This document shows positions 1 through 64,000 of a stretch of 64,000 bases of DNA, piece after piece. The DNA comes from a virus, in IMG/VR virus record IMGVR_UViG_3300046167_000825, positions 124,001 through 188,000 of that record. One strand, 5' to 3'. Made by a program: the position numbers and the translations under genes. Each line of letters begins with the position of its first letter. The first letter of the stretch is position 1. The notes under the pieces were generated by a model. It saw nothing but the letters and a program-made list of their open reading frames with translations, ran no database searches and was not told where the DNA came from.

Positions 1-2
1 TC

Positions 3-998
3 CCTAGTTCGATGTGGGAGTTCGATGAACAATCTCAGAGTATCTTCGTGAAACAGCCATTGGGTTTCACGGAGGGTAAGCCCTACATTGGATTGGTTCA
101 TAGCCATGAGGGAATCTTGATGGTGGGGGAGTATCACATTGAGGATGCGAACCAAGAGATTCTTGAGATACGGGAACATTACACAGCCCACATCTCTTAC
201 GCCCCCTCTAGGACAACTCGGACAAAGACTTATCTGAAAAACCAAGAGGTTCTTTCTTCCATCACTTTATTGAATGAAGGAACACCTCCCGTACCCAAGT
301 CGCAGATTGCAGATGCCATCAGAGAAGTCGTCTTTGGTTCGGGTGTTAATATAGTTCAAGATGTCTTGAACAATGACCCCGACTTCTTCTTAAATGACCC
401 TTCCAAGTCTGTCCAGTTCAGAGATCCCAATGAAAGATATGAAAACTTAGAGTTCATTGAGAAGGAACTCGGTTCAGATGAACCCATCACGATTGCTTGC
501 GATGACTTCAACGAGATCGATATCAGAGGCTCAAAGTTCTCAGAGAATGTGGAGGTCGTGAAGCAAACCCCTCAACAAATCGGTCATGTCATGCACTTAT
601 CTGGTGGGGCATATCTAGGGAAGACACTCGGGGGGACAAATGCCGTTCTGTACCCCAATGCTCCCGCCACACAAGTAGGGAAAGGATCAGTCCAACGACA
701 ATGTCTTATTAAACTTAGTGTGAAATCTATTCTGAGAGGGAACACGGAAGAAGCCCTAGAAGAAACAATCCCAACCCCAAATGACGGGGGGTCTTGTGAT
801 ATGGTTCTCACAGATTATGCCAACCTACACACGCACATCGCTCCTTGGGGTACTATGATAGCGTTAGGTCAGAACTCATTGTTGTACGGTGCTAGTTCTG
901 TTCAACCAACTGGCGTGCCAAGTTCTGGCACGGGGGTGACCCTTGAAGGAGGACTCCCTTTACCTCAACCAACCACAACTACAATAACTGTTCCATAA
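3..998 (+). CDS. Virion structural-type protein, 5' end outside window
   Basis: The reading frame is open from the first bases of the window. The first ATG (position 12) has no ribosome binding site in the 11 bases before it, so the true start probably lies upstream and this entry is partial. The visible 332 codons encode a Thr/Gly/Pro-rich C-terminus (short GTG and TTTT runs) typical of phage structural proteins, but I recognise no named domain. It heads a + strand series of tail/baseplate-type genes with short spacers, so a particle role is inferred from context. Confidence 0.75.
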   Translation, partial: PSSMWEFDEQSQSIFVKQPLGFTEGKPYIGLVHSHEGILMVGEYHIEDANQEILEIREHYTAHISYAPSRTTRTKTYLKNQEVLSSITLLNEGTPPVPKSQIADAIREVVFGSGVNIVQDVLNNDPDFFLNDPSKSVQFRDPNERYENLEFIEKELGSDEPITIACDDFNEIDIRGSKFSENVEVVKQTPQQIGHVMHLSGGAYLGKTLGGTNAVLYPNAPATQVGKGSVQRQCLIKLSVKSILRGNTEEALEETIPTPNDGGSCDMVLTDYANLHTHIAPWGTMIALGQNSLLYGASSVQPTGVPSSGTGVTLEGGLPLPQPTTTTITVP

Positions 999-1047
999 TT
1001 CTTCTATTGAAAGAAATAGATAACCCCAACACATTGGTGGAGATAAA

Positions 1048-1677
1048 ATGAAAAAAGATAAAATGAATCCTATGCGTGAAAATCTGAATGTCGGTTTCCA
1101 ACTAGCCCCTAGTGAAATTGGACAGTTTGTTAAGAAGGGGAGCATCATATTTGATATGTATGATCACGCAACGGGCGAGAGAACGTACTTCGAGAAAGAC
1201 AATGTCATTACATTGGATGCTGGTATCCACGCTGCTCGTTTATTCAAAGACAATGCCGAACCGAACTTCGGGATGTTTATGTTAGCGTGTGGGACGGGTG
1301 CAACTGGTGCGTTGTTATCCCCCGATGCTCCAGACCCCCGTCAGAGAAAACTCAACAACGAAATTGAAAGAAAAGGTTTCTCAGCAACAACTTTCAGAGA
1401 CTCTTTAGGGAACGCTGTGGCTTACCCCACCAACATTGTGGATTTCACATGCACTTACGGTGAAGCAGAAGCAGTGGGGCCTCTCAACGAAATGGGTTTA
1501 TTATCACCCCTTTCAGAGAACCCAGCCCAAAAGACACCGAACCCAAATAACTTCCCAACTAGAGATACAACAGTGGATGTCACGCAATATGATGTTCTTC
1601 TGAACTATCTCACTTTTGGTGTGATCACCAAGCCCTCAACGGCTACCCTAAGCATTTCCTGGCGAATTACGTTTTAA
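1048..1677 (+). CDS. Tail/baseplate-type structural protein (209 aa)
   Basis: Starts at ATG 1048, with GGAG five bases upstream. The layout resembles small phage tail or baseplate proteins: an N-terminal part with DNVITLDAGIH, a central ACGTGA segment, a charged EIERKGF segment, and a C-terminus ending SISWRITF. That order (unlabelled start, GTGA turn, final I-x-W-x-I-T-F strand) is seen in many phage tail-associated hypothetical proteins, but I cannot name the family. It sits between a partial structural gene and a giant baseplate-type gene, apparently in the same transcription unit. Confidence 0.7.
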   Translation: MKKDKMNPMRENLNVGFQLAPSEIGQFVKKGSIIFDMYDHATGERTYFEKDNVITLDAGIHAARLFKDNAEPNFGMFMLACGTGATGALLSPDAPDPRQRKLNNEIERKGFSATTFRDSLGNAVAYPTNIVDFTCTYGEAEAVGPLNEMGLLSPLSENPAQKTPNPNNFPTRDTTVDVTQYDVLLNYLTFGVITKPSTATLSISWRITF

Positions 1678-1727
1678 GAGATGTTTGGGATTTTGGGTTT
1701 TTTATAGATTTATGGAGATAGGATAAC

Positions 1728-4700
1728 ATGGCAATACATAAGAAATATTATACGGGTTCGACAGTATCAAGGGATTTGCCCACTGGCGAGCATTCGTTTT
1801 CTCAAGTGGTGTATCAGAGTGGTAAGCCCATTCTCGATGCTGAACTCAACCACGATCAAGATATCAAGCAAGAGATTCAGAAACTCTTAGGAGATGTCCA
1901 TCTTCCCTCTGGGTTCTTCCGTCATCAAACTAGACGGGACAACGAGGCTCAAGATTTTGAGTATGTGGCTGACACCAATACCTTCTTGATAAATAAACTT
2001 CAAGCAGTTGTTGCTGGTTTCCCCCTCACAGTGGAATACACCAACACGAACACAGATGGGAAGAACAAGATTCTTTTAGACCCTTCAACTCCCTTCGATG
2101 GGACTCCCCCAACTTTCAAGAGAACCGATTTCGTTTTCCTTGAAGTGTGGCAGAGTTTGGTTTCTCCTACTCCTTCAGCGAGTGGGTCAGTGCAAGTGGT
2201 TGATTTCTCTACTCTCCTCGCTGGTGATACCATCGTGGTTGTAGACCCGTCAACAGCAACGACAGAAACCTTCACGGCTACTGTCGGTATCCCAGTGGCT
2301 TTCCAGTTCCAAATAGGGGCTGACAACATCACGACAGCAACCAATCTCGCAACAGCGATAGATAATGATTCTACTCTTTGTTATGCGTTCAACCACGCAA
2401 CGGATATGGTGACTATCGTTTCACGAGTGGCTGGTGTTGTGGGTAATGCCTACACGCTCACAAGTTCTACTGCTTCCCTTTTGGCTAGTGGTGTGACCTT
2501 GAGTGGTGGTGGCCCAGATTATACAAATAAGCCCGACCAAAATCACCTTTTCAGACACGGGAACACAGATAGTTCTGTTGCTGTTGCTCTAGCAGATGAT
2601 CTCCAAGATCCAATCATCAACACCGAGAGTGGTAAGCGAGTGCAAGTCCAGTATCGGATTCGTGTGACGGGAAACACAGAGGGAGTCAACTTCAAGAATG
2701 AAGCAAATGGTTTCTCCAACCCAAGTATCTACGCACGAGGAAATGGTGCAAGTCCAGTGGTTGGTTATCGCTTCGTACCCGCAGACGGTACTACGGTCGA
2801 TGCCTCTAGTTCGGCTGTGGCATACGATAAGGTAGACAACGGTTTATACATTGCTGGGGACGGCACAGAGGCTTCTGCAAATGACTTAGGTTCAGTGGAT
2901 GGATTTGTTTATGCCATTCCTATTTGTTTTGTCTTCCGAAAGAATGATTCTAGTATCGGTGGTTTTGACCCAATGAACAATGTTTCGGGTGGTCTTCTTT
3001 CGACACACGGTGGTTTCACCAATACAAATGTTGGTGTCATTCCCGCTGGTGTTTCAGACCGACCCGATGGCTTGTTCCCCGATATTCTAGTTCGGAACGA
3101 TATCCTTGATTTAAGACGGCATGTTTCTCCCAATGGTGTAGACATGGCTGCCGAACTTCAGTATCAAATGAAATGTTTATTAGATGGAAACCTCAGAACT
3201 TGGAGTATAGACAGTGCTGACAAAAACACTTTGGGGGCTGGAACGGGTGATGTTTCAGTCAAACACTTGGTATGCAATGAGATTGGTCGATCCACAACAC
3301 ATGGGGGTTCTGGTTCTATTTCTGGTTCAACAACTCTCAGAGGGGACTTAGTCCGAAACTTTGATCATGTTGCTAGAAGATTTGGAGATCAACCCGTTGT
3401 TGAACGGGCAGTGTGGAGTTTTGTGCCAACCATAACACAAGCCTCAAATGCTGGGCGTTTTGTGGTTCAGAAGCAAGTGGGTGCGAAGTCTTGGGTGGAG
3501 GGTGACAAACTTCATTTGGATTTAACCACACTCAATGCCACGACATTGGGGGACTGGAATCCAGTCACACAATCATTCGGTGGGGCTTCGCCTTCACACA
3601 ATGCCTCCGTGACTGATTTTGCCCCTCCGTTTATGACAATCACAGACATCCTCATTTCTGTCCACGATGATGGACATTACGGAACAGCCATCAATCAAAA
3701 GGTTGAGATTCAATCGGTTGAGGGATTAGGGACAGATTATGTGATTATAACTCTCGATAGAAACGACCGAGTTGCCAATGGTGGTAATCCAGCGAACTTG
3801 GACTATCCTTTAGTTCGTGGAGAAACGGTTGCCGATGTCCATCCAGCACGAAGAATCTTCGTTGAGTATGAAATCACATATCCAGTCGGACATGGTTTGA
3901 CGGACACACCAGATGAAGTTCTCTCTCCCGATCCTTCCGTGTATTCTTACGGGGCAGTGTTGGAGAATGACTTTCAGTATCATGGTGGTGGAACAGACCA
4001 ACGCCCTTCTGACACCGAAGGTTTGATACCCATTGAGTTCCGTGAGGGATATCGTGAGGTAATGTTGGAATATAAAGCCAACAGAGTGGGGACGGGTATT
4101 GGTTCAGCCAATCCCATCACGGATTCATTTGTTAGTTCAGATGCTCTTTCCTTGATTGGTTGGAGAAGGTTTAACAATGATGCCGCCACTTCAATCACAG
4201 ATAGCATCACAACTACTGTCCATACAGTCGATATGCCGAACTCGGAGTTTGGATCTTCTTCAAGAGTCTTAAAACTCGACCCCACTGCTCCTTCTGGGGC
4301 GTTATCTGGAGCACAGACATTGATTGATGTTGAGTATTACGCTCAAGACCCCATCCCCAATCATGGGGCACAAGGATATCAACTCAGTGTTTATTATCGT
4401 AGCAATGCCCCACAGACATGTGGTGTGAAGGCTGGCGATTTAACAACAGACGGCTTGCCGACAACTTTGACAGTGACTCCTTTGGTTATGAGTCACGAGT
4501 TATGGAGTGGGACAGTCGGAATGGGTTCAGTGGAACTACCTTATCCTTACATTGCCCCTCTCGATCAGATTCCCATCAAGGATGACGGTTTTGGGATGGA
4601 AGTGAAGGAATGGTATTTCATGGCGACAGCCAATGTATCAATCGACAACTTCGATGCTGATAGTGGACTCTTGAATCTCCATACTTTCGTGCCAGCAGAT

Positions 4701-5039
4701 GGCACAGCCGATTTCAACTTTAATATCGGAGCACCACACACCACGCAAGTCGATGGTGAGTTCCGTTCGTATTATCATCTCAGTGACCCAACTGCTTATC
4801 GCCCTACGGCTTTTGCACAGAACTTCTCTGGGGTAGTTCGCCATAAGTGTTTCCTTCCTTTCTTAGCGAAGGCGACTGAAGACACAAGATTATTCAGAAA
4901 GGGCGAGGTTCTTCTGATGGTGATTAGTCGGTGGGCTGAACTAGATGGTCAGAACAATGTCGTCTTCTCGGAAGATGATAATCGAACATGTGTCGCTCTG
5001 TACCGAACCAAGAATCTTCTTATCCTATCGGGGGACTAA
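1728..5039 (+). CDS. Large tail/baseplate protein, paralogue of the 1772-aa protein
   Basis: 1103 aa. The N-terminus (about residues 20-65) carries FSQVVYQSGKP, LDAELN and SGFF, a signature shared with the protein at 9897 (FSQVVWQKGKP, LDSELN, SGFF). Both continue with FVFLEVW, then RVQVQYRIRV and a DG-F/Y-VYA segment, so they are paralogues over roughly their first 400 residues and diverge afterwards. FSxVVxQxGKPxLDxELN resembles the start of proteins annotated DUF6519-like in large phages. I infer a baseplate or tail-tube-associated virion role. The protein is Gly/Thr/Asp-rich with no transmembrane segment or catalytic motif visible. The next gene starts 3 bases after its stop. Confidence 0.8.
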   Translation: MAIHKKYYTGSTVSRDLPTGEHSFSQVVYQSGKPILDAELNHDQDIKQEIQKLLGDVHLPSGFFRHQTRRDNEAQDFEYVADTNTFLINKLQAVVAGFPLTVEYTNTNTDGKNKILLDPSTPFDGTPPTFKRTDFVFLEVWQSLVSPTPSASGSVQVVDFSTLLAGDTIVVVDPSTATTETFTATVGIPVAFQFQIGADNITTATNLATAIDNDSTLCYAFNHATDMVTIVSRVAGVVGNAYTLTSSTASLLASGVTLSGGGPDYTNKPDQNHLFRHGNTDSSVAVALADDLQDPIINTESGKRVQVQYRIRVTGNTEGVNFKNEANGFSNPSIYARGNGASPVVGYRFVPADGTTVDASSSAVAYDKVDNGLYIAGDGTEASANDLGSVDGFVYAIPICFVFRKNDSSIGGFDPMNNVSGGLLSTHGGFTNTNVGVIPAGVSDRPDGLFPDILVRNDILDLRRHVSPNGVDMAAELQYQMKCLLDGNLRTWSIDSADKNTLGAGTGDVSVKHLVCNEIGRSTTHGGSGSISGSTTLRGDLVRNFDHVARRFGDQPVVERAVWSFVPTITQASNAGRFVVQKQVGAKSWVEGDKLHLDLTTLNATTLGDWNPVTQSFGGASPSHNASVTDFAPPFMTITDILISVHDDGHYGTAINQKVEIQSVEGLGTDYVIITLDRNDRVANGGNPANLDYPLVRGETVADVHPARRIFVEYEITYPVGHGLTDTPDEVLSPDPSVYSYGAVLENDFQYHGGGTDQRPSDTEGLIPIEFREGYREVMLEYKANRVGTGIGSANPITDSFVSSDALSLIGWRRFNNDAATSITDSITTTVHTVDMPNSEFGSSSRVLKLDPTAPSGALSGAQTLIDVEYYAQDPIPNHGAQGYQLSVYYRSNAPQTCGVKAGDLTTDGLPTTLTVTPLVMSHELWSGTVGMGSVELPYPYIAPLDQIPIKDDGFGMEVKEWYFMATANVSIDNFDADSGLLNLHTFVPADGTADFNFNIGAPHTTQVDGEFRSYYHLSDPTAYRPTAFAQNFSGVVRHKCFLPFLAKATEDTRLFRKGEVLLMVISRWAELDGQNNVVFSEDDNRTCVALYRTKNLLILSGD

Positions 5040-5042
5040 CAA

Positions 5043-8000
5043 ATGCCTAGAAAAATAGATCCAAAGAACAAGATTAAAACGGGAACGGGGCTGGCTGGGA
5101 ATGATAGCATTGAAGCCAATGCCTTCCCCGATACCGATCCAAATATGGCAGTGGGTGTTGGGTTGGAAGCCCACATTAAAGACCCCGTTGACGCTCATGA
5201 AGCCTCTGCGATTTCATACGAGAATGAACCCGTGTATTTCGGGGATAATGTCGATGATGTCCTTGATGAGTTGGGTGGGCTTGTGCCTCCCCGACCTCCG
5301 ACTGTTGGGAACTGGAAAACCTATCTAGGTTTCGTGGGGATTACAGATTGGGGTGTCTTGAAACTCAATGATGACACTTTGGATAGTTCATTGTTTGTCC
5401 ACGCCAACATAGGCTCAAGCATTTATCCTTATTATCACAACCCTCCCAAGAGATGGACGGACATCCCTCCCTCTGAACCAAGTGGTGCTGACCTCAGTTC
5501 GGATATGGTGTTCAATGTTTCTGACGGTGCTTACACTGGTGGTGGTGACGGAGTCAGTTTTGCTGGGGGTTACACGAGAGGAACAGACATCAAAGAAACC
5601 CACAATATCTACAAAGACGGGAATGACCATGTGGTTGTTTCGGGTTCTCTTTTCCCAGCAGATAGAGGAACTCTCGCTTTGTTTTATGTACCACCACAAG
5701 GCACTCTAGCAGATGTGGTATGTATTGCTGCTCTCAACTGTGGTCAAGGCATTGAAGATGGTTGTGATGGCGAAACGGGCGGTATATGGAACTACGGACT
5801 CAATGACGACCCTTACCAGTTCCCTTCAGCGGCTAGTGGTCAGTATGATCTCCAAGAGTTGCATACGGGGTATGTCCGTAACAGTGTCACGACAATAACT
5901 TTGATTGAACCCTCAGCCGACCCTAGCATAGCCAATGTCAACTTCGCTGTTCCTCCAACATACATCGTGAGCATTGGCGATAAGATTTACATTGAAGGGA
6001 GTGATTCTACCCCTAGTGTGGATGGGGAACATGAAGTTGTGGGTTTCGGTTTGGGTCTGTATCAGATTGTTGCGACCATCACAGTCAATGGAACAACGGG
6101 GACAGTCGGACAACCCCTTGAGCCAAGTGATTTCAATCCTTCTCTCGCAGATGAGGCTTCTGGTCAAGTTCGTGAGGAATACACCATATTAGGTGGAACA
6201 TCTAGTTCGGTTCTTCCAACAAAAGGTGTGGATTCGAGAGATGACAACAACTTTTTCCGTTATCGGTTGCCTTATCTTGAGAACTACACCGAACTCCTTT
6301 GGACTCCCCCTTCCCAAACAAATAGATATTTCAAGAAACCTCCCGTGTCTCAGAATCCTTCTAGTGATTTAGATTTGGCTGGGAACTACATGGCTTTCAA
6401 TAAAGATTATTGGACATTCCAAGTGGCACGATATCGTCATCGCTTCGCTATCCCAAGTGGGGCGGGTTCTGAAAAGGGTTCTTTCTTCATTATACATTTC
6501 AAGAAAGAAGAATACTTTGAGAACTTGTTGTTGGACACTCTCGCACCAACTGAAGACCAAGTCTATTCTGCGACTTTAACGGATTGGGCTGATTTTGAAA
6601 GCGTGGATAATATCTATACTGTCGATGGGACAACCAAACCTTCTAGTTCGTATAACATCTTGAAATCGAGATTGTTCTCTGACCCAGAAGGGGAAGGCGT
6701 TGTGGTTAATACCCCTCCTTACACTTTGGAACGAACTATCGACACTGTTCTATATGTCAGTGGAATCCGTTACTTCAAGACAACGGCTGGTTTCGGTTTG
6801 AATACCGTCAACTTCACGATGAATAATCTGTTCCTCAACAGTTGGAGAATGGGTGATAAACAAGATGTCACCAAACAAGGGGAAGGCTTTCAAATGCCGA
6901 ATCCTTGTCATTACTTCACGGGGAGTTTCGGGAGAAACCTTTCGGGTGTGACACTCGCTCACGGAGATAGCAAAGGAAATCGCATTGAGATACCCTACAC
7001 TTTGTTGGGTGCATACGATCTAACCAATGCCCCTCTGCCAGCAGATGTTGCTTCTTACACCTCGCCTTCTATCTTCAATGTCGTTGCGACAAGCGAACCC
7101 GTTTTCTCATCGCAAGCGACTCCTATGGTCATTGCTAGACAACCTATCCGACACAAGGATACGAACTACACCGTTGGGGCTTCCGTCTTAGAGAATGCTG
7201 GGAAGAACATTATGGTTCATTCCACTGACGATAGTCTTTATCAAGACTCAACCACACCGATCCACTCGGCTGAACGAGATGTAATGGAGAACTTCCTCGA
7301 TGAGGGTTACCGTTGGATTTGGGATTTAGATGCTTCTGGGACACCCCCAGCAATCACAGCAGACGAGATTACAAGAATCTTGGGTGCTGGACTCCCGACA
7401 ACGGGCGTGATTGATATTCCAGTTCAGATTGGTGCTTCGGCTGTGTACGATGCGGCTAGTTTTATGGTGCAAGGAAGACATTTGAATGTGATTCTCGGAA
7501 CACCAGAGGCTCAGTTCGCGGGACTCCCTTTTAGGAATCCTCCTATGCAAGAAGGGGTTGCTCAACCAAATGCCCCTCGTGGTATCCTCATGTACCCCCA
7601 AAAGAATTACTTTGGGAACTATCGACCGTCTGCCGTTGATGGGGATTTAACCATCGCACAACCAGATTATTCGGGTGCTACTGGTGATAAAGTGTTCATA
7701 AGAGCCTTTGACACAGCGTTCTCCCGTTCGGTTACCCCACTCCCCGAAGCGATTGGGAGTTCCTTCTTCAAACTGAGAATACATGGGCTTCAATTGAATG
7801 ACTTCGCTTGGAGTGGTGGTGCTAGTGCTGGTGGCTTGGGTATCGCTATCCTTGTCAAACTAGCGGGATTAACCACTTGGATGGACATCGGACGAGTTGA
7901 TGGTTCGGGTGCATCCAAACAAGATGCTTTCTCTGATGGGGCTGGTTGTCAAATCAATGACCCCACAGAAACGAAGAATGGTGTTGATTCCTTGACGGGG

Positions 8001-8204
8001 ATTGTTTATGCTGATGTGTTGATACACACGGGTGCAGTGGCAACTCTTTATGACAATGGTCTAGGGGAAGCCCCAATACTTGTGAAGGTTGTTATCAAGG
8101 ACAGTGTGGAAGGTAAGGCATTAAACTTTGAACAAGGTGGTGCGAATGATTACATTGGAAATGCTCGTGGGCTTGTGGGTCTTGAGTTATTACGACCAGA
8201 ATAG
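5043..8204 (+). CDS. Large virion structural protein (1053 aa)
   Basis: Begins at ATG 5043, three bases after the stop of the preceding structural gene, so the two are probably translated from one message. The sequence is rich in Gly, Asn, Thr, Tyr and Pro, with many short beta-type stretches (for example VSIGDKIYIEGSD near residue 310) and no visible enzyme motif. I recognise no family. Length, composition and neighbours fit a tail, fibre or adhesin-like component. A TCTATATT element follows immediately, suggesting the transcription unit is renewed for the next gene. Confidence 0.75.
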   Translation: MPRKIDPKNKIKTGTGLAGNDSIEANAFPDTDPNMAVGVGLEAHIKDPVDAHEASAISYENEPVYFGDNVDDVLDELGGLVPPRPPTVGNWKTYLGFVGITDWGVLKLNDDTLDSSLFVHANIGSSIYPYYHNPPKRWTDIPPSEPSGADLSSDMVFNVSDGAYTGGGDGVSFAGGYTRGTDIKETHNIYKDGNDHVVVSGSLFPADRGTLALFYVPPQGTLADVVCIAALNCGQGIEDGCDGETGGIWNYGLNDDPYQFPSAASGQYDLQELHTGYVRNSVTTITLIEPSADPSIANVNFAVPPTYIVSIGDKIYIEGSDSTPSVDGEHEVVGFGLGLYQIVATITVNGTTGTVGQPLEPSDFNPSLADEASGQVREEYTILGGTSSSVLPTKGVDSRDDNNFFRYRLPYLENYTELLWTPPSQTNRYFKKPPVSQNPSSDLDLAGNYMAFNKDYWTFQVARYRHRFAIPSGAGSEKGSFFIIHFKKEEYFENLLLDTLAPTEDQVYSATLTDWADFESVDNIYTVDGTTKPSSSYNILKSRLFSDPEGEGVVVNTPPYTLERTIDTVLYVSGIRYFKTTAGFGLNTVNFTMNNLFLNSWRMGDKQDVTKQGEGFQMPNPCHYFTGSFGRNLSGVTLAHGDSKGNRIEIPYTLLGAYDLTNAPLPADVASYTSPSIFNVVATSEPVFSSQATPMVIARQPIRHKDTNYTVGASVLENAGKNIMVHSTDDSLYQDSTTPIHSAERDVMENFLDEGYRWIWDLDASGTPPAITADEITRILGAGLPTTGVIDIPVQIGASAVYDAASFMVQGRHLNVILGTPEAQFAGLPFRNPPMQEGVAQPNAPRGILMYPQKNYFGNYRPSAVDGDLTIAQPDYSGATGDKVFIRAFDTAFSRSVTPLPEAIGSSFFKLRIHGLQLNDFAWSGGASAGGLGIAILVKLAGLTTWMDIGRVDGSGASKQDAFSDGAGCQINDPTETKNGVDSLTGIVYADVLIHTGAVATLYDNGLGEAPILVKVVIKDSVEGKALNFEQGGANDYIGNARGLVGLELLRPE

Positions 8205-8208
8205 TTTG

Positions 8209-8216
8209 TCTATATT
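8209..8216 (+). promoter_or_regulatory. Class B (-10-only, late-type) promoter candidate
   Basis: TCTATATT lies 40 nt upstream of the ATG at 8249. The same octamer, or a one-base variant, sits 40-48 nt before the starts at 9897, 17861, 43872, 44483 and 48846. No -35 element is evident. It resembles the -10-only late promoters of T4-like phages in design, not in sequence. Confidence 0.45.
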
Positions 8217-8248
8217 AAAGATTAAGTAAATATTTTAAGGGGTTTGTT

Positions 8249-8989
8249 ATGGGTGCAGAAAGTTTTTTTGATTATGGTCGTGGGCGTGACGCTCGCAGTA
8301 TTTTTAACTACCTCGTATCGGAGGCAGAAGCAGAATACGGTAGTCGAGGCTATACGGGTTCTATTGCCGAAAAAGCGGGTGAGGGATTCTTTGTCGTCAC
8401 ACAAGATGCTAAACCTATGAGTTATTGGCGAAGTGAAGAAGCCCGACAACAATTTGGTGATGGTGAAAAATGGGGGCCAGCACTTGCTGCTCCTTATGCC
8501 GAAGAAGTCGTTAAGGGTTCAAAGGATTACACCATTAAAGTGTCTGCGAGAACAAAGAGTGAGGCAGCCGATTTAGCAAGAGAAGCAATAAAGAACAAAG
8601 GTCGTTCTAAGGCTGGCACAACCATCCAAGTTGACTTAAAGGCTATCAAAAAAGTGAGTGATGCTGGGAAGGCTTCCATCAAGAAAACCAAACTGCGTTA
8701 TCCAGCACAATTTAAAGTGTTATATGATCTGAATGGACAAACTACAGTAGGGCAGACTACTTACGCCAATGTCACGGAAGCAAAGAAAGGCGTTGCAGCG
8801 TTTGCTGCGAAGTTCGTTAACGGTCAAACAAGGTATAATCCCATCGGTATAGTGAAAACCGAAGGTGTTCAAGGTTATGAAGTGACGGCTAGTTCTAAAA
8901 TGCCGAAATGGGAAATAACGGGAACACGGAAACAAGTGGCTGTGGGTCGAGCAATCGGTTGGGTCTTTTGGGGCTGGGCTTCTTCCTAA
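8249..8989 (+). CDS. Conserved phage protein of unknown function (246 aa)
   Basis: Starts at ATG 8249 behind an AAGGGG ribosome binding site. The N-terminal 50 residues (MGAESF, then AEYG-x-x-GYTGSIAEK) match the pattern of a short conserved protein found in many large phages, where a YG-GxxGYTGTIAEK segment recurs. The middle is Lys/Ala-rich and the C-terminus ends in a Trp-rich VFWGWASS. I cannot assign a function. It lies inside the structural block behind its own TCTATATT element, so co-expression with virion genes is likely. Confidence 0.7.
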   Translation: MGAESFFDYGRGRDARSIFNYLVSEAEAEYGSRGYTGSIAEKAGEGFFVVTQDAKPMSYWRSEEARQQFGDGEKWGPALAAPYAEEVVKGSKDYTIKVSARTKSEAADLAREAIKNKGRSKAGTTIQVDLKAIKKVSDAGKASIKKTKLRYPAQFKVLYDLNGQTTVGQTTYANVTEAKKGVAAFAAKFVNGQTRYNPIGIVKTEGVQGYEVTASSKMPKWEITGTRKQVAVGRAIGWVFWGWASS

Positions 8990-9007
8990 CAAATAAAGGA
9001 TAGACAA

Positions 9008-9775
9008 ATGAGAGTATCAATAGAACTAATGAAAAACAACATTCTTCAAGGGGAAAAGATTCCCGACATTGGAGAAAGCACACCATACAATGGGAAATAC
9101 GCCATTGAGATACCTTCTTTTGTCAATGTGGATATGGATGAAGGGCAACCGTGTAGTGATTATGTCCTCCCCATTGATGGGGGTGACCTCTACTCAAAAA
9201 TCTTTACGGGTCTCCTCGCCTCGTACCCAATGTATGACAACATCCTTTTCAATCCTCTCTTAAATGAAGGGGATATGGATGACTTGGATATTGTAGGGGT
9301 TATGCCCGATGGTGCAATCACAAGAGCACAGTATGGGCGTGGTTTGGGGCAACCCCCTTATCACACCACCACGCAAGTGGGGACTGCTCCTTGCTCGGTG
9401 GCATTGCTTCCAGCCAATAAATCTGTGACCCCACAGAGAGATGGTTTGTTGATTACATCTACAATGGATATCACAACGGAAACTGCTGGTGCTGGAGCAA
9501 GAGAGTTTATGGTGTATTGGAAGATATATCAGTTTGAATGTACACACGATGTCAATGATGTGGCTAACACTCCCGCCCTCCGTAAGATTCTTGAAGTTGA
9601 TCAAGAGCCATCAGATTTGGAGGTGTTCCTTTCCGTTGATGATGGTGCGAACTACTTCCCAATTGGGCGACTTGAGCCAACGGCTTTCTGTGTTTCTGGT
9701 ACAAAGATTCGAGTGGCTTTTCGGAATACTGGTGATGTGAAGTATTACATTGCTTCTTATGCCGTGATGTTTTAA
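9008..9775 (+). CDS. Structural-type protein (255 aa)
   Basis: Starts at ATG 9008, 18 bases after the previous stop, with AAAGGA upstream. The sequence has mixed beta-type composition and no recognisable domain. Segments such as EFMVYWKIYQFE and SVDDGANYFPIGRL look like virion or baseplate-attachment proteins, but this is by composition only. It is the last gene before a strong terminator at about 9.8 kb, so it closes a structural transcription unit. Confidence 0.65.
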   Translation: MRVSIELMKNNILQGEKIPDIGESTPYNGKYAIEIPSFVNVDMDEGQPCSDYVLPIDGGDLYSKIFTGLLASYPMYDNILFNPLLNEGDMDDLDIVGVMPDGAITRAQYGRGLGQPPYHTTTQVGTAPCSVALLPANKSVTPQRDGLLITSTMDITTETAGAGAREFMVYWKIYQFECTHDVNDVANTPALRKILEVDQEPSDLEVFLSVDDGANYFPIGRLEPTAFCVSGTKIRVAFRNTGDVKYYIASYAVMF

Positions 9776-9802
9776 TTGGAGTTTCCAGAACCGTTACTAG
9801 AC

Positions 9803-9830
9803 AAAAAGCCACTACCCAAAGTGGCTTTTT
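9803..9830 (+). terminator. Rho-independent terminator
   Basis: AAAAGCCACT and AGTGGCTTTTT form a 10-bp stem with a 6-base loop and a run of T. It lies 28 bases after the stop of the 255-aa gene. Confidence 0.85.
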
Positions 9831-9848
9831 CTGTTGATTGGTAGAATG

Positions 9849-9856
9849 TCTATATT
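9849..9856 (+). promoter_or_regulatory. Class B (-10-only, late-type) promoter candidate
   Basis: TCTATATT sits directly after a strong terminator and 48 nt upstream of the giant gene at 9897. This position, between a terminator and a gene start, makes it the best-placed member of the class. Confidence 0.5.
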
Positions 9857-9896
9857 AAACCAAAGATAGTATATAAAATGTAAATGGAGAAAATCA

Positions 9897-12800
9897 ATGT
9901 CTGAAAAATTAGGGAATGGCGTATCACGCACACTATCGGCTCTAGGAAGAAACTTTTCGCAAGTGGTTTGGCAGAAGGGGAAGCCTCCTTTAGACAGCGA
10001 ACTGAACTTGATGAGTCAGATTGAATCAGAAAAAATGCAAGAGGTCTTACGCTCGCAAGTTCATTCTGGGTTCTTTCTTGATCCTACGCTCGCACCTTCA
10101 GACTTCATAACGAAGCCAAACTGGTCTAACTTCTTTGCTCTCGGTGAAGACAATAGCGAGTCAAAGAACTTCTTGTGGGCTTGCGTTAACGGTTGGGTTC
10201 TTCCGATTGCTTCGACTGATCTATTTGATGGCATGTCTGAGAACACCAATGTCGTGAAACTCAATCCTCCTCCAGCGAGTGATACTCGTGTTGATTTGGT
10301 TTTCCTTGAAGTATGGACGACACCCGTTGCTCCAAACCCCTCAGAAGAGAACAAACCCTCCAAAGATAAAGTGTATCGTTATGGGAATGTTGAGTGTAAG
10401 AACAACATCCTTGATGACATCCAAGATTCCACAATCGGTTATGAAACAACCGAACGCCTCCAAGTGCAATATCGTATCCGAGTCTTCGGTGCTGGTGAAG
10501 GATTGGGCAGTGGTGTCGCTCTCGATGTCTTCCCCGATGGATTGGATGACCCAAATGTACTCGGTCAAGGGACAAATACATCTCCTCTCGGTGGGATGGT
10601 TTTCTCTAACATGAAAAACGAACTCGGAGATCCTTCTCTTTGGCGTGCTGGTGACGGAAACCCCGACAACGAACTAGGAACTAGCGATGGTTATGTTTAT
10701 GCCGTTCCCGTGTGTGCTGTGTTCCGAAGAAATCACTCTGGGTTCGTGGCTGTTCAAAATGCTGGTAATGCTCAGAAGAATGGTGGCTTCGACAGAAACC
10801 CTTCGGCTAAGTTCTTGGCTTCCCCACGACAAGGTGCGAAAATCCTTGCAGAAGCGACCCTCACGAACACGATTGGTATCACTGACACGGGTTACATCCA
10901 AGTGGATAACTTGATAGACAGTGGGATTGATGACCTCAAGCACGACTTCATTGATTTCTTCGTTGAGGTCAACGGTGAGATAATGCGAGTGACTGAGTTC
11001 GATACTGTATCTGTACCCGCCTTAATTAAAGTGACCGAAAGAGGTCGTTACGGAACTCAAGCCAAGCGACAAACATCGGGGTCTTCTTTAAGAATCTTCA
11101 ATTCACGACCAGACGGGAAGTGGGCTGACGGGATTCACACCGATGATCTCCTTGATTTAAGACGGGGATTGAACACGGGTGATTGGGATTACACTCGATT
11201 GCTTCTTCATAACCTCCGTTCGTTGGTTCAAGGTCAGTTGAAGACCTCTTACAAGCAAGCGGGAACTGGTGACACAGAAGGACACAGTGTCCTAGAGGTT
11301 TCTTTCCTCCATGCTGTTGGTTCTATCATGAACCCCAATCAAACTGAAGCAGTTGATGGTGCAGATGGTATCCGAACTGTTTGGTCAGACGGTGCGACAC
11401 TCCAAAGTGATATCTCAATGTTTTGTGATGTGGGGCATCTCCCATTAAATACTTCTGGTGGTATCCCCGATATGTCTGCTGGTGCTTTTTGGGATGTCAC
11501 TCCCGATTTCAAACCTAAGATGTTCACTGTCGATGACACTGTTTTCTGTGATGGCTCGACTATGTTCTTACACATTGGTGGTGATGATGGGAATCAAGGT
11601 GCGAGATATACTTTCCGTGATTCCTCTGAGAGAAAAGTCCGATTTGTTTCCCCTCAAGAGATGTGGAACTCCCAAGAAACAGATGGTTCTGATGGGCTTG
11701 TTTCTCCAGTTCGCTTACGATGGGTAGGTGAGGGTGTTTTCAATCCTTCGGCTGGTGGGGAAGCAACCACTGATCATTTGGGGGAGATGTATCCAACTTT
11801 CGAGAGTGGTTTCACGAAGCCCTTCATCTTTTTGGGTGATGTTCTCAGCACTCAGTTGAAAGTATCTAAGGGTGTTGGAACGGGTGGTGACTTCTATAAC
11901 AATAGTTCGCCCGATTCTCTCTGTGAGATTGATTTTGGGATTGATTTCGATGACCCTTCTTGGGTGGGTGCAGATCCGACCAACAAGTTGTTGAATGCTT
12001 CAAGGACTCTGAGAGATATGTTGACTGACAATGGTCGTGATTTCTCTGGAGATAGTTCTGAAGTTTATCTTGTTGTTTATGGGGATAATGATTTCCCTCA
12101 AAACAATGGGGCTTTCAAGGTTCTAGGTGCTGGGACATCTGAACTGACGGGTTACAAAGCCTCTACTCCAACGAGAATTGTTGTTGAGTTCTTGACAGAG
12201 GGCGTTACTGCCTTTGATTTGACGGCTGTTGTGCCGAAGACAGTCACCATTGAAACTCGTTCTCCTTATTGTACGAACAAAGGTGGTAATGGTTTCACTT
12301 TGGGGACATCTGCTGCTACGGTAACCTTCACGGGATTGTCTAACAATCAATGGCAAGGCAAAAGCACTTCAATGATCAACACGGGTGCAAGTGGTCGAAT
12401 GGGTTACCCAAGTTCTATGGTCGTGAATACCTCTTTGATGTACAACTCTGGGCGAGGAGCAATGGCACGAGTTGCTGATAAGTTCTTGAGATTCTCTGTC
12501 GTTGATGGGGGTAGTGAATATCTTCGTCAAGCACCTAGTTCGCTAGATATCAATTTCCCACCAGAAGCGGGAGTTCCCGACAATGAAATCTTTTTTGACC
12601 ACGCTCACTTCCAAGTTTGGAATCGTTTGGGTTCGTTGGGTCTTTCTGCCCCACAAGCAGATTCTTACGGTGGGAAAGTTCTTGCATTCTCGGAACAAGA
12701 CCGTGAAGCAGAAGTCTTCTTCGACAACGGTTCAAAAACAGTAATGTTCCGTCCATTCCTTGACCGTTCGATGACTCTCCATAGTTATGTCATCACGGCT

Positions 12801-15215
12801 GGAACACTCATTCCTAGCACTTACACATTGGGTCACCCCGTTGATGGTGCGACTCTATTTGAGAGTAGTCACCAAGTGGGGTTTGCTTTACCTCCCGAGT
12901 TCATGCCTCGATTTGGTCGCCAAGATATTCCTTTTTACAATGACACAACGGGCGATGGTAGTGGGACTTTCCTCACTGGTGTCAATCACCTTTTCACGGA
13001 CGACATCGACAATACAAAGAATGTCTTTTATGTCGTTGGTGGATTTGATAATGGTGGTGCTCCTTATGTTGGGTCTCTGTTATTCCAAACGGGTGCAACA
13101 AGTGGATTGGACTACGGTGTCTTCGGGAACATAACGGGAGGTTCTTTACCTCCAGCGGGTCACAGCACTTACCAAGCACGCTTGATGTCAGACGACACTG
13201 TCGTTAGTTCTGATTTTGGGAAGGGATTGCGAGGAATCGAACTACCCCCTTATATTGGTGTTGCAAGAATCTACGGTGTCTATGACAGACGGGATTATGT
13301 CAACAAAGGTGGTGCGACATTTGAGAGCAATCGTCTGACGGTAGCGGCTGACCCCGCCACAAACCTTCTCCGAACTGACGGAAAGAAGCAGACACTCTTT
13401 ATCAAACAAGGTGGTGGTAACGATGCCACTGGATTGACTGACTCACACACTTATGTTTTACCTTCTGAGTTGATTGATATCACACGCTCACCAGAATGGT
13501 CGGAGGGAGAGAACTTCCAAGACCTTGAGTATGTCGTTGAGTGTGTTGGATTTGGTTTCTCTGAGGGATTCATCAATAAGAACAATTATGTGTTGGCTCG
13601 TCAGCACGCTGGTAATGGGGCATCCCTCTCTAAGGCAACGGCATTGGCTACCCCTTATGTTTTGACAGACCTCCATATGTGTATCCCCTCTCCCGCACCA
13701 AAAGGTGACAAGTCGTATGTCCTAGCACAACGAACTGTCTATCAAGGAGATGCTTACATGACTCGTGCTGGGGCTGTGAGAACAGTTTCTGATTACGAAC
13801 ATCGTTATGGTGAAGTGTCTGTCAATATGGCACAGAAGTTGAGTGAGCCAATCCAACAGACAGACATCGGTGGGAACTTGATTGTTGATCTCCCTAACCC
13901 TCGTCAATTCCAAGTGTTGGCTTCCGTTGATTTCTACACCACATTGGGGACGGGTAAAGTGGGAGGGAAACTCTATAAAGGAACTCCTCTCGATGTTGGT
14001 CATAAAGCCTCTGTCGGAACTAGAAGACCCGAGTCCGAACTACAAATGGTTGCCCGAACCTTCACTGAAGGTCAAATGAAGAATACATCTCGTGCTTCTT
14101 TGATTATCGGTCATGGAGCATCCCTTGTGGGAACGAGATTGGTTGTTTCAGATGAGGGGGTTTCCTATTCTTTCAGTGAAGGTGTTGATTTCACAATTGG
14201 TGCGACAGCCTCAGACACAATGGAGTCTTTAGCCACAGCCATTTCTTCTTCCAATGCTCCCGTCACGGCACAATGGCGAAGTGTTGAGATTGTACTGACC
14301 TCTCAGTATGTCGGTGAACGAGGAAACAAAACGAGTGTTGCTTCCACTGGTGGTACAAACCTCAAGGGATTCATCTTCTCCTCTCCGTATTCCCCTTTCC
14401 AAAGTGCTGGTTCTACAACTAGCACCCATTTGATGGGAGGGCTTGATTTGATGACCAATGCTGGGAACGGCACATCACAACTTGACCTCACGGGGATGAC
14501 AGAACGATTGCCTCTCGGTGTTCTCTTGCAAGATCATGATTTCTTGTGTGAGAACCCTCTCAATGATATGGCAAGTGCCTTCGTGACAATGCCTTCTGGA
14601 ATCCGACCTCCTCAGACACTTCTGCCTCTAACGAACTCAGCGACATCTGAAGCCGAAAGATTCTTGGGAGTAGGACAGAACATCGTTATGGTAGACGGGG
14701 GTGTTAATCTCTATCAAGCCTACAACATTGTTAGTTCGCCAACGGGAACTCGGAAGTTCAGAGTTCATCGTGGTGGTGCGGCATACACTGTTTCACAAGA
14801 CCCCAACAAAACGGGTTCTCCCATTGATTTCTATTCGACAAATCTTCATGGCTCTTTGAACCCCGTGCTTAAAGGCTGTGTATTGGCTGGTAAAGCCCTC
14901 TTAGTTCGCAACTTTGAAGAACACGCCTTCGCTCCTTCAGAACCCAACAGACGGGTTTCTACGGGAGATGAAATCCAAATGGTCATTCTCACACAAGGTT
15001 TGGTTGGGAGTCCAGATGTCAGTAAAAATGGGTTGGACATTCAAGGTTTGATTAGCCCTACTGGTTATGGTGAAGGTTATTCAGCGATTGATCGGTATCG
15101 TTTGATTGGTAAGCCAATGTTCAAGGGGCGTGACCGAGTTCCGACACAGTTGGATGACAAGCCTATAATCTATCCATACGAGACATTGTTGGATACCCCC
15201 AACTTGGAGGAGTAA
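9897..15215 (+). CDS. Giant baseplate/tail protein (1772 aa), paralogue of the 1103-aa protein
   Basis: The largest gene of the window, behind GGAG and its own promoter-terminator pair. Residues about 15-60 carry FSQVVWQKGKP, LDSELN and HSGFF, and residues about 125-175 carry VDLVFLEVW, matching the 1103-aa protein. A later LQVQYRIRVFG and DGYVYAVPVCAVFRR strengthen the paralogy. The remaining 1300 residues are beta-rich and Gly/Thr/Asn/Asp-rich with no enzyme motif. I infer a virion protein built on a shared attachment domain with a different distal part. Its stop overlaps the next start (TAATG). Confidence 0.8.
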   Translation: MSEKLGNGVSRTLSALGRNFSQVVWQKGKPPLDSELNLMSQIESEKMQEVLRSQVHSGFFLDPTLAPSDFITKPNWSNFFALGEDNSESKNFLWACVNGWVLPIASTDLFDGMSENTNVVKLNPPPASDTRVDLVFLEVWTTPVAPNPSEENKPSKDKVYRYGNVECKNNILDDIQDSTIGYETTERLQVQYRIRVFGAGEGLGSGVALDVFPDGLDDPNVLGQGTNTSPLGGMVFSNMKNELGDPSLWRAGDGNPDNELGTSDGYVYAVPVCAVFRRNHSGFVAVQNAGNAQKNGGFDRNPSAKFLASPRQGAKILAEATLTNTIGITDTGYIQVDNLIDSGIDDLKHDFIDFFVEVNGEIMRVTEFDTVSVPALIKVTERGRYGTQAKRQTSGSSLRIFNSRPDGKWADGIHTDDLLDLRRGLNTGDWDYTRLLLHNLRSLVQGQLKTSYKQAGTGDTEGHSVLEVSFLHAVGSIMNPNQTEAVDGADGIRTVWSDGATLQSDISMFCDVGHLPLNTSGGIPDMSAGAFWDVTPDFKPKMFTVDDTVFCDGSTMFLHIGGDDGNQGARYTFRDSSERKVRFVSPQEMWNSQETDGSDGLVSPVRLRWVGEGVFNPSAGGEATTDHLGEMYPTFESGFTKPFIFLGDVLSTQLKVSKGVGTGGDFYNNSSPDSLCEIDFGIDFDDPSWVGADPTNKLLNASRTLRDMLTDNGRDFSGDSSEVYLVVYGDNDFPQNNGAFKVLGAGTSELTGYKASTPTRIVVEFLTEGVTAFDLTAVVPKTVTIETRSPYCTNKGGNGFTLGTSAATVTFTGLSNNQWQGKSTSMINTGASGRMGYPSSMVVNTSLMYNSGRGAMARVADKFLRFSVVDGGSEYLRQAPSSLDINFPPEAGVPDNEIFFDHAHFQVWNRLGSLGLSAPQADSYGGKVLAFSEQDREAEVFFDNGSKTVMFRPFLDRSMTLHSYVITAGTLIPSTYTLGHPVDGATLFESSHQVGFALPPEFMPRFGRQDIPFYNDTTGDGSGTFLTGVNHLFTDDIDNTKNVFYVVGGFDNGGAPYVGSLLFQTGATSGLDYGVFGNITGGSLPPAGHSTYQARLMSDDTVVSSDFGKGLRGIELPPYIGVARIYGVYDRRDYVNKGGATFESNRLTVAADPATNLLRTDGKKQTLFIKQGGGNDATGLTDSHTYVLPSELIDITRSPEWSEGENFQDLEYVVECVGFGFSEGFINKNNYVLARQHAGNGASLSKATALATPYVLTDLHMCIPSPAPKGDKSYVLAQRTVYQGDAYMTRAGAVRTVSDYEHRYGEVSVNMAQKLSEPIQQTDIGGNLIVDLPNPRQFQVLASVDFYTTLGTGKVGGKLYKGTPLDVGHKASVGTRRPESELQMVARTFTEGQMKNTSRASLIIGHGASLVGTRLVVSDEGVSYSFSEGVDFTIGATASDTMESLATAISSSNAPVTAQWRSVEIVLTSQYVGERGNKTSVASTGGTNLKGFIFSSPYSPFQSAGSTTSTHLMGGLDLMTNAGNGTSQLDLTGMTERLPLGVLLQDHDFLCENPLNDMASAFVTMPSGIRPPQTLLPLTNSATSEAERFLGVGQNIVMVDGGVNLYQAYNIVSSPTGTRKFRVHRGGAAYTVSQDPNKTGSPIDFYSTNLHGSLNPVLKGCVLAGKALLVRNFEEHAFAPSEPNRRVSTGDEIQMVILTQGLVGSPDVSKNGLDIQGLISPTGYGEGYSAIDRYRLIGKPMFKGRDRVPTQLDDKPIIYPYETLLDTPNLEE

Positions 15216-15523
15216 TGCGAAAGTTTTCCTTTGAAGAAAAACAAATCATCTCGTCAGCCCTACTGAAAGCCCTTGAGGTTATCGGTGGGCGAGCGATGGC
15301 GAATCAAGATAGGATGTTGAACTTGATGTCACGAGTGGAGTTCGATAAATATCGCCACCAAGAACTGATGGCACTCTCAAAACAGATACAAGCAAGTTCT
15401 GATGTGGTTTCTTTGGTGCGGTTGTTGAACCAACACACAGATATCCTCATTGAACTAGCAGAAGTATCGAGAGATGCTCAACAGACATTCAAGCGATTGC
15501 AAGTGAAACCAAAACGGAGATAA
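15215..15523 (+). CDS. Small alpha-helical protein (102 aa), unknown
   Basis: The ATG overlaps the stop of the giant baseplate-type gene (TAATG), and the GGAGG before it lies inside that gene, so translation is probably coupled. The protein is charged and predicted helical (for example LLNQHTDILIELAEVSRDAQQ near residues 68-90), with no known motif. The coupling suggests it is made in proportion to the giant protein, possibly as an assembly partner or chaperone. This is inference from position only. Confidence 0.65.
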   Translation: MRKFSFEEKQIISSALLKALEVIGGRAMANQDRMLNLMSRVEFDKYRHQELMALSKQIQASSDVVSLVRLLNQHTDILIELAEVSRDAQQTFKRLQVKPKRR

Positions 15524-15525
15524 CA

Positions 15526-15732
15526 ATGTATCGAATACACAAAGAACAAATACCACAAAAAATAGCACAAAAATCCATAACCGAGTACAAAGACCAGTTG
15601 AAGAGAGAACTACAAAATCCATCTCTCAATGCCAAACAAAGGAAGGCATTGAAGCAACGCTTAAAGAGCGTGGGGTGTTGTAGGAACTATTCAAAGGAAA
15701 AAGCCCTTGACGGAGCAATCAAAAACAAGTGA
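15526..15732 (+). CDS. Small basic protein (68 aa), unknown
   Basis: Starts two bases after the previous stop. It is very rich in Lys, Gln and Arg (KQRKALKQRLKS near residues 40-52), with two adjacent cysteines (GCC) near residue 51. No family is recognised. The tight spacing places it in the operon of the giant structural gene. Confidence 0.5.
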   Translation: MYRIHKEQIPQKIAQKSITEYKDQLKRELQNPSLNAKQRKALKQRLKSVGCCRNYSKEKALDGAIKNK

Positions 15733-15885
15733 TATCTCTTGAGAGAGATTTCTTTCAGAGTTGCCCGTGAGATTGGGATGAGGGACGGTTTGGATGACAA
15801 GCCCCCTTTGACAAACCCTTTCAAACGAAGTAACTCTATAAACTGCCTTTCGTATGAGAGGCATTAACCCTAAATGGAGGCAGAA

Positions 15886-16467
15886 ATGCAAAACATTTTA
15901 ATGTCAATAATCACGGTGTTTCTCTTTATCACAGCACCTTACCCAGCACACGCTGAAGAACCAACCCCTTCTGAAACCACAGAAGAAGTTGCCCCTACCC
16001 CCTCTGAAGAGGTTGCTCCTAGCGACACAGAAGCCGAAGCAGAAAAGAAAGTAGAGGAAGTTGAGAAAGTAGAGGAAGTTGAGAAAGTAGAAGCAACTGA
16101 AGAAGTTGTCGAAACCATCCCAACCACAGATCAAGAAGCCGTTGAAGACGCTCTTGCTTTATGGAAGGCTTTGAACTCACAAGATTGGCCCCTCGCTATC
16201 GGATTTCTAGTGATGATTCTCGTCTACATCGCAAATCGTTTCGGTCTGAAAGACAAGATTGGAAAGAAAGCCATCCCTTATGTATCATTGGCGATTGGTG
16301 TTCTAGCCGCTGTTGGTGTCGCTCTTGCGAGTGGTAGTTCTGTGGCAGTTGCACTTGAGGCTGGCGTTCTGGCTGGACTTGCTGCTGTTGGTTCTTGGGA
16401 AGTCCTATTCAAGAAGATTCTTGGGGACTCCAACGACACAAGTCACGAAGTGACAGAAGAAGCGTAA
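15886..16467 (+). CDS. Exported, acidic-repeat membrane protein, holin-like candidate
   Basis: I chose ATG 15886 because GGAGG lies five bases before it; the in-frame ATG at 15874 is part of that site. The N-terminus is a classic signal peptide (hydrophobic residues 6-18, AHA cleavage at about residue 23). Next comes a 70-residue Glu/Val/Pro/Thr-rich linker with a VEEVEK repeat, then hydrophobic segments around LAIGFLVMILVYIA, VSLAIGVLAAVGVALA and AGVLAGLAAVGSW. A secreted acidic linker followed by two or three membrane helices fits a holin or another envelope-acting lysis protein. The downstream terminator and the neighbouring membrane gene at 17861 support a lysis module, although no endolysin is visible in the window. 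Confidence 0.7.
   Translation: MQNILMSIITVFLFITAPYPAHAEEPTPSETTEEVAPTPSEEVAPSDTEAEAEKKVEEVEKVEEVEKVEATEEVVETIPTTDQEAVEDALALWKALNSQDWPLAIGFLVMILVYIANRFGLKDKIGKKAIPYVSLAIGVLAAVGVALASGSSVAVALEAGVLAGLAAVGSWEVLFKKILGDSNDTSHEVTEEA
16047..16091 (+). repeat. 18-bp in-frame tandem repeat coding VEEVEK
   Basis: GAAAGTAGAGGAAGTTGA occurs twice in tandem and then partially, lengthening the acidic periplasmic linker of the holin-like protein. Slippage could vary the linker length. Confidence 0.75.
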
Positions 16468-16491
16468 ATCTAGCGTTCTTCTAAAACACGA

Positions 16492-16524
16492 AAGGGTGGT
16501 CGTAATGACCACCCTTTTTTTGTG
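16492..16524 (+). terminator. Strong rho-independent terminator
   Basis: AGGGTGGTC and GACCACCCT form a stem with a 4-5 base loop, followed by a run of T. It closes the holin-like gene and separates it from the convergent gene ending at 16539. Confidence 0.9.
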
Positions 16525-16538
16525 TCCTAATATCGGAA

Positions 16539-17003
16539 CTAGAAACGTAAGTAAAGCCCCGTTGCTTTCTCAAAGAGTTCCACTAATTGGTCGTTATAGA
16601 TCCCTTGATGAGAAACGACAACCTTCTTCTTCGGTGTGCGTGGCTTGCTAGAGGGAACTGGAATACGCATACCAACCAAACCCAATAAGGCTGGTTCTTC
16701 TGCTGCCATTTCCTCAGTCACATGAATCTTCTTCATGCGAGGCATACGGAGAGTGTATATTTCCATGTCGTACAAGTCCAGAGAAGTGAGAGAAACCTCA
16801 CAGACTGTCTTGCTTCTTTTCATTGGGAACTCAAACCGTAAGGTTTTCCCCCCATTCATATATGAAAACTTCTTTGCCCCAATCATTGCTGATAAGCGTC
16901 TTGCCCCACCCATCTGCTGTAAGATGATATCGGCTGGTTTAGATGCTTCCTTGTCGTGGGATTGTTTCAATAATTTGGCTGCCATTCGTTCATATTTATC
17001 CAT
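16539..17003 (-). CDS. Conserved phage protein of unknown function (154 aa)
   Basis: Starts on the - strand at 17003, with AGGAG six bases upstream. The arrangement is typical of a conserved hypothetical protein in many phages: a GGARRLSAMIGAKKFSY segment, a beta region ending LRFEFPM, then SLTSLDLYDMEIYTLR, and a C-terminal YNDQLVELFEKATGLYL. Those homologues have no established function. It is divergent from the methyltransferase gene at 17075 and shares the 71-bp intergenic region with it. Confidence 0.75.
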   Translation of the reverse strand: MDKYERMAAKLLKQSHDKEASKPADIILQQMGGARRLSAMIGAKKFSYMNGGKTLRFEFPMKRSKTVCEVSLTSLDLYDMEIYTLRMPRMKKIHVTEEMAAEEPALLGLVGMRIPVPSSKPRTPKKKVVVSHQGIYNDQLVELFEKATGLYLRF

Positions 17004-17074
17004 AGGTCACTCCTAAAAGGTATTCGGTTCATTAACGGTATAGTTATAAACAAAATACCACGAGAGAACTACCC

Positions 17075-17809
17075 ATGATTATCCGAAAAAGAGATGCCAT
17101 CGAAACCCTCAACAAACTTAAAGATGGATCTGCTGACTTGATATTGCTTGATCCCTTTTACAATGAATGGGATGACTGGCTTGAAAAAGGAATCATCGAA
17201 CTAGCAATGTCCAAACTGAAAGAGAGTGGGAATCTATTATGTTTCACAGCCCAACCTTTTGACTTCAATCTCCGAGTACATCTCCAAGAATCTTTCAGAA
17301 GGGAACTCATCTGGCACATGCCAAAGCGACCAAAGTGGGTGAGCAATAAACTTCCCCTCGTGACACACCAAAAAATATTCTGGGCAGTGAAAACAAAGGA
17401 GGAGAACTTCTTCCAACCACGAACTGGATTGGATTATTCTCCTCACACGGTCACGGGCAACAAAGGACACATGGTGTTCCGTGATTTCAAAGGAAAACTA
17501 CGCCCATTTGAGAAACACGAAGAAGGGATATGGATGAATGATGTCCAAGTGTTTGACAAACCCCACAATGAAAAGAGAGAAAGTGCAAAGCCCCTTGAAC
17601 TAATGGAGGTGTTAATCCGATGTCTGTGTCCAATAGAGGGGAAAGTTGTAGACCCCTTCGCTGGGAGCGGTGTCGTCTGTTATGCTTGTCAAAACTTGGG
17701 GATCACCGATTGTGTGGCAACCGATATTGACTTTGAAATGTTGGGGGAAGTGAAGAAAGACATAGGTTTTCTTCAAGGCTTCATGGGATTCACAGCAAAT
17801 CCTTCGTGA
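17075..17809 (+). CDS. DNA adenine/cytosine-N4 methyltransferase (beta-type order)
   Basis: 244 aa. Motif IV is near the N-terminus as LLDPFY (residues 24-29), followed by the target-recognition part. Then come a SAKPLELME segment (about 170) and the AdoMet-binding motif I DPFAGSG (about 193). This order is that of beta-class amino-methyltransferases. The catalytic tetrapeptide is DPFY rather than the usual DPPY. No restriction endonuclease is adjacent, so it is an orphan methyltransferase, plausibly protecting phage DNA or marking regulatory sites. The target sequence cannot be read from the protein. Confidence 0.8.
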   Translation: MIIRKRDAIETLNKLKDGSADLILLDPFYNEWDDWLEKGIIELAMSKLKESGNLLCFTAQPFDFNLRVHLQESFRRELIWHMPKRPKWVSNKLPLVTHQKIFWAVKTKEENFFQPRTGLDYSPHTVTGNKGHMVFRDFKGKLRPFEKHEEGIWMNDVQVFDKPHNEKRESAKPLELMEVLIRCLCPIEGKVVDPFAGSGVVCYACQNLGITDCVATDIDFEMLGEVKKDIGFLQGFMGFTANPS

Positions 17810-17814
17810 TTTGT

Positions 17815-17822
17815 TCTATATG
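17815..17822 (+). promoter_or_regulatory. Class B promoter candidate (TCTATATG)
   Basis: TCTATATG lies 46 nt before the ATG at 17861, between the methyltransferase stop and the membrane-protein gene. Confidence 0.4.
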
Positions 17823-17860
17823 CCATCTCTTATATATGAACAACCAAACGGAGGTGAAGT

Positions 17861-18223
17861 ATGGATTCAGTAAGTACAGCCTTGCTAGAATACGGTGCTA
17901 TGGGTATTTTTGCGGCTTTTCTTGTATGGCAACATCTGTCTATGCAAAAACGATCCGATGCTATGATAGAGAAGTTTCAATCTCAACTAAAAGAAATTAT
18001 GAACACACACAAATCGGAACTTGACAATATGAGAGCGAGGTACGACCAAGTGATTGAAAAACATCAACAGAACTACGAACAAATACGGGCATTGATTGCA
18101 GATAAAATCGCTGAGGTAGATCGGGACACCGATTCCATCATTGATATCTTACGAGAAATGCAGAGTGAAAAGAAACTGAAAGAACTAGCCAAACAAATGG
18201 CATCCGAAGATATAAAACTATGA
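17861..18223 (+). CDS. Single-span membrane protein with coiled coil (holin/spanin-like)
   Basis: 120 aa. Starts behind GGAGG (seven bases). One membrane helix (residues about 8-24, YGAMGIFAAFLVW) is followed by a long Gln/Lys/Glu coiled coil to the C-terminus. This layout is shared by BhlA-type holin-like proteins and by inner-membrane spanins. I cannot separate these without an alignment. The ATGA overlap with the next gene implies translational coupling. Confidence 0.65.
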   Translation: MDSVSTALLEYGAMGIFAAFLVWQHLSMQKRSDAMIEKFQSQLKEIMNTHKSELDNMRARYDQVIEKHQQNYEQIRALIADKIAEVDRDTDSIIDILREMQSEKKLKELAKQMASEDIKL

Positions 18224-18492
18224 TCCAAAGATATGTAAATCTTGTCAGAAGGTTATTTGACTCTCGACCAGATGACACCCCAAATGCTCCGATAGACGAT
18301 CCTCGTGTTTCAAAGTGGTATCGTTCTATCGGGCTATTTGAGGGGCAAAGGAAAAAGAAGCCTCTTACCCTCCATCTATTACAATCCCACGACAAGAGAG
18401 AGTTCGCTATCCTCGTCAATGGGAAAGACCTACAAACCATCACAAACAGATCGGCTATTCGGGTAGCCAATAGATTCTTGAAGAACGGATAA
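18220..18492 (+). CDS. Small basic protein (90 aa), unknown
   Basis: The start codon overlaps the stop of the membrane-coil gene (ATGA), so expression is coupled. It is rich in Arg and Lys, with no cysteine motif or membrane segment and no recognised family. Position suggests a partner of the upstream membrane protein. Confidence 0.6.
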   Translation: MIQRYVNLVRRLFDSRPDDTPNAPIDDPRVSKWYRSIGLFEGQRKKKPLTLHLLQSHDKREFAILVNGKDLQTITNRSAIRVANRFLKNG

Positions 18493-18542
18493 CGCCCAGT
18501 ATTCTGAACATTATCGTGGTCTTTTGTATAACATAATATACA

Positions 18543-18884
18543 TTATGCTATCGCTTTCACCAATTCACGAGGGGCGATAACTGACTGACCAGCCATATCT
18601 ATTACTTGAAGATGGTCGCATCCTAGAAAGTCATTCATCAACACCCCCACAAAGTTCTTATGGTCACCGTCTGTGACAACAACAAGAGTGCTATCCACAT
18701 TGACCTTAGTAGAAAGTTCAAAGACACGACCTTGAATCTTTGACACCTCTGTGCCGTCCATTAAGAACTCGTGGATTGTACGGCTGAAATCCCATTGTGA
18801 GGGCTTTCTGTCGAATACCCTACACATTTGAGGTATGTCCTCACCAAGAGGGCTTTCATTGTCGTTTATGAGTATGCAATACAT
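18543..18884 (-). CDS. Small acidic protein (113 aa), unknown
   Basis: I chose the start at 18884 because GGAG lies seven bases before it; an earlier in-frame start at 18905 falls in the upstream gene and has no binding site. The sequence alternates strands and helices (STLVVVTDGDHKNFVGVL near residues 68-85), with no motif I recognise. It is the second gene of a two-gene unit led by the membrane protein at 19105, under a class A promoter. Confidence 0.65.
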   Translation of the reverse strand: MYCILINDNESPLGEDIPQMCRVFDRKPSQWDFSRTIHEFLMDGTEVSKIQGRVFELSTKVNVDSTLVVVTDGDHKNFVGVLMNDFLGCDHLQVIDMAGQSVIAPRELVKAIA

Positions 18885-18886
18885 AA

Positions 18887-19105
18887 TTATTCTCCTTGTA
18901 AGCATGAGTAGTAGATTTCCATTCGGGCTTGACTATTGTCTTGATCGATACCACTGTATTCCACACAGTGATCAGCCATTGTCATCACGGCAGTTTGGTT
19001 CTCGATTGACCACTCAAGCCAGAAGAAAGCGGCTGTGAGAGCGATAGCGAGGTAGATGGCGTATTCAAGTTCGGTTTTGTTTGGTAAAAGGCTTTTGACA
19101 TTCAT
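18887..19105 (-). CDS. Small single-span membrane protein (72 aa)
   Basis: Starts at 19105 behind CGGAG. A hydrophobic helix (about residues 16-32, IYLAIALTAAFFWLEW) is followed by an acidic tail with two cysteines. It is the first gene after a class A promoter at 19142-19176, so it is expected to be expressed with the accessory genes and not the virion genes. Such small phage membrane proteins often act on the host envelope; here that is inference. Confidence 0.65.
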   Translation of the reverse strand: MNVKSLLPNKTELEYAIYLAIALTAAFFWLEWSIENQTAVMTMADHCVEYSGIDQDNSQARMEIYYSCLQGE

Positions 19106-19141
19106 TTTAATCTCCGTTGTTAATGTATTGACTTGTCAATA

Positions 19142-19176
19142 GATATACGGAACTATTAAAAAAGTGCAACCGCACT
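19142..19176 (-). promoter_or_regulatory. Class A promoter
   Basis: Read on the - strand: GTGCGG upstream, -35 TTGCAC (19169-19164), exactly 16 bp, CCG, then -10 TATATC (19147-19142). It drives the membrane protein gene at 19105. It overlaps the last bases of the gene ending at 19176. Confidence 0.85.
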
Positions 19177-19580
19177 CAAACAAAACGCATTGGGTCAGCC
19201 TCATAGAGTTGTTGGATTCCCGTGAGGGGGAAGTGATTGAGGGGCTTTGTCATGTCCTCTTCACTGTAAGCGACATAGGATGTGAGTTTATCACTCTCGC
19301 ATTTCATTATGGATTGGATGGGTGCAATGAAGGGATTCTCCCAGTCGAAGTTTCTTTTAATGCTGTCGAAGGTCGTGCTTCTCCATCTCTCACACAGAGC
19401 CATTGGAGATCGGAACGCCCCATTGAAGAACATTGCCGATCCCCCTTTGGTTTCTATGGTATCCACACCTTTTTTTACATAGGCGGGCATCCCTCGCTTA
19501 TGACATGATAATAGTGTCATGAGGTCATTCACTTGAACGGGTTTCAAGTCTTTTTTGGTGTCTTCACAGAGTTTAATCAT
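19176..19580 (-). CDS. Protein of unknown function (134 aa)
   Basis: Starts at 19580, with GAGGAGG five to eight bases upstream. It has a short Cys-His segment (LLSCHKRGMPAYVKKG near residues 24-39) that could bind metal only if other ligands join. No family is recognised. It is divergent from the + strand gene at 19640. ATCCGTATAG lies between them, a class A-like -10 without a clear -35. Confidence 0.6.
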   Translation of the reverse strand: MIKLCEDTKKDLKPVQVNDLMTLLSCHKRGMPAYVKKGVDTIETKGGSAMFFNGAFRSPMALCERWRSTTFDSIKRNFDWENPFIAPIQSIMKCESDKLTSYVAYSEEDMTKPLNHFPLTGIQQLYEADPMRFV

Positions 19581-19639
19581 AGAGCCTCCTCGTTATCTCT
19601 TTGATAACTATACGGATAGTGAGAGGTAAGACGATCCCA

Positions 19640-19963
19640 ATGAAACTATCCATGAACATACTCAATGAAACACCCATTCGCCAACGGGGGTTAAGAACCC
19701 TCCGTGACGAAGTGAAGAAGAGGTTTCCCAATGTAATTCCAGAGGAAATCCTTCTGTTATTGATGGATCAACCCTCTATTTCCTTGATAGAGAAAATGGA
19801 TGACCTCATTGGGTATGTCGTCTTCAAAGAAAAGATTCTCATTGAGATCAACAAAGAACAACCACTAATCCTACATATCAATTACCACAAAGACCTATTG
19901 AACCTATCACAACCTCTCCAAGAAATATTGAAACAAAGGTTTGCGTTATTACTGGGAGGATAG
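19640..19963 (+). CDS. Small protein (107 aa), unknown
   Basis: I chose the ATG at 19640; an in-frame TTG at 19601 overlaps the presumed promoter region. The upstream GAGAGG is far from the start, so initiation looks weak and the exact start is uncertain. The protein is predicted alternating alpha/beta, rich in Leu and Ile, with no motif recognised. It is followed two bases later by the Nudix gene, so it is likely co-transcribed with it. Confidence 0.55.
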   Translation: MKLSMNILNETPIRQRGLRTLRDEVKKRFPNVIPEEILLLLMDQPSISLIEKMDDLIGYVVFKEKILIEINKEQPLILHINYHKDLLNLSQPLQEILKQRFALLLGG

Positions 19964-19965
19964 CA

Positions 19966-20343
19966 ATGGGTGCTGGCTGTATAATTATGAGGGACGACAA
20001 GATTCTTGTTCTCCAAAGAAAAGATGGGCGATTTGATTTACCGAAAGGACATCAAGAACCTACAGAAACTTTATTTGAATGTGCTCAACGAGAAACCTTC
20101 GAGGAATGTGGTCTGTGGTTTGAGTTCAACCAAGTTCAAGGATTGATTGAACATGAAGAACTCTCTTTGTATATTGTTAATTATACAACGGGGAAAGTCG
20201 CACTCAAGCCCAACCCCGAAACCAACGAACTAGAGCATGTTGATTACAAATGGATATCTCCATTTGTATTTGTTCTTCAATGCTTGCCCTATATGATTCC
20301 TCACATAAGAAAATATATCGGAGTGAAATATGCCTCTCATTAA
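19966..20343 (+). CDS. Nudix (MutT-like) hydrolase
   Basis: 125 aa, with GGAGG eight bases before ATG 19966. A complete Nudix box is present: G28, E34, then RETFEECGL (residues 42-50), fitting GX5EX7REUXEEXGU. The N-terminus MGAGCIIMRDDKILVLQR and the C-terminal YKWIS are typical of small Nudix enzymes of the Ap4A-hydrolase/MutT type. It would hydrolyse a nucleoside diphosphate linked to another group; the substrate cannot be told. The last 14 bases overlap the tail-fibre gene, which suggests coupled expression. Confidence 0.85.
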   Translation: MGAGCIIMRDDKILVLQRKDGRFDLPKGHQEPTETLFECAQRETFEECGLWFEFNQVQGLIEHEELSLYIVNYTTGKVALKPNPETNELEHVDYKWISPFVFVLQCLPYMIPHIRKYIGVKYASH

Positions 20344-23300
20344 GTCGACCCTCAAAATAGGGAACACCAGTGCTACGGGACACGACCACATCACAATCGA
20401 AGGTGAGTTCGTTGGGAATCTCGTGCCGAATACCACTAGCACTTACAATCTCGGTGAAGCATCTAAGGTGTGGAATAACTTGTATATTGCAAACATCCAC
20501 ACCAATATCCCCAACAAACAAGTGGTGTATAGCAATGGGGGTGTTCTAACTGGGGACACCAAGATGGTGTTCAACAGTGGCACAAACCGTCTGGCTGTTG
20601 GTTCATCGGGGAACTATGGCACTGTTTCGGCATATAGTGGTAGTAGCCAACCCTACTTAGACCGTGATGACCATGACGATTACCAACTCAATGCGATGGG
20701 TCACTCCACTATCGGATACAGTTCGGGGCTTTCTTTTGGAAATGCTTCTAGCGTAAGTGCCTCCATCATACAAAGAAACACGGGGAACTTCGGACAAGGA
20801 GATTTAATCTTCTACACGAAAGAGGACAACACCAGCCACACGGTAGACCCTCAACAACGAGTCATAATGAAATATGACGGGCGAGTTATCATTGGGGATT
20901 GGTATGGGGGAACAACCTCTGCGAAACTCTCGGTGGTGGAATCTACTCTCAACCCCCTCGATTCTTTGACCACTGTTTCTAATTATCATCTTGGATTATA
21001 CGGCAACGCAAATGTCGGTGGTGCAATGGGGCTTTCTTTTGGAACTGTCACTTTGGTTGGTTCGGCTATCGTCCATAAAAACACGGGTGTCAACAACGAA
21101 GGCGAACTAGCGTTTCACACCAATCATGCTGGAACTGTTTCTGAAAAAATGGTCATCAAGTCAGATGGCAAAATTGGGATTGGATTGAATGACCCCTCGA
21201 CAGATTTGGAAGTGGAGGGAACTATCGGAGTGAGTGGTCAATCACATGGGGGCGAACTAGAGTTTCGCCTCAATGGGAACAACGCCACCAACACTCAAGA
21301 ACTCGGAAGAATCCGTTTCGGAAATGACCTCGCCACACAAGGGAGTATCTACGGAGTGGCATCAGAGAACTGGGTGGCGAACTCGGCTCGTGGCACAAAT
21401 GTCGTCATCTCTGGAACAGCAACGGGGAGTACAAGCGAATCCCCGATAGCGATATTCGACCCCACAGAAACCTATTTCAATAGCCCCGTCAATGTCGGTT
21501 CTTCTGTCACTGCCCTAACATTCAATGGGAATGGTGCGAACCTCACGAACATTGCAAAAGGCTCACCCACCCAAATGCAATACAACGACAACGGTGTTCT
21601 GAACGGTGGGGTTGTCTATTACGAAAAAACAACGGGCAAAGTGATAATGGGTGTGTCCTCTGCTGGGTTCTCTTCCAAACTGCTTATCCATGACACCTCA
21701 CTCAACGCTTACACGAACCTCGCTTCAGTTTCAAGTTATCACTTACACATCTCTGGGAGCAACACAAACGGTCAAGCGATGGGTATCGGCTTCGGTAGAG
21801 ATCAGTACGGTGTCGGTGGGGCAGTCTTGTTTGAAGATACAGATTCAAACAACAAAGGGGATCTGGTTTTCCTCACAAAGTCCTCGACAAGTTCTGGTGT
21901 CGCACCCGTAGAGCGAGTTCGGATGCACGCTAATGGTATAGATGTCAAAGGGGCAACTAGCACTTTCGGTGGGTCGGTGGCTTTCCATAATGGAGTGAAT
22001 TACCCACAAGCGAACGCCACAATTGGGCTTGTCACTTTCGGTTCTCCCATAGGCGACAACGCTATGATCAGAGGGGGAGTCCCATCGAGTTGGAGTACGG
22101 CAAGCAGAGAAACTGACCTCAGTTTCTGGATCACGAAAAACGGACAGACCACATGGAGTGAAGTCGCTATTATGGATCAGAGTGGCTTGACCGTCAATGG
22201 TGATGTGGAAGCCGATTACTTTATCGGTGACGGTTCTCAACTCACGAACCTCCCTATCCCCTCTGCACAAGGAACGAGTAACGCTGTGCAGTACAATAAC
22301 GGTGGTGTCTTCGGTGGGTCAAATGTCTATTACTTCAACAATAACGGTGGGTTATCCATTGGATACAATGCACACACCATCGGTGGGGGTTTGACGGTTT
22401 TCAATAACACTCTAAACCCAGTGTCTTCTGCTGGTAACATGGCGAGTCACCATGTGAAGATTCTAGGTTCGACAACAACGGGACAAAGCACGAGTATTGG
22501 TATTGGTTCTGCCAACAACGTGGGTGTGTTTATTATGCAAGCGAACACAAACTCACAGAACCAATCAGAGTTGCTCATTGGTGTTAAAGACACAACGGTA
22601 CAAGGGGACGCACCAACCGCCTACCTACAAATCGGTAGTGGGATCAATAAGGCTAGGAAACCCCTTCAGATTACAGACACCTCTCTGATTGTCCATGCTA
22701 GTCCAAACAGTGACGAACACCACCTAACCCTTAAAGGCAGTAACTCAAATGGGGAAGGGTCAAGCATCGGCTTTGGGGCAACAAACAAAACGGCACAGAT
22801 TGCTACTGTCAACACCAACAGCAATGGTTACGGGGATCTACTCTTTCGTGTCAAGGAAAACACGACTATCGGTGGGTCATTGACCGAGTATCTAAGACTC
22901 GGAGGTCTACTAGCCCAGTTCAACAAAAGAGTTCAAGTGACGGATCTGTCTATCGATCCAGAAAACGCCTCTCATGGAGCACATCAATTAGAACTGAAGG
23001 GTGACCCCAACCGTTCTTCGGGAATCTCTCTTGGAACAAGCAATGGAGTGTCTTGGAGTATCACGGCAACTCCAGAGAACGCAACATCAAGAAGGGGTAC
23101 ACTCAAGTTCCGATATCCCAACTCAACATATAACAGTCACACCTCTTTCAACGGAACATCGGCTCTCTCTATTCGAGAAGATGGGCATGTGGGTATCCAC
23201 GAGGACAACCCTCCCAAAGATTTCAGTGTGACGGGTGACACACTGTTTAATAAGTCTGGTGGGGCTTACACCTATTGGCGAAACGACACCTCGTATCCAA

Positions 23301-24727
23301 TTGCGGGACAACCTATTGGCACTCTTAATTTCGGTACGGACATCGGTGAAAACCAAGCATACTTCGAAGTCACAACTCTTGGGAACTGGTCGTCCTCAAT
23401 AAAGGGAACACAACTAAAATGGTTCGCCACACCCTCCACCTCAAACACACCCCAAAACATCTATACATGGTACAACAAACACTATTTCTACGGGCTGACA
23501 GAGTTCGATAACACGATAATCGTCAATGGTGGTGCTTCTTTTGTAGGGAATTACACGGTTTCTGGATATAAGTTCACGGCTTCAAATAGCATGACCACCG
23601 AAGATTTAACCGTGAATGACGATGCGACCATATCGGGTGACCTCATGATGGGTTGGTCTTCCGATATCAATTGCAACCGATACTATTATAGGGGAACATT
23701 GACCTCAACACTAGAGAAGAAAATAGAGTTCTCAGATGCTTCAGTAGTGGTTTCCAACTCTGATTTCTATGTGTTGTCGGCAACGAACCAAAAAACTCTT
23801 TTCGTGGATGCTAGTCCGACATACGGTAGGGTTCTCATCGGAACAGTGAATGGAACTCCCGCGGGTGCGAACTTCCTCGCTGGGCAAGATGCTACGGGAT
23901 TGTATGTCGAGGGATACGGTATCGGAGGACATGACACAACGGCAGACACTGACGGTGGTTATCAAGCAACAGAATCTAGTGTGATGACCGTGTGCAACCG
24001 ATACCAAAGCAACACACAAGTGGTTATGGATGTTCTCGCTGGGTCTGGAGTCTACGATAACTCCACCATCAATAACCCCACCAATTACACGAACTGGACA
24101 ACCAGCAGCACCTCTTTCATAAGATTCTTGAACAAAAATAAGATAACCTCTAATGGGAGTCAATCAGCGGGTGTCCCCAAACGAGTAGGGCGTATCAGAG
24201 GAAACGGCAGTGGGGGTGTCGCTTTCACGACTTCCTTCACGGGTATGCACGCAACGGTCACCGAACTAAAAACCGAACACAAAGTCGGAATGATCATGGT
24301 CTCTACGGGGGAGATGTGGATCAAAGCAGAAAACAACATCGAAACATGTCTGCCAAGAACAGCACCGACAAGCACACCCAAAGACAAAAGAGTCTTCGGA
24401 GTTCTAGGCGAACTAGAACCAGAGTTCGAGGGATACTCGGCAAATACACCTCCCCGTGAGAACGAATCGCAAGTCCAAGTGTATTCCATTGGGGAAGGGG
24501 GTATTCTCGTGACCAATATAAACGGCAACATTGAGAACGGGGATTACATCTGTTCTTCCGAGATTCTAGGACACGGGATGCTACAAGATGATGACTTGCT
24601 TCATAGTTACACCGTAGCGAAATGCACTGAAACAATCAACTGGGATGACTCAGAACTGGAAACGATTGAACACAAAGGTCAGACATACAAAGCCTATATG
24701 ATGTCTTGCACTTACCACTGTGGATAA
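20330..24727 (+). CDS. Tail fibre/spike with repeats and conserved C-terminal domain
   Basis: 1465 aa, starting inside the end of the Nudix gene behind GGAG. After a short N-terminal part it contains at least five units of about 60-70 residues with the pattern S-L/I-N-P, then HHL/YHL, GS, G-I/S-GFG, and N-x-GDL-x-F. These units form the shaft. The C-terminus carries VFGVLG, SIGEGGILV, NIENGDYICSSE and LLHSYTVAK. That domain is common at the end of marine phage and algal-virus fibre proteins, where it resembles chaperone or auto-processing domains. I infer a host-receptor-binding fibre. The GC-rich hairpin after the stop may end the unit. Confidence 0.8.
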   Translation: MPLIKSTLKIGNTSATGHDHITIEGEFVGNLVPNTTSTYNLGEASKVWNNLYIANIHTNIPNKQVVYSNGGVLTGDTKMVFNSGTNRLAVGSSGNYGTVSAYSGSSQPYLDRDDHDDYQLNAMGHSTIGYSSGLSFGNASSVSASIIQRNTGNFGQGDLIFYTKEDNTSHTVDPQQRVIMKYDGRVIIGDWYGGTTSAKLSVVESTLNPLDSLTTVSNYHLGLYGNANVGGAMGLSFGTVTLVGSAIVHKNTGVNNEGELAFHTNHAGTVSEKMVIKSDGKIGIGLNDPSTDLEVEGTIGVSGQSHGGELEFRLNGNNATNTQELGRIRFGNDLATQGSIYGVASENWVANSARGTNVVISGTATGSTSESPIAIFDPTETYFNSPVNVGSSVTALTFNGNGANLTNIAKGSPTQMQYNDNGVLNGGVVYYEKTTGKVIMGVSSAGFSSKLLIHDTSLNAYTNLASVSSYHLHISGSNTNGQAMGIGFGRDQYGVGGAVLFEDTDSNNKGDLVFLTKSSTSSGVAPVERVRMHANGIDVKGATSTFGGSVAFHNGVNYPQANATIGLVTFGSPIGDNAMIRGGVPSSWSTASRETDLSFWITKNGQTTWSEVAIMDQSGLTVNGDVEADYFIGDGSQLTNLPIPSAQGTSNAVQYNNGGVFGGSNVYYFNNNGGLSIGYNAHTIGGGLTVFNNTLNPVSSAGNMASHHVKILGSTTTGQSTSIGIGSANNVGVFIMQANTNSQNQSELLIGVKDTTVQGDAPTAYLQIGSGINKARKPLQITDTSLIVHASPNSDEHHLTLKGSNSNGEGSSIGFGATNKTAQIATVNTNSNGYGDLLFRVKENTTIGGSLTEYLRLGGLLAQFNKRVQVTDLSIDPENASHGAHQLELKGDPNRSSGISLGTSNGVSWSITATPENATSRRGTLKFRYPNSTYNSHTSFNGTSALSIREDGHVGIHEDNPPKDFSVTGDTLFNKSGGAYTYWRNDTSYPIAGQPIGTLNFGTDIGENQAYFEVTTLGNWSSSIKGTQLKWFATPSTSNTPQNIYTWYNKHYFYGLTEFDNTIIVNGGASFVGNYTVSGYKFTASNSMTTEDLTVNDDATISGDLMMGWSSDINCNRYYYRGTLTSTLEKKIEFSDASVVVSNSDFYVLSATNQKTLFVDASPTYGRVLIGTVNGTPAGANFLAGQDATGLYVEGYGIGGHDTTADTDGGYQATESSVMTVCNRYQSNTQVVMDVLAGSGVYDNSTINNPTNYTNWTTSSTSFIRFLNKNKITSNGSQSAGVPKRVGRIRGNGSGGVAFTTSFTGMHATVTELKTEHKVGMIMVSTGEMWIKAENNIETCLPRTAPTSTPKDKRVFGVLGELEPEFEGYSANTPPRENESQVQVYSIGEGGILVTNINGNIENGDYICSSEILGHGMLQDDDLLHSYTVAKCTETINWDDSELETIEHKGQTYKAYMMSCTYHCG

Positions 24728-24760
24728 CATGTCAAGAATCTAGATATACCAGTCAGAAGA

Positions 24761-24784
24761 GCGAGAGGGGCATAAAGCCCCCCT
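24761..24784. other. GC-rich hairpin between convergent genes
   Basis: GAGGGGC and GCCCCCCTC can pair across a short AT loop. It has no run of T, so a terminator role is uncertain. It lies between the convergent ends of the tail-fibre and lipoprotein genes. Confidence 0.4.
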
Positions 24785-24798
24785 CAGCGACATGATAC

Positions 24799-25782
24799 CT
24801 ATTCACAAACGATATCACCCCACACGGTTTCAGTGTTCTCATTCACCAAAGCCACCGATAACTCACCCCGTTGGAATACTTTCAACTCGCCAGAGCCAGT
24901 GGGGATACCCTCTGTCAAACAATCAGAGAATGTGTTTCGGATCTGAACACATTGGATTCCCTCACTGTCCTCGTAGCACATCACCTCGTCATTGTTATCG
25001 AACTGAACCAAGCCATTGATACCCTCAATGAGAACTTTTTGGTTTTCGTTCTCCCAACACTCAATGAAATCTGCACCAGAACCACAGAAGACACCTTGAC
25101 CTCTCACTGTATCGAAAACACGATTACTCTCGTAGTTCATCCAATAACCCAACTGAAAGTCGTCATCGAAACAAGCAACTGACTTGTCGCTTGAACGAAT
25201 ACCACAGACCTCGTGGTTGTTCGCTGAAATCATATCGTACTCACCCTCAACGACAAACGAGCGATTCAAATCATCCCAACAATCGACTGAACCATCAAAG
25301 CCCAAGCCACATAACAACTTGCGACCATTCGATACTTGTGAGTACTCAGTCTCGTCAATGTGATTAGCAGTCTTGCCGTCAAAGGCAGAGCAGTCACCCT
25401 CTCCGACACACTCACACTCAATCTTACTCTCACCGTTCAAACCACATACGAAACGAGTTTCCTCAACTTCTACGGTTGGCAACTGGATAAAATCGGCATA
25501 CCAACCGTGTGCCTCAGAAATCGAACTCCAACCAAAGTCAGAAGCATAGAGGAACTCAGCAGAACCATCTATGTTCGCAACGACATAAGGGTCTTCAACA
25601 ACGACTTCTTCTTCAATGACGGGTTCTTCCGAACTGTCCTCAACTACCGTTTCTTCTTCCTCAGAAACATCAACAAAGGTTTCCGACTCTGTTAAGACAT
25701 CGTAATCCCCAGCCAAGTTCTCACCAAGCCCCTTGTCGATTAACCCGTACTCCATACACCCAATGATAGCAAATAACAACAT
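24799..25782 (-). CDS. Lipoprotein with acidic linker and RCC1-like repeats
   Basis: 327 aa; ATG at 25782 with GGAG six bases before it. The N-terminus is a short lipoprotein signal (LLFAIIGC, lipidated Cys9). Next is a Glu/Val-rich linker, then five units of about 35-40 residues built on V/L-CG-L, a short turn, and V/I-x-CW or x-C (VCGLNGESKIEC, LLCGLGFDGSVDCW, EVCGIRSSDKSVAC, VFCGSGADFIECW, VMCYEDSEGIQC). This resembles RCC1-like Cys-rich surface repeats common in Myxococcota-type bacteria. A class A promoter precedes it. I infer a surface protein made in the infected cell, possibly for superinfection exclusion. Confidence 0.75.
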   Translation of the reverse strand: MLLFAIIGCMEYGLIDKGLGENLAGDYDVLTESETFVDVSEEEETVVEDSSEEPVIEEEVVVEDPYVVANIDGSAEFLYASDFGWSSISEAHGWYADFIQLPTVEVEETRFVCGLNGESKIECECVGEGDCSAFDGKTANHIDETEYSQVSNGRKLLCGLGFDGSVDCWDDLNRSFVVEGEYDMISANNHEVCGIRSSDKSVACFDDDFQLGYWMNYESNRVFDTVRGQGVFCGSGADFIECWENENQKVLIEGINGLVQFDNNDEVMCYEDSEGIQCVQIRNTFSDCLTEGIPTGSGELKVFQRGELSVALVNENTETVWGDIVCE

Positions 25783-25824
25783 AATATACTCCGTTTTGTA
25801 AATGAAAAATAATTGCTTACATCT

Positions 25825-25857
25825 CTTATACGGGTCTAATCAAATACTACAACCGCA
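25825..25857 (-). promoter_or_regulatory. Class A promoter
   Basis: On the - strand: TGCGG upstream, -35 TTGTAG (25852-25847), 16 bp, CCCG, -10 TATAAG (25830-25825). It serves the RCC1-like lipoprotein gene. Confidence 0.85.
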
Positions 25858-25861
25858 ACAC

Positions 25862-26974
25862 TCAATACAACCCACACCCAAAACCAGTCTTCAATAAAGA
25901 CTCCGTCCACAAACGCTCCGAACCACGAGCGTTCTCACGAAGATTAAACCAACCACTGGGAACTAAATAATTACGACCATTCAAATCCAACACCAAATCC
26001 GATAAAGGATTGACACCAACATAAGAACCCAACCAAGTACGAATGTACTGAACCAATATCTGCTTGTACTCAACATCCTTATCGAAACCCTCCCTCTTCA
26101 AACGATTCGATAAAACCCAACCCCTCCAAATATCACCAGTGGGTGTCCGATAACCCAACTCATTGACGGAAGCAGATAAAGGCTGCCAACCCAACCAACC
26201 ACCCGAAAGCAATAGACCACGAACTGCACCAAACAAACCCTCCCAATACTCATAATAAGAATCAGTCATGTTCCTCCAACCCATGTCATCCAGAAGATCA
26301 CTCAGTTCACGAGAACGAACCAAACCCAAATGGGCATACACACTCTCCTTCGTCTCAAATGAACCCAAATCAAGACCAGACAAAAGAACACGGAAAGACT
26401 CAGTCTTCTCTGAAGAAATCACGAGAGGAGATACAAACGACCAATCCCAAGAAGGATTCTTGTCCTTTATATAGGTCATAGTCTGACGAGTGATCTCCTT
26501 ACCATTCTTTGAACGGAAATCAAGAGCCTTCATCTCAACAACAACAGCATTGAATGAAGTACTACGACAATCCTCCACAATAGAACGATAAAGAGCATGG
26601 GCTTCCTTATGCCACGAAGGAACAGTGACACGATGCTTCTTACGAACTCGCACACCCTTCGTCCTCTTACCAAAGACCCTACTCCATGTAGCACTCGACC
26701 AAGCCTTACCAGTCTTAGTATAGAAACCACGACCATTCAAATAAGAAAAGTTATACTGACCAACAGCACCCATCTCTGAAAGATAATATGAATCGTCATA
26801 ACGACTCACCAAAATACCAGACAAAATACCACGACTCAAATCACAACGAGAATCACGGTATGCCTCCGAAACAGTGTAGTAATAACCCATAAGAACCAAC
26901 GACCTAAAACTATACCTCTCATAAATCTCACCCTCTGTAAGACCACCCTCAATGTATGACCAATAGTGTTCCAT
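25862..26974 (-). CDS. Protein with degenerate recombinase-like DNA-binding repeats
   Basis: 370 aa. I chose ATG 26974 because AGGAGG lies five bases upstream. At least three segments repeat one theme: LNGRGFYTKTGKAWSSATW (about 80-98), MKALDFRSKNGKEITRQTM (about 146-164) and VNELGYRTPTGDIWRGWVL (about 274-292). LDLNGRNYLVPSGW further on is a weaker fourth. The theme resembles the LNxxGxxTxxGxxW segment of the Recombinase domain in large serine recombinases, but no resolvase catalytic domain is present. I infer a DNA-binding protein. It is transcribed away from the iteron-like locus at 27.2 kb, so it may bind those repeats. This is unproven. Confidence 0.6.
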   Translation of the reverse strand: MEHYWSYIEGGLTEGEIYERYSFRSLVLMGYYYTVSEAYRDSRCDLSRGILSGILVSRYDDSYYLSEMGAVGQYNFSYLNGRGFYTKTGKAWSSATWSRVFGKRTKGVRVRKKHRVTVPSWHKEAHALYRSIVEDCRSTSFNAVVVEMKALDFRSKNGKEITRQTMTYIKDKNPSWDWSFVSPLVISSEKTESFRVLLSGLDLGSFETKESVYAHLGLVRSRELSDLLDDMGWRNMTDSYYEYWEGLFGAVRGLLLSGGWLGWQPLSASVNELGYRTPTGDIWRGWVLSNRLKREGFDKDVEYKQILVQYIRTWLGSYVGVNPLSDLVLDLNGRNYLVPSGWFNLRENARGSERLWTESLLKTGFGCGLY

Positions 26975-27030
26975 AAACACCTCCTAAACAACTATACGGA
27001 AACACAATAGGGGAACGATCCCCCTTTGGA

Positions 27031-27053
27031 ATAAAAAGCCCCCCACGGGGGGG
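27031..27053 (-). terminator. Rho-independent terminator (- strand)
   Basis: CCCCCC and GGGGGG form a stem with a two-base loop, followed on the - strand by CTTTTTAT. It is well placed to end the three-gene operon 28032-27398. Confidence 0.65.
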
Positions 27054-27069
27054 AGAAACGCCCCCTTTT

Positions 27070-27107
27070 CCCACACTTACACGAAGATGTGATGTGGGCT
27101 TTATTTT
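27070..27107 (+). terminator. Orphan + strand terminator-like hairpin
   Basis: CCCACA and TGTGGG enclose an inner CAC/GTG pairing and are followed by CTTTATTTTT. No + strand gene lies within 2.3 kb upstream, so any transcript ending here is unannotated. Confidence 0.45.
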
Positions 27108-27179
27108 TAAGTCTTAAAAAACACCCCTAAACACGCATTGAAAAGCAAAAAGTGATTCCGTATGTCAAAAAAATCATTA

Positions 27180-27330
27180 TTTTGCAGAAATCTGGATATT
27201 TTTGCAGAGAAACTGACAAAATAATTGGGATAATGACAGATGTTGTCATTATCGTGTTTTTTTCTGCAACAGAAGTACATGATTTGGGAAAAAACTGCAA
27301 GAAAGTCTAAAAAGTTGCAGATTTGGTTTC
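27180..27330. repeat. Iteron-like locus 1 (TTGCAGA / TCTGCAA repeats)
   Basis: Five TGCA-centred repeats embedded in A/T runs lie at 27183, 27203, 27265, 27296 and 27316. Pairs are 20 bp apart. The last copy, AAAAAGTTGCAGATT, is shared exactly with locus 2 at 35850, and both are followed by an AAGAATCTA motif. The region has no open frame of interest. Candidate replication origin, partition site or operator array. Confidence 0.6.
27230..27252. repeat. Perfect inverted repeat within iteron locus 1
   Basis: ATAATGACA (27230-27238), a five-base spacer, then TGTCATTAT (27244-27252). The 9-bp arms are perfect. A dyad inside an iteron cluster is usual for an operator or initiator site. Confidence 0.7.
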
Positions 27331-27397
27331 AAGAATCTAAACTGCCTCCACAGAGGGTGAGCCTCCCGAAGTGGGAGGTTCGTCCCCAAGTTAAATG

Positions 27398-27598
27398 TCA
27401 TGTTTCCTTGAGTTCGTATGTTATTATTGTTTGTCCCTCTTTGAGGGTGGTCTTGCCCGTCACCGACAGTTCACTGAACTTCTTCTTTCCCAGTGTCTTT
27501 TTCAGATGTGGGACATCGACTTTGCGATGGGTGTTCTCGACCAACGGGAGTCGCCACCCGTTGGTGAGGGTTGTTTCTCTTGTTATTACTAGTGTCAT
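27398..27598 (-). CDS. Small protein, tandem paralogue A (66 aa)
   Basis: The start at 27598 is chosen because GAGGT, overlapping the upstream stop, lies four bases before it. The C-terminal half (LGKKKFSELSV-x-GKT, then ITYEL) is nearly identical to that of the gene directly upstream, so the two arose by tandem duplication. No known family is recognised; a short basic segment LKKTLGKKKF could contact nucleic acid. It is the last gene of a three-gene operon with a class A promoter. Confidence 0.65.
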   Translation of the reverse strand: MTLVITRETTLTNGWRLPLVENTHRKVDVPHLKKTLGKKKFSELSVTGKTTLKEGQTIITYELKET

Positions 27599-27605
27599 AA
27601 TCACC

Positions 27606-27794
27606 TCATTTCTCTATTAGTTCGTATGTTATTGTTATGTTCCCTTCTCCGACTTCCGTCTTCCCTAGCACGGAGAGTTCGCTGAACTTCTTCTTCCCTA
27701 GCATCCTTCTCAGATGGATGATGTGTTCTCTCGTCAGCGATCTGAGGTGTCTCTTCCAGACAGAGCCCGTGTCTGTTGTGATTTTCAGTTTCAT
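27606..27794 (-). CDS. Small protein, tandem paralogue B (62 aa)
   Basis: Start at 27794 behind GGAGG. Shares LGKKKFSELSV-x-GKT and ITYEL with the next gene downstream, while the N-terminal thirds differ. The spacing of 7 bases, with the downstream binding site overlapping this stop, implies coupled translation. Function unknown. Confidence 0.65.
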   Translation of the reverse strand: MKLKITTDTGSVWKRHLRSLTREHIIHLRRMLGKKKFSELSVLGKTEVGEGNITITYELIEK

Positions 27795-27804
27795 ATTGCC
27801 CTCC

Positions 27805-28032
27805 TTATTTCTTGACCTTTTGTATTTTGTAGACTCGCCAGCCTTTACCGCAATAGCGAGGCTTCCGTCTAGCGGCTTTGGCATCGGCACAGTAGAGGGC
27901 GTTCGGAGAGTTCGCTCTCCACTTGCCATTGGGTTGCCTTGTGTAGTGTTGCTGCACCCACTCCCACATCTTTGGGTCGATCTGATCCTCGTGGCATGTT
28001 TCCAGCCATTGATGATATTCTGTTCCTAGCAT
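27805..28032 (-). CDS. Small basic protein (75 aa), unknown
   Basis: Starts at 28032 behind GGAG. Rich in Trp, Lys and Arg, with two Cys (LYCADAKAARRKPRYCGKGW), which might form a metal site or a basic nucleic-acid-binding face. It is the first gene of the three-gene operon, with a class A promoter 30 bases upstream. No family recognised. Confidence 0.6.
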   Translation of the reverse strand: MLGTEYHQWLETCHEDQIDPKMWEWVQQHYTRQPNGKWRANSPNALYCADAKAARRKPRYCGKGWRVYKIQKVKK

Positions 28033-28061
28033 AGTTGTCTCCTTGATTGTTGATTACACCC

Positions 28062-28095
28062 CTTATACGGGTCTTCCCTAGAGATACAACCGCAG
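28062..28095 (-). promoter_or_regulatory. Class A promoter
   Basis: On the - strand: TGCGG upstream, -35 TTGTAT (28089-28084), 16 bp, CCCG, -10 TATAAG (28067-28062). It is back-to-back with the + strand class A promoter at 28124, giving a divergent pair. Confidence 0.85.
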
Positions 28096-28123
28096 TGTGA
28101 TTCTATAAAGAGGGTGATTCTAT

Positions 28124-28159
28124 GAGTGCGGTTGCGTTTTTTGAATAGTTCCGTATATA
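28124..28159 (+). promoter_or_regulatory. Class A promoter
   Basis: GAGTGCGG, -35 TTGCGT (28132-28137), 16 bp ending TTCCG, -10 TATATA (28154-28159). The leader then contains CAATCAACAATCAACC before the ribosome binding site of the gene at 28196. Confidence 0.88.
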
Positions 28160-28195
28160 GATTGCAATCAACAATCAACCATTAAGGAGTCCATC

Positions 28196-28720
28196 ATGGC
28201 TACATTGCACAATCATTCTTCTACTTGCTCTCACACTGGAGGTCGTATGACCACAAATAACTCAGCACCACATCTTAATGTGGCATCCCTCAAGGGTATG
28301 TCTGTCAGCCAATTCTTTGGTATCCGAAAGGGTATGACCCTCACAACTTGTTGTGTGTGTTCAAAGCCCCTCGAAGATGCCCAATCAGTAACGGATGGTG
28401 TCGGCCCTATCTGCTCTCGCAAATATGGCTATCACACTCATGTTCCTACTCAAGAGGCTATCCAAGCAGCACTCGGTCACCTTGCTCTTCTGCCTATCGC
28501 GGCAGAGTTGGATGTGATGAACTACCTTCTGGCTAACAAGGGTGATGAACGAAAGTTCGCAAACATCCTTGTGGCGTACTGCTCTCACCTCACCTCAATC
28601 GGGAAGGATGCCGATGTGTTCATGTACACGGGTGCTATCAAGGCACTTGGTTTGGACAAATTGGCAGAGCAGTTGAGAATATCCCGTTGTGATATTCGGC
28701 ATCGTATCCAATACCGATGA
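28196..28720 (+). CDS. Zinc-binding phage protein (CxxC...GxGPxC type)
   Basis: 174 aa; ATG at 28196 behind AAGGAG. Near residues 52-75 it has CCVCSKPLEDAQSV, DGVGPICSRKYG. This is the four-cysteine pattern C-x-x-C-x-x-L-x-x-x-x-S, GxGPxC of DUF6011-like zinc modules found in many phage proteins. The C-terminal part is helical. The stop overlaps the next start (ATGA). It lies directly behind a class A promoter. The role is unknown; binding to nucleic acid or a protein partner is plausible. Confidence 0.7.
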   Translation: MATLHNHSSTCSHTGGRMTTNNSAPHLNVASLKGMSVSQFFGIRKGMTLTTCCVCSKPLEDAQSVTDGVGPICSRKYGYHTHVPTQEAIQAALGHLALLPIAAELDVMNYLLANKGDERKFANILVAYCSHLTSIGKDADVFMYTGAIKALGLDKLAEQLRISRCDIRHRIQYR

Positions 28721-29346
28721 CGGTACACGATTCGGGCAACCCAATCGCTGGTCAGTTCGTGGTCAAGTTCACTCCAACCACCAGTTCAGTGAACTTCTGG
28801 AAGTTGGGTCGTTATTACGGCTTTGTTTCCAGCAAGTCTTTACTGAAAGGTATTGGCACTGGGAATCGTTACTTGGTGGATGCCAAGAACTTGGAGTTGC
28901 TCTTGTGGGCGATTGCTGGGACGGGTCACGGTGGAACTGCTCGTGTTTATAACTGTGGCACTATTCTGACATTGCCCGTTCAATCGGCTCTGCCAGTTCC
29001 TTCGGCTGTTGCTGCTTACAAGGCACGGTTCGCTCGCCCTAGTCGTCAAGTTTCGACCACCCCAACCCCTTCTTCGATTGGTTTGAAGATCACAAAGAAG
29101 AACGGAAAGAACGGGGCGTTCTTCACTGTGTCTCTCCCACCCTTTTGGAACATGGGGTTCTGGAAGCCTAACAAGGCTGATCAGAGAGCCTTTTGGGATG
29201 TCATGAAGAACGATTTCAAGGCATCGTGTCGCCCGTTCTGGAATGCTCAGTATAAGAACTGGGTAGTCAAGGGATCGAATGAACAAGCGATGGTGGATGC
29301 TTTAACTCGGCATCTTGGCTACACCCGTCAGCAACTCGGACTGTAA
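28717..29346 (+). CDS. Unknown protein with basic C-terminal domain (209 aa)
   Basis: The start codon overlaps the stop of the zinc protein (ATGA) with no separate binding site, so it depends on coupled translation. Two parts are visible: an N-terminal domain with FWKLGRYYGFVSS, and a C-terminal part with Trp-rich segments (FWNMGFWKP, FWNAQYKNWVVKG). A low-complexity Pro/Thr/Ser linker joins them. No family recognised. Genes paired this tightly usually act together. Confidence 0.65.
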   Translation: MTVHDSGNPIAGQFVVKFTPTTSSVNFWKLGRYYGFVSSKSLLKGIGTGNRYLVDAKNLELLLWAIAGTGHGGTARVYNCGTILTLPVQSALPVPSAVAAYKARFARPSRQVSTTPTPSSIGLKITKKNGKNGAFFTVSLPPFWNMGFWKPNKADQRAFWDVMKNDFKASCRPFWNAQYKNWVVKGSNEQAMVDALTRHLGYTRQQLGL

Positions 29347-29360
29347 GGGTCTAGGTTGTT

Positions 29361-29390
29361 CCCCCCTCGTCTTTGACGGGGGTTTTTTTT
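29361..29390 (+). terminator. Rho-independent terminator
   Basis: A CCCC-CGTC arm pairs with GACG-GGGG with one bulge, followed by eight T. It ends the 28196-29346 unit. Confidence 0.85.
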
Positions 29391-29406
29391 ATCTTATGGA
29401 GGTCTT

Positions 29407-29628
29407 ATGACTTATGTATTTATTGTGTCTCGTGGCGAACGAGGCGAAGGTTCTTCTGTCGTTGGTGTTTACTCTGACGAGGCGGAGGCGACTGAAGTGG
29501 CTCTTTCCCAACAAGACTGTGAGGAATGGAGGCTAGAACCAAAACTCTTCGAGCATGGTGGCAATAAAGTCACCGTCTGGGGGAATGGATACGAATATGT
29601 GAAAGTAGTCAGACATCAAGTCCAATAG
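29407..29628 (+). CDS. Small acidic protein (73 aa), unknown
   Basis: Starts at ATG 29407 behind GGAGG, directly after a strong terminator, so a promoter must lie in or overlap the terminator, or read-through occurs. The sequence (YVFIVSRGERGEGSSVVGVYSD, EEWRLEP) looks like a compact beta/alpha domain. No family recognised. Confidence 0.6.
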   Translation: MTYVFIVSRGERGEGSSVVGVYSDEAEATEVALSQQDCEEWRLEPKLFEHGGNKVTVWGNGYEYVKVVRHQVQ

Positions 29629-29679
29629 GGCTTGCCGTCTGGCTCTTTTGCTGGGAGCACCTTAGATTCTTGATTGCAA

Positions 29680-29707
29680 TTGAATCGCCATTCTTTACCC
29701 GTAGACA
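29680..29707 (+). promoter_or_regulatory. Weak class A-like promoter
   Basis: TTGAAT (29680-29685), 16 bp ending CCCG, then TAGACA (29702-29707). Spacing and CCG match class A, but the upstream GCGG is missing and the -10 is poor. It precedes the P-loop kinase gene. Confidence 0.35.
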
Positions 29708-29734
29708 AATAACAATCGAACTAGGAGAAACAAC

Positions 29735-30199
29735 ATGTCTAAACTTATCATTCTTAGAGGCTTACCCTCTGCTGGAAAATCAACTCTCGCTCGGACTCTC
29801 GTTCCAGAAGGGAGGGATATCGCAACGGATGATTTCTTCCACACGAACTTCGATAGGAGTACCCCTTATGTCTTTGATTTCGAGAAGATTCGGAGTGGTG
29901 CAGCACACGGCTGGGCTGAAGGGAAAGTTCGGGAACTCTTGTCAGATGGAACTGGTCTTCCAGTTTGTTTGGCTAACACCAACTCAATGCGGTGGGAGTT
30001 CGAGGCGTACATCCAAATCTGTACGGAACTAGAAATCCCCTTCGAGGTCATTGATTTATATGACGGAGGCTTGAGCGACTCCGAACTACACGCTCGGAAT
30101 ACTCACGAAGTCCCCCTTGAGGTCTGGCAGCGGATGAGAGATCGCTGGGAACACGACTGGGAAAATGCCGACAGCCGACAGCCTTGGCTTAGGGGTTGA
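29735..30199 (+). CDS. P-loop kinase (AAA_33 / polynucleotide kinase-like)
   Basis: 154 aa, with AGGAG upstream. A Walker A motif GLPSAGKST (residues 9-17) directly follows a beta strand, as in small ATP-dependent kinases of the AAA_33, zeta-toxin or polynucleotide-5'-kinase type. TDDFF (about 31-35) is the expected acidic site after the P-loop; ANTNSMRWEFEAY (about 81-93) and an Arg-rich C-terminus fit the lid region. It probably phosphorylates a nucleic acid end or small metabolite. Substrate unknown. No partner ligase is in the window. Confidence 0.75.
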   Translation: MSKLIILRGLPSAGKSTLARTLVPEGRDIATDDFFHTNFDRSTPYVFDFEKIRSGAAHGWAEGKVRELLSDGTGLPVCLANTNSMRWEFEAYIQICTELEIPFEVIDLYDGGLSDSELHARNTHEVPLEVWQRMRDRWEHDWENADSRQPWLRG

Positions 30200-30220
30200 A
30201 CAAAAAAGAGGTCAGTGCAA

Positions 30221-30248
30221 TTGACTCAACACTTCTTTTCCGTATAAC
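30221..30248 (+). promoter_or_regulatory. Class A-like promoter with TTGACT -35
   Basis: TTGACT (30221-30226), 16 bp ending TTCCG, TATAAC (30243-30248), then the leader TTTCAATCAAC. This variant lacks the upstream GCGG but keeps the 16-bp spacing, the CCG and the CAATCAA leader. It precedes the gene at 30273. Confidence 0.7.
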
Positions 30249-30272
30249 ATTTTCAATCAACTAGGAGAAATC

Positions 30273-30605
30273 ATGGATTTCAAAACTTTCACGGAGGGCT
30301 TCAATGTCACTCCCCCCAACACAATCAACATCGGCTCAAAGCCAGTCGAAGTTCTCACTTATATAAAGTCGAAAGGTACTTTGGCATTGGATATCGACTT
30401 CATTGACGATTACATTTTAACTCACACACCACCCCACCCAGACGAATGGGAAGTGGATGAGGATTGTGTTGGAGAAATCGAAGACTTCCGAAACCTCGCT
30501 GAGAAAGATCAAGAGGTTGAGGATGCTCGTTGGGAGGCAGCCGTCAACAACCCCGACCACCCAGATCACAAAGCCGAGTGGGAAAAGTTAAATGCAAAGA
30601 AATAG
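30273..30605 (+). CDS. Small acidic protein (110 aa), unknown
   Basis: Starts at ATG 30273 behind AGGAG. Strongly acidic (DDYILTHTPPHPDEWEVDED, EDFRNLAEKDQEVED), which is a feature of DNA-mimic and anti-host proteins but is not specific. It is a single-gene unit with its own promoter and terminator, as often seen for phage host-takeover genes. No family recognised. Confidence 0.65.
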   Translation: MDFKTFTEGFNVTPPNTINIGSKPVEVLTYIKSKGTLALDIDFIDDYILTHTPPHPDEWEVDEDCVGEIEDFRNLAEKDQEVEDARWEAAVNNPDHPDHKAEWEKLNAKK

Positions 30606-30624
30606 TCACGAGTCGTGACACCCC

Positions 30625-30664
30625 TCTCGGAGTTCAGCAGTCGCATTGACTCCGAGATTTTTTG
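30625..30664 (+). terminator. Rho-independent terminator
   Basis: TCTCGGAGT and ACTCCGAGA pair perfectly across a 15-base loop, followed by TTTTTT. It ends the acidic-protein gene. Confidence 0.85.
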
Positions 30665-30745
30665 TTTCATCGGGTTTAGAATCCAACGGTGAGGCAATCC
30701 TTAATCCCAGTTGGTCTGTCGGGAAGGTAATGTGGCAACAGACTG

Positions 30746-30774
30746 GGGCTTCGTTCATAGCGAAGCCCTCTTTT
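30746..30774 (+). terminator. Terminator-like hairpin before gene 30826
   Basis: GGGCTTCG and CGAAGCCC form an 8-bp stem with a 7-base loop, then CTCTTTTCC. It lies 52 bases upstream of the next ATG, so it may act as an attenuator or as the end of an unseen short transcript from about 30.67-30.74 kb. Confidence 0.7.
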
Positions 30775-30825
30775 CCCTAGAACCTCTATACAGATTCTTT
30801 AATATAAACCCACAAGGAGAACGAC

Positions 30826-31257
30826 ATGTCCAGACCAAGTTTAGGTTACAGCAATTATTACTGGATTCGACAAGACCAGAAGAAAGCAGAAGCGAAAGCC
30901 AGCGAACTAGAACTACAAGATGACAACACATCTAATGGCCCAGCAGCCTCTGCTGCCGCTAATCCTAACAATCCTCCTACCCTAGAGGAAAAAACCAAAG
31001 ATTCTTGGAAGTCCCAGCATGATTCTCTGGTTGTTAACCCACAAAATAGACTGGAATCGAGCGAACTAGCCGCAGCACAACATGATTCCCCAGAATCGCT
31101 GGTTGAATCACCCCCAGACACTCAAGAATCTTACAGTTCTCTCCCAGAGTCCCTCGAAACTCCAGTGATTCCCGTCCCTCCAGAAGTGATGCCTCCGAGT
31201 TTCCCTCTAGTGAATCAAATCACATCGTGGAAACCCCAAACAGATTCCGAAAAGTGA
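30826..31257 (+). CDS. Low-complexity Ser/Pro/Glu-rich protein (143 aa)
   Basis: ATG 30826 behind AAGGAG. After a short Arg/Tyr-rich start, the rest is low complexity, made of Ser, Pro, Glu and Asn (ESLVESPPDTQESYSSLPES). Such composition suggests a disordered protein. The DNA coding for the second half is unusually dense in GANTC sites (see the separate entry), so some of the amino-acid bias may be a by-product of selection on the DNA. It lies 25 bases upstream of the sigma gene. Confidence 0.6.
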   Translation: MSRPSLGYSNYYWIRQDQKKAEAKASELELQDDNTSNGPAASAAANPNNPPTLEEKTKDSWKSQHDSLVVNPQNRLESSELAAAQHDSPESLVESPPDTQESYSSLPESLETPVIPVPPEVMPPSFPLVNQITSWKPQTDSEK

Positions 31258-31260
31258 ATC
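31000..31260. other. Dense cluster of GANTC sites upstream of the sigma gene
   Basis: Twelve GANTC pentamers lie in 261 bp: 31000, 31021, 31054, 31084, 31093, 31105, 31126, 31147, 31167, 31212, 31243 and 31256. Two more follow at 31330 and 31341. About one is expected by chance. GANTC is the recognition site of CcrM-type methyltransferases and of HinfI. Confidence 0.8.
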
Positions 31261-31271
31261 AAAGTCTGTGG

Positions 31272-31277
31272 TATAAT
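31272..31277 (+). promoter_or_regulatory. Consensus extended -10 promoter of the sigma gene
   Basis: TGGTATAAT is a perfect extended -10 (TG-n-TATAAT). It ends five bases before the ATG at 31283, so a transcript would begin at or inside the start codon. It is unlike both phage promoter classes and looks like a host sigma-70 site. Confidence 0.6.
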
Positions 31278-31282
31278 GTCTT

Positions 31283-31906
31283 ATGAAAAATGAAATAGAA
31301 ATGTTCCAGCAAGCCCAAGCGAACCCCGTGATTCGTGAGCGATTCCTAATGAAGAAGCAAAAACTCGTGAAGACGATTTGTTTCCGATATTGTGGGCGTG
31401 CTGATGAAGACCTCCTCCAAGAAGGGAACATTGGGCTGATGATTGCCTTCGATAAGTATGATCCAGAAATCGGGAAGTTTGATACTTACGCTCGGCAATG
31501 GATATTCGCTTACATGCAGCAGTTCAACTGGAAGAAGCCCGTAGTTCGTATGGGGAAACGAATCCGAAATAAGAGATTACAGACTGGAGGGGAAACCCGC
31601 CTCCCGATTATTTCGCTGACTTACAGTGAGGAAGGAGTCAACATCGAGATTCCCTCTGGGGATTTACACATCTTAGATGTGTTGCAGCAGCGGGAAGCCT
31701 CCCAGTTACTTCAAGAATCTTTGAAGAACATCAAGAAAGACCGCACGAGAGAAATGATTGTTGCCTATTATGGTCTGGGGGAAGAAGACAATGTCAACAT
31801 GAATGTCCTTTCCGAGAGATACTCCGTATCGAAGCAACGCTGCCAGCAAATCATCTCGGAAGAAATCAAAAAGATGGCGAAAGAGAACCCCCAACTAGAT
31901 TCTTGA
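31283..31906 (+). CDS. Sigma-70 family RNA polymerase sigma factor
   Basis: 207 aa. Region 2 is clear: DLLQEGNIGL (43-52), FDKYDP (56-61), F-x-x-YA-x-x-W-I (66-74). Region 4 carries a helix-turn-helix, LSERYSVSKQRCQQII (about 176-191). Region 1 is absent and region 3 is short, as in alternative or phage sigma factors. It would redirect host RNA polymerase to phage promoters, so it is the natural candidate to read class A or class B sites. No binding site precedes ATG 31283. Either the message is leaderless, or ATG 31301 is used, which also lacks a site. Confidence 0.85.
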   Translation: MKNEIEMFQQAQANPVIRERFLMKKQKLVKTICFRYCGRADEDLLQEGNIGLMIAFDKYDPEIGKFDTYARQWIFAYMQQFNWKKPVVRMGKRIRNKRLQTGGETRLPIISLTYSEEGVNIEIPSGDLHILDVLQQREASQLLQESLKNIKKDRTREMIVAYYGLGEEDNVNMNVLSERYSVSKQRCQQIISEEIKKMAKENPQLDS

Positions 31907-31918
31907 TTGTTCGAGGCA

Positions 31919-31960
31919 AAAAAAAAGAACCCCGCCAGACCGAATTGTCTGACGGGGTTC
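31919..31960 (-). terminator. Strong rho-independent terminator (- strand)
   Basis: GAACCCCG-x-CAGAC and its complement form a stem of about 13 bp with one mismatch. On the - strand it is followed by nine T. It ends transcription coming from 32772 and may partly stop the sigma gene transcript on the other strand. Confidence 0.85.
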
Positions 31961-32187
31961 TTAGCAATCAATCATCATTAGGAGTAATGATTCGTTAAAA
32001 GGGGTAGGTCTTTATTTATACTCGCATCTACATTCGAGTTGAAAGGGAGCGACTGATTCTGTTTCGGACTTCAAATAGGTGTCCACTGACGATGAGAGTT
32101 AACCTCTCGTGATAGGATGTTTTCGCTAGAGGCAAGCCTCCCTACTCAATCGCATCACCAGTCGCAAATCGCCAAGACCTTAACAGA
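31919..32187 (-). ncRNA. Structured-RNA-like segment ending in a strong terminator
   Basis: No gene fits here. On the - strand, after the gene ending at 32188, successive small hairpins occur: GAGGC-GCCTC (32129-32140), ACGAGAG-CTCTCxxCGT (32089-32110), GGAC-GTCC (32066-32084), CTCG-CGAG (32021-32038) and ATCATTA-TAATGAT (31974-31991). A strong terminator follows. It may be an independent small RNA or a long structured 3' end. No known RNA family is recognised. Confidence 0.35.
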
Positions 32188-32772
32188 CTATACCGCTGTG
32201 ATTGACCAATCGCCTCCAGCAGCGAGTCGATATTGAACCCATTGACCAACGGGAATCAACTTGCGAGCCACTTTCTTTGCTTCAGTGAAAGCATTACGAG
32301 GCTTGCTCTTTGGTACAGAACCATTGGCATCCTCTTCAAGTACTTCGTATTCTCTACGGACACCAGAGAGATGGATGTCACCCACTTTGGCATCGTCAGA
32401 TCCGTTGTAGACCTTGACACCAGCGATGGCGTTCCCATCAACTTCGTAAGCCTCATAATGGCTCTGAGAAGTGTGTTCCCCACGCAAGGTCTTGCCGAGA
32501 CTTTCATAGACCTCAGTAATGGCGTTGCGAGCAGTTGTTTCGTCACAGTCGTGAGTTGTGCAACCAGCCATAACCTTCTCTATCATGCCGTCAGCACTGA
32601 GTGCGTTCATGCTATCCATCACGAGGGTTTCATAAGAAACACCAATCTGGATGGTGGCAGCCACTCGGTGACGACCTAACCATTTCCTATCAGATCCTCT
32701 ACCTCGTTGAGCCCCTTTGAGGGTGGTTTCGATTTTGATTTCACAGTAGGGTGTGATTTGAGCAATTTTCAT
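32188..32772 (-). CDS. Unknown protein (194 aa)
   Basis: I chose the start at 32772, four bases after GGAGG; a longer frame to 32850 would run through the promoter. The sequence is an alpha/beta mix (KIETTLKGAQRGRGSDRKWL near the start, then DSMNALSADGMIEKVMAGC). No known motif or family. It is the only gene of its unit, between a class A promoter and the hairpin-rich 3' region. Confidence 0.65.
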   Translation of the reverse strand: MKIAQITPYCEIKIETTLKGAQRGRGSDRKWLGRHRVAATIQIGVSYETLVMDSMNALSADGMIEKVMAGCTTHDCDETTARNAITEVYESLGKTLRGEHTSQSHYEAYEVDGNAIAGVKVYNGSDDAKVGDIHLSGVRREYEVLEEDANGSVPKSKPRNAFTEAKKVARKLIPVGQWVQYRLAAGGDWSITAV

Positions 32773-32812
32773 TGTGACCTCCAAGTCTAGTAGTTGATTG
32801 TTGCTTACAAGT

Positions 32813-32848
32813 ACTATACGGATCTTCCGTAAAAATGCAACCGCACTC
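32813..32848 (-). promoter_or_regulatory. Class A promoter
   Basis: On the - strand: GAGTGCGG, -35 TTGCAT (32840-32835), 16 bp ending ATCCG, -10 TATAGT (32818-32813), with a GCAACAATCAAC leader. It overlaps the last codon of the upstream gene at 32847. Confidence 0.88.
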
Positions 32849-33020
32849 ACTTCGGGAGAAATATCCGAGCCATTCTTTCTGGGATAACAACGGTGTGGTT
32901 ACAAGTGTCGCAGCACCTCCCGTCAAAGACGGGGAGGGCATTGTGACCCCAGTAAATGGGATCGATTTTCGAGGTGGGGTGGGGAGGGCGAAGTTTCGCC
33001 CCGCAGATACAACATTTCAT
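32847..33020 (-). CDS. Small zinc-ribbon phage protein (57 aa)
   Basis: I chose ATG 33020, six bases after GGAG, over the ATG at 33032. Two cysteine pairs are visible: CCICGAK near the start, then GRCCDTCN followed by VVIPERM. C-x-x-C, an intervening GHNALPV segment, RCCDxCNxxVVIPxR is a pattern seen in many small phage zinc proteins of unknown function. It probably binds one zinc. It is upstream of, and co-directional with, the 32772 gene, whose promoter overlaps its stop. Confidence 0.7.
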   Translation of the reverse strand: MKCCICGAKLRPPHPTSKIDPIYWGHNALPVFDGRCCDTCNHTVVIPERMARIFLPK

Positions 33021-33069
33021 TTTGTTCTCCATAGAATACCCCCTTCAGTATTATGGCTTGATTATTGGA

Positions 33070-33387
33070 TTATTTGTCGGGAAGGCTGTTGAGAATGGCA
33101 TCTACTTCGGTTTTGATTGCCTCGAACTGGCTGAGGAGTTTCTGTCCACTCCCTTTGATTCCGAAGTACTCTTTGCATTGTGATACCTTCCAGTTGCGGT
33201 GGGGCTTCATCTTAAACTCGACCCACCGCTTGATATCACGGTACGAACATACGAAGTTCCAGATGGCGTGAGGCATGAAGTTCCCATTGACGGGCATGCC
33301 TTCGCCCCCAATCAATTCTTGCATGAAAGGGGTGTTGATTCTCTTGTTGAGTTCGGGGTATTTGTTCAGTTCTATAACATATGACAT
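33070..33387 (-). CDS. Small basic protein (105 aa), unknown
   Basis: Starts at 33387 behind AGGAG. Rich in Lys, Arg, Trp and Asn (YRDIKRWVEFKMKPHRNWKVS near residues 50-70). No family recognised. A TTCCG-TATAAA element lies 24 bases upstream of the start without a good -35, so it may have a weak promoter or be read from 33930. Confidence 0.6.
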   Translation of the reverse strand: MSYVIELNKYPELNKRINTPFMQELIGGEGMPVNGNFMPHAIWNFVCSYRDIKRWVEFKMKPHRNWKVSQCKEYFGIKGSGQKLLSQFEAIKTEVDAILNSLPDK

Positions 33388-33443
33388 ATATTCTCCTAGT
33401 TGTTAATGTTTATACGGAAGTGTTCGCCAAAAGCGATCCCTCC

Positions 33444-33893
33444 TCAAGGTTTTTTTATTCCTCGAACTGCCACGATGTGTCCTTTCTCATTGCGAACTGG
33501 ATTATCGCTTGGAGATGTGCAAGGGACAAACACATCGACACGGTCTCGAAGATGGCTTCCAGCCATACCACTGACCAACAGCACCATGTCATCCCTCTCT
33601 GGGATATCAGAGAGGGGGCAAATCACTTCTTTGGTGACGTTGTCGATGAGGACAACTTCACCAACGGTGTCTCTGTCGAACATCTCGATCCAGTCACCGA
33701 TAGTCCCCACTGCACCACCAGAACTTGTAGATACACGGACTTGGTATCCAGAAGCCTCCAGTAACACGGTTTCACTGTCATCCCCTTTGTGTGGGAGGAT
33801 GACCGTGATTGCATGTGGTGTCAGATTTACTACCGTCACGCCATTAGCGACAGAGGTTTTGGGGAAGGCGTTGGTTGGATAAAAAGTAGTCAT
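33444..33893 (-). CDS. Conserved NLTPHAI-type protein (149 aa)
   Basis: Starts at 33893 behind AGGAG and a class A promoter. The order VVNLTPHAITVI, then GEVVLIDN, a central LVSGMAGSH, and the ending VFVPCTSPSDNPVRNEKGHIVAVR is characteristic of a conserved hypothetical protein found widely in phages and bacteria (starting xxNLTPHxI). No function has been established to my knowledge. The fold is probably a compact beta barrel. Confidence 0.75.
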   Translation of the reverse strand: MTTFYPTNAFPKTSVANGVTVVNLTPHAITVILPHKGDDSETVLLEASGYQVRVSTSSGGAVGTIGDWIEMFDRDTVGEVVLIDNVTKEVICPLSDIPERDDMVLLVSGMAGSHLRDRVDVFVPCTSPSDNPVRNEKGHIVAVRGIKKP

Positions 33894-33929
33894 GATTTAT
33901 TCTCCTTGAATATGGTTGATTGACTAATC

Positions 33930-33963
33930 CCTATACGGAACTATTAAAAAAACGCAACCACAA
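33930..33963 (-). promoter_or_regulatory. Class A promoter
   Basis: On the - strand: TGTGG upstream, -35 TTGCGT (33957-33952), 16 bp ending TTCCG, -10 TATAGG (33935-33930), then a GTCAATCAACC leader. Confidence 0.85.
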
Positions 33964-33984
33964 ACAGTCAAGAATCTATATAAT

Positions 33985-33999
33985 CCCCCCAGAGGGGGG
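33985..33999 (-). terminator. GC hairpin, probable - strand terminator
   Basis: CCCCCC-TCT-GGGGGG followed on the - strand by ATTATATAG. The T content is weak, so efficiency is uncertain. It lies after the gene ending at 34004 and before the class A promoter at 33930. Confidence 0.45.
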
Positions 34000-34003
34000 A
34001 GGC

Positions 34004-34429
34004 TTACGCTCTCGTATCCTCCCACCCCTCTGGTCTTGCCTCGATGTTCTGGACGATGCGAACTGCACGCTCGACCAGTTCCATACGACCGTCAAGGAAT
34101 TGGTTCAACAGCACCGCCCGACAGTAGGTTTCGAGACACCCTCTGCTGAGGTCACGGTGATAGAAAGAGATGTCCAGTTCGTCAACTCGCAGCACACCAG
34201 ACGAATCAACTAAGAGGTTGTGAATCATCTGGAACTCTGGGTTAGCGGGAGTGACTTCAACTGAATCACCTCCACTAGCGATGAGAGCGTACTCCACGAC
34301 AACATCGTTAATTTCGGTGACTTGTATTTCATACTTACCATCATTGATGGCATATTCGAGGGCAGACATAGCGAACTCCTTGATAGGGTTGGATGATTGA
34401 GATTGAGTGAATTGAGAGATTGTAGTCAT
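34004..34429 (-). CDS. Unknown protein (141 aa), possible paralogue of its neighbour
   Basis: I chose the start at 34429, four bases after GGAGG. The C-terminal half has NPEFQMIHNLL, then a Cys/Arg-rich helix and a final MELVERAVRIVQ. Its neighbour has HPDFQEMIDVA and VQIRQAMKLIQ at matching places, so the two may be diverged duplicates. No known family. It lacks a promoter of its own and is read with the gene at 34865. Confidence 0.6.
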   Translation of the reverse strand: MTTISQFTQSQSSNPIKEFAMSALEYAINDGKYEIQVTEINDVVVEYALIASGGDSVEVTPANPEFQMIHNLLVDSSGVLRVDELDISFYHRDLSRGCLETYCRAVLLNQFLDGRMELVERAVRIVQNIEARPEGWEDTRA

Positions 34430-34466
34430 AATGACCTCCTTATTGTTGAATATATGTGTCGATGGC

Positions 34467-34865
34467 TTAGACTGCTGCGGCTTTGGCAGCACGCTCTCGC
34501 TTCTGAATCAACTTCATGGCTTGACGGATTTGAACCATTGGCTGTTTGCAGTATGGATTTGAAAGAACACTTCTAGAGAAGATATCCAAGTTCTCCTCCG
34601 TAATCGTCTCTTCCGTGAAACGCATACCCAGAGGGGCAGACCGAGCGACATCGATCATCTCTTGAAAGTCTGGGTGACTAGTGTCAAACTCTTGAGGGTC
34701 ACCGTACTCCCCACGATTATCGTATGGGAGGATTGTAACTGACTTGGCATAACCAGTCCCATTTTCGGATTCGCCTCGCCAGTCTTTCTTAGTGTTCTCG
34801 AAGAGCACTGCCGAAGCAGTGTAGTTACGGACTCGGATTGCTTTTTGGAAATTGACATTAGACAT
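34467..34865 (-). CDS. Unknown protein (132 aa), possible paralogue of its neighbour
   Basis: Start at 34865, four bases after GAGGT. The N-terminal half is basic and beta-like (RNYTASAVLFENTKKDWRGE). The C-terminal half has HPDFQEMIDVARSAPLG, then helices ending in a Lys/Arg/Ala-rich tail. It is first in a two-gene unit behind a class A promoter at 34948. Both leaders share the sequence AGGTCATTATG at the start codon. Confidence 0.6.
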   Translation of the reverse strand: MSNVNFQKAIRVRNYTASAVLFENTKKDWRGESENGTGYAKSVTILPYDNRGEYGDPQEFDTSHPDFQEMIDVARSAPLGMRFTEETITEENLDIFSRSVLSNPYCKQPMVQIRQAMKLIQKRERAAKAAAV

Positions 34866-34947
34866 AATGACCTCTTTGAATGATGAGGATATGGGGGATA
34901 ATAGAAATATCAAGCAACCCCCCCGTATGGTTATCTACTTGATAGTA

Positions 34948-34982
34948 TATATACGGGTCTCTTAAAAAACTGCAACCGCAAC
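34948..34982 (-). promoter_or_regulatory. Class A promoter
   Basis: On the - strand: TTGCGG upstream, -35 TTGCAG (34975-34970), 16 bp ending CCCG, -10 TATATA (34953-34948). It serves the 34865-34004 unit. Confidence 0.87.
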
Positions 34983-34990
34983 CCCTCTGC

Positions 34991-35428
34991 CTACCGTATT
35001 CGGCAGACAGCGAGAACTTTGAGGGCAGCGACTGGAGTGTCAGACCAAACGACACAGCCATCGGGGTCAACCAGTTCGATGAGGTCACCGTTGGAACGAA
35101 CTTCCCCGATTTCTCTGGGGAACGACCCAACGGGCTTCTGGATTTGATAGCCCTTATCTATCTTCTGGTTGAACACTTTGAATGGGCGTGTTGTGCCGAA
35201 GCCTTTCGTTTGACCCCTTGTGCCAACCTTCCCCCATCGTCTACCAATGCTCCCATCTATACGAGTTTCGATTCTCCAGAACTTGTGAGAACCGTCTGTG
35301 GTGTTCTTCAGAACTACATACGGGAAGAAGCCCTTGTTGCATAGTTGTTTGAACTTTATGTATCCACCCACTTGAATGGGTTGCCCATGAAGTTCGTGTT
35401 TGTGCCAGGCTGAAAGATTTACTTGCAT
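34991..35428 (-). CDS. WGR-domain protein
   Basis: 145 aa, starting at 35428 behind GGAGG. The middle carries a WGR domain: FWRIETRIDG, then RRWGKVGTRGQTK and PFKVFNQKIDKGYQ. This matches the W-x-x-x-x-x-x-G, WGRxGxxGQ-x-x, K-x-x-GY layout. WGR domains are found in poly(ADP-ribose) polymerases and stand-alone bacterial proteins and are linked to nucleic-acid binding. Here no catalytic domain follows. The expected WGR tripeptide is WGK. Confidence 0.75.
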   Translation of the reverse strand: MQVNLSAWHKHELHGQPIQVGGYIKFKQLCNKGFFPYVVLKNTTDGSHKFWRIETRIDGSIGRRWGKVGTRGQTKGFGTTRPFKVFNQKIDKGYQIQKPVGSFPREIGEVRSNGDLIELVDPDGCVVWSDTPVAALKVLAVCRIR

Positions 35429-35462
35429 GATATCCTCCTATGGATAATGATTGTTTACATTT

Positions 35463-35494
35463 CTTATACGGATCTCTTAAAAAACTGCAACCAC
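35463..35494 (-). promoter_or_regulatory. Class A promoter
   Basis: On the - strand: TGTGG upstream, -35 TTGCAG (35490-35485), 16 bp ending ATCCG, -10 TATAAG (35468-35463), then a GTAAACAATCA leader. It serves the WGR gene. Confidence 0.86.
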
Positions 35495-35703
35495 AAAAAA
35501 TGAACCTCCTAGACACCTAGAATGGGGTTTGACCCCTATGAGGTACAAGGTTTGATACAAAAACTGAAGGGTCAGACACAAAAGAAGCCCCTCTGACCAT
35601 CTGTTCAGTTGATTCTCGGGTGCAGCACTCTCAAAAACAACTAGAACACTGGCAACCCATTCAGTTTTACTTCGTGGGGGGTTGCACAGCCTAAAAACAA
35701 ATC
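35495..35703. other. Intergenic region without a gene
   Basis: Between the WGR promoter and iteron locus 2 I see no convincing gene. Frames here have no binding site and cross the promoter. A GGGTTTGACCC palindrome at about 35525 and a run of G at about 35675 are the only structures I notice. Confidence 0.5.
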
Positions 35704-35866
35704 GGCAACTTTCGGAGGATTTCTGCAACTTTTTCATTTTTTCTGCAACTTTTTACGAAATCCTGTACTTTTTCTGCTGTTTTTTTCATGATTTCTGCAA
35801 AAACTCTCCAAAAGTTGCAGAAAACCGTCAAAAAATGCAGAAAAGTATCAAAAAGTTGCAGATTGG
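35704..35866. repeat. Iteron-like locus 2 (phased TCTGCAACTTTTT repeats)
   Basis: About nine related units. On the + strand, TTTCTGCAACTTTTT or variants sit with TGCA-type cores at about 35705, 35724, 35744, 35764, 35775 and 35795. Then come three copies in the opposite orientation (AAAAGTTGCAGAA type) at 35816, 35836 and 35857. Most are spaced 20-21 bp, two helical turns. The inversion in the middle makes the array a giant dyad. The final copy matches one in locus 1. This suits an origin, a centromere-like site or a cooperative operator. Confidence 0.7.
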
Positions 35867-35958
35867 GTTTCTGGACAAGAAATGTCCAAGAATCTATGTG
35901 AGTGGCTTCCAGAGAGGCAACCACTCATCCAAATAAGGATGGTGGTTGCTGTGTGGGC

Positions 35959-36270
35959 TTAGAACCCTCGTGCGTAGCATGCACGCTCACGGGCTAGTTC
36001 GTAAGAGTAGTCCTCTTCCTCGACTTCCAATGTGTCGATGTATTCCCAGCCCACCTTATGGGCAATCTCGACAGCCTCTTGTGTGTTGCACACAGAGAGG
36101 AACTGTGCCTCAGAACCGAAGCCTTCGAGGATTTCCTCTTTGTAGGTCTCAAGTTCTCCTCCCATAAAGGATACGAGGTCTGAGGGCGTTGAAATACCCT
36201 CTTGGGCAATTAAAAGTTCTTTACAGTCGTATGCTGCAAGGAACTTTTCCATTTGTTGTAAATCAGTCAT
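35959..36270 (-). CDS. Small acidic protein (103 aa), unknown
   Basis: Starts at 36270 behind AAGGAG and a class A promoter. Acidic and predicted helical (MGGELETYKEEILEGFG near residues 35-50), with three cysteines that do not form an obvious metal motif. It is the gene next to iteron locus 2, transcribed toward it. No family recognised. Confidence 0.65.
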   Translation of the reverse strand: MTDLQQMEKFLAAYDCKELLIAQEGISTPSDLVSFMGGELETYKEEILEGFGSEAQFLSVCNTQEAVEIAHKVGWEYIDTLEVEEEDYSYELARERACYARGF

Positions 36271-36309
36271 TTTATTCTCCTTGAATAGTTTGGTTGATTG
36301 CTTACATTT

Positions 36310-36344
36310 CTTATACGGATCTCTTAAAAAACTGCAACCGCAAC
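36310..36344 (-). promoter_or_regulatory. Class A promoter
   Basis: On the - strand: TTGCGG upstream, -35 TTGCAG (36337-36332), 16 bp ending ATCCG, -10 TATAAG (36315-36310), then a GTAAGCAATCAACC leader. Confidence 0.88.
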
Positions 36345-36434
36345 CCTCTCAGAGGGGGTTCTGTTCAGATTCTTGACTACCCCCCAAAAGCAAAGAGGAG
36401 GCATCCATTTCTGGATACCCCCTCGCAACCTCCC

Positions 36435-37271
36435 CTAGCCCACAAGGTGGCTAGAGCAGAATACTCCAACCTCACCCCATTGGGAAATCCCCTCAGAGCC
36501 TTGTGGGAGAGCCTTACCACACTTGCTGCATGTGGTGTCGATGGGAGTGATAACACTCGTGTAAGTCACACCCTCGGTTCTCTGAACTGCATGTGGGTCA
36601 GTAGAGGACACGGTTTCTCGAACTGGCTCAACCCGTTCTTGAATCACTTCCTCAACAACGGGTTCGTTGCCCTTGTCCAACTGACGAGCGACCTCTGTCA
36701 AGTCAGCAAGCCAAGCCTTCTTGCACGAACGAGCCAACGGGCAAGTTCGGCAAGTAGGACTCCGTTCAGCATGAAAGCCGAAACAAGAGGTCTGCTCAAT
36801 AGCCAAGGCTACGATGTACTCATCCTCGTGGTACGAGTCGGTCAAGGTTGAGAACAAGTCCTCGAATGACAAGCCAGTTCCCACTCCAACCTCACTAGTA
36901 ACGGGTTGGACGGGTTGAACTTGAACCGTTTCAACTTGAACCGTTTCAACTGGTGCAGCAGTGGGTTGAACTCCCAATTCACGGGCTTTCTCCCAACCCT
37001 TTTGAGTCAGTCCGTATCTCCCACGCTTAGGCTTCTTGATGTATCCAGAAGCATCCAAGAAACGGATAGCACGGACACCGTTATAGCGTGTCCATTGAGG
37101 CTTGGATGCTTGACTTTCGACAACGCCCCAAGCATCGAGGTCGATGCCGAGTTGGTTGCACATTGCTCCGATTGCACCGTCAGTGCTGACATCAGCACGA
37201 GGTGAAGGGAGGACGTTGGCAAGAGCCACCAACATAGGGTTTTGAAGATTGGATGGTGATTGTCTAGTCAT
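36435..37271 (-). CDS. Winged-helix and double zinc-motif protein
   Basis: 278 aa. I chose ATG 37271, behind AAGGAG; a longer frame runs through the promoter. Three parts are visible. A winged-helix-like segment (RYNGVRAIRFLDASGYIKKP, then GRYGLTQKGWEKA) lies at about residues 58-98, followed by a Pro/Val/Thr linker. A four-Cys motif CFGFHA, C-x-x-CPLARSC lies near 181-200. A terminal C-x-x-CGK, C-x-x-H occupies the last 40 residues. It is just downstream of the CobS-like gene on the same strand with its own class A promoter, so it may be a regulator or adaptor of that module. No named family. Confidence 0.65.
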   Translation of the reverse strand: MTRQSPSNLQNPMLVALANVLPSPRADVSTDGAIGAMCNQLGIDLDAWGVVESQASKPQWTRYNGVRAIRFLDASGYIKKPKRGRYGLTQKGWEKARELGVQPTAAPVETVQVETVQVQPVQPVTSEVGVGTGLSFEDLFSTLTDSYHEDEYIVALAIEQTSCFGFHAERSPTCRTCPLARSCKKAWLADLTEVARQLDKGNEPVVEEVIQERVEPVRETVSSTDPHAVQRTEGVTYTSVITPIDTTCSKCGKALPQGSEGISQWGEVGVFCSSHLVG

Positions 37272-37312
37272 GATATATTCTCCTTGAATAATGATTTGAT
37301 TGATTGACACTT

Positions 37313-37347
37313 CTTATACGGAACTAACTCAAAAGTGCAACCGCAAA
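37313..37347 (-). promoter_or_regulatory. Class A promoter
   Basis: On the - strand: TTTGCGG, -35 TTGCAC (37340-37335), 16 bp ending TTCCG, -10 TATAAG (37318-37313). Degenerate AGTTCxG repeats lie just upstream (37355-37390). Confidence 0.87.
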
Positions 37348-37483
37348 TCGATCAGTTAGTTCGGTGGATAGTTCTGGATAATTCTGGGGGTTCAAGTAGA
37401 TTCTTGACTATCCCCTCGCAGCAAGAAGCCCGAACCTAGAATGAACTAGGAACGGGCTGAAACGGATAGGGGGGTTGACCCTC

Positions 37484-38740
37484 TTACGAGAGGTCAACCA
37501 ACTCACCGTCACCGATGTGGCTTGTGTTGCCTTGATCCACGACACCACCACGAATGAAGGTATCCACCAACATATCCAGTTGAGCGTGCATTGAAGCATC
37601 GACTCCACCACGAACTTGACGGAAGGAATCCTTGACAAGTGTCGTTGGGATCTTGCGACCTCTCTTGTGGTAGAAGACCACACGAGATTGCATGTGCTTC
37701 ATCCAACCACACAACTCACGGTGTCCGAACTCCATCTCAATGCTATCAGACTTGACAGCACCACGAATGGCTTTCACGACATCCCCGATGTTATCGAAGA
37801 AGTCACGCTCACCTTGTTTCATGCCCCCACAGAGCCTTGCCAACAGAGGGAACTTCGCCTTGACGATGTTGCTCTCATCTTTCCAGTCGAGGGTTGTAAA
37901 CTCCCATTTTGAGTCAAAGCGACTGAGGATTGAAGCATCCATCACTTGTGCCGAAGAATAGCGACTAGAACCGTTCCCAATGCTATTCGCAGTGGCAACG
38001 ATACGAGTACCCTCCAGAACGGGCAGAGTGCTACCATCTGGATGTTGGATACGCTTAGAAACACTGTCCAACATAAGACGAAGATGCTCGCCTTGTTGTG
38101 GGTCACAACGGTCAACATCTGTCAGAACGACAAGGTATGGAACTCGTCTGCCACTAGTGGGAGATACATAGCCCTCTGTCAGAGCCTTCGCCAAAGCACC
38201 CATTTTGTAAATCGTTCCCTCGTTCGGGTCGATCTCGTGGGAGAACAACACCTTGCTGATATCCACATCGGGATTGATTTGGATTGACATACAAGGAGTG
38301 CGAGTAACCCAAGAGTAGTTCAGCCAGAAAGCATCCTTACCCGTTCCAGCAGCACCGTAGATGAGTTGAGTTGCACCACTCTCGATATCCAAGCAAATGT
38401 CGAACACGACTTTCTTGGCATTGCCATAAGAGGGCAGTTTGTAATGTGATGGACGGACACCGTTAGCACCACAAACACCGACCTCTACATCAAGGTTGAT
38501 TTCCATATCGAAGTCGTGAAACATTGCTCTCAAGTCTTGTGGGGCGACTGGTTGAGTTCTTCTCTTTCTGCGAGCAGAAACAGCATCCATAGCCTCTTGC
38601 GAAACAATAGGGCTATTGGGGTGAGCCTCAGCATAGGCTTCAAGGCTCATTGAGTGTGCCTCTTGAATGTGATTGACAAGTGAGTGGGCTTCAAACCCAC
38701 AGATAGCACAAATCGGTAAAGCAGTAGATAAAGTAGTCAT
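37484..38740 (-). CDS. cobS-like: CobS-like (MoxR-type) AAA+ ATPase with N-terminal C2H2 finger
   Basis: 418 aa, starting at 38740 behind AGGAG. A C2H2 motif (C11, C14, H24, H29) opens the protein. A Walker A GAAGTGKD (129-136) follows, then VVLTDVDRC at the Walker B place and IVATANSIG as sensor 1. The C-terminal helical domain is consistent with the CobS/MoxR clade. CobS proteins with this finger are known in phages next to CobT-like VWA proteins, where they are not thought to make cobalamin. I infer an ATP-driven remodelling partner of the two CobT-like proteins encoded divergently at 39005 and 40528. Confidence 0.8.
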   Translation of the reverse strand: MTTLSTALPICAICGFEAHSLVNHIQEAHSMSLEAYAEAHPNSPIVSQEAMDAVSARRKRRTQPVAPQDLRAMFHDFDMEINLDVEVGVCGANGVRPSHYKLPSYGNAKKVVFDICLDIESGATQLIYGAAGTGKDAFWLNYSWVTRTPCMSIQINPDVDISKVLFSHEIDPNEGTIYKMGALAKALTEGYVSPTSGRRVPYLVVLTDVDRCDPQQGEHLRLMLDSVSKRIQHPDGSTLPVLEGTRIVATANSIGNGSSRYSSAQVMDASILSRFDSKWEFTTLDWKDESNIVKAKFPLLARLCGGMKQGERDFFDNIGDVVKAIRGAVKSDSIEMEFGHRELCGWMKHMQSRVVFYHKRGRKIPTTLVKDSFRQVRGGVDASMHAQLDMLVDTFIRGGVVDQGNTSHIGDGELVDLS

Positions 38741-38780
38741 GTTGTATTCTCCTATGAATATATTGATTGATTGACTGATT

Positions 38781-38815
38781 GTTATACGGAACTACTTAAA
38801 AAACGCAACCGCAAA
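38781..38815 (-). promoter_or_regulatory. Class A promoter of the CobS-like gene
   Basis: On the - strand: TTTGCGG, -35 TTGCGT (38808-38803), 16 bp ending TTCCG, -10 TATAAC (38786-38781). The 11-bp tandem repeats at 38826-38869 lie directly upstream. Confidence 0.88.
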
Positions 38816-38825
38816 TCACAAAATT

Positions 38826-38869
38826 AGTTCGGAGATAGTTCGGAGATAGTTCTGAAACAGTTCGGAGGG
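38826..38869. repeat. Four 11-bp tandem repeats (AGTTCGGAGAT type)
   Basis: AGTTCGGAGAT (38826-38836), the same again (38837-38847), AGTTCTGAAAC (38848-38858), AGTTCGGAGGG (38859-38869). The 11-bp period is one helical turn. They lie between the two divergent class A promoters of the CobS-like and CobT-like genes. A possible activator or repressor array. Confidence 0.75.
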
Positions 38870-38930
38870 TCGAGGTTTATGGGGATTCCTATGTGGGGGG
38901 GTTTCTGGGCTTCTCTATTATAGTCTCTTT

Positions 38931-38962
38931 GCGGTTGCATATATAAAGGAGATCCGTATAGA
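38931..38962 (+). promoter_or_regulatory. Class A promoter
   Basis: TTTGCGG, -35 TTGCAT (38935-38940), 16 bp ending ATCCG, -10 TATAGA (38957-38962), then a GTCAATCAATCA leader. It serves the HExxH CobT-like gene. Confidence 0.9.
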
Positions 38963-39004
38963 GATTAGTCAATCAATCAAATCATTATTCAAGGAGAATA
39001 AATC

Positions 39005-40339
39005 ATGGCTCAATACACTGCAAATCAATATCGTTCAGCAATCAAGTTTATCCCACAATCATTGGGGCTTCACGGTGTTCCCGTTTATGCTCAAGGTCAA
39101 ATGTTCTTTTGCACTGCGAACTTCACATTGAACAAGTTCATCGTTCAATTGTGTCAGTGGGCGAAACACCATCCAGACGGTGTCCCCTCTCAAGGTCACA
39201 TCAAGCATTGGTGTTCTGAGGCTAATCGCTCTCACTATGTCACTGGACATGGCGACCGTATCAACACGACCCCACAGAAGAAGATCGTCATTCAGACCAT
39301 CCCCGATGTCCTCACACAGAGGATGATCATGGCACTCAATGGTGGCTTGTTGCACGAATCGGCTCATCTACTCTACACTCACCAAGCCCGTTTGGACTGG
39401 AAAGTTATGTGCAAGATGGTTCTTCCGTTGTGGGGCAAGGTCAATGACTGGTCGAAAATGCAATCGGCTCTTTTGTCTTGGACTAACCTCATTGAGGACA
39501 TCAGAATTGAGCGTCTTCTTCGTCAGAATTACGCCAATACTGCTACCCAGTTGGCTGACTTGCAAGACCTCATCCTCCGTATGGAAGGACACGAGAGTGG
39601 TAAGTTCGATGCCAACGCAAAGGCTCTACAAGTCATCTGTGGTTCTTTCAGAGATATCGGATTGGGCTACAATACAGTTCTAGGTCGCAAGGCTATCGCA
39701 TCGTACAAGAAGGTCGATGAGAAGGCTTTCAACTTCGTGACCAAAGGTGCTTTACGACCTATGCTTCTTGAAAGCATGAACCCAGATGAAAGTGACGGGG
39801 TCAAAACACTAGGATTGGCTCTCAAAGTGATCTGCAATATCGCAGACCTCATTGAGGCGAATACCCCCGATCAACCACAACCAAATCAACCCCAACCTCC
39901 AAAAGAAAGCAAATGCCCTAAGTGTGGTGCTGGTGCTAAGTCACTCGTTATCAAGGCGTTGTACGAACAAGGTCACAATGTACGAGTAAAGGGCAAGGGT
40001 GTCCTATGTTGTACCAACTGTGGGCATCAAGATGTCATCGACATTGAAGAGGAGGGAGGTCAAGGGCAACCACAACCAAATCAACCTATGCCACCTCAAC
40101 CCCGTTGGGAGGGCTTCGATGGTGATGACGATGCCGACAAGCCCGAAGACGGTGAGGGTCAAGAGGGTGAACAAGGTGATGACAAAGACGGTGAGGACAA
40201 CGGCTCTGGGAAGGGTTCTAAGCCTCCATTGTTCAAGGTCGGTGACAAAGCCTACTTGAATGGTCAAGAGGTTGTCGTTGTGGTCGCTGGTACTCCCAAT
40301 GACAAGGGTGTTCAAGAGGTCGAAGTCGAAGCCGTGTGA
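39005..40339 (+). CDS. CobT-like N-terminal half: HExxH metallopeptidase-like protein
   Basis: 444 aa, behind AAGGAG. It contains HESAH (117-121) followed by NLIEDIRIER (161-170). This is the HExxH plus downstream Glu arrangement at the front of phage CobT-like proteins (NxxEDxRIE), consistent with a gluzincin-type zinc site. A zinc ribbon (CPKCGAG, then CTNCG, about 304-342) and an Asp/Gly/Glu/Pro-rich tail follow. The VWA half of CobT is missing and is encoded by the next gene, so CobT appears split. Proteolytic activity is possible but unproven. Confidence 0.7.
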   Translation: MAQYTANQYRSAIKFIPQSLGLHGVPVYAQGQMFFCTANFTLNKFIVQLCQWAKHHPDGVPSQGHIKHWCSEANRSHYVTGHGDRINTTPQKKIVIQTIPDVLTQRMIMALNGGLLHESAHLLYTHQARLDWKVMCKMVLPLWGKVNDWSKMQSALLSWTNLIEDIRIERLLRQNYANTATQLADLQDLILRMEGHESGKFDANAKALQVICGSFRDIGLGYNTVLGRKAIASYKKVDEKAFNFVTKGALRPMLLESMNPDESDGVKTLGLALKVICNIADLIEANTPDQPQPNQPQPPKESKCPKCGAGAKSLVIKALYEQGHNVRVKGKGVLCCTNCGHQDVIDIEEEGGQGQPQPNQPMPPQPRWEGFDGDDDADKPEDGEGQEGEQGDDKDGEDNGSGKGSKPPLFKVGDKAYLNGQEVVVVVAGTPNDKGVQEVEVEAV

Positions 40340-40454
40340 TCGGCTCGGCTCTCGGAGGGGGGGATTTCCCTCCCCTATCGCTTCTGGGGGTAGTCAAGAA
40401 TCTACATGACTACCCTCGATAGTTCCTATATCCACTGCTCTTTATAAGGATGAT

Positions 40455-40487
40455 TGCGGTTGCATATATAAAAGAGATCCGTATAGG
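40455..40487 (+). promoter_or_regulatory. Class A promoter
   Basis: TTGCGG, -35 TTGCAT (40460-40465), 16 bp ending ATCCG, -10 TATAGG (40482-40487), then a GTCAATCAATCA leader. Nearly the same as the promoter at 38931, so the two CobT-like halves are probably co-regulated. Confidence 0.9.
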
Positions 40488-40527
40488 GATTAGTCAATCA
40501 ATCAATATATTCATAGGAGAATAAATC

Positions 40528-41910
40528 ATGCGTATTTCAACACTGAACACGGCTCTGTCACTCACTCTCAAACAAGACCCCTCTAAAGATCAAGGCGACA
40601 ACAAAGATAGCCAAAACCCAGAGGGTTCTGACGGTCAAGGGCAAGACCAAGATCAAGACGGTGGCGACACTGGCAAGGGTGACAGTGACACTGACAAAGA
40701 CACCTCTGACGGCTCTGACAAGGGCGAGTCCGATAAGTCCGAGAAAGGCAAGTCCGAGAAAGGCAAGTCCGACAAGGGTGACGAAGAAGGCGAAACCCAA
40801 GAGGGCGAGGGCGACAAAGACGAGGGCTACGGGAATAACTCTGGTGGCAAGGGCGAACATCAAGGTGGAGGCGATGCCTCTGACGACCTCACCGATGTCG
40901 CTCAACAACTTGCCAATGCTATCCATCAAGGGCTATTCGGAACTACTGACCGTGACGATGCCCTCAATGACTCCCTTGAACAAGAAGTTCAAAAGAGTGA
41001 CCCCCTCCAGAGAGGTGAAGCGAGATACAATCCCACACAACGGATGTATCCAAAACAACTCTCTCACACTGAGAGAGATACTCTCTCAGCGAATAAGGTC
41101 TTGAAAGAGATCGCTAAAGAGAGTGGTCAAGTGAAAGTCGGTCTTCAACGCCTCATTCGGGCTATGGAGCAGACAAATGTTTCACACGGAACTCGTGATG
41201 GTCGTTTGTCATCCCGAATGTATGCAAAAACTTGGGGCGAACTGAAAGGTGGGAAATCCCCTAGTCGTCCGTACTACAAGAGATCGGAAAAGATGGATAT
41301 ATCCATCGCTTGTTCGGTGGTTGTCGATCAGTCCTCATCTATGAATGGATTGAAGAGACAAACCATCAAGGGTATGTTGGCTCTTGCCGATGCCCTCAAT
41401 AGTGTGGGTGCAGCAACACAAGTGACGGGCTACCGATACGGTGGGTATGACAACCCGAATCACTTTCATGGTGTCATGACAACACAAGTGAATGGTTCGG
41501 GTGCTTGCATTGATGTATTCCAACAGTTCGGGGAGAAGTTCACGGCTGTTAAAGGTCGATTCGCTCACCTCCGTGCCACTGGTGGAACTCCAACGGCTGA
41601 CGGTATGCAATATGCCTTAGAGGGCTTGTCAGAACGACCCGAAGCCTTTCGTGTGATGTTCGTCTTGACTGACGGTTATGCTGACGGGGGTCATCAACCC
41701 ATCATCAATCGACAAATCCGTCTAGCAATGGAGGCTGGAATACATATTGTCGGTGTCGGGCTTGGTCGTGGCACTCAAGGTGTCGTGAGTTCATATCCCG
41801 ATCACATCGTGGCAGAGAACATGGCTCAACTGCCAGAGAAACTCATTGCCAAACTCAAGGTGATACTCAAGCCCTCTGCCAACAAGAGAGGTCGTAGAGT
41901 GGCTTCCTAA
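40528..41910 (+). CDS. CobT-like C-terminal half: acidic linker plus VWA domain
   Basis: 460 aa, behind AGGAG. Residues about 18-120 are a highly charged Asp/Lys/Glu/Gly/Ser linker, then a helical region, then a VWA domain from about 255. MIDAS residues are visible as DQSSS (267-271), a Thr in ATGGTPTADGM (near 350) and an Asp in VLTDGYADGG (near 378). This acidic linker plus VWA is the C-terminal architecture of CobT. With the preceding HExxH gene it makes a full CobT in two pieces. VWA-MIDAS proteins bind partners through a metal, here probably the CobS-like ATPase or a substrate. Confidence 0.8.
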   Translation: MRISTLNTALSLTLKQDPSKDQGDNKDSQNPEGSDGQGQDQDQDGGDTGKGDSDTDKDTSDGSDKGESDKSEKGKSEKGKSDKGDEEGETQEGEGDKDEGYGNNSGGKGEHQGGGDASDDLTDVAQQLANAIHQGLFGTTDRDDALNDSLEQEVQKSDPLQRGEARYNPTQRMYPKQLSHTERDTLSANKVLKEIAKESGQVKVGLQRLIRAMEQTNVSHGTRDGRLSSRMYAKTWGELKGGKSPSRPYYKRSEKMDISIACSVVVDQSSSMNGLKRQTIKGMLALADALNSVGAATQVTGYRYGGYDNPNHFHGVMTTQVNGSGACIDVFQQFGEKFTAVKGRFAHLRATGGTPTADGMQYALEGLSERPEAFRVMFVLTDGYADGGHQPIINRQIRLAMEAGIHIVGVGLGRGTQGVVSSYPDHIVAENMAQLPEKLIAKLKVILKPSANKRGRRVAS

Positions 41911-42078
41911 GCCCTCTGCGTTCTTCTGGGGGAGTGGTGTGTTCGCACACCGTTCCCCCTCTGCACTTCTGGGGAGTGACCTAGGATTCTTTAATGTCGT
42001 GCTGCACCCTCCGTGACGGGGCAGTTGCAGTTCCCCCTAGTTCACAATCACAATCACAATCAATAAGGAGTATCACCA

Positions 42079-43557
42079 ATGGCTGATATCTTTTCTGTCG
42101 ACCTCAAAGGTCTTTCTAATCTCTTACCACAAGACGGTCTGGCGTGGATCGTCAATGAACTCGTCCAGAACGCTTGGGATCAAGAAGTTCAGACGGTTCG
42201 CCTCGAACTCGACAAGATGTCCAACACGAGAAACCGTATTCGACTCGCCATCGAGGACGATGACCCAATCGGATTCATCAACCTCGCCCACTCTTTCACT
42301 CTCTTCGCCAAGTCGCACAAGTTGGGCAACGCTGAGAAACGTGGGAGATTCAATCTCGGTGAGAAACTGGTCATCGCTTATGCGATTGCCTCTGGTGGCT
42401 CTGTCAAAATCGAATCCACCAAAGGTGGCTTCCACTTCAGCAAGGACGGTCGGACATCCATCCGTAAGAAGAGAGCCTTTGGTTCTCGTGTCGAAGTTGT
42501 GTTCAAAGCAACCCAAGCACAGTATGACGAACTGGTGGCACATGTCGGAACTCTCATCCCACCAAAAGACCACACCGAGTTCGTTGAGATAGAGCAGTCA
42601 ATCAAGACCACGCTCTCCAAACCGACTCTCATTAAGTCAGTGACGGGTGTCAATCTCCCAACCATGTTGGCTAATAGTGAAGGTGTCCTCCGTAGGACTA
42701 GAAGGAACACCACTGTCGACCTCTATGAAGTGATTGACGGTGACACACCATATCTATATGAAATGGGAATCCCAGTAGTCCCAAGCGAAACACCCTATCA
42801 CATAGATATCCAACAGAAGATACCATTGAACATGCAGCGAGACAATGTCACGCCAGCGTACTTCAAGGCAATCGCTACCACTGTCCTCAACGCAACGGCT
42901 GACCTTCTGACAGTAGAGCAGATCACTCAGAGTTGGGTCAAGGAAGCAATGGAGGACAAGGATGTCGATGCCGAATCAGTCGAGGCAGTTCTCGATACCA
43001 AGTACGGGAAGAAGAGAGTAGTCCACGACCCCAATCACCCAGAATCCTCTGCTGTCGCTATCGCTAAAGGATACACCGTTGTCTACGGTGGCAATGAATC
43101 ACGAAGCACATGGGAGAATATCAGAACGCACAGACCAGTGACCTCCGCTGGAATCAAGTTCGATACAACCAATACCGTCTCCTTCGACCCAGACGGTATA
43201 GATGTCTCCCTCCCAGAAGACCAATGGACTGACGGGATGAAAAGCCTCGCTCTATTCTGCCAGAAGACCCATAAGGAAATCTTCGGAGCGAAATTAAGAA
43301 TCCAGTTCTTCAAAGACCCTAGAGGCTACCTCGCTTGCTACTCCCGAAACTCTCTGACCTTCAACTACCGAAGCATCGGGAAGACGAAGTGCAGCAACTG
43401 GAAGACCCACCTTGAGTACTTCGTGGATTTAATCATCCACGAGTTCGCTCATCGCTATGGGAGTTCGCACTTCTCAGAAGACTACTGGCGAGGCACGACT
43501 AAGGTCGGAGCGAAGATGGCTCTGCTGCTGAGAGCAAAACCCGAACTGCTGGACTAA
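42079..43557 (+). CDS. GHKL ATPase fused to a metzincin-type zinc motif
   Basis: 492 aa, behind AAGGAG. The N-terminus has a GHKL (Hsp90/MutL-like) ATP site: NELVQNAWD (26-34), the G1-like DDDPIG (60-65) and GRFNLGEK (89-96). The C-terminus has HEFAHRYGSSH (454-464), which fits the full metzincin consensus HExxHxxGxxH. A single protein joining an ATP-dependent clamp and a zinc-protease motif is unusual. The gene follows the CobT-like genes, but its leader has no class A promoter (instead an ACAATC triplet repeat), so timing may differ. No third domain is recognised. Confidence 0.75.
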   Translation: MADIFSVDLKGLSNLLPQDGLAWIVNELVQNAWDQEVQTVRLELDKMSNTRNRIRLAIEDDDPIGFINLAHSFTLFAKSHKLGNAEKRGRFNLGEKLVIAYAIASGGSVKIESTKGGFHFSKDGRTSIRKKRAFGSRVEVVFKATQAQYDELVAHVGTLIPPKDHTEFVEIEQSIKTTLSKPTLIKSVTGVNLPTMLANSEGVLRRTRRNTTVDLYEVIDGDTPYLYEMGIPVVPSETPYHIDIQQKIPLNMQRDNVTPAYFKAIATTVLNATADLLTVEQITQSWVKEAMEDKDVDAESVEAVLDTKYGKKRVVHDPNHPESSAVAIAKGYTVVYGGNESRSTWENIRTHRPVTSAGIKFDTTNTVSFDPDGIDVSLPEDQWTDGMKSLALFCQKTHKEIFGAKLRIQFFKDPRGYLACYSRNSLTFNYRSIGKTKCSNWKTHLEYFVDLIIHEFAHRYGSSHFSEDYWRGTTKVGAKMALLLRAKPELLD

Positions 43558-43621
43558 CGAATGGATGACTGGGGGAATCCCCCAGTCAGTTCCACCTCCC
43601 CTAGTCAAGAATCTAGGAGAG

Positions 43622-43650
43622 ACCCCCTCCCTCCCCCCTCCCGCCTCCTC
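43622..43650 (-). other. Potential G-quadruplex (- strand)
   Basis: Reading the - strand there are four runs of three or more G (GGG, GGGGGG, GGG, GGGGG) separated by single A bases. It lies between the GHKL gene and the next gene. Confidence 0.6.
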
Positions 43651-43831
43651 GATTCTAAAATCCAGACCCCCTCTGCGAACACGAAAAACCGTTCGATTAA
43701 CTATCGGGGGGGCGGGGATCAACCAAAATTGCCGTATTGAAAACGCATTGATTTTCTCAAACCTTTGTTTAACCCCCGTTTTTAACCCCGCATCTTCGTG
43801 CAAGGAGGGAACGCAAGGAGGAAATAATCTT

Positions 43832-43839
43832 TCTATATC
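43832..43839 (+). promoter_or_regulatory. Class B promoter candidate (TCTATATC)
   Basis: TCTATATC lies 40 nt before the ATG at 43872, after a 270-bp gap that holds a GC hairpin (43568-43588), the AAGAATCTA motif and the G-run tract. ATAATCT precedes it, as at 48.8 kb. Confidence 0.45.
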
Positions 43840-43871
43840 TCTTTAATAGTAACTGTTTATGGAGAGATATT

Positions 43872-44333
43872 ATGTCAGATTTACGAGGCAACCTTATTCG
43901 TTTAGCACACGCCAACCCAGAACTCCGAAAGGACTTGATACCCTTGTTGAAGCAAGCCAACCCGATAAGACATTGGAAACTTAAGAAAGGTGTTGCACAC
44001 ATTAGATATCGGATAGAGTCTGGTGGCAAGCGACTCCTAGTGCTGATCTCTTATCGTGGTAATAAAGATAGAGTGCTGATAAGTGATTTGGCACAAGAAC
44101 TGACATACGTTGAAAATGAAGCCAAAGGAACGGCTAAAACTCTGAGTAGTCTGATGTCACAAGGTAGTTTGGGTCTTCAGACCTTCTCAATGGACAGTGT
44201 CGAGGCAGAGTTCGACAGCAAGTATCCAATCTTGGTAAGACACTCCTCCTACTATGAGATTTTTGACGGTAAAGAAGAAACCGTCAGAGGGATGATGGAG
44301 AACCTCATGGGTGCTTCCGAATTGAAAAGGTAG
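43872..44333 (+). CDS. Unknown protein with N-terminal LIRLAH...NPELRKDL motif (153 aa)
   Basis: ATG 43872 behind GGAG. Residues 4-26 carry LRGNLIRLAHANPELRKDL followed by IPLL, a helical segment also present in the proteins at 48846 and, weaker, 56034. A beta-rich domain without known homology follows (GVAHIRYRIESGGKRLLVLI near 41-60). I infer that the motif is a shared module, perhaps a targeting or packaging tag. It stands alone behind a class B promoter candidate. Confidence 0.7.
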   Translation: MSDLRGNLIRLAHANPELRKDLIPLLKQANPIRHWKLKKGVAHIRYRIESGGKRLLVLISYRGNKDRVLISDLAQELTYVENEAKGTAKTLSSLMSQGSLGLQTFSMDSVEAEFDSKYPILVRHSSYYEIFDGKEETVRGMMENLMGASELKR

Positions 44334-44402
44334 AAAGCACTGGGTTTTTCAAAACGCATTTGCGAATTAGTGATCCGTGAAATTGTTCTGGTAATTTTTT
44401 TT

Positions 44403-44428
44403 GGGGGGTTGGTTTTGACCCCCCTTTG
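44403..44428 (+). terminator. Probable terminator hairpin
   Basis: GGGGGGT and ACCCCCC pair across a nine-base loop, then TTTGG. The T run is short. It closes the 153-aa gene. Confidence 0.5.
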
Positions 44429-44436
44429 GTATTCTG

Positions 44437-44444
44437 TCTATATT
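44437..44444 (+). promoter_or_regulatory. Class B promoter candidate (TCTATATT)
   Basis: TCTATATT lies 46 nt before the ATG at 44483 and directly after a hairpin terminator. It leads a five-gene co-directional run to 47.2 kb. Confidence 0.45.
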
Positions 44445-44482
44445 GTATAGAAAGGTGAAGCATTATAAGGGGTATTGAAAAC

Positions 44483-45139
44483 ATGAAAGATGTTGAACTA
44501 TGGCATGGGGATTGTCTAAAATTGATGAAAGACATTGAAGACAATAGTGTTGATTTGTGTCTCACGGACATACCGTACGATGTTGTCAATAGATCCAGCA
44601 ATGGCTTGAGATCCCTTGATAAAGGTACGGCAGATATTTTAACCTTTGATTTGACTGACTTTTTAGACGAGGTCACAAGAATAAGCAAGACGGTCATTAT
44701 CTTTTGTGGTAAAGAGCAATTCTCTACAATTTATGCCTACTATGCCTCTAAAAAAGGGACAACTAGACCTATTGTATGGCAAAAATCAAATCCATCCCCT
44801 ATGAACGGTCAATATGTATATTTATCGGGGATTGAAATGGCAGTGTGGTTTAAGTCAAAAAAATCAAAAACATTTAATGCCCACTGTAAAAACACAGTAT
44901 TCAAGCATCCAAATGGCAGAAATAAACTACACCCAACAGAGAAAAATCATAGGTTACTAGAAGAATTAATACTTGATAACACCAATGAGGGCGATCTTGT
45001 GCTCGATCCGTGTGGTGGTAGTTTCTCGACTGGGATTGCTTGTCTAAAAATCAAGCGTAGATTTAGGGGTATAGAAAAAGACCCAATGTATTTCGAGATA
45101 GCAAAGAAACGCATTGAAGAACATCAAAAAACAATTTAA
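44483..45139 (+). CDS. DNA amino-methyltransferase, beta-type (TDIPY)
   Basis: 218 aa. Motif IV near the start is TDIPYD (28-33), then a variable part, HPTEKNHRLLE (about 150-160), and the AdoMet motif DPCGGSFSTG (about 175-184). The order fits beta-class N6-adenine or N4-cytosine methyltransferases. The Ile in DIPY replaces the usual Pro, and DPCGGS replaces DPFxGS. The class includes CcrM (GANTC), but the specificity cannot be told here. The leader TAAGGGGTATTGAAA is repeated before the next gene. No restriction partner. Confidence 0.8.
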   Translation: MKDVELWHGDCLKLMKDIEDNSVDLCLTDIPYDVVNRSSNGLRSLDKGTADILTFDLTDFLDEVTRISKTVIIFCGKEQFSTIYAYYASKKGTTRPIVWQKSNPSPMNGQYVYLSGIEMAVWFKSKKSKTFNAHCKNTVFKHPNGRNKLHPTEKNHRLLEELILDNTNEGDLVLDPCGGSFSTGIACLKIKRRFRGIEKDPMYFEIAKKRIEEHQKTI

Positions 45140-45150
45140 GGGGTATTGAA

Positions 45151-45792
45151 ATGAAGAAACTATCAAAAGAAGCGACACTTCGGTTGTTGTTACAAGGTAT
45201 GTACAAGGGTTTACAAGATGCAAAGAACGACCCATTGGTACAAGCGAAGTATCCTCGTGGGTTATCCTTCATTGAGGGGATGGTTGTAGATTTGGGTAAG
45301 AAGGCAGCCCGTGACCCCAACTTCAAATTGAGTGAGAAGCAAGTGAAGAAACTCAATCAGTTCTTGGGTGGTAGTTCGGGAGTCTTGAGTTCTGTTCTCC
45401 GTAGGCACATTGTCCGTCATTGTAATGGCAATGAGTGTACGATGGTATCCCCCAATGAGTTTCGTTTTGAGTATGTCAAGCCGACCTTTCACGTTACGGG
45501 TGAGTTGCGAGTTGGTGGTACATACAAAGAAGACACTTATCAGATAGACAGCACGGTAGAGACCTTATCGGAGGTGTTAGCCCAGTATGCCATTTCAATG
45601 AAGGGTTATCGTAGAGGTATGACAGAGTATTCCTTTGAGAATGGTGTCATCAAGATGGAGTCAATGCACCGTAATCGTGCAGATATTTTTGATGTCAATG
45701 AAAAGACATCGGAACTAGAGTTATTTATCAACGGCAAGCCTTTAGCGAAAGCATTGGGTGAGCAAGCCATTAAGTATTTCCAAAGGAGTTAA
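45151..45792 (+). CDS. Unknown protein (213 aa)
   Basis: ATG 45151, seven bases after AAGGGG. An N-terminal helical region (LLLQGMYKGLQDAKNDPL) and a mid-region with Cys/His (LRRHIVRHCNGNEC, about 85-98) precede a beta-rich C-terminal part. The Cys/His cluster could bind zinc. It shows general similarity in layout to the 48846 and 43872 proteins (C-terminal beta domain) but no clear homology. It is co-transcribed with the methyltransferase. Confidence 0.6.
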   Translation: MKKLSKEATLRLLLQGMYKGLQDAKNDPLVQAKYPRGLSFIEGMVVDLGKKAARDPNFKLSEKQVKKLNQFLGGSSGVLSSVLRRHIVRHCNGNECTMVSPNEFRFEYVKPTFHVTGELRVGGTYKEDTYQIDSTVETLSEVLAQYAISMKGYRRGMTEYSFENGVIKMESMHRNRADIFDVNEKTSELELFINGKPLAKALGEQAIKYFQRS

Positions 45793-45794
45793 TC

Positions 45795-46160
45795 ATGAAA
45801 TGGACAATAACGGGAAGATATCAATCTGGATCGAAGAACATTATATCGGGCAACATGGGTCGGTGGTCAGTACAATCCGACACGGCTTTCAGTATTGAGG
45901 TATCTCGGTTCTCTGAGGTATTCCATCAACAGAAATACCCCATGATGCCTATACCTTCTGGTCGTGGTACAGACACAGTGGGTTATCGTATGTCGAAAGA
46001 CAAGACTGGCATCGTGATGGATCAAGTTCATCATCATTCCACGAAGCCCGTCAAGATGATTTTCCGTAGAGCAATCCACGAGTTGAAGATCAACGGTGCA
46101 GCACCTTCAAGAGAGATGTTGGAGAAAACCGTGAAGTACCTAGAACGTAAGTTCAAATGA
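45795..46160 (+). CDS. Unknown protein (121 aa)
   Basis: ATG 45795 behind AGGAG. Beta-rich start (MKWTITGRYQSGSKNII), then a His/Lys-rich middle (MDQVHHHSTKPVKM) and a helical end (EMLEKTVKYLERKFK). No family recognised. The stop overlaps the next start (ATGA), so translation is coupled. Confidence 0.6.
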   Translation: MKWTITGRYQSGSKNIISGNMGRWSVQSDTAFSIEVSRFSEVFHQQKYPMMPIPSGRGTDTVGYRMSKDKTGIVMDQVHHHSTKPVKMIFRRAIHELKINGAAPSREMLEKTVKYLERKFK

Positions 46161-46957
46161 AGAAATTAGCGAAGGCTATGGTTATCCCCGTTCGTCAGAG
46201 AACGCAATACACTTGCGTTCCTTGTTCTTTGTCTATGTGCTTGAAGGCATTGGGTATGGAGTGGATGACGGAGGACATCGTCAATGACGTGATGGGTGCT
46301 AGACCGATGAAGGGTGCTACTTGGGAAGCCGTCATCAATGCCGCCCAGCATTTCGGTAAGCGTGCAACTCTCACTGCTCCTTGTACAATCGAGCAAATGA
46401 AGGAATGGACTGACCAAGGGTTACCGATAATGATTGCTTGGAATCCAGAGGGTCGAGAGTGGAGTCACGCTTCCACTGTGTTCCATGTTTGTGAGGAATA
46501 TGTTTGGGTGGCTGACCCGAACATCCCCGACCCCAATGAAGTGGTTAGGAAAGTGCCTCACAAAGATTTTTATTCCAAGTGGTACGAGAAGCACACGAAC
46601 TATCTAGTTCGGAGACCCGCTGTTGTGATATCCCACGAGATATCTGAATCTGGCATGCAAGTGCCGTATCCCAATATGAGGATGGCGAAAACGGCTGGAA
46701 GTGATTACATGTCCAAGCAGAACATTCGAGATTCTTTGCGTATGTGCCAAGAGTTAGTTCTGTGGGTTGACGGTGAGAACATGGAGGACTGGGTGGAGGA
46801 CAAGTTGTCGGTCATTCGTGCAGCACTCTCAGATGTCCATCGTTTCTACACCAATGGTAAGTGGGATATCGGGAAAGAGAAGATCACTCTTTGGCGAGAA
46901 GCCAGCAGTGTCGGGAGAGTTTCAGATCGTTATCAAGCACGAGTTGAGGACAGTTGA
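46157..46957 (+). CDS. C39-like cysteine peptidase
   Basis: 266 aa, coupled to the previous gene. Near the N-terminus is QYTCVPCSLSMCL (17-29), with Cys20 as the likely nucleophile and a preceding Gln. A His (104 or 110, in EWSHASTVFH) and Asp120 (WVADPN) complete a papain-like triad in the order of Peptidase_C39 and related enzymes. There is no ABC transporter or leader-peptide gene nearby, so it is a stand-alone peptidase. I infer that it may process virion or host proteins. The C-terminal 110 residues are unrelated and of unknown function. Confidence 0.75.
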   Translation: MKKLAKAMVIPVRQRTQYTCVPCSLSMCLKALGMEWMTEDIVNDVMGARPMKGATWEAVINAAQHFGKRATLTAPCTIEQMKEWTDQGLPIMIAWNPEGREWSHASTVFHVCEEYVWVADPNIPDPNEVVRKVPHKDFYSKWYEKHTNYLVRRPAVVISHEISESGMQVPYPNMRMAKTAGSDYMSKQNIRDSLRMCQELVLWVDGENMEDWVEDKLSVIRAALSDVHRFYTNGKWDIGKEKITLWREASSVGRVSDRYQARVEDS

Positions 46958-47247
46958 TTTGGTTCGTGCTATTCGATATTTCATATCGGAACTTAGTTGA
47001 AGACACCCAATGTTTTTATGTAACGACACCCGAACTAGAGGGGTTGTCGGAAGCAGAGAAGGATTGGGTGTTTTTTCATACGCTTGGTATTGAGTTCGGT
47101 TGGGTATTATCTTCGTGGGACAAGGAATCCAGAACTATTTTTTTGGATGATGGTCGAGAAATCTTTATGTTGGATTATTGGGAGGAGAACCCTTCCCATA
47201 AGCCCCACACAAGATTATTGAACAATACACTATGGCACAACAAATAG
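46954..47247 (+). CDS. Small protein (97 aa), TTG start
   Basis: The best start is a TTG at 46954 (GAGGA four bases before it), which overlaps the stop of the peptidase gene. The protein is aromatic and acidic (EKDWVFFHTLGIEFGWVLSSWD near residues 34-55), with no known motif. It lies 10 bases before the chaperonin gene and is too unlike GroES to be a co-chaperonin. Confidence 0.5.
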   Translation: MIWFVLFDISYRNLVEDTQCFYVTTPELEGLSEAEKDWVFFHTLGIEFGWVLSSWDKESRTIFLDDGREIFMLDYWEENPSHKPHTRLLNNTLWHNK

Positions 47248-47257
47248 GAGAATAACA

Positions 47258-48796
47258 ATGTCGAAAGAGATATATTTTGGGGAAGACTTCCGAACTCAAA
47301 TACTGAAGGGTGCTGACATATTTGCGAACACCGTGACCAAGACAATGGGGCCATTTAGTGGCACAGTCATGATGAATCGAATGGGGGGTTTGCTCCAAAC
47401 GAAAGATGGTGTGACGGTCGCCCGTGAGATCAATCTGAAGAACCCCGTAGCGAATATGGGTTGTCAAGTGTTGAAGGAGGCTTGTATCAAGGTCAATGAC
47501 GAGGCTGGTGATGGCACGACCACCACTGCTTGTTTGACCAACGCCATTTTGAGAGAGGGGCATAAGATGATCACGGCTGGGTTTGACCCCATGACTCTCC
47601 AAAGGGAACTCCGTCAAGCGAGTGATAAAGTTATCAAGACCTTGTGGGATAATGCCTTCCCCGTTGAGGAGGAATCCGAACTTCATTCAGTTGCAATGAT
47701 TTCTTGTAACGGTGACCGAGAGGTAGCCGATGTCTTAACTGAGGCTTGTCTTGCTGTCGGTAAAGATGGGACAGTGGTTATCGAAGAAGGGAAGGGCATT
47801 GGTATCGAGATGGATTTCAAGGAGGGCTTTGAGTTATCTTGTGGGGCAGTGAGTCGTCATTTTATGGACAACGCCCTTGAGAAGAAGTTGATTTCCCCTT
47901 TGGTTGCGATTGTTCCGAAAGTGATTACATCCATGAAGGATGTCCATTCGATGCTTGAAGAATCTTCCCAGTTCCCCCAGAATGAGTTGTTGTTAATTTG
48001 TTATGGGTTGGAAGGGGAAGCCTTGAAGTTTATGGCGACCAATCATGTGAAGGGTGTTTGTACATCAATGCCCATCAATATCGCTGGGGTATCTCTGAGG
48101 AGAGCCGAGTACATGAAGGACTTGGCGGCTCTTTGTGGTTGTGAAGTTTTAGAGGTGGATCAGTATGACATCACGAAGTTCAATACGGACTGGTTTGGGT
48201 CTTGCTTGGAGGTTCTTGTCCAAGAGAAGAAAACCATCTTCTCGGCTTTCGATGAAGCCGAAACCTCCATCGAAAGGAGAGTCAACGAACTCCAAACAGA
48301 TATGGCGAGTTCGATTTCAGATTACGACCGAGATGACATCACAAAAAGAATATCCAAACTGAAGGGTGGTTTCTGTTTGGTTTCAGTTGGTGGTCACACC
48401 GAACTGGCTATGAAAGAGAAACGTGCTCGGATTGAGGATGCACTTGGTGCTGTTCAGAGTGCTTTGAAAACTGGGATAGTCGCTGGTGGTGGGGCTTCTT
48501 ATCTTTGGGCATCTCAAGTTCTGAGTGACGATGGTGGTGAAGGTATTCTTAAACGGGCTTTAAGGAAACCAATGGAAACGATAGTGGGCAATGCTCGGCA
48601 GAACGGTGACTTCGCTGTGGAGATTCTGCTCCGTGATGGTGAACATGCTTGGCACGGGTGGGATGTCCGTAAGAAAAAGGTGATTGATCTTTATAAGACA
48701 AAGATTATTGACCCTCTCCTCGTGGCAGAGAAAGCCGTTGAGAGTTCGGTTTCTGTTGCTGGATTGATGATTACTGCTGAGGCTGGTATCGTTTGA
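47258..48796 (+). CDS. groEL: GroEL-like chaperonin (phage type)
   Basis: 512 aa, behind AGGAG. Group I chaperonin signatures are all in place: TMGP (29-32), TKDGVT (48-53), GDGTTT (84-89), then TGIVAGGGAS in the equatorial domain and the terminal AGLMITAE. It is shorter than bacterial GroEL (about 548 aa) and lacks the GGM-rich tail. No GroES gene is visible. Phage chaperonins of this kind are known in some giant phages such as EL and act without a co-chaperonin. It should fold phage proteins during late infection. Confidence 0.92.
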   Translation: MSKEIYFGEDFRTQILKGADIFANTVTKTMGPFSGTVMMNRMGGLLQTKDGVTVAREINLKNPVANMGCQVLKEACIKVNDEAGDGTTTTACLTNAILREGHKMITAGFDPMTLQRELRQASDKVIKTLWDNAFPVEEESELHSVAMISCNGDREVADVLTEACLAVGKDGTVVIEEGKGIGIEMDFKEGFELSCGAVSRHFMDNALEKKLISPLVAIVPKVITSMKDVHSMLEESSQFPQNELLLICYGLEGEALKFMATNHVKGVCTSMPINIAGVSLRRAEYMKDLAALCGCEVLEVDQYDITKFNTDWFGSCLEVLVQEKKTIFSAFDEAETSIERRVNELQTDMASSISDYDRDDITKRISKLKGGFCLVSVGGHTELAMKEKRARIEDALGAVQSALKTGIVAGGGASYLWASQVLSDDGGEGILKRALRKPMETIVGNARQNGDFAVEILLRDGEHAWHGWDVRKKKVIDLYKTKIIDPLLVAEKAVESSVSVAGLMITAEAGIV

Positions 48797-48803
48797 TAAT
48801 CTA

Positions 48804-48811
48804 TTTATATT
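48804..48811 (+). promoter_or_regulatory. Class B promoter candidate (TTTATATT)
   Basis: TTTATATT lies 42 nt before the ATG at 48846, preceded by ATAATCT, as at 43.8 kb. One base differs from the class octamer. Confidence 0.35.
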
Positions 48812-48845
48812 CTCATTTGAGAGAAAGACTTATATTGGAGTGATT

Positions 48846-50066
48846 ATGAAGATTGATAGAAAAATGGAAATAGGTGGGAAGCCCTTCAAGATATATGATC
48901 AAGAGAATGATGGGGTCACTACTTTATGGAGTTCCAATGGACAGCGTAATTTTCCTCAGATGAGTCGTGAGAAAAAACTCATTGCAGAGGATATTTTTGG
49001 TCTTCTAACCTTCCGTTATACTTGGGGTGGTTTTGGGGATTTGACTCTCCGAGAGCAACTTGAGAATAAGTTCGATTCTTTTTGGTACAACGCTAAGGCG
49101 AATCGTTATTGGTTTCAGTTTTTGTTTCCTTTAATGGAAGGACAACCCCAGTTGAAGAATCTTGTTGCTGAAAAACTCCAGTTGGATTTCACGGGTGTTT
49201 CTCGTCTCAAGGTTCGGGATAGTGATTCCGAGTCCATTGCAAAGGCGATATGGGAAGCGAGAAAAATGCGAGATATCTATGAACCATTCAAGGATGCTTT
49301 CTTCTCTCAGAGAGGCACGGCTCTTCTGCCCGAACAAGAGGGTTCTTCTTTAGAGAAGGGAACTATCGTTATTGCCATGAAGTTGAACGAGGGTCAAGGA
49401 GCGAGTTTTGCTGGAGTTCGGGTCTTCAGTGATGACAGTCGTGGTTTGAAAAGTGCTATCCAGAAAGAAGCGACTAAGTTGTATCGTGGTTTCATTGCAC
49501 CTCACACAAGTATCTTCGAGAACCGTATGAGAGATGAGTACATGAAGGGTGGATACACCGTTTATGACTCGGAAGGCTACAATGAATTGATGGCAGCCGA
49601 ACTAGAAGCAATGATACCAACTTTGTTCGGGGGTAATGTCTCCATCCGTTCAGCCAGTTCGGGGGATTCTTTAAGAAACAAAGTCATTCGTCTTGCTCAC
49701 AGTAATCCAGAACTCCGAAAGGATTTGTTACCTCTCTTGAAAGAAGCACGCTTACACGACAAGGCTCTCGCTCTCCGAATCCAAAACTCAAAGGCTGGTA
49801 AGGCGTACGGTCTTTACTTTGCCGCTGGGTTCAAGTCTAATCGTGCAGATAGCGATGGAGCGATCACTTACGAGTTTGAAACCAACATACAAAACGGCAA
49901 CTTCAAAGAGGTCATCTATATAGATGTGACCAAATGGGATAGCGGTGACGAGATGTACAGCGTTCAAGCCAAGTACGGTAAAGGAACTTGGGATCACAGA
50001 TCAGAGAAAGACCTCTTGAAAAACCTCCCTAGTATTCTAGCCAACCTCGAAAAACAACTCGGCTAA
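48846..50066 (+). CDS. Unknown protein with internal LIRLAH-type motif (406 aa)
   Basis: I chose ATG 48846, five bases after GGAG, over an overlapping GTG at 48840. The N-terminal 270 residues are unknown. Then LRNKVIRLAHSNPELRKDL plus LPLL (about 275-297) matches the motif of the 43872 protein almost exactly, followed by a beta-rich C-terminal domain. The position of the motif just before the C-terminal domain suggests a linker or sorting module that is recombined between proteins. Confidence 0.7.
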   Translation: MKIDRKMEIGGKPFKIYDQENDGVTTLWSSNGQRNFPQMSREKKLIAEDIFGLLTFRYTWGGFGDLTLREQLENKFDSFWYNAKANRYWFQFLFPLMEGQPQLKNLVAEKLQLDFTGVSRLKVRDSDSESIAKAIWEARKMRDIYEPFKDAFFSQRGTALLPEQEGSSLEKGTIVIAMKLNEGQGASFAGVRVFSDDSRGLKSAIQKEATKLYRGFIAPHTSIFENRMRDEYMKGGYTVYDSEGYNELMAAELEAMIPTLFGGNVSIRSASSGDSLRNKVIRLAHSNPELRKDLLPLLKEARLHDKALALRIQNSKAGKAYGLYFAAGFKSNRADSDGAITYEFETNIQNGNFKEVIYIDVTKWDSGDEMYSVQAKYGKGTWDHRSEKDLLKNLPSILANLEKQLG

Positions 50067-50074
50067 GAGTATGT

Positions 50075-50140
50075 GATCCCGTAAGGGAACATTCTCGGTC
50101 TTCCGAACTAAATCAAGCCCAATTGTTCCTTAACGGGATC
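50075..50140. repeat. 17-bp inverted repeat nested in the terminator
   Basis: GATCCCGTAAGGGAACA (50075-50091) is almost perfectly complementary to TGTTCCTTAACGGGATC (50124-50140), with two mismatches. The second arm is exactly the loop of the terminator at 50115-50153, so the two pairings form a pseudoknot-like or switching structure. Confidence 0.7.
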
Positions 50141-50153
50141 ATTGGGCTTTTTT
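50115..50153. terminator. Bidirectional-type terminator between convergent genes
   Basis: AAGCCCAAT and ATTGGGCTT form a 9-bp stem with a 17-base loop, followed by TTTTTT on the + strand. It lies after the 406-aa gene and overlaps the stop of the small - strand gene at 50139. Confidence 0.8.
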
Positions 50154-50261
50154 GTTAAGCACAAACCCGAAGATGAATCCAGTGCAGAAGGACAATATGG
50201 AAGCGAGTCCTATGGTGGGATAAAGTTCAATCACACACATTGTGTATTCGATGGCGTTCAT
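50139..50261 (-). CDS. Tiny membrane protein (40 aa) behind the VWA lipoprotein
   Basis: ATG at 50261 with AGGAG six bases before it, 10 bases after the stop of the lipoprotein gene. The 40 residues contain a single hydrophobic helix (about 17-36: IGLASILSFCTGFIFGFVL) and a short basic end. The good binding site, tight spacing and stop within the terminator hairpin make it a convincing gene. It may be a membrane partner of the lipoprotein. Confidence 0.6.
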   Translation of the reverse strand: MNAIEYTMCVIELYPTIGLASILSFCTGFIFGFVLNKKAQ

Positions 50262-50270
50262 AAGAAACTC

Positions 50271-51200
50271 CTAGTATTCGTAGGCGATTTCCACGAGGGC
50301 ATCACCGTTGGGGGTTACATCAAACACCACGACATTCCGAGAACTGTCATAGTGCCAATCACTTGATGGCTGACCATCAATAAAAACAAAGATTCCTTGC
50401 TCACCATAATAGGGGACATTTGTCAGTTCCCATTCACTATACGGTTGTATCTGTTGGAGAGCATCTTGGACAGAGGGTGTCCAATCATCACTACATATAT
50501 CAACCACAATGCCATTCAAAAGGTTTGTGGCTTCCATGTATCTATCCCCGATGTCGGGTTCACAATCGGTGGTGGATACCACGATAGATGCTAGAAAGAC
50601 AGTATTACGGATACCCGAATACCACTGAACGAAATCAGATGCTTGAGAGAACATATTCGTGGATTGGTCATCTTCGTCAGACACAAAAATAACGAGGAGG
50701 GAGGCTTCATGTCGCATCCAGTTCTGAGCATACGAACCCGTGTAATAAGAATAGAAAGCCTTGAAGCCTTCTTCCCTATGACCCCCCGTGTTTTGGAGCA
50801 TGGTTATGGCATCTATTTCTGTGTCCCCAAACAACAAGGGGAACTGCTGTTCATTTGCAGCATAATTACTATCGGCTGATATTATAGCAACTCGCCACAT
50901 AGCATCCCACGAGGCATTGAGATCCGTCAACATCGCTTGGAATCCCAATTCTAACTTGGTTTGATTATTGCTCATCGAACCCGAACGGTCAACCACCCAC
51001 ACAATATCGACACCCGAACTAGAACTAGGTTGGGTGAAACTATCCACCCAGATGTCATCTGCTGCTGTGTCCTCAACGGGAACTTCGACAATGACCTCAA
51101 CTGGATTGGAAGTGTCTTCAAGATATACATACTCAATGATCACTTTCTCGTAGCCCAACGAATAGTCGGAACACGCCCACAAAAACAAAAAACCCCACAC
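50271..51200 (-). CDS. VWA-domain lipoprotein
   Basis: 309 aa, GTG start at 51200 (GGGGGA close upstream, GGAGG slightly further). The N-terminus MWGFLFLWAC is a short lipoprotein signal with Cys10. After a Val/Glu-rich stalk a VWA domain begins: VVDRSGSM (70-77) supplies the MIDAS D-x-S-x-S, and FVSDEDDQS follows later. The C-terminal beta part resembles the tail of Myxococcota-type VWA lipoproteins. It would be exported by the host and displayed on a membrane. Its role in infection is unknown; adhesion or blocking of superinfection are options. Confidence 0.75.
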   Translation of the reverse strand: MWGFLFLWACSDYSLGYEKVIIEYVYLEDTSNPVEVIVEVPVEDTAADDIWVDSFTQPSSSSGVDIVWVVDRSGSMSNNQTKLELGFQAMLTDLNASWDAMWRVAIISADSNYAANEQQFPLLFGDTEIDAITMLQNTGGHREEGFKAFYSYYTGSYAQNWMRHEASLLVIFVSDEDDQSTNMFSQASDFVQWYSGIRNTVFLASIVVSTTDCEPDIGDRYMEATNLLNGIVVDICSDDWTPSVQDALQQIQPYSEWELTNVPYYGEQGIFVFIDGQPSSDWHYDSSRNVVVFDVTPNGDALVEIAYEY

Positions 51201-51381
51201 GATTCCCCCATCACCTCCAAAGAGGTCAACTTGGTTAAAAAAATCGCATAGAGTTCAGATACAAAAAGACGAGGTTCGCCCATACTTATTTGTTTGTGGT
51301 ATGGATTGATTATTGAAGGTTGTCCCAGAATATCTTAAAAAAGTGTTCCCATTCTTGATCCTCAAGAATATCTTGCTGTCC

Positions 51382-51699
51382 TCAGCCGAACTTATCGATC
51401 CCCGTTTTATCCATATGACGGGAAGCGACACGGAACTCAATGGGGGGTTCGTGTGAGGATAGCACCAACCATTCTTCGTAGAGGGATTCTTCCAAGAAGG
51501 CTTTCAGTTCTTCGGTGGCTGTATCCATCAAGGCTAGTTCGTCACCTTCGAGATACTCCCACACTTCATCTATATCGACAATGCCCGATGAGTAATCATT
51601 CTCTAGTGTTTCGGATGGGTCACGACCATTAGTCCAAACCAAGAGTGCCTTTGACACCTCTGCTTCCCACTTTATCCGATGTTCTTCTGGTATTGACAT
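51382..51699 (-). CDS. Small acidic protein (105 aa), unknown
   Basis: Starts at 51699 behind AAGGAG. Acidic and helical (IDEVWEYLEGDELALMDTATE near residues 38-58). No family recognised. It is first in a - strand unit with the VWA lipoprotein (180-bp gap with no gene I can support). An ATAAGATAC element upstream is mirrored before the divergent gene at 51877. Confidence 0.6.
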   Translation of the reverse strand: MSIPEEHRIKWEAEVSKALLVWTNGRDPSETLENDYSSGIVDIDEVWEYLEGDELALMDTATEELKAFLEESLYEEWLVLSSHEPPIEFRVASRHMDKTGIDKFG

Positions 51700-51752
51700 A
51701 GAGACTCCTTTCTTCTTCGGTATCTTATTAAAGAACTATTGCACCAAAAAAA

Positions 51753-51778
51753 TAGGGGGCTAGAACACCAGCCCCCTA
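51753..51778 (-). terminator. Terminator-like hairpin in divergent region
   Basis: TAGGGGGCT and AGCCCCCTA pair perfectly with an eight-base loop. On the - strand it is followed by seven T. It lies between divergent genes, upstream of the - strand gene, so it may act as an insulator or attenuator. Confidence 0.6.
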
Positions 51779-51876
51779 GAAATCAACATCAAATCAACAT
51801 CATATACCATAAGGAATACTGATAAGATACATCATAATTCTGAAAATGGTTCAACAATAATTGAGGGAAAAACAAG

Positions 51877-52212
51877 ATGTCAGATACAACCCCACAAAAG
51901 AGTGTCGAAATAAATTGGGAAGCCTCTGTGAAAGTCTTAATCGAGATGGTGCAGCATGAAGATTCTTGGTTTTCTAAGCACCAACCCTTAACGAATGAAG
52001 ATTATCAACAACTGTTGGCACTGCCTTCTGGAGGAATGACTCAAGTTTCCCACACCTTGTTGATGGAGGCTATAAAGAGGGAGGTCTATCTTTCTTTCTA
52101 TGCCCTCAAATCAAAAGAGGACTTGGAGGGGAGGGTTTATCAAGTGATGTCCGAAATCTTGAAGAGAGAGATACCCCGTGTGGTTGAGAACCTCAAGTTA
52201 GAGGGGTTGTAA
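51877..52212 (+). CDS. Small helical protein (111 aa), unknown
   Basis: ATG 51877, with GAGGG about nine bases before it. Predicted all-helical (SVKVLIEMVQHEDSWFSKHQP, LEGRVYQVMSEILKREIPRV), with no known motif. It leads a four-gene + strand run and ends in a hairpin that overlaps its stop. Confidence 0.6.
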   Translation: MSDTTPQKSVEINWEASVKVLIEMVQHEDSWFSKHQPLTNEDYQQLLALPSGGMTQVSHTLLMEAIKREVYLSFYALKSKEDLEGRVYQVMSEILKREIPRVVENLKLEGL

Positions 52213-52226
52213 GGCAACCCCTTTTT
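52202..52226 (+). terminator. Rho-independent terminator overlapping a stop codon
   Basis: AGGGGTTG and CAACCCCT form the stem and the stop codon lies in the short loop. Five T follow. Downstream genes 52262-53257 therefore depend on read-through or another start. Confidence 0.8.
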
Positions 52227-52261
52227 CGTATAGAACACACACACAAATAAAGGAGAGCAAA

Positions 52262-52447
52262 ATGTTCTACAAAATCAATGACTGGAAAAACTTTTTATTG
52301 GATTATCTCTCAGATAGACGGAAAAAGTTGAACACCGAATCGAAGCAGTTTACAAATATCGAAGAAGCCTACCGTGCTGGTTTTCTACGAGGGTTCTGGG
52401 AAGGGGCTGGTGAATCTTTCGGACACACTGAAAAGAGAGTGACCTAA
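52262..52447 (+). CDS. Tiny protein (61 aa), unknown
   Basis: ATG 52262 behind AAGGAG. Aromatic N-terminus (MFYKINDWKNFLLDYLSDRR) and a Gly-rich end (AGFLRGFWEGAGESFG) similar to helical glycine-zipper stretches. No family. The stop overlaps the next start (TAATG). Confidence 0.55.
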   Translation: MFYKINDWKNFLLDYLSDRRKKLNTESKQFTNIEEAYRAGFLRGFWEGAGESFGHTEKRVT

Positions 52448-52695
52448 TGGCTCGTAAAACTGAGTGCCTAACACCAAACTGCCAATTCCACATAGGAATA
52501 AACTCAAAAGGGATCTCTGTGCAAGTAGATTTCCCAAAGCCAATTCACTTTTCAAGAAAAGAAGCAAAGTTAATTGAGGACTTATTACACAATAGTGTAG
52601 AAACTGTCTTGCGACCTTATTTCAAACAACAAAGGAAATCAAAAAGGTCACTTATCACACAATGGATTTTTAAGTTGGTGGCAAATGGCTCGTAA
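52447..52695 (+). CDS. Small basic protein (82 aa), unknown
   Basis: Coupled by TAATG. Two cysteines in TECLTPNCQFHIG near the start could help bind metal; the rest is basic. Its first bases (ATGGCTCGTAAA) recur at the start of the next gene, a minor duplication. No family recognised. Confidence 0.55.
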   Translation: MARKTECLTPNCQFHIGINSKGISVQVDFPKPIHFSRKEAKLIEDLLHNSVETVLRPYFKQQRKSKRSLITQWIFKLVANGS

Positions 52696-53257
52696 AGTCT
52701 GGAAACGAAAGAAAGGTGCTGACCTCAATGAAAAACTCAGTGATGAACATCAAATCACAAACAAACAGTTTGAATGTTATTTCCGTGACTTGGAAACACA
52801 CCTCATTGAGTTCATAGAAGCCTCTGAGAGCGTTGTCTGTTGCGTGGCTTGGCTTACCTCACAGAAAGTCATCAAAGCCCTTCTTGAGAAACCTAGTGTT
52901 CTTATATTACGGAATGAGAGTTGGCTCAATAAGAAGGGGGGTCTCGCCAAGAAAACCCGTGAGATGTATGGGAAAATGAGAGCCAGTAAAAAAACCTTCC
53001 CAGTTATGGGTGAAACCATAGAAGAAGATATACTGGTTTGTGGGATGATATCCCACCCACAGAACATGCACCACAAGTTCGTGATTCGTTTGGAGAAGGG
53101 GAAACCTATTGCCTTGTGGAATGGTTCTTTCAATCCCACCACGAATGGGAATCAATCCATAGAGAACGCAACGGTGATACACAATCCGACCGTAGCGAAA
53201 GCCTATGCCTCAGAGTTTCTGGCGGTACATGGTATCAGCAAACCCTTGAAGGTCTAG
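52685..53257 (+). CDS. Phospholipase D-like (HKD) protein
   Basis: 190 aa, overlapping the previous stop by 11 bases. A single HKD-like motif is visible: HHKF (129-132), and after 14 residues WNGSFNPTTNGNQS (145-158), the G-S-x-N region typical of PLD-fold nucleases and related enzymes. An early VVCCVAWLTSQKVI strand fits the first sheet of the fold. One motif per chain implies a homodimer. Likely a nuclease or phosphatidyltransferase acting on nucleic acid or membrane. The Asp of HxKx4D is not seen at the standard place. Confidence 0.65.
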   Translation: MARKVWKRKKGADLNEKLSDEHQITNKQFECYFRDLETHLIEFIEASESVVCCVAWLTSQKVIKALLEKPSVLILRNESWLNKKGGLAKKTREMYGKMRASKKTFPVMGETIEEDILVCGMISHPQNMHHKFVIRLEKGKPIALWNGSFNPTTNGNQSIENATVIHNPTVAKAYASEFLAVHGISKPLKV

Positions 53258-53541
53258 GATTTCTTCAGAGGTGTTCCTACAGCCCCTTTGATACGCCCGT
53301 ACTTATCTTCTTTGGTTCTCCAGTCCTTCGCTAGTTCTTCATCGGTCTGTTGGATGGTCACCATCACCATAATGCCTTTACCCCCAACTCGGCAATACTC
53401 CCGACCACCGTCAATGTAACCCCCCTTGCGAGGTTCTTTGTTCTCCTCCCAACAGACGCAGCAAGCGAAGGCATGCCTAGTTCGACTGAAATAGGTCACA
53501 TCACATTCGGGGCAATATCTCCCTAGTACTTCTCTCTCCAT
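53254..53541 (-). CDS. Small zinc-ribbon protein (95 aa)
   Basis: Starts at 53541, overlapping the upstream stop (TAATG). Two C-x-x-C pairs (YCPECDVTYF, ACCVCWEEN) form a zinc ribbon in the first 35 residues, followed by a basic acidic-mixed tail. No family. It is last of three overlapping genes; its 3' end overlaps the stop of the PLD-like gene on the other strand by four bases. Confidence 0.6.
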   Translation of the reverse strand: MEREVLGRYCPECDVTYFSRTRHAFACCVCWEENKEPRKGGYIDGGREYCRVGGKGIMVMVTIQQTDEELAKDWRTKEDKYGRIKGAVGTPLKKS

Positions 53542-53666
53542 TATTCACCTCTTGGGAGAGTGATATCGTGTATCCATTCTGCCCGTTGATTCATTCCGAG
53601 CAAATAGAAGATTTCCATTAAAGGATGCCCGATTATATTATGTATTGTATATCTAAATCTTCTCAT
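53541..53666 (-). CDS. Tiny conserved phage protein (41 aa)
   Basis: The ATG overlaps the upstream stop (ATGA) and the stop overlaps the next ATG (TAATG). The short sequence contains IHNIIGHPLMEIFYLLG and ends WIHDITLPRGE. A H-N-x-I-x-HPLME-x-x-x-LLG, W-I-H-D-x-TLP pattern recurs as a tiny hypothetical protein in many phages and plasmids. Function unknown; the hydrophobic stretch may be a membrane or amphipathic helix. Confidence 0.65.
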   Translation of the reverse strand: MRRFRYTIHNIIGHPLMEIFYLLGMNQRAEWIHDITLPRGE

Positions 53667-53824
53667 TTTTTCTTTCCCTTCTGAGATACACGGAACTTTT
53701 CATAGAGTTCGACTCCCATTGCTTTTCTGAGATGAGATTCAAAATCTTCTCCTTTCGGCTGAGGGGCTTGGTATTTCTTCTTTGGTTTTTCTTCCAACCA
53801 CGAACTACCTCTTTCTATCTTCAT
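53663..53824 (-). CDS. Tiny basic protein (53 aa)
   Basis: ATG at 53824 with GGAG seven bases before it. The sequence is Lys-rich at both ends (EEKPKKKYQAPQPKGED and VSQKGKKK) around a helix (FESHLRKAMGVELYEKF). It is first of three overlapping genes 53824-53254. No family recognised. Confidence 0.55.
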   Translation of the reverse strand: MKIERGSSWLEEKPKKKYQAPQPKGEDFESHLRKAMGVELYEKFRVSQKGKKK

Positions 53825-53907
53825 GGGTCTTCTCCTTTTGAACCAATATACCCCTTCAATAATCTTTCAATAGATTCGTATCAATGATAAACCTATAAGA
53901 GAATTAT

Positions 53908-56034
53908 ATGAAAACTTTTGAGTTATATGGTGATGTGTATCCAGAGGACAGCAAGTACTCTCGTTTGATGGCTCAGTACATAATGACACCGAACTACGAT
54001 TCCGACTCAAAAAAAGAGTGGGAACTGTATAGGGATTTCGCAGTCAAAAAACGAATGGGCGACAACGAGATGAAAGCGTTCTTGGTCGCCAAAGATTCTA
54101 GCCATCACAATATGATTCTCGGAAGACCTCCTAGAGATTCTCGTGACTTAGAACAAGTGTATTCTCGCCAGTTCGGAAAGAGTGCTTCTTCACGGGAAGA
54201 CGAAAAGGAACTGACGGAAATCTTTCGTTTGTTGCAGAGAAGGTTCGGTCAAGCGAGGCGTTGGCATGAGTCTGGTTTTGAGGATCAGTATTTCCACATT
54301 GACAACGGCATAATGTTCTTCGCATATACCACGGGGCTTCGTGGTGAAGATGCCGACAACTCTGATTTGGAAGGTGGAATCCGTAGAGATAACAAAGACG
54401 ATGTCCAACAGTTCTTGGAGAGAAAAGGGTACGAGTTTATCCTAGAATGTGCCAACGCATATTGCGACACTTTAATGTTGACCTTGAAAGGGAAAGAGTG
54501 GATGAAGAACAATCGACCACGATACGCCAAACAAGCAGAGGATGAGTGTTCGGGGATGACCAACACAATGGATTATGTTCATTGCCGAGCAAAGAAGATG
54601 GAAAAAGAAAATGGCACATCAGCCGACAAAGCGTTTCCGACAGCGTGGTCTATTGCTTGTAAATACAAGCGTGACCAGTTGAGCGATGCCGATGAACATT
54701 GTCAGAAAAAACCTAATGAATATTTCAAATCTAAAAAAGCAAATGGAGAACCCATGAAAAAGAAAGCGGCTAGAGTGCCTCAAATCCTAATTGAAACGAT
54801 AATGCCAGCCTTGTACCAATGGAGGGTTGACAAACTTTCTCGTGATCTTCGTAGTGATCTCAAAGAACTCGCCATAGGTGACATGATGGAAGAACTTGTT
54901 GTGAAAGATCACTATGATGAGTTGTTTGCACTCAAAGATAACTCAGAGGCTATGGCTTGGATTGGAGTAGATTCTAAGACCTACAAGAAAGCCATCATGC
55001 AAACTTTGATTGCTGCTCGTCAGATGAAGTTGGGTTCTTCCGAACTAGAACTTATGGCTGGACACACCCCAGAGTCCTTCAAGAAAATGATGAAAGACAA
55101 TCCCGAACTAGCCGAAGAATGGGAGAAGCAAATCAAAGAGAACGAAGGTGTTGTCGAGAAGAAATCTTCTGAAGCAGATATCGTTGCCAATTTGGTTGAG
55201 AAATGGGCTGGTTGTGAGAAACTCCCTAACGAGAAGATGCAGCAAATGTGCGAGGATAAGAAAGAAGAATCCAAGAAGGAAGACAAAGAGGATGGGGAAG
55301 ACAAGAAAGACAAGAAAGCCCATGACAAAACAGCCCGTCTGATGAAGCGACAGATCAAGATTCTTGAGACCTATCTTCGCACCCAAACTTCTATCCCTAT
55401 GTTTTTTGAGGCTCTTCCTCCGAAAATCCAACAAGCATTACAGCGAGTCAAGTACCAAGAAACTCTTGAGATGGATGTTGAGAGATGGTTGTCTGATTAC
55501 CGATTGGAGCAACAAATAAATCAAAACCGTTGGGCATCTAATGGCTCTACGAAGGAGAACCCCATGAACAAAGAAGCAAAAACTGCTTTGAGAACCCTTA
55601 CTGCTAGTTGGGGACTCACAGCCGATGAAACCTACGAGATGTTAGCCGAAGACGAACTAGGGGAGTACCTTGCCGAAATGGAAGCCGAAATGTGGGCTGA
55701 AGAAATGGAAGCGGGTGCATCAAAGAACCCAGCGAACGCTGGTTTCAAAAAGTATCAAATACAGAAGAAGCCCTCTGAGCCTTATTACCGAGAGAAATGG
55801 TGGAAGCCCAACACTTCTAACGAAGACAAAGGTGGGAACGGTGCTGGTGGTACTGCCAACTTCAATCGCAACTACCACGAGTATGGTGAGAAGGCTAATG
55901 TGAGCGAGAAGGAGTACCAAAAGTCCTATTACCAAAAACGCTTTGTGGAAAACAAGCCCATCAAGCGTAAGACTTGCCCTAAGTTTCATGGGAGAAAGGG
56001 GCCTTGTGATGAATCCGTAAGTAAGGCAAAGTAA
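53908..56034 (+). CDS. Large multi-part protein with internal start sites (708 aa)
   Basis: Begins at ATG 53908 with a weak site (GAGAA). Within the frame, ATG at codons 283 (54754) and 553 (55564) each have a GGAG five to six bases upstream and begin similar segments (MKKKAAR, MNKEAKTALR), so shorter products of about 426 and 156 aa are plausible. The first part contains a Cys-rich segment near residues 210-265, including DKAFPTAWSIACKYK, a helix-turn pattern seen in phage structural or head-associated proteins. The C-terminus is charged. Likely virion or scaffolding; not firmly assigned. Confidence 0.65.
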   Translation: MKTFELYGDVYPEDSKYSRLMAQYIMTPNYDSDSKKEWELYRDFAVKKRMGDNEMKAFLVAKDSSHHNMILGRPPRDSRDLEQVYSRQFGKSASSREDEKELTEIFRLLQRRFGQARRWHESGFEDQYFHIDNGIMFFAYTTGLRGEDADNSDLEGGIRRDNKDDVQQFLERKGYEFILECANAYCDTLMLTLKGKEWMKNNRPRYAKQAEDECSGMTNTMDYVHCRAKKMEKENGTSADKAFPTAWSIACKYKRDQLSDADEHCQKKPNEYFKSKKANGEPMKKKAARVPQILIETIMPALYQWRVDKLSRDLRSDLKELAIGDMMEELVVKDHYDELFALKDNSEAMAWIGVDSKTYKKAIMQTLIAARQMKLGSSELELMAGHTPESFKKMMKDNPELAEEWEKQIKENEGVVEKKSSEADIVANLVEKWAGCEKLPNEKMQQMCEDKKEESKKEDKEDGEDKKDKKAHDKTARLMKRQIKILETYLRTQTSIPMFFEALPPKIQQALQRVKYQETLEMDVERWLSDYRLEQQINQNRWASNGSTKENPMNKEAKTALRTLTASWGLTADETYEMLAEDELGEYLAEMEAEMWAEEMEAGASKNPANAGFKKYQIQKKPSEPYYREKWWKPNTSNEDKGGNGAGGTANFNRNYHEYGEKANVSEKEYQKSYYQKRFVENKPIKRKTCPKFHGRKGPCDESVSKAK
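54754..56034 (+). other. Possible internal translation product 1 (in-frame start)
   Basis: GGAG at 54745-54748 is five bases from ATG 54754 inside the 708-codon frame. An N-terminally shortened protein would begin MKKKAARVPQ. Confidence 0.4.
55564..56034 (+). other. Possible internal translation product 2 (in-frame start)
   Basis: AAGGAG ending at 55557 is six bases from ATG 55564 inside the same frame. A 156-aa product would begin MNKEAKTALR. Confidence 0.4.
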
Positions 56035-56669
56035 TGAAGCGAGTTCGTCTTACACAAGTATGGCAAAAAGATATCACTGCTAGTTCGGGTCTTTATGGCT
56101 CGACTAAAGCAGTCGATAACTCTGTGCAAGCCAGTATCCGAAAGATACAACGCAAAGCCTCGAAGGTGGCTAAGGCTCTTTATAAGAGAGACCCCAAGTC
56201 ATCTGAGTTCCTTGCTATGCACGCCAAGAAAAGCAAATCGGCTTCTGCTCAGATTCTTGTTAATGCCATCAAGGAACTTGCTCCCAAGTTCGCAACCGAG
56301 ATGAACAAACAAGCCTCTTGGGGGATGTACGGATATCCTAAAAAGACAGTCACTCGTTCGTTGGGTGCTTGTGCTGAGATGAAGGATTTCGCTGGCTCTG
56401 TGGCTAGTGACCTCCATCGTAGGAAGCATGACAAGTATGATGCTTTGTTGTCCTACTTGAAATCCCATAAGAAGGAAACGAAGTGTCCTTGTACTTCAGC
56501 CCTTCTGAACTATTACCCTTCAAAAGAAATGCGTTTCGCTTCTGAAGAAGAACCCACTCTCCGTGAGTCTTTGATTCGATTGGCAAATGAAAAACCCCAT
56601 CTCCGAACTCATCTGAGTTCATTGATAGGGGAAGCACCGAACTGGCTTTATTGGTCAGACTGGGATTAA
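56034..56669 (+). CDS. Unknown protein with C-terminal LIRLA-type motif (211 aa)
   Basis: The start overlaps the previous stop (TAATG). Mostly helical and basic (ASIRKIQRKASKVAKALYKRD near 31-50). Near the C-terminus, LRESLIRLANEKPHLRTHL plus SSLI is a weaker copy of the LIRLAH motif seen in two other proteins of this window. The shared motif and the coupling to the 708-aa gene suggest a common particle or assembly role. Confidence 0.65.
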   Translation: MKRVRLTQVWQKDITASSGLYGSTKAVDNSVQASIRKIQRKASKVAKALYKRDPKSSEFLAMHAKKSKSASAQILVNAIKELAPKFATEMNKQASWGMYGYPKKTVTRSLGACAEMKDFAGSVASDLHRRKHDKYDALLSYLKSHKKETKCPCTSALLNYYPSKEMRFASEEEPTLRESLIRLANEKPHLRTHLSSLIGEAPNWLYWSDWD

Positions 56670-57112
56670 GTTCTCTTCCGTATGGGTTGCTTGACCAAAC
56701 GAACGGTTGCTTTTTTTTGTCGTTGTTCGACATTATTAAAGAGTGCCGTTTTTTGGCGTTCGGGTAGCCCCACAAGGGTTTCCTCAAACTTGGGTGTCGT
56801 CTGCAACTTGGCGTAGAACAATACATTGAACATTGAGCCGAGTTCTCGCTGGAGTGCTAGAAGGTCAGCATCTGATTTCAGAACCCAATTGGACTTGGAC
56901 TCAATCACATGGAAGTGTGCTGTGTCCGACACGGGCACTCGGCTCTCCTCATAGCCTCGTAGTTCGTCTTTGTATGTGTCGAGTATGGTCTTGATGCTAG
57001 ACTGGGCTTCCCACAAAGTATAGGCTATTTCCGAGCGTTCTCTGGTGGGTGTGTCATCCCATTGTTCTTGTATGGTGTTTATTAGTTGTTTGAGTATTCT
57101 GAGTTCTTGCAT
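56666..57112 (-). CDS. Unknown helical protein (148 aa)
   Basis: Starts at 57112 (AAAGGA upstream). Predicted helical throughout, with a basic end (VEQRQKKATVRLVKQPIRKRT). No family recognised. Its stop overlaps the stop of the convergent gene at 56669. It is downstream of the sigma-like gene on the same strand. Confidence 0.6.
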   Translation of the reverse strand: MQELRILKQLINTIQEQWDDTPTRERSEIAYTLWEAQSSIKTILDTYKDELRGYEESRVPVSDTAHFHVIESKSNWVLKSDADLLALQRELGSMFNVLFYAKLQTTPKFEETLVGLPERQKTALFNNVEQRQKKATVRLVKQPIRKRT

Positions 57113-57195
57113 AGTCTGTTCCTTTGAGATTAAAGAATCTAGTTAAGTGTTTGAAGAACACCCCCTCAAAGTGAGGGGGGCTTACGGCTCTCGGC

Positions 57196-58089
57196 TTAGG
57201 AGAGGAGGTGGTACGGGATGCTCTCTCGGAAAACACGAGGTGTCGTTGGGAGGTCAGCGAAAACCCGACCAATATTCGTAATGTCACCGTTGCGATCAAT
57301 TATTTTCTTCCCTTGCATCAAGAGCATAAGTTGTGGGTCGGCATTGGGAACACGACCACCACCAATTAAAATCTTGAGGATTCCAAGACAGTCACGGTGA
57401 ATACTCGCCCAGTGGTCGATAGCAAGCCGAGCAACAACCATTTTCTCACGAGCGTTCCCCCGATTGATACCGAGTTCTTGGGCTAACTCCGTACTCGTCC
57501 AGCCGAATATTTCGGCTACGACAGCCTCTTTAGCATAAGGGATGGGCTTACCCCGTTTTTTGAAGAGGGCAGTCATCTCACCCATCAGTTCAAAGAGGGC
57601 TTCATGTTCCACTGGGTCAATCTCATCGGCTCTCTCTTCTATAGAAGAAGGGGTGGCTACTACAATAGTGGTAGCCTCTTCAACACCGACTGAACCCTCG
57701 TAGGCTTCACTGAGTGCCGAAGGTGGGGTTGCGTAGAACTTGACCATCTGACGGTCATCATCATTGGTGACTGCCCATTGCTGTGCTACATCCACATTGT
57801 GACGGATGTTCTTGTCAAGGCTGTCCAACATCGCATTAAATGCGAAGAGTGCAAGACGAGAGGCTGTGATTTCCTTGCCTTTGATTTCAACCACATCTCC
57901 GTTTTCATCTGTCGTTAAACGACACGCTAGTCTATCGGAGGAGGCAGCAACAAGATAGTAATCGTGAAGGATATCCGCTAGGTCTATCTTCCGAAAGTTG
58001 TGCTTCACTTTGACTTGAAGCCAATCGAGCGTGGATTTGTAGAGGGAGGAAAAGTTGGCTTGTAGCCATGTAGTAGACAAATTAGTCAT
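57196..58089 (-). CDS. Second sigma-factor-like protein (297 aa)
   Basis: The start at 58089 has AAGGT about 10 bases upstream. An N-terminal helical region (DWLQVKVKHNFRKIDLADILHDYYLVAAS, about 22-50, read as region 2-like) is followed by a variable acidic part. A clear helix-turn-helix near 200-235 (IFGWTSTELAQELGINRGNAR) has the form of sigma region 4. The order fits a divergent sigma or sigma-like regulator, but region 2 lacks the strong DLxQ/Y signature of the factor at 31283. It has its own class A promoter. Confidence 0.55.
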   Translation of the reverse strand: MTNLSTTWLQANFSSLYKSTLDWLQVKVKHNFRKIDLADILHDYYLVAASSDRLACRLTTDENGDVVEIKGKEITASRLALFAFNAMLDSLDKNIRHNVDVAQQWAVTNDDDRQMVKFYATPPSALSEAYEGSVGVEEATTIVVATPSSIEERADEIDPVEHEALFELMGEMTALFKKRGKPIPYAKEAVVAEIFGWTSTELAQELGINRGNAREKMVVARLAIDHWASIHRDCLGILKILIGGGRVPNADPQLMLLMQGKKIIDRNGDITNIGRVFADLPTTPRVFRESIPYHLLS

Positions 58090-58226
58090 AGGGCGAGTAC
58101 CTTATTTTATGGGTTAGGGGTGACCGTAGTCAGAGAGATAAACGAGTACATTATCCAAAAGAGGACAATGATTTTTAATAATTCACACAAAGCGTAGTTG
58201 TGCTACTAGACTTAGTATAGCATATT

Positions 58227-58259
58227 TACATACGGGTCACAAGCAAAAACGCAACCGCA
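58227..58259 (-). promoter_or_regulatory. Class A promoter
   Basis: On the - strand: CTGCGG, -35 TTGCGT (58254-58249), 16 bp ending CCCG, -10 TATGTA (58232-58227). The 137-bp leader to the sigma-like gene is the longest of the class. Confidence 0.8.
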
Positions 58260-58358
58260 GAGCGTTATGGACAGATTTTGACCTCTCTCGAGAAAAGATT
58301 TGAACTCAATAATTCGTTTATCTTTGGTAGATTATGAAAAGCCTTATTGGAGATAACA

Positions 58359-59879
58359 ATGCGTACAATTAAAAAGATAGCGATGAACCGACAGATGAAG
58401 TTTCAAATGATCAATGACTTTGCAAAGTCTGTTGGTGTGATGGACTTAAGTCAATATGGCGATACTGCTGTGGGTATTTACAATGATCTTGTGACGGCTA
58501 TGTACTCCGTGATGGATGTGAAGGTACTTGAAAAAGATGACCTTGAGCAGATGTTAAATCTCTATCTCGCTGGGATAAACCCTTCGTCTTACTGGTCTGA
58601 GGGTAAATTGAAGCAGAGCCTTAGTGATGATAATGTCGATAAAGCCCAAGCGTTCTTGTCGGCTTTCTCTGACCGATCCACGGCTGTGTGGGCTTCCTTG
58701 TGGGGGTCACGGGATGCGTCATCCATAAAGGACATCAAAACAACTTTCGCTCAAATGAAGACAAGTCTCCGACAAAGAGCCAGAGATGAAATCCGACAAG
58801 AAAATGCCCGCCAAGAGGGCATGGTTCAAATGGATAATAGTGGTGACGACAGTGATTCAGCACAAGCCTACCAAAACGCAATGGAGGGGGAAATCTCTCG
58901 TTCGGTCGGTGTTGGGCAGACTTTCAACTTGAACTCTTGGGATGAGATCCAAGCCGCTGGGAATCGGGATGAGAAAGTGGGGCAAGCAGTGGCAGACATT
59001 GAGGCACTATTCTCAAGCAATATTTCCCAGATTGCTTTGGCTGTAATGGATATTGCTTTTGTAGGGGATAGAAAAACAGATGCTTTTGAGAGAAAACTTT
59101 TTGAAATAGCGAACTCCGTTGGTGATTACTCCGTAAAGGTCACGACATTGTTTGGGGATATAAACATCGATCAGAATATCACTATCGGTCGCCCCGTAGC
59201 CTTGAAGTCTAAGAACTGGCTAACCAATCTCACAGCCCATCTCGTTGTGACAAGATATCCCGCACTACGCTATTTGGTAGTTCCAGACAAGAAGGTCAAG
59301 AATCTTCCCGAAGGTGATTTCCGTGACCTACTAGACGGGAAACACACTCGACCCTTTTCAAACGCTTCTATTTCTCTGCCACAACACTTGAGTATCTCTG
59401 CAAGGGATATTGCTAGAAACTCAGATGCTCAAACCATCGTTGGTCGGTTCGACCCTTCTTCTGCTGATATTGAGAGTAAAGATGGTGTGATAGCAATGAC
59501 AAACAAGTCTTTCATAAAACTCATGAAAGCCGCTAGAGAGTCTTTGAACCAAAAATGGGTTTCTGGGAAAAGGTTGAGAAACAAGCCTTTCTGGAAAAAA
59601 GGAATGGATTGTCTTGTTCGTCAAGTTCAGATTGACTTTGAAACAGACCCTACCACATGGCTTGATTATGTAGAACTCCCGAGTAGTGTTTCAGCCGAAA
59701 CAAAAAGGTTCGTAGAAAACTTCCGTTTTTTACTAATCCGTGCGTTGGTTGACCTTGATGAAGCACACGGTTGGTACGAACTACGCAATAAGAGATTCGC
59801 TAAAAAGAAAGAAGCCAAACAACATCGTCTGGCTTCCAAAGTCGCTTACAAATGGTTGCTGAAACAATCTAAAGCATAA
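58359..59879 (+). CDS. Unknown large protein (506 aa)
   Basis: I chose ATG 58359 (GGAG six bases upstream) over an in-frame TTG at 58347. The first third is helical with an Arg/Gln-rich segment (LRQRARDEIRQENARQEG, about 142-159) that could bind nucleic acid; the rest is mixed. The last 120 residues are basic with aromatic-rich helices. No known family. It is convergent with the 391-aa gene, their ends overlapping by 11 bases. Confidence 0.65.
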   Translation: MRTIKKIAMNRQMKFQMINDFAKSVGVMDLSQYGDTAVGIYNDLVTAMYSVMDVKVLEKDDLEQMLNLYLAGINPSSYWSEGKLKQSLSDDNVDKAQAFLSAFSDRSTAVWASLWGSRDASSIKDIKTTFAQMKTSLRQRARDEIRQENARQEGMVQMDNSGDDSDSAQAYQNAMEGEISRSVGVGQTFNLNSWDEIQAAGNRDEKVGQAVADIEALFSSNISQIALAVMDIAFVGDRKTDAFERKLFEIANSVGDYSVKVTTLFGDINIDQNITIGRPVALKSKNWLTNLTAHLVVTRYPALRYLVVPDKKVKNLPEGDFRDLLDGKHTRPFSNASISLPQHLSISARDIARNSDAQTIVGRFDPSSADIESKDGVIAMTNKSFIKLMKAARESLNQKWVSGKRLRNKPFWKKGMDCLVRQVQIDFETDPTTWLDYVELPSSVSAETKRFVENFRFLLIRALVDLDEAHGWYELRNKRFAKKKEAKQHRLASKVAYKWLLKQSKA

Positions 59880-61044
59880 ACTGCTTGACCTTGACGGTCT
59901 GAATAGTTTTCTCTCTTCGGGGTAGATGTGCGTTGCACACTGCCCCTTTTCTTTTGCCTTGCACGAGGTATAGATAGCCCTCTCCACTCCGTCTAGGCTT
60001 CTTGGCTATAACTTCCATACCCACTTCAAGATTCGCTCTCAGAACCCACTTCTTGGCTTCACACGGCTGTCTTTCATATTGATAGGATTGAGTCCTAGTC
60101 ATGGATTGAGGGGCTTCTCTCAAAGAGTTGATTTGTTGGAGTGTTTCGGGTTCAACAAACAGTGTTTTTGTTCTTGTGAGATTTCGTTTTCTTTTCTTTG
60201 CTTGTTTGATTTGTTGCCTTGAATAGTTTGATGTTTCCTTGACGACTGTCTTGGGATTTTGGAGGCAAGTGAGGAGGTTGAGGTGCGTGAATAGAAAACG
60301 GTGACTGGTTTCTGTTTCTGTGAGAAACTTTTCCTCGAATACCACGTCCTCTTTGAACAACATAATTTTGCTCGCCCAAGCATACGCACTGTCTTGTGGG
60401 CGAGAGCCATCATATATGATTTTTCCGTTTCGGTCACAGAGGCAAAGGTGATATTCACAATAGACAAAGACACCTTCATTGAAGGTTAAGGCATGTCCTC
60501 TATGTAAGTTATTCAAGGCGATATTCGTCTTAACCCTCTGATTATGGATTTGTTGGAAACGCTTCGTTGAAGATAAAGGTGCTGCGAGGGTTTTACTGGT
60601 ATCCAGCCACATCAAAACTGATATCACCTCGTCTGAATGTCGTAGTGCATGGGGAGAGAAGGGTTTGAAAGCCACTGGGTGTTCTTTCAAGTCGAACCGA
60701 TAGGGAAACACTTCCACCCCACCTTGTTTCTTTCGGTACTCCAAGCCGTTCGTTTGCAAACTTTCTAGGAGAGTGGGTTCGATGTCATACAAGACAGAAG
60801 ACTCAATCTTCCAGTGATTAAACAGCACACTAGCGTGATACTGGTAAAGCATTTCAGAGAACCTTATCCCCTCTTGTCTGAACTTGGGTAGATTGTCAAG
60901 CCATAGTGGATAAGGAATCCCAGATTGAACAACCTTCGCCAACGTGTCCATAAAACCGTTTGACTTGTAATAACCTACGAGGGACTTTTTGAAGAAGTCT
61001 TTGAGGTGGGCGATTTGATTGGTGGTTGATAGGGCTAGTTTCAT
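59869..61044 (-). CDS. Unknown protein (391 aa)
   Basis: Starts at 61044 behind AAAGGAG and a class A promoter. The N-terminal 280 residues are helical with aromatic clusters (WLDNLPKFRQEGIRFSEMLYQYH near 49-71) and a Cys/His segment (YCEYHLCLCDRNGKIIYDGS). The C-terminal 110 residues are Lys/Arg-rich and beta-like (WVLRANLEVGMEVIAKKPRRSGEGYLY). I recognise no domain; it could be a host-interacting protein expressed with other class A genes. Confidence 0.6.
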   Translation of the reverse strand: MKLALSTTNQIAHLKDFFKKSLVGYYKSNGFMDTLAKVVQSGIPYPLWLDNLPKFRQEGIRFSEMLYQYHASVLFNHWKIESSVLYDIEPTLLESLQTNGLEYRKKQGGVEVFPYRFDLKEHPVAFKPFSPHALRHSDEVISVLMWLDTSKTLAAPLSSTKRFQQIHNQRVKTNIALNNLHRGHALTFNEGVFVYCEYHLCLCDRNGKIIYDGSRPQDSAYAWASKIMLFKEDVVFEEKFLTETETSHRFLFTHLNLLTCLQNPKTVVKETSNYSRQQIKQAKKRKRNLTRTKTLFVEPETLQQINSLREAPQSMTRTQSYQYERQPCEAKKWVLRANLEVGMEVIAKKPRRSGEGYLYLVQGKRKGAVCNAHLPRREKTIQTVKVKQFML

Positions 61045-61065
61045 TTGTATGCTCCTTTGCTGAGA

Positions 61066-61097
61066 GGTATACGGAAAGCCCTCAAAAAAACAACCCG
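61066..61097 (-). promoter_or_regulatory. Class A promoter (variant)
   Basis: On the - strand: TCGGG upstream, -35 TTGTTT (61093-61088), 16 bp ending TTCCG, -10 TATACC (61071-61066). The GCGG is changed to TCGGG. It follows a terminator and the AAGAATCT motif. Confidence 0.75.
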
Positions 61098-61120
61098 AGT
61101 CAAGAATCTGATGTCACCTC

Positions 61121-61150
61121 AAAAAAGAGGGAGGGTTCTAATGAACCCCC
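61121..61150 (-). terminator. Rho-independent terminator (- strand)
   Basis: GGGTTC and GAACCC pair with a four-base loop, followed on the - strand by TCCCTCTTTTTTG. It ends the gene at 61160. Confidence 0.75.
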
Positions 61151-61159
61151 CAGAGTGAC

Positions 61160-61384
61160 TTACTGAACTGCCCACCACCCATAGCCCTCGTTCTTCAAAG
61201 TGAGGATAGCGAACTCACCCACCTCGTTGAAGAAGTCCGTGTGCTTCTTGTCATAGCCCCCACGATACTTTCTCATAGCAATGAGATCGAGAGGACTGAT
61301 TTGAATCTCCTCCTCTGTCGGTTTGCGACCGTAATAGGTCACTTCCATTTCGTTACACATGTCTTGATCGATATAAATACGCAT
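61160..61384 (-). CDS. Small protein (74 aa), unknown
   Basis: I chose the ATG at 61384, seven bases after GGAG, over the ATG at 61390 that is only one base away. Short, mixed charge (MEVTYYGRKPTEEEIQISPL), with no known motif. It is the second gene of a unit led by the zinc protein at 61877. Confidence 0.6.
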   Translation of the reverse strand: MRIYIDQDMCNEMEVTYYGRKPTEEEIQISPLDLIAMRKYRGGYDKKHTDFFNEVGEFAILTLKNEGYGWWAVQ

Positions 61385-61403
61385 TGTCATTCTCCTTGAT
61401 TGT

Positions 61404-61877
61404 TTATTTTTTCCAGCAGAGAGCAGAACAGCACTCTTTGCCTTTTTTGGTGATAAAGTTCCTTGCCCCACAAGACTTACAGAAGGTAGGGTTTGTGTGA
61501 GCAGTACGGGCTTCTCCGTAAGCCGAACGCATACGCTCTAGCATACGGTCTGGGATGGCTTGAACGCCTCCCACACGATTGATACGCTTGCGTTTGATAA
61601 TGCCTCGTGTTGAACCGTCAGCGAACTTGCGAACGCCACAAACCCGAATGGCATCCTCTCCGACAATTCTCATTTCATTGGAGCGAATATCAATGGATGT
61701 GTAAACCAAAACACGAACATCTGAGTTCGGGATGGCACGAGAAAACACCCTCTCTTTGCAGAGGGGTTGATGTTGTGCTGTTTCGTCAGTGAAACCAGCA
61801 GTTTTGAGTTTGTGGAGCAACGAACCAGCGAGAGTGGAACGGTGGTGTTGATCACGAGGATTGTATTTGATAGGCAT
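61404..61877 (-). CDS. Conserved phage protein with C-terminal zinc ribbon (157 aa)
   Basis: I chose ATG 61877, four bases after GGAGG. The central segment VRVLVYTSID, then VGEDAIRVCGV and RINRVGGVQAI is found in a widespread phage and cyanobacterial hypothetical protein (DAIRV-x-x-V, KR-x-NR-x-G). The end carries a zinc ribbon C-K-x-C, E-C-C-x-x-x-C. No function is established. A class A promoter lies upstream. Confidence 0.7.
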   Translation of the reverse strand: MPIKYNPRDQHHRSTLAGSLLHKLKTAGFTDETAQHQPLCKERVFSRAIPNSDVRVLVYTSIDIRSNEMRIVGEDAIRVCGVRKFADGSTRGIIKRKRINRVGGVQAIPDRMLERMRSAYGEARTAHTNPTFCKSCGARNFITKKGKECCSALCWKK

Positions 61878-61905
61878 ATGCCCTCCCAAGTTATTGATTG
61901 TGGGA

Positions 61906-61938
61906 GGTATACGGGTCTATTCTAAAAACACAACCGCA
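61906..61938 (-). promoter_or_regulatory. Class A promoter
   Basis: On the - strand: CTGCGG, -35 TTGTGT (61933-61928), 16 bp ending CCCG, -10 TATACC (61911-61906), then CACAATCAATAAC. Confidence 0.85.
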
Positions 61939-61939
61939 G

Positions 61940-62281
61940 TTATGAGTTGTTGTCCAAGTAAGAGAGGGGCTTACGAGAACCACCTACAACTAAAATGGGA
62001 TCGATATCCCCGTCAATCACGGCATCTGGAATGAAGATCCCTAGTTTGGATTCATCTGACATAACTGCGATGCCTTTGCGTTCAGAACCATGCACATCCA
62101 AAGATACAGATTCTGTGAAAATGAAGTACTGATATGTGTCTTCTAGGGCTTTTTTCATGACCTTGTACGCACCACCTAATGCTGCATGGCTGTTTTGATA
62201 CTGTTCTATGACTTGGTGGACTTCACCCGTTTCACGAGTAAACAACCAAGTGGTGGTGTTTAAATTAATTCGATTATCCAT
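61940..62281 (-). CDS. Small protein (113 aa), unknown
   Basis: Starts at 62281 with AGGAA upstream, overlapping the end of thyX by eight bases. Beta-rich, with no known motif. Translational coupling to thyX suggests joint expression. Confidence 0.6.
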   Translation of the reverse strand: MDNRINLNTTTWLFTRETGEVHQVIEQYQNSHAALGGAYKVMKKALEDTYQYFIFTESVSLDVHGSERKGIAVMSDESKLGIFIPDAVIDGDIDPILVVGGSRKPLSYLDNNS

Positions 62282-62936
62282 TTGAGATTCCTAATTTGAG
62301 AGAGGTAGGGAAAAGAGGGGCTACAAGTTGCCGAATGGCTACGGCATACTCTTGTATCTCCTTTTGAGCGTGAGAATCCTCACGCAAAACTAAAAAGTGC
62401 ATCAAGGCTTGGAGCGAACATGTCCAATAACATTCAGTGTAAAGAGATAAGGGTAACACACAGCGTGCTTGCTCTCTGCACACCCCTTTACTCAACAAAG
62501 CACGATAAGAAGAGATGGCATTTAAGCAAGCCTCCTCAAAGATAGACTGGGCTTCCAACTCTTGAGCGAGTCCCAGTTCTCCAAACGACCCTTGTTTATT
62601 ATCCTTACTTTGTTTTCGGAAGAACTCTGGTTGATGATAATCCCCATCGAACTCAATATATCTTAAACTAGCCTCATTCCAAGAACACCCAATTTGATGT
62701 TTCATCCATTGGCGAAGCACAAAGATCGGTGCTTTGATGTGTATCTGAACTGTAGCGTGTCGGAAAGGCGAACTGTGTTTATGTTCCCAAAGGTATTTGA
62801 TGAGTTTTTCATCACGAGGTCTAAGTTCCTCTGTTCGTTTCCCGAAAGAAACCCTTGCCGAGTTCACAACAGATATGTCACTACCCATGTGGTCAACAAG
62901 TGACACGAATCCTTTATCCAAAACAGTTATTTGCAT
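62274..62936 (-). CDS. thyX: Flavin-dependent thymidylate synthase ThyX
   Basis: 220 aa. I chose ATG 62936 because GGAG lies six bases before it; an ATG at 62948 would overlap that site. The family signature is clear: SARVSFGK (26-33), HKHSSPFRH (52-60) and the ThyX motif R-Q-W-M-K-H-Q-I-G-C-S (75-85) followed by WNEASLRY. The consensus RHRxxS is KHQIGCS here, with an added residue. It makes dTMP from dUMP with FAD, NADPH and methylene-tetrahydrofolate, supporting phage DNA synthesis when the host ThyA or ThyX is limiting. Confidence 0.92.
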   Translation of the reverse strand: MQITVLDKGFVSLVDHMGSDISVVNSARVSFGKRTEELRPRDEKLIKYLWEHKHSSPFRHATVQIHIKAPIFVLRQWMKHQIGCSWNEASLRYIEFDGDYHQPEFFRKQSKDNKQGSFGELGLAQELEAQSIFEEACLNAISSYRALLSKGVCREQARCVLPLSLYTECYWTCSLQALMHFLVLREDSHAQKEIQEYAVAIRQLVAPLFPTSLKLGISNG

Positions 62937-62972
62937 GATTCTCTCCATCTTACAGAAAGAATACCCAAAAAC

Positions 62973-63254
62973 TTATTTCTTTGGGAAAGTTTTCATCGGG
63001 TCAAGGCTAGGGAGTTCGGTTGCTCTGATTGTTGGGATAGTGATAAGCCCGATCTCAACTCCTTCCCACCTCTCTGGTGTGAAAACCAAGTCTTTCAAAT
63101 TATCGGGGGATAACTTCAAGATATGATGGTCACCACCCCAGTGAACATAAGACTCTTGAACTGTTGCACCACCACATGCACCACAAGAACACCAACGACA
63201 GACATCCTCTAACTTGAAGATATCAAAACATTTACGACAGAATATTAACAGCAT
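62973..63254 (-). CDS. Small zinc-binding protein (93 aa)
   Basis: I chose ATG 63254, five bases after GGAGG. The first part has CRKCFDIFKL, then C-R-W-CSCGAC, four to five cysteines of a zinc ribbon typical of a phage hypothetical family. The remainder (NLKDLVFTPERWEGVEIGLI) is beta-like. The next - strand gene is thyX, 37 bases downstream. Confidence 0.65.
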   Translation of the reverse strand: MLLIFCRKCFDIFKLEDVCRWCSCGACGGATVQESYVHWGGDHHILKLSPDNLKDLVFTPERWEGVEIGLITIPTIRATELPSLDPMKTFPKK

Positions 63255-63354
63255 TGCAGCCTCCAAAACAGTTGGTAGCATACAATCTCATAGGGATACA
63301 CTTATTGGATTCTGAAATAGAGTCCTTATTGCAATACTCAATAAATAATCTCCT

Positions 63355-63362
63355 TCTATATG
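63355..63362 (+). promoter_or_regulatory. Class B promoter candidate (TCTATATG)
   Basis: TCTATATG lies only 23 nt before ATG 63378, preceded by AATAATCT as at 43.8 kb. The shorter distance than in other members makes this one doubtful. Confidence 0.3.
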
Positions 63363-63377
63363 TAGGAGGAAAACCAA

Positions 63378-63734
63378 ATGTCTGATGAATTGCCCGATGG
63401 ATTAACGAACTTAATCTCACAGAATATGGAGAGGATGTTGGAATGGGAAATCCTCCTCAGTAAAACCCTCGACAACGGCAGTGTCTTGTCTATCCGAAAA
63501 GGGGACTTCATCGAAAAAGAATGGTGGGCTGTTTTTGTGGAAGCCCATGTCGACAATGAAGACCATCTCAAAGATATCCCCCCACAAGATGAATGGGGTG
63601 AGTTTGCACTGATGTCTTTCCAAATCGGTGATCGGGGAATGGTCTTATGGGTTTTTAGTTCAATCAATGAGTTGACCCTTGAACTGACGAGACTCTTTGG
63701 GATGTTCACAGCGAAAACAACCACCGAAATCTAA
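63378..63734 (+). CDS. Small acidic protein (118 aa), unknown
   Basis: ATG 63378 behind GGAGGA. Acidic, with a helical start (LISQNMERMLEWEILL) and a beta middle (WWAVFVEAHVDNEDHL). No known family. It begins a new + strand run. Confidence 0.6.
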   Translation: MSDELPDGLTNLISQNMERMLEWEILLSKTLDNGSVLSIRKGDFIEKEWWAVFVEAHVDNEDHLKDIPPQDEWGEFALMSFQIGDRGMVLWVFSSINELTLELTRLFGMFTAKTTTEI

Positions 63735-63863
63735 AAAAGATTCAAAAAAGTTGGCGTGTCAAGATAAAAGAGTGTATCTTTATTTTTGAGTCATTTCGCA
63801 CGATTTTTTCAGAGACCAATCACTTTGTGGTGTGGTTTCTTATGCTGTTTTTTGGGGGTTTTT

Positions 63864-64000
63864 ATGGTCGCTGTTGCTGGTGAGGTTTTATATACAAAGC
63901 AAAAACATGGTTCTTTACCGATAAAGATATTGGATTCGGGGTTTCTCTTGGGTGAGAAAAAGTACGATACAGAGAAAAGATTATTTGAAGAACTGTACGG
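63864..64000 (+). CDS. Partial gene at the right edge (at least 45 codons)
   Basis: From ATG 63864 the frame stays open to the window end. GGGGG lies about five bases upstream of the start. The visible 45 codons (for example GEVLYTKQKHGSLPIKIL) show no recognisable domain. The start is tentative; whether this is a real gene needs the next stretch of sequence. Confidence 0.4.
   Translation, partial: MVAVAGEVLYTKQKHGSLPIKILDSGFLLGEKKYDTEKRLFEELY

Follow-up and report, generated by a model that had tools for sequence, protein, structure and literature searches.

A widespread phage family of GHKL ATPase-zinc protease fusions, probably independent of the split CobS/CobT-like genes beside it

Four adjacent genes in a jumbo phage genome

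The four adjacent genes described here probably represent two separate gene sets: a CobS/CobT-like pair in which the CobT member is split (P0001 to P0003), and an independent protein, P0004, that would act as an ATP-gated clamp protease. P0004 itself is a separate and widespread phage family, so far undescribed. The original prediction had suggested that all four products may make up one complete ATP-driven machine. The window analyzed, to which all positions below refer, is a stretch of 64,000 nucleotides, bases 124001 to 188000 of a 289,014-bp IMG/VR virus record (IMGVR_UViG_3300046167_000825). A tail sheath, a DNA polymerase, and a clamp loader are encoded elsewhere in that record, which is therefore that of a jumbo myovirus. 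The four long open reading frames (418, 444, 460, and 492 amino acids) are present as earlier described. PADLOC gave zero matches, hence no known defense system, and a scan with NCBIfam returned sub-threshold matches only.

P0004 joins a GHKL ATPase to a C-terminal zinc protease

P0004 (positions 42079 to 43557, plus strand; 492 amino acids) consists of a GHKL/Hsp90-like ATPase followed by a C-terminal protease domain, as judged from conservation, structural models, and fold matches. Conservation was counted over 57 diverse members of the family. The elements that define a GHKL nucleotide site, namely, the N-box Glu and Asn, the D-x-G box, the Gly-rich lid, and the Lys, are all present, and E27, N31, D34, D60, G65, G89, G94, K96, and R254 are invariant in 57 of 57 members. 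Conservation of the N-box ELVQNAWD (42157 to 42180, plus strand) extends to L28, which like E27, N31, and D34 occurs in every member. R254 lies in the transducer loop QKIPLNMQRDNV (42814 to 42849, plus strand), and the loop pattern QKIPLNxxRDNV resembles the catalytic loop of the Hsp90 middle domain. Pfam gave only a weak HATPase_c match (2.6e-4, below the curated cutoff), and the sub-threshold label from NCBIfam and Pfam was a sacsin-type ATPase. The AlphaFold2 model (pLDDT 90.6) has Hsp90, topo VI-B, MORC2, and MutL as its closest PDB folds, with Hsp90 the single best full-length match (Foldseek, 5.5e-10). P0004 thus shares with Hsp90/HtpG, sacsin, MORC, and MutL the GHKL nucleotide site and a transducer with an invariant Arg, but a zinc protease replaces their C-terminal dimerization or DNA domains. 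The C-terminal dimerization domain that marks Hsp90 itself is absent, the C terminus being minigluzincin-like.

The protease domain covers about residues 385 to 492 (43231 to 43554, plus strand) and contains the zinc motif HEFAHRYGSSH (43438 to 43470, plus strand), which was correctly recognized in the original prediction. The residues H454, E455, H458, and H464 are found in 56, 56, 57, and 56 of the 57 members, respectively, giving the pattern HExxH-x5-H. Modeled alone, the domain reached a pLDDT of 97.6, and its best folds include jannalysin, selecase, and Wss1 (TM 0.60), although with weak Foldseek E-values, the best being 0.037. A protein-cross-link-repair protease was matched in fold as well (5xbv and 6mdx are the Wss1 and cross-link-repair matches). 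Across the family, Pfam gave weak matches to WLM (10 members), YgjP (4 members), and SprT (3 members), and to metzincin families in one or two. Together these results point to a minigluzincin of the Wss1/WLM/YgjP/SprT-like kind, an assignment made at the level of fold only because the match scores are weak. In common with Wss1/WLM, SprT/SPRTN, YgjP, and jannalysin/selecase, the domain has an HExxH motif with a third His some five residues on and, directly after that His, a helix with an aromatic residue, and its fold matches that of Wss1. It differs from them in its fusion to a GHKL ATPase and in its low sequence similarity.

The original prediction described P0004 as a GHKL-metzincin fusion. 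The GHKL ATPase and the HExxH protease are borne out, but the metzincin label was rejected for three reasons. Only 5 of the 57 relatives have the Gly that HExxHxxGxxH requires, the models have no apparent Met-turn, with the third His running directly into the last helix, and no metzincin is among the 50 fold matches listed. A weak sequence match to myroilysin (0.06 to 0.08) covers the HExxH helix.

Among viral fold matches to P0004, RIIA proteins recur, including that of KVP40, and jumbo-phage rIIA has been described as a GHKL domain with a variable C terminus (PMC7824862). P0004 could on these grounds be an rIIA-type protein acting against host exclusion or prophage defense, and the two do share an N-terminal GHKL domain in a tailed phage. 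We regard this as doubtful, however: no match to an rIIA PHROG was found at an E value of ≤0.1, full-length similarity is limited (TM 0.39/0.29 against KVP40 RIIA), and the conserved zinc protease at the C terminus has a near-invariant active site, so that this part of P0004 is not freely variable.

P0004 belongs to a widespread phage family

An alignment query placed members of the P0004 family in 89 viral contigs of IMG/VR; single-sequence IMG/VR scans with P0001 to P0004 found nothing. Relatives were also present in 45 genome contigs, mostly MAG contigs, several of which carry phage-like neighbors (ThyX, RecA-like, and dTMP kinase) of the P0004 relative. No gene was seen to recur beside P0004 relatives in cellular contigs. 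Among annotated phages, the GHKL-protease was found in none except LR745208, a 485-kb phage (36% over 99%), and no cultured relative with P0004 occurred in the collections searched. The family had no family match in PHROGs or Pfam and no mention in the literature searched.

P0001 to P0003 are homologs of a published phage gene pair

P0001 (37484 to 38740, minus strand; 418 amino acids) is a CobS/MoxR-like AAA+ protein, as the original prediction held, matching Pfam AAA_5 (3.9e-7) and phrog_249 (8e-15). It has the N-terminal CxxC...H...H zinc-finger-like segment of phage CobS proteins and retains a sensor-1 Asn, an SRF arginine, and a GHREL sensor-2-like motif. The Walker motifs are not intact. 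In the alignment, the CobS proteins of five other phages have GxxGxGK[ST] at Walker A and a DE pair at Walker B, whereas P0001 has GAAGTGKD (residues 129 to 136; 38333 to 38356, minus strand), with Asp in place of Ser/Thr, and LTDVDR in the Walker B region (residues 206 to 211; 38108 to 38125, minus strand), which is without the catalytic Glu. Because both motifs are degenerate, as read from the single sequence of P0001, nucleotide binding by the protein is likely to be either poor or uncoupled from hydrolysis. The AAA+ motor looks catalytically degenerate on this evidence, and the suggestion that three ATPase or VWA remodeling proteins lie here was not confirmed.

The CobT-like protein is split in two, again as predicted. 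P0002 (39005 to 40339, plus strand; 444 amino acids) is the N-terminal half, with a gluzincin-like HExxH...NxxED arrangement. Its HESAH motif (residues 117 to 121; 39353 to 39367, plus strand) is followed by NLIEDIRIE (residues 161 to 169; 39485 to 39511, plus strand), which is likely the third-ligand helix, and the protein has in addition a Cys4 zinc-ribbon-like insert and an acidic tail. P0003 (40528 to 41910, plus strand; 460 amino acids) is the C-terminal half, an acidic linker and a vWA domain (Pfam VWA, 1.6e-6) with an intact MIDAS motif. The HExxH and NxxEDxRIE motifs of the one half and the acidic-linker VWA make-up of the other were noted in the original prediction and are present. 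The single profile phrog_1576 (729 positions) spans both genes, P0002 at positions 47 to 128 and P0003 at positions 302 to 727 (9.6e-27 for P0003), and both proteins align with an unsplit CobT homolog from the related contig G005/L014, for which reasons we regard the gene as truly split. An assembly error or frameshift was rejected as the cause, since P0003 has a promoter-like element, a ribosome-binding site, and a start codon of its own; P0002 and P0003 are two separately promoted genes. The vWA domain and the N-terminal metallopeptidase are both present but are not fused. A scan with an alignment of P0003 and L014 recovered L014 alone because its patterns lay in the acidic linker.

Homologs of this pair are known in phages. 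CobS adjoins CobT in five annotated phages (Rhizobium phages RHEph10 and V1VFA-S, Pseudomonas phage Nican01, Roseobacter phage CRP-810, and Escherichia phage Cyrano). HExxH is kept in six of seven phage CobT-like proteins aligned (it is lost in Nican01) and is followed by an NxxE helix, so that the phage CobT-like N-terminal domain is, as judged from these motifs, gluzincin-like. A pair comprising a MoxR AAA+ protein and a vWA protein with an N-terminal metallopeptidase has been described in jumbo phages of group 2.2 (Iyer et al. 2021, PMC7824862), with the proposal that it serves as a virion-assembly chaperone and in peptidolytic processing of structural proteins. The original prediction noted that such pairs are known in phages without an established role; a role had, however, already been proposed in print. 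P0001 together with P0002 and P0003 is homologous to the published pair, sharing the CobS/MoxR-type AAA+, the vWA, and the N-terminal metallopeptidase in a large phage. What is new here is that the vWA and peptidase parts lie in two separately promoted genes, that the AAA+ gene is divergent and lacks the Walker A Ser/Thr and the Walker B Glu, and that P0002 contains the extra Cys4 insert. The likeliest role of P0001 to P0003 would be that published for the jumbo-phage relatives, namely, acting during assembly to remodel or process phage proteins; P0001, its motor looking degenerate, would probably be a poorly hydrolyzing or nonhydrolyzing, nucleotide-binding scaffold.

A role in cobalamin metabolism, as a cobaltochelatase, is suggested by the names given by homology, which several phage annotations carry, and the proteins do share with the CobS/CobT subunits the AAA_5 and vWA domains, an EDxRIE-type motif, and an acidic linker. 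Such a role is nevertheless highly improbable. CobN (PF02514) was not found in the 289-kb record, which may be incomplete, by a search that was positive in 5 of 14 controls, and a host CobN is possible. The Pfam CobT and CobT_C models, which do match the CobT proteins of RHEph10, CRP-810, and Cyrano, gave no match in P0002 or P0003, and it is this together with the missing CobN that leaves the cobaltochelatase reading unsupported. The degenerate Walker motifs of P0001 and the HExxH site kept in most phage CobT-like proteins compared also speak against it.

P0004 mostly occurs without the CobS/CobT-like genes

Among 35 long contigs that carry a relative of P0004, and which may be incomplete, a CobT-like gene was found in two and a strong CobS match in one; in this single CobS-positive contig, P0004 is over 80 kb away from the CobS/CobT genes. 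A gene-neighborhood survey found the order P0001 to P0004 in no relative examined. This genome falls in one jumbo-phage clade with G005 (L014) and LR745208: out of 301 predicted proteins, 73 were matched in G005 and 86 in LR745208 (E ≤ 1e-10), with 66 common to both. The proteins common to all three genomes include P0004, a C39-like cysteine peptidase (46157 to 46957, plus strand), and a phage GroEL chaperonin (47258 to 48796, plus strand), the latter two thus being found together with P0004 in each of the two related phages, as well as a homolog of window positions 56034 to 56669. P0004 is present in three of three clade genomes, CobT in two, and CobS in one, and P0004 is therefore part of the gene set shared by the clade while CobS and CobT are accessory.

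That all four products form one ATP-driven remodeling and proteolysis complex is accordingly very unlikely. In its favor are the adjacency of the four genes in the window, where 168 bp separate P0003 from P0004 on the same strand, and the situation in G005, whose CobT-like gene is no more than about 1.3 kb away from the GHKL gene; the adjacency therefore predates this phage. A functional link between CobT and P0004 within the lineage of G005 and this phage is unlikely, however. Of the long contigs with P0004, 33 of 35 are without a CobT-like gene and 34 of 35 without a strong CobS match; LR745208 has P0004, with neither CobS nor CobT found; and P0004 was not found in annotated phages with CobS and CobT. 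The original prediction had itself named separation of the genes in related phages as evidence against a single machine, and that is the arrangement observed.

The regulatory elements likewise set P0004 apart. A promoter-like element, GCGGTTGY-N15-CCGTATA, with a constant length of 30 bp, occurs at 15 sites in the window with one mismatch allowed, against 0 expected. It lies upstream of P0001 (GCGGTTGC-N15-CCGTATA; 38783 to 38812, minus strand), P0002 (38931 to 38960, plus strand), and P0003 (40456 to 40485, plus strand; near-identical to that of P0002), as well as of many other genes, and a record-wide search for the element found none upstream of P0004. The original prediction correctly gave three of the four genes the same promoter class, but with 19 exact sites in the whole 289-kb record, the class is not specific to this module. 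The repeat array said to be shared by these genes exists: an 11-bp direct repeat (TAGTTCGGAGA), present three times (38825 to 38867), lies in the interval that separates the divergent P0001 and P0002 promoters.

A possible mechanism for P0004 and its significance

With P0004 considered apart from its neighbors, we infer a mechanism of ATP-gated cleavage. The GHKL domain would bind ATP and work as a clamp in the manner of Hsp90, MutL, or MORC, with ATP sensed via the transducer Arg R254. A P0004 dimer would close around a client, perhaps a DNA-bound protein, and closure would present the held client to the Wss1-like zinc domain, by which it would be cut. The client may be a folding protein, as for Hsp90, or a DNA-bound protein, as for Wss1 or MORC. 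A tentative proposal is that P0004 is the founding member of a widespread family of jumbo-phage clamp proteases, single-chain and ATP-gated, that cleave the clients they hold in the course of infection.

A more specific version is that P0004 is a Wss1/SPRTN-like protease whose GHKL domain clamps DNA as in MORC or MutL while the minigluzincin clears proteins stuck on phage DNA. The fold matches to topo VI-B, MORC2, and MutL on one side and to Wss1 and the cross-link-repair protease on the other are consistent with this, as is the finding that the protease domain matched WLM more often than any other Pfam family. We nevertheless consider it unlikely, as no DNA-binding element was identified in P0004, the best full-length fold is Hsp90 and the transducer loop is Hsp90-like, and the label obtained from NCBIfam and Pfam is that of a sacsin-type ATPase.

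Recognizing that P0004 is separate from the CobS/CobT-like pair should keep future experiments from being aimed at the wrong complex. With an Hsp90-type clamp and a zinc protease joined in a single chain of 490 residues, P0004 would provide a compact, testable model of ATP-gated GHKL proteolysis. The active sites of the family are intact across dozens of distant large phages, and P0004 could be a general tool of jumbo phages for host takeover or DNA maintenance.

Promoter-like element, an insert in P0002, and variation among P0004 relatives

A promoter-like element of constant length (30 bp), GCGGTTGY-N15-CCGTATA, occurs at 15 sites in the window, against 0 expected by chance, and its distribution is phage-wide. 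Examples lie on the plus strand at 28128-28157 and on the minus strand at 19144-19173, 28064-28093, 36312-36341, 37315-37344, and 61908-61937, and in several genes a leader, AGTCAATCAATCAA...AGGAGAATA, is conserved with the element.

The N-terminal CobT-like half, P0002, carries a Cys4 zinc-ribbon-like insert (39914-40024) that is absent from all other phage CobT-like proteins compared. Among relatives of P0004, the GHKL ATPase with a C-terminal HExxH domain, the one at L068 (9923-11479) retains the GHKL part, and the HExxH is gone; elsewhere on its contig, G025, CobS-like and CobT-like genes occur, two of each. Two other loci, L113 (5029-6369, minus strand) and L025 (7489-8868, plus strand), encode a second, divergent GHKL-HExxH protein in addition to the P0004 relative, which suggests a paralogous subfamily.

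Chaperone and protease genes near P0004

A DNA methyltransferase gene of the N6/N4 type (44483-45139) lies a short way downstream of P0004. In the jumbo phage LR745208, two ORFs near the P0004 relative (locus L002, 15216-15926 and 16019-17455, both minus strand) appear TnpB/IS605-OrfB-like by eye. Genes for a C39-like cysteine peptidase (window 46157-46957) and a phage GroEL chaperonin (47258-48796) are near each other and are kept alongside P0004 in LR745208 and in G005, a jumbo phage of the same clade. They form a chaperone-protease neighborhood of this jumbo-phage clade.
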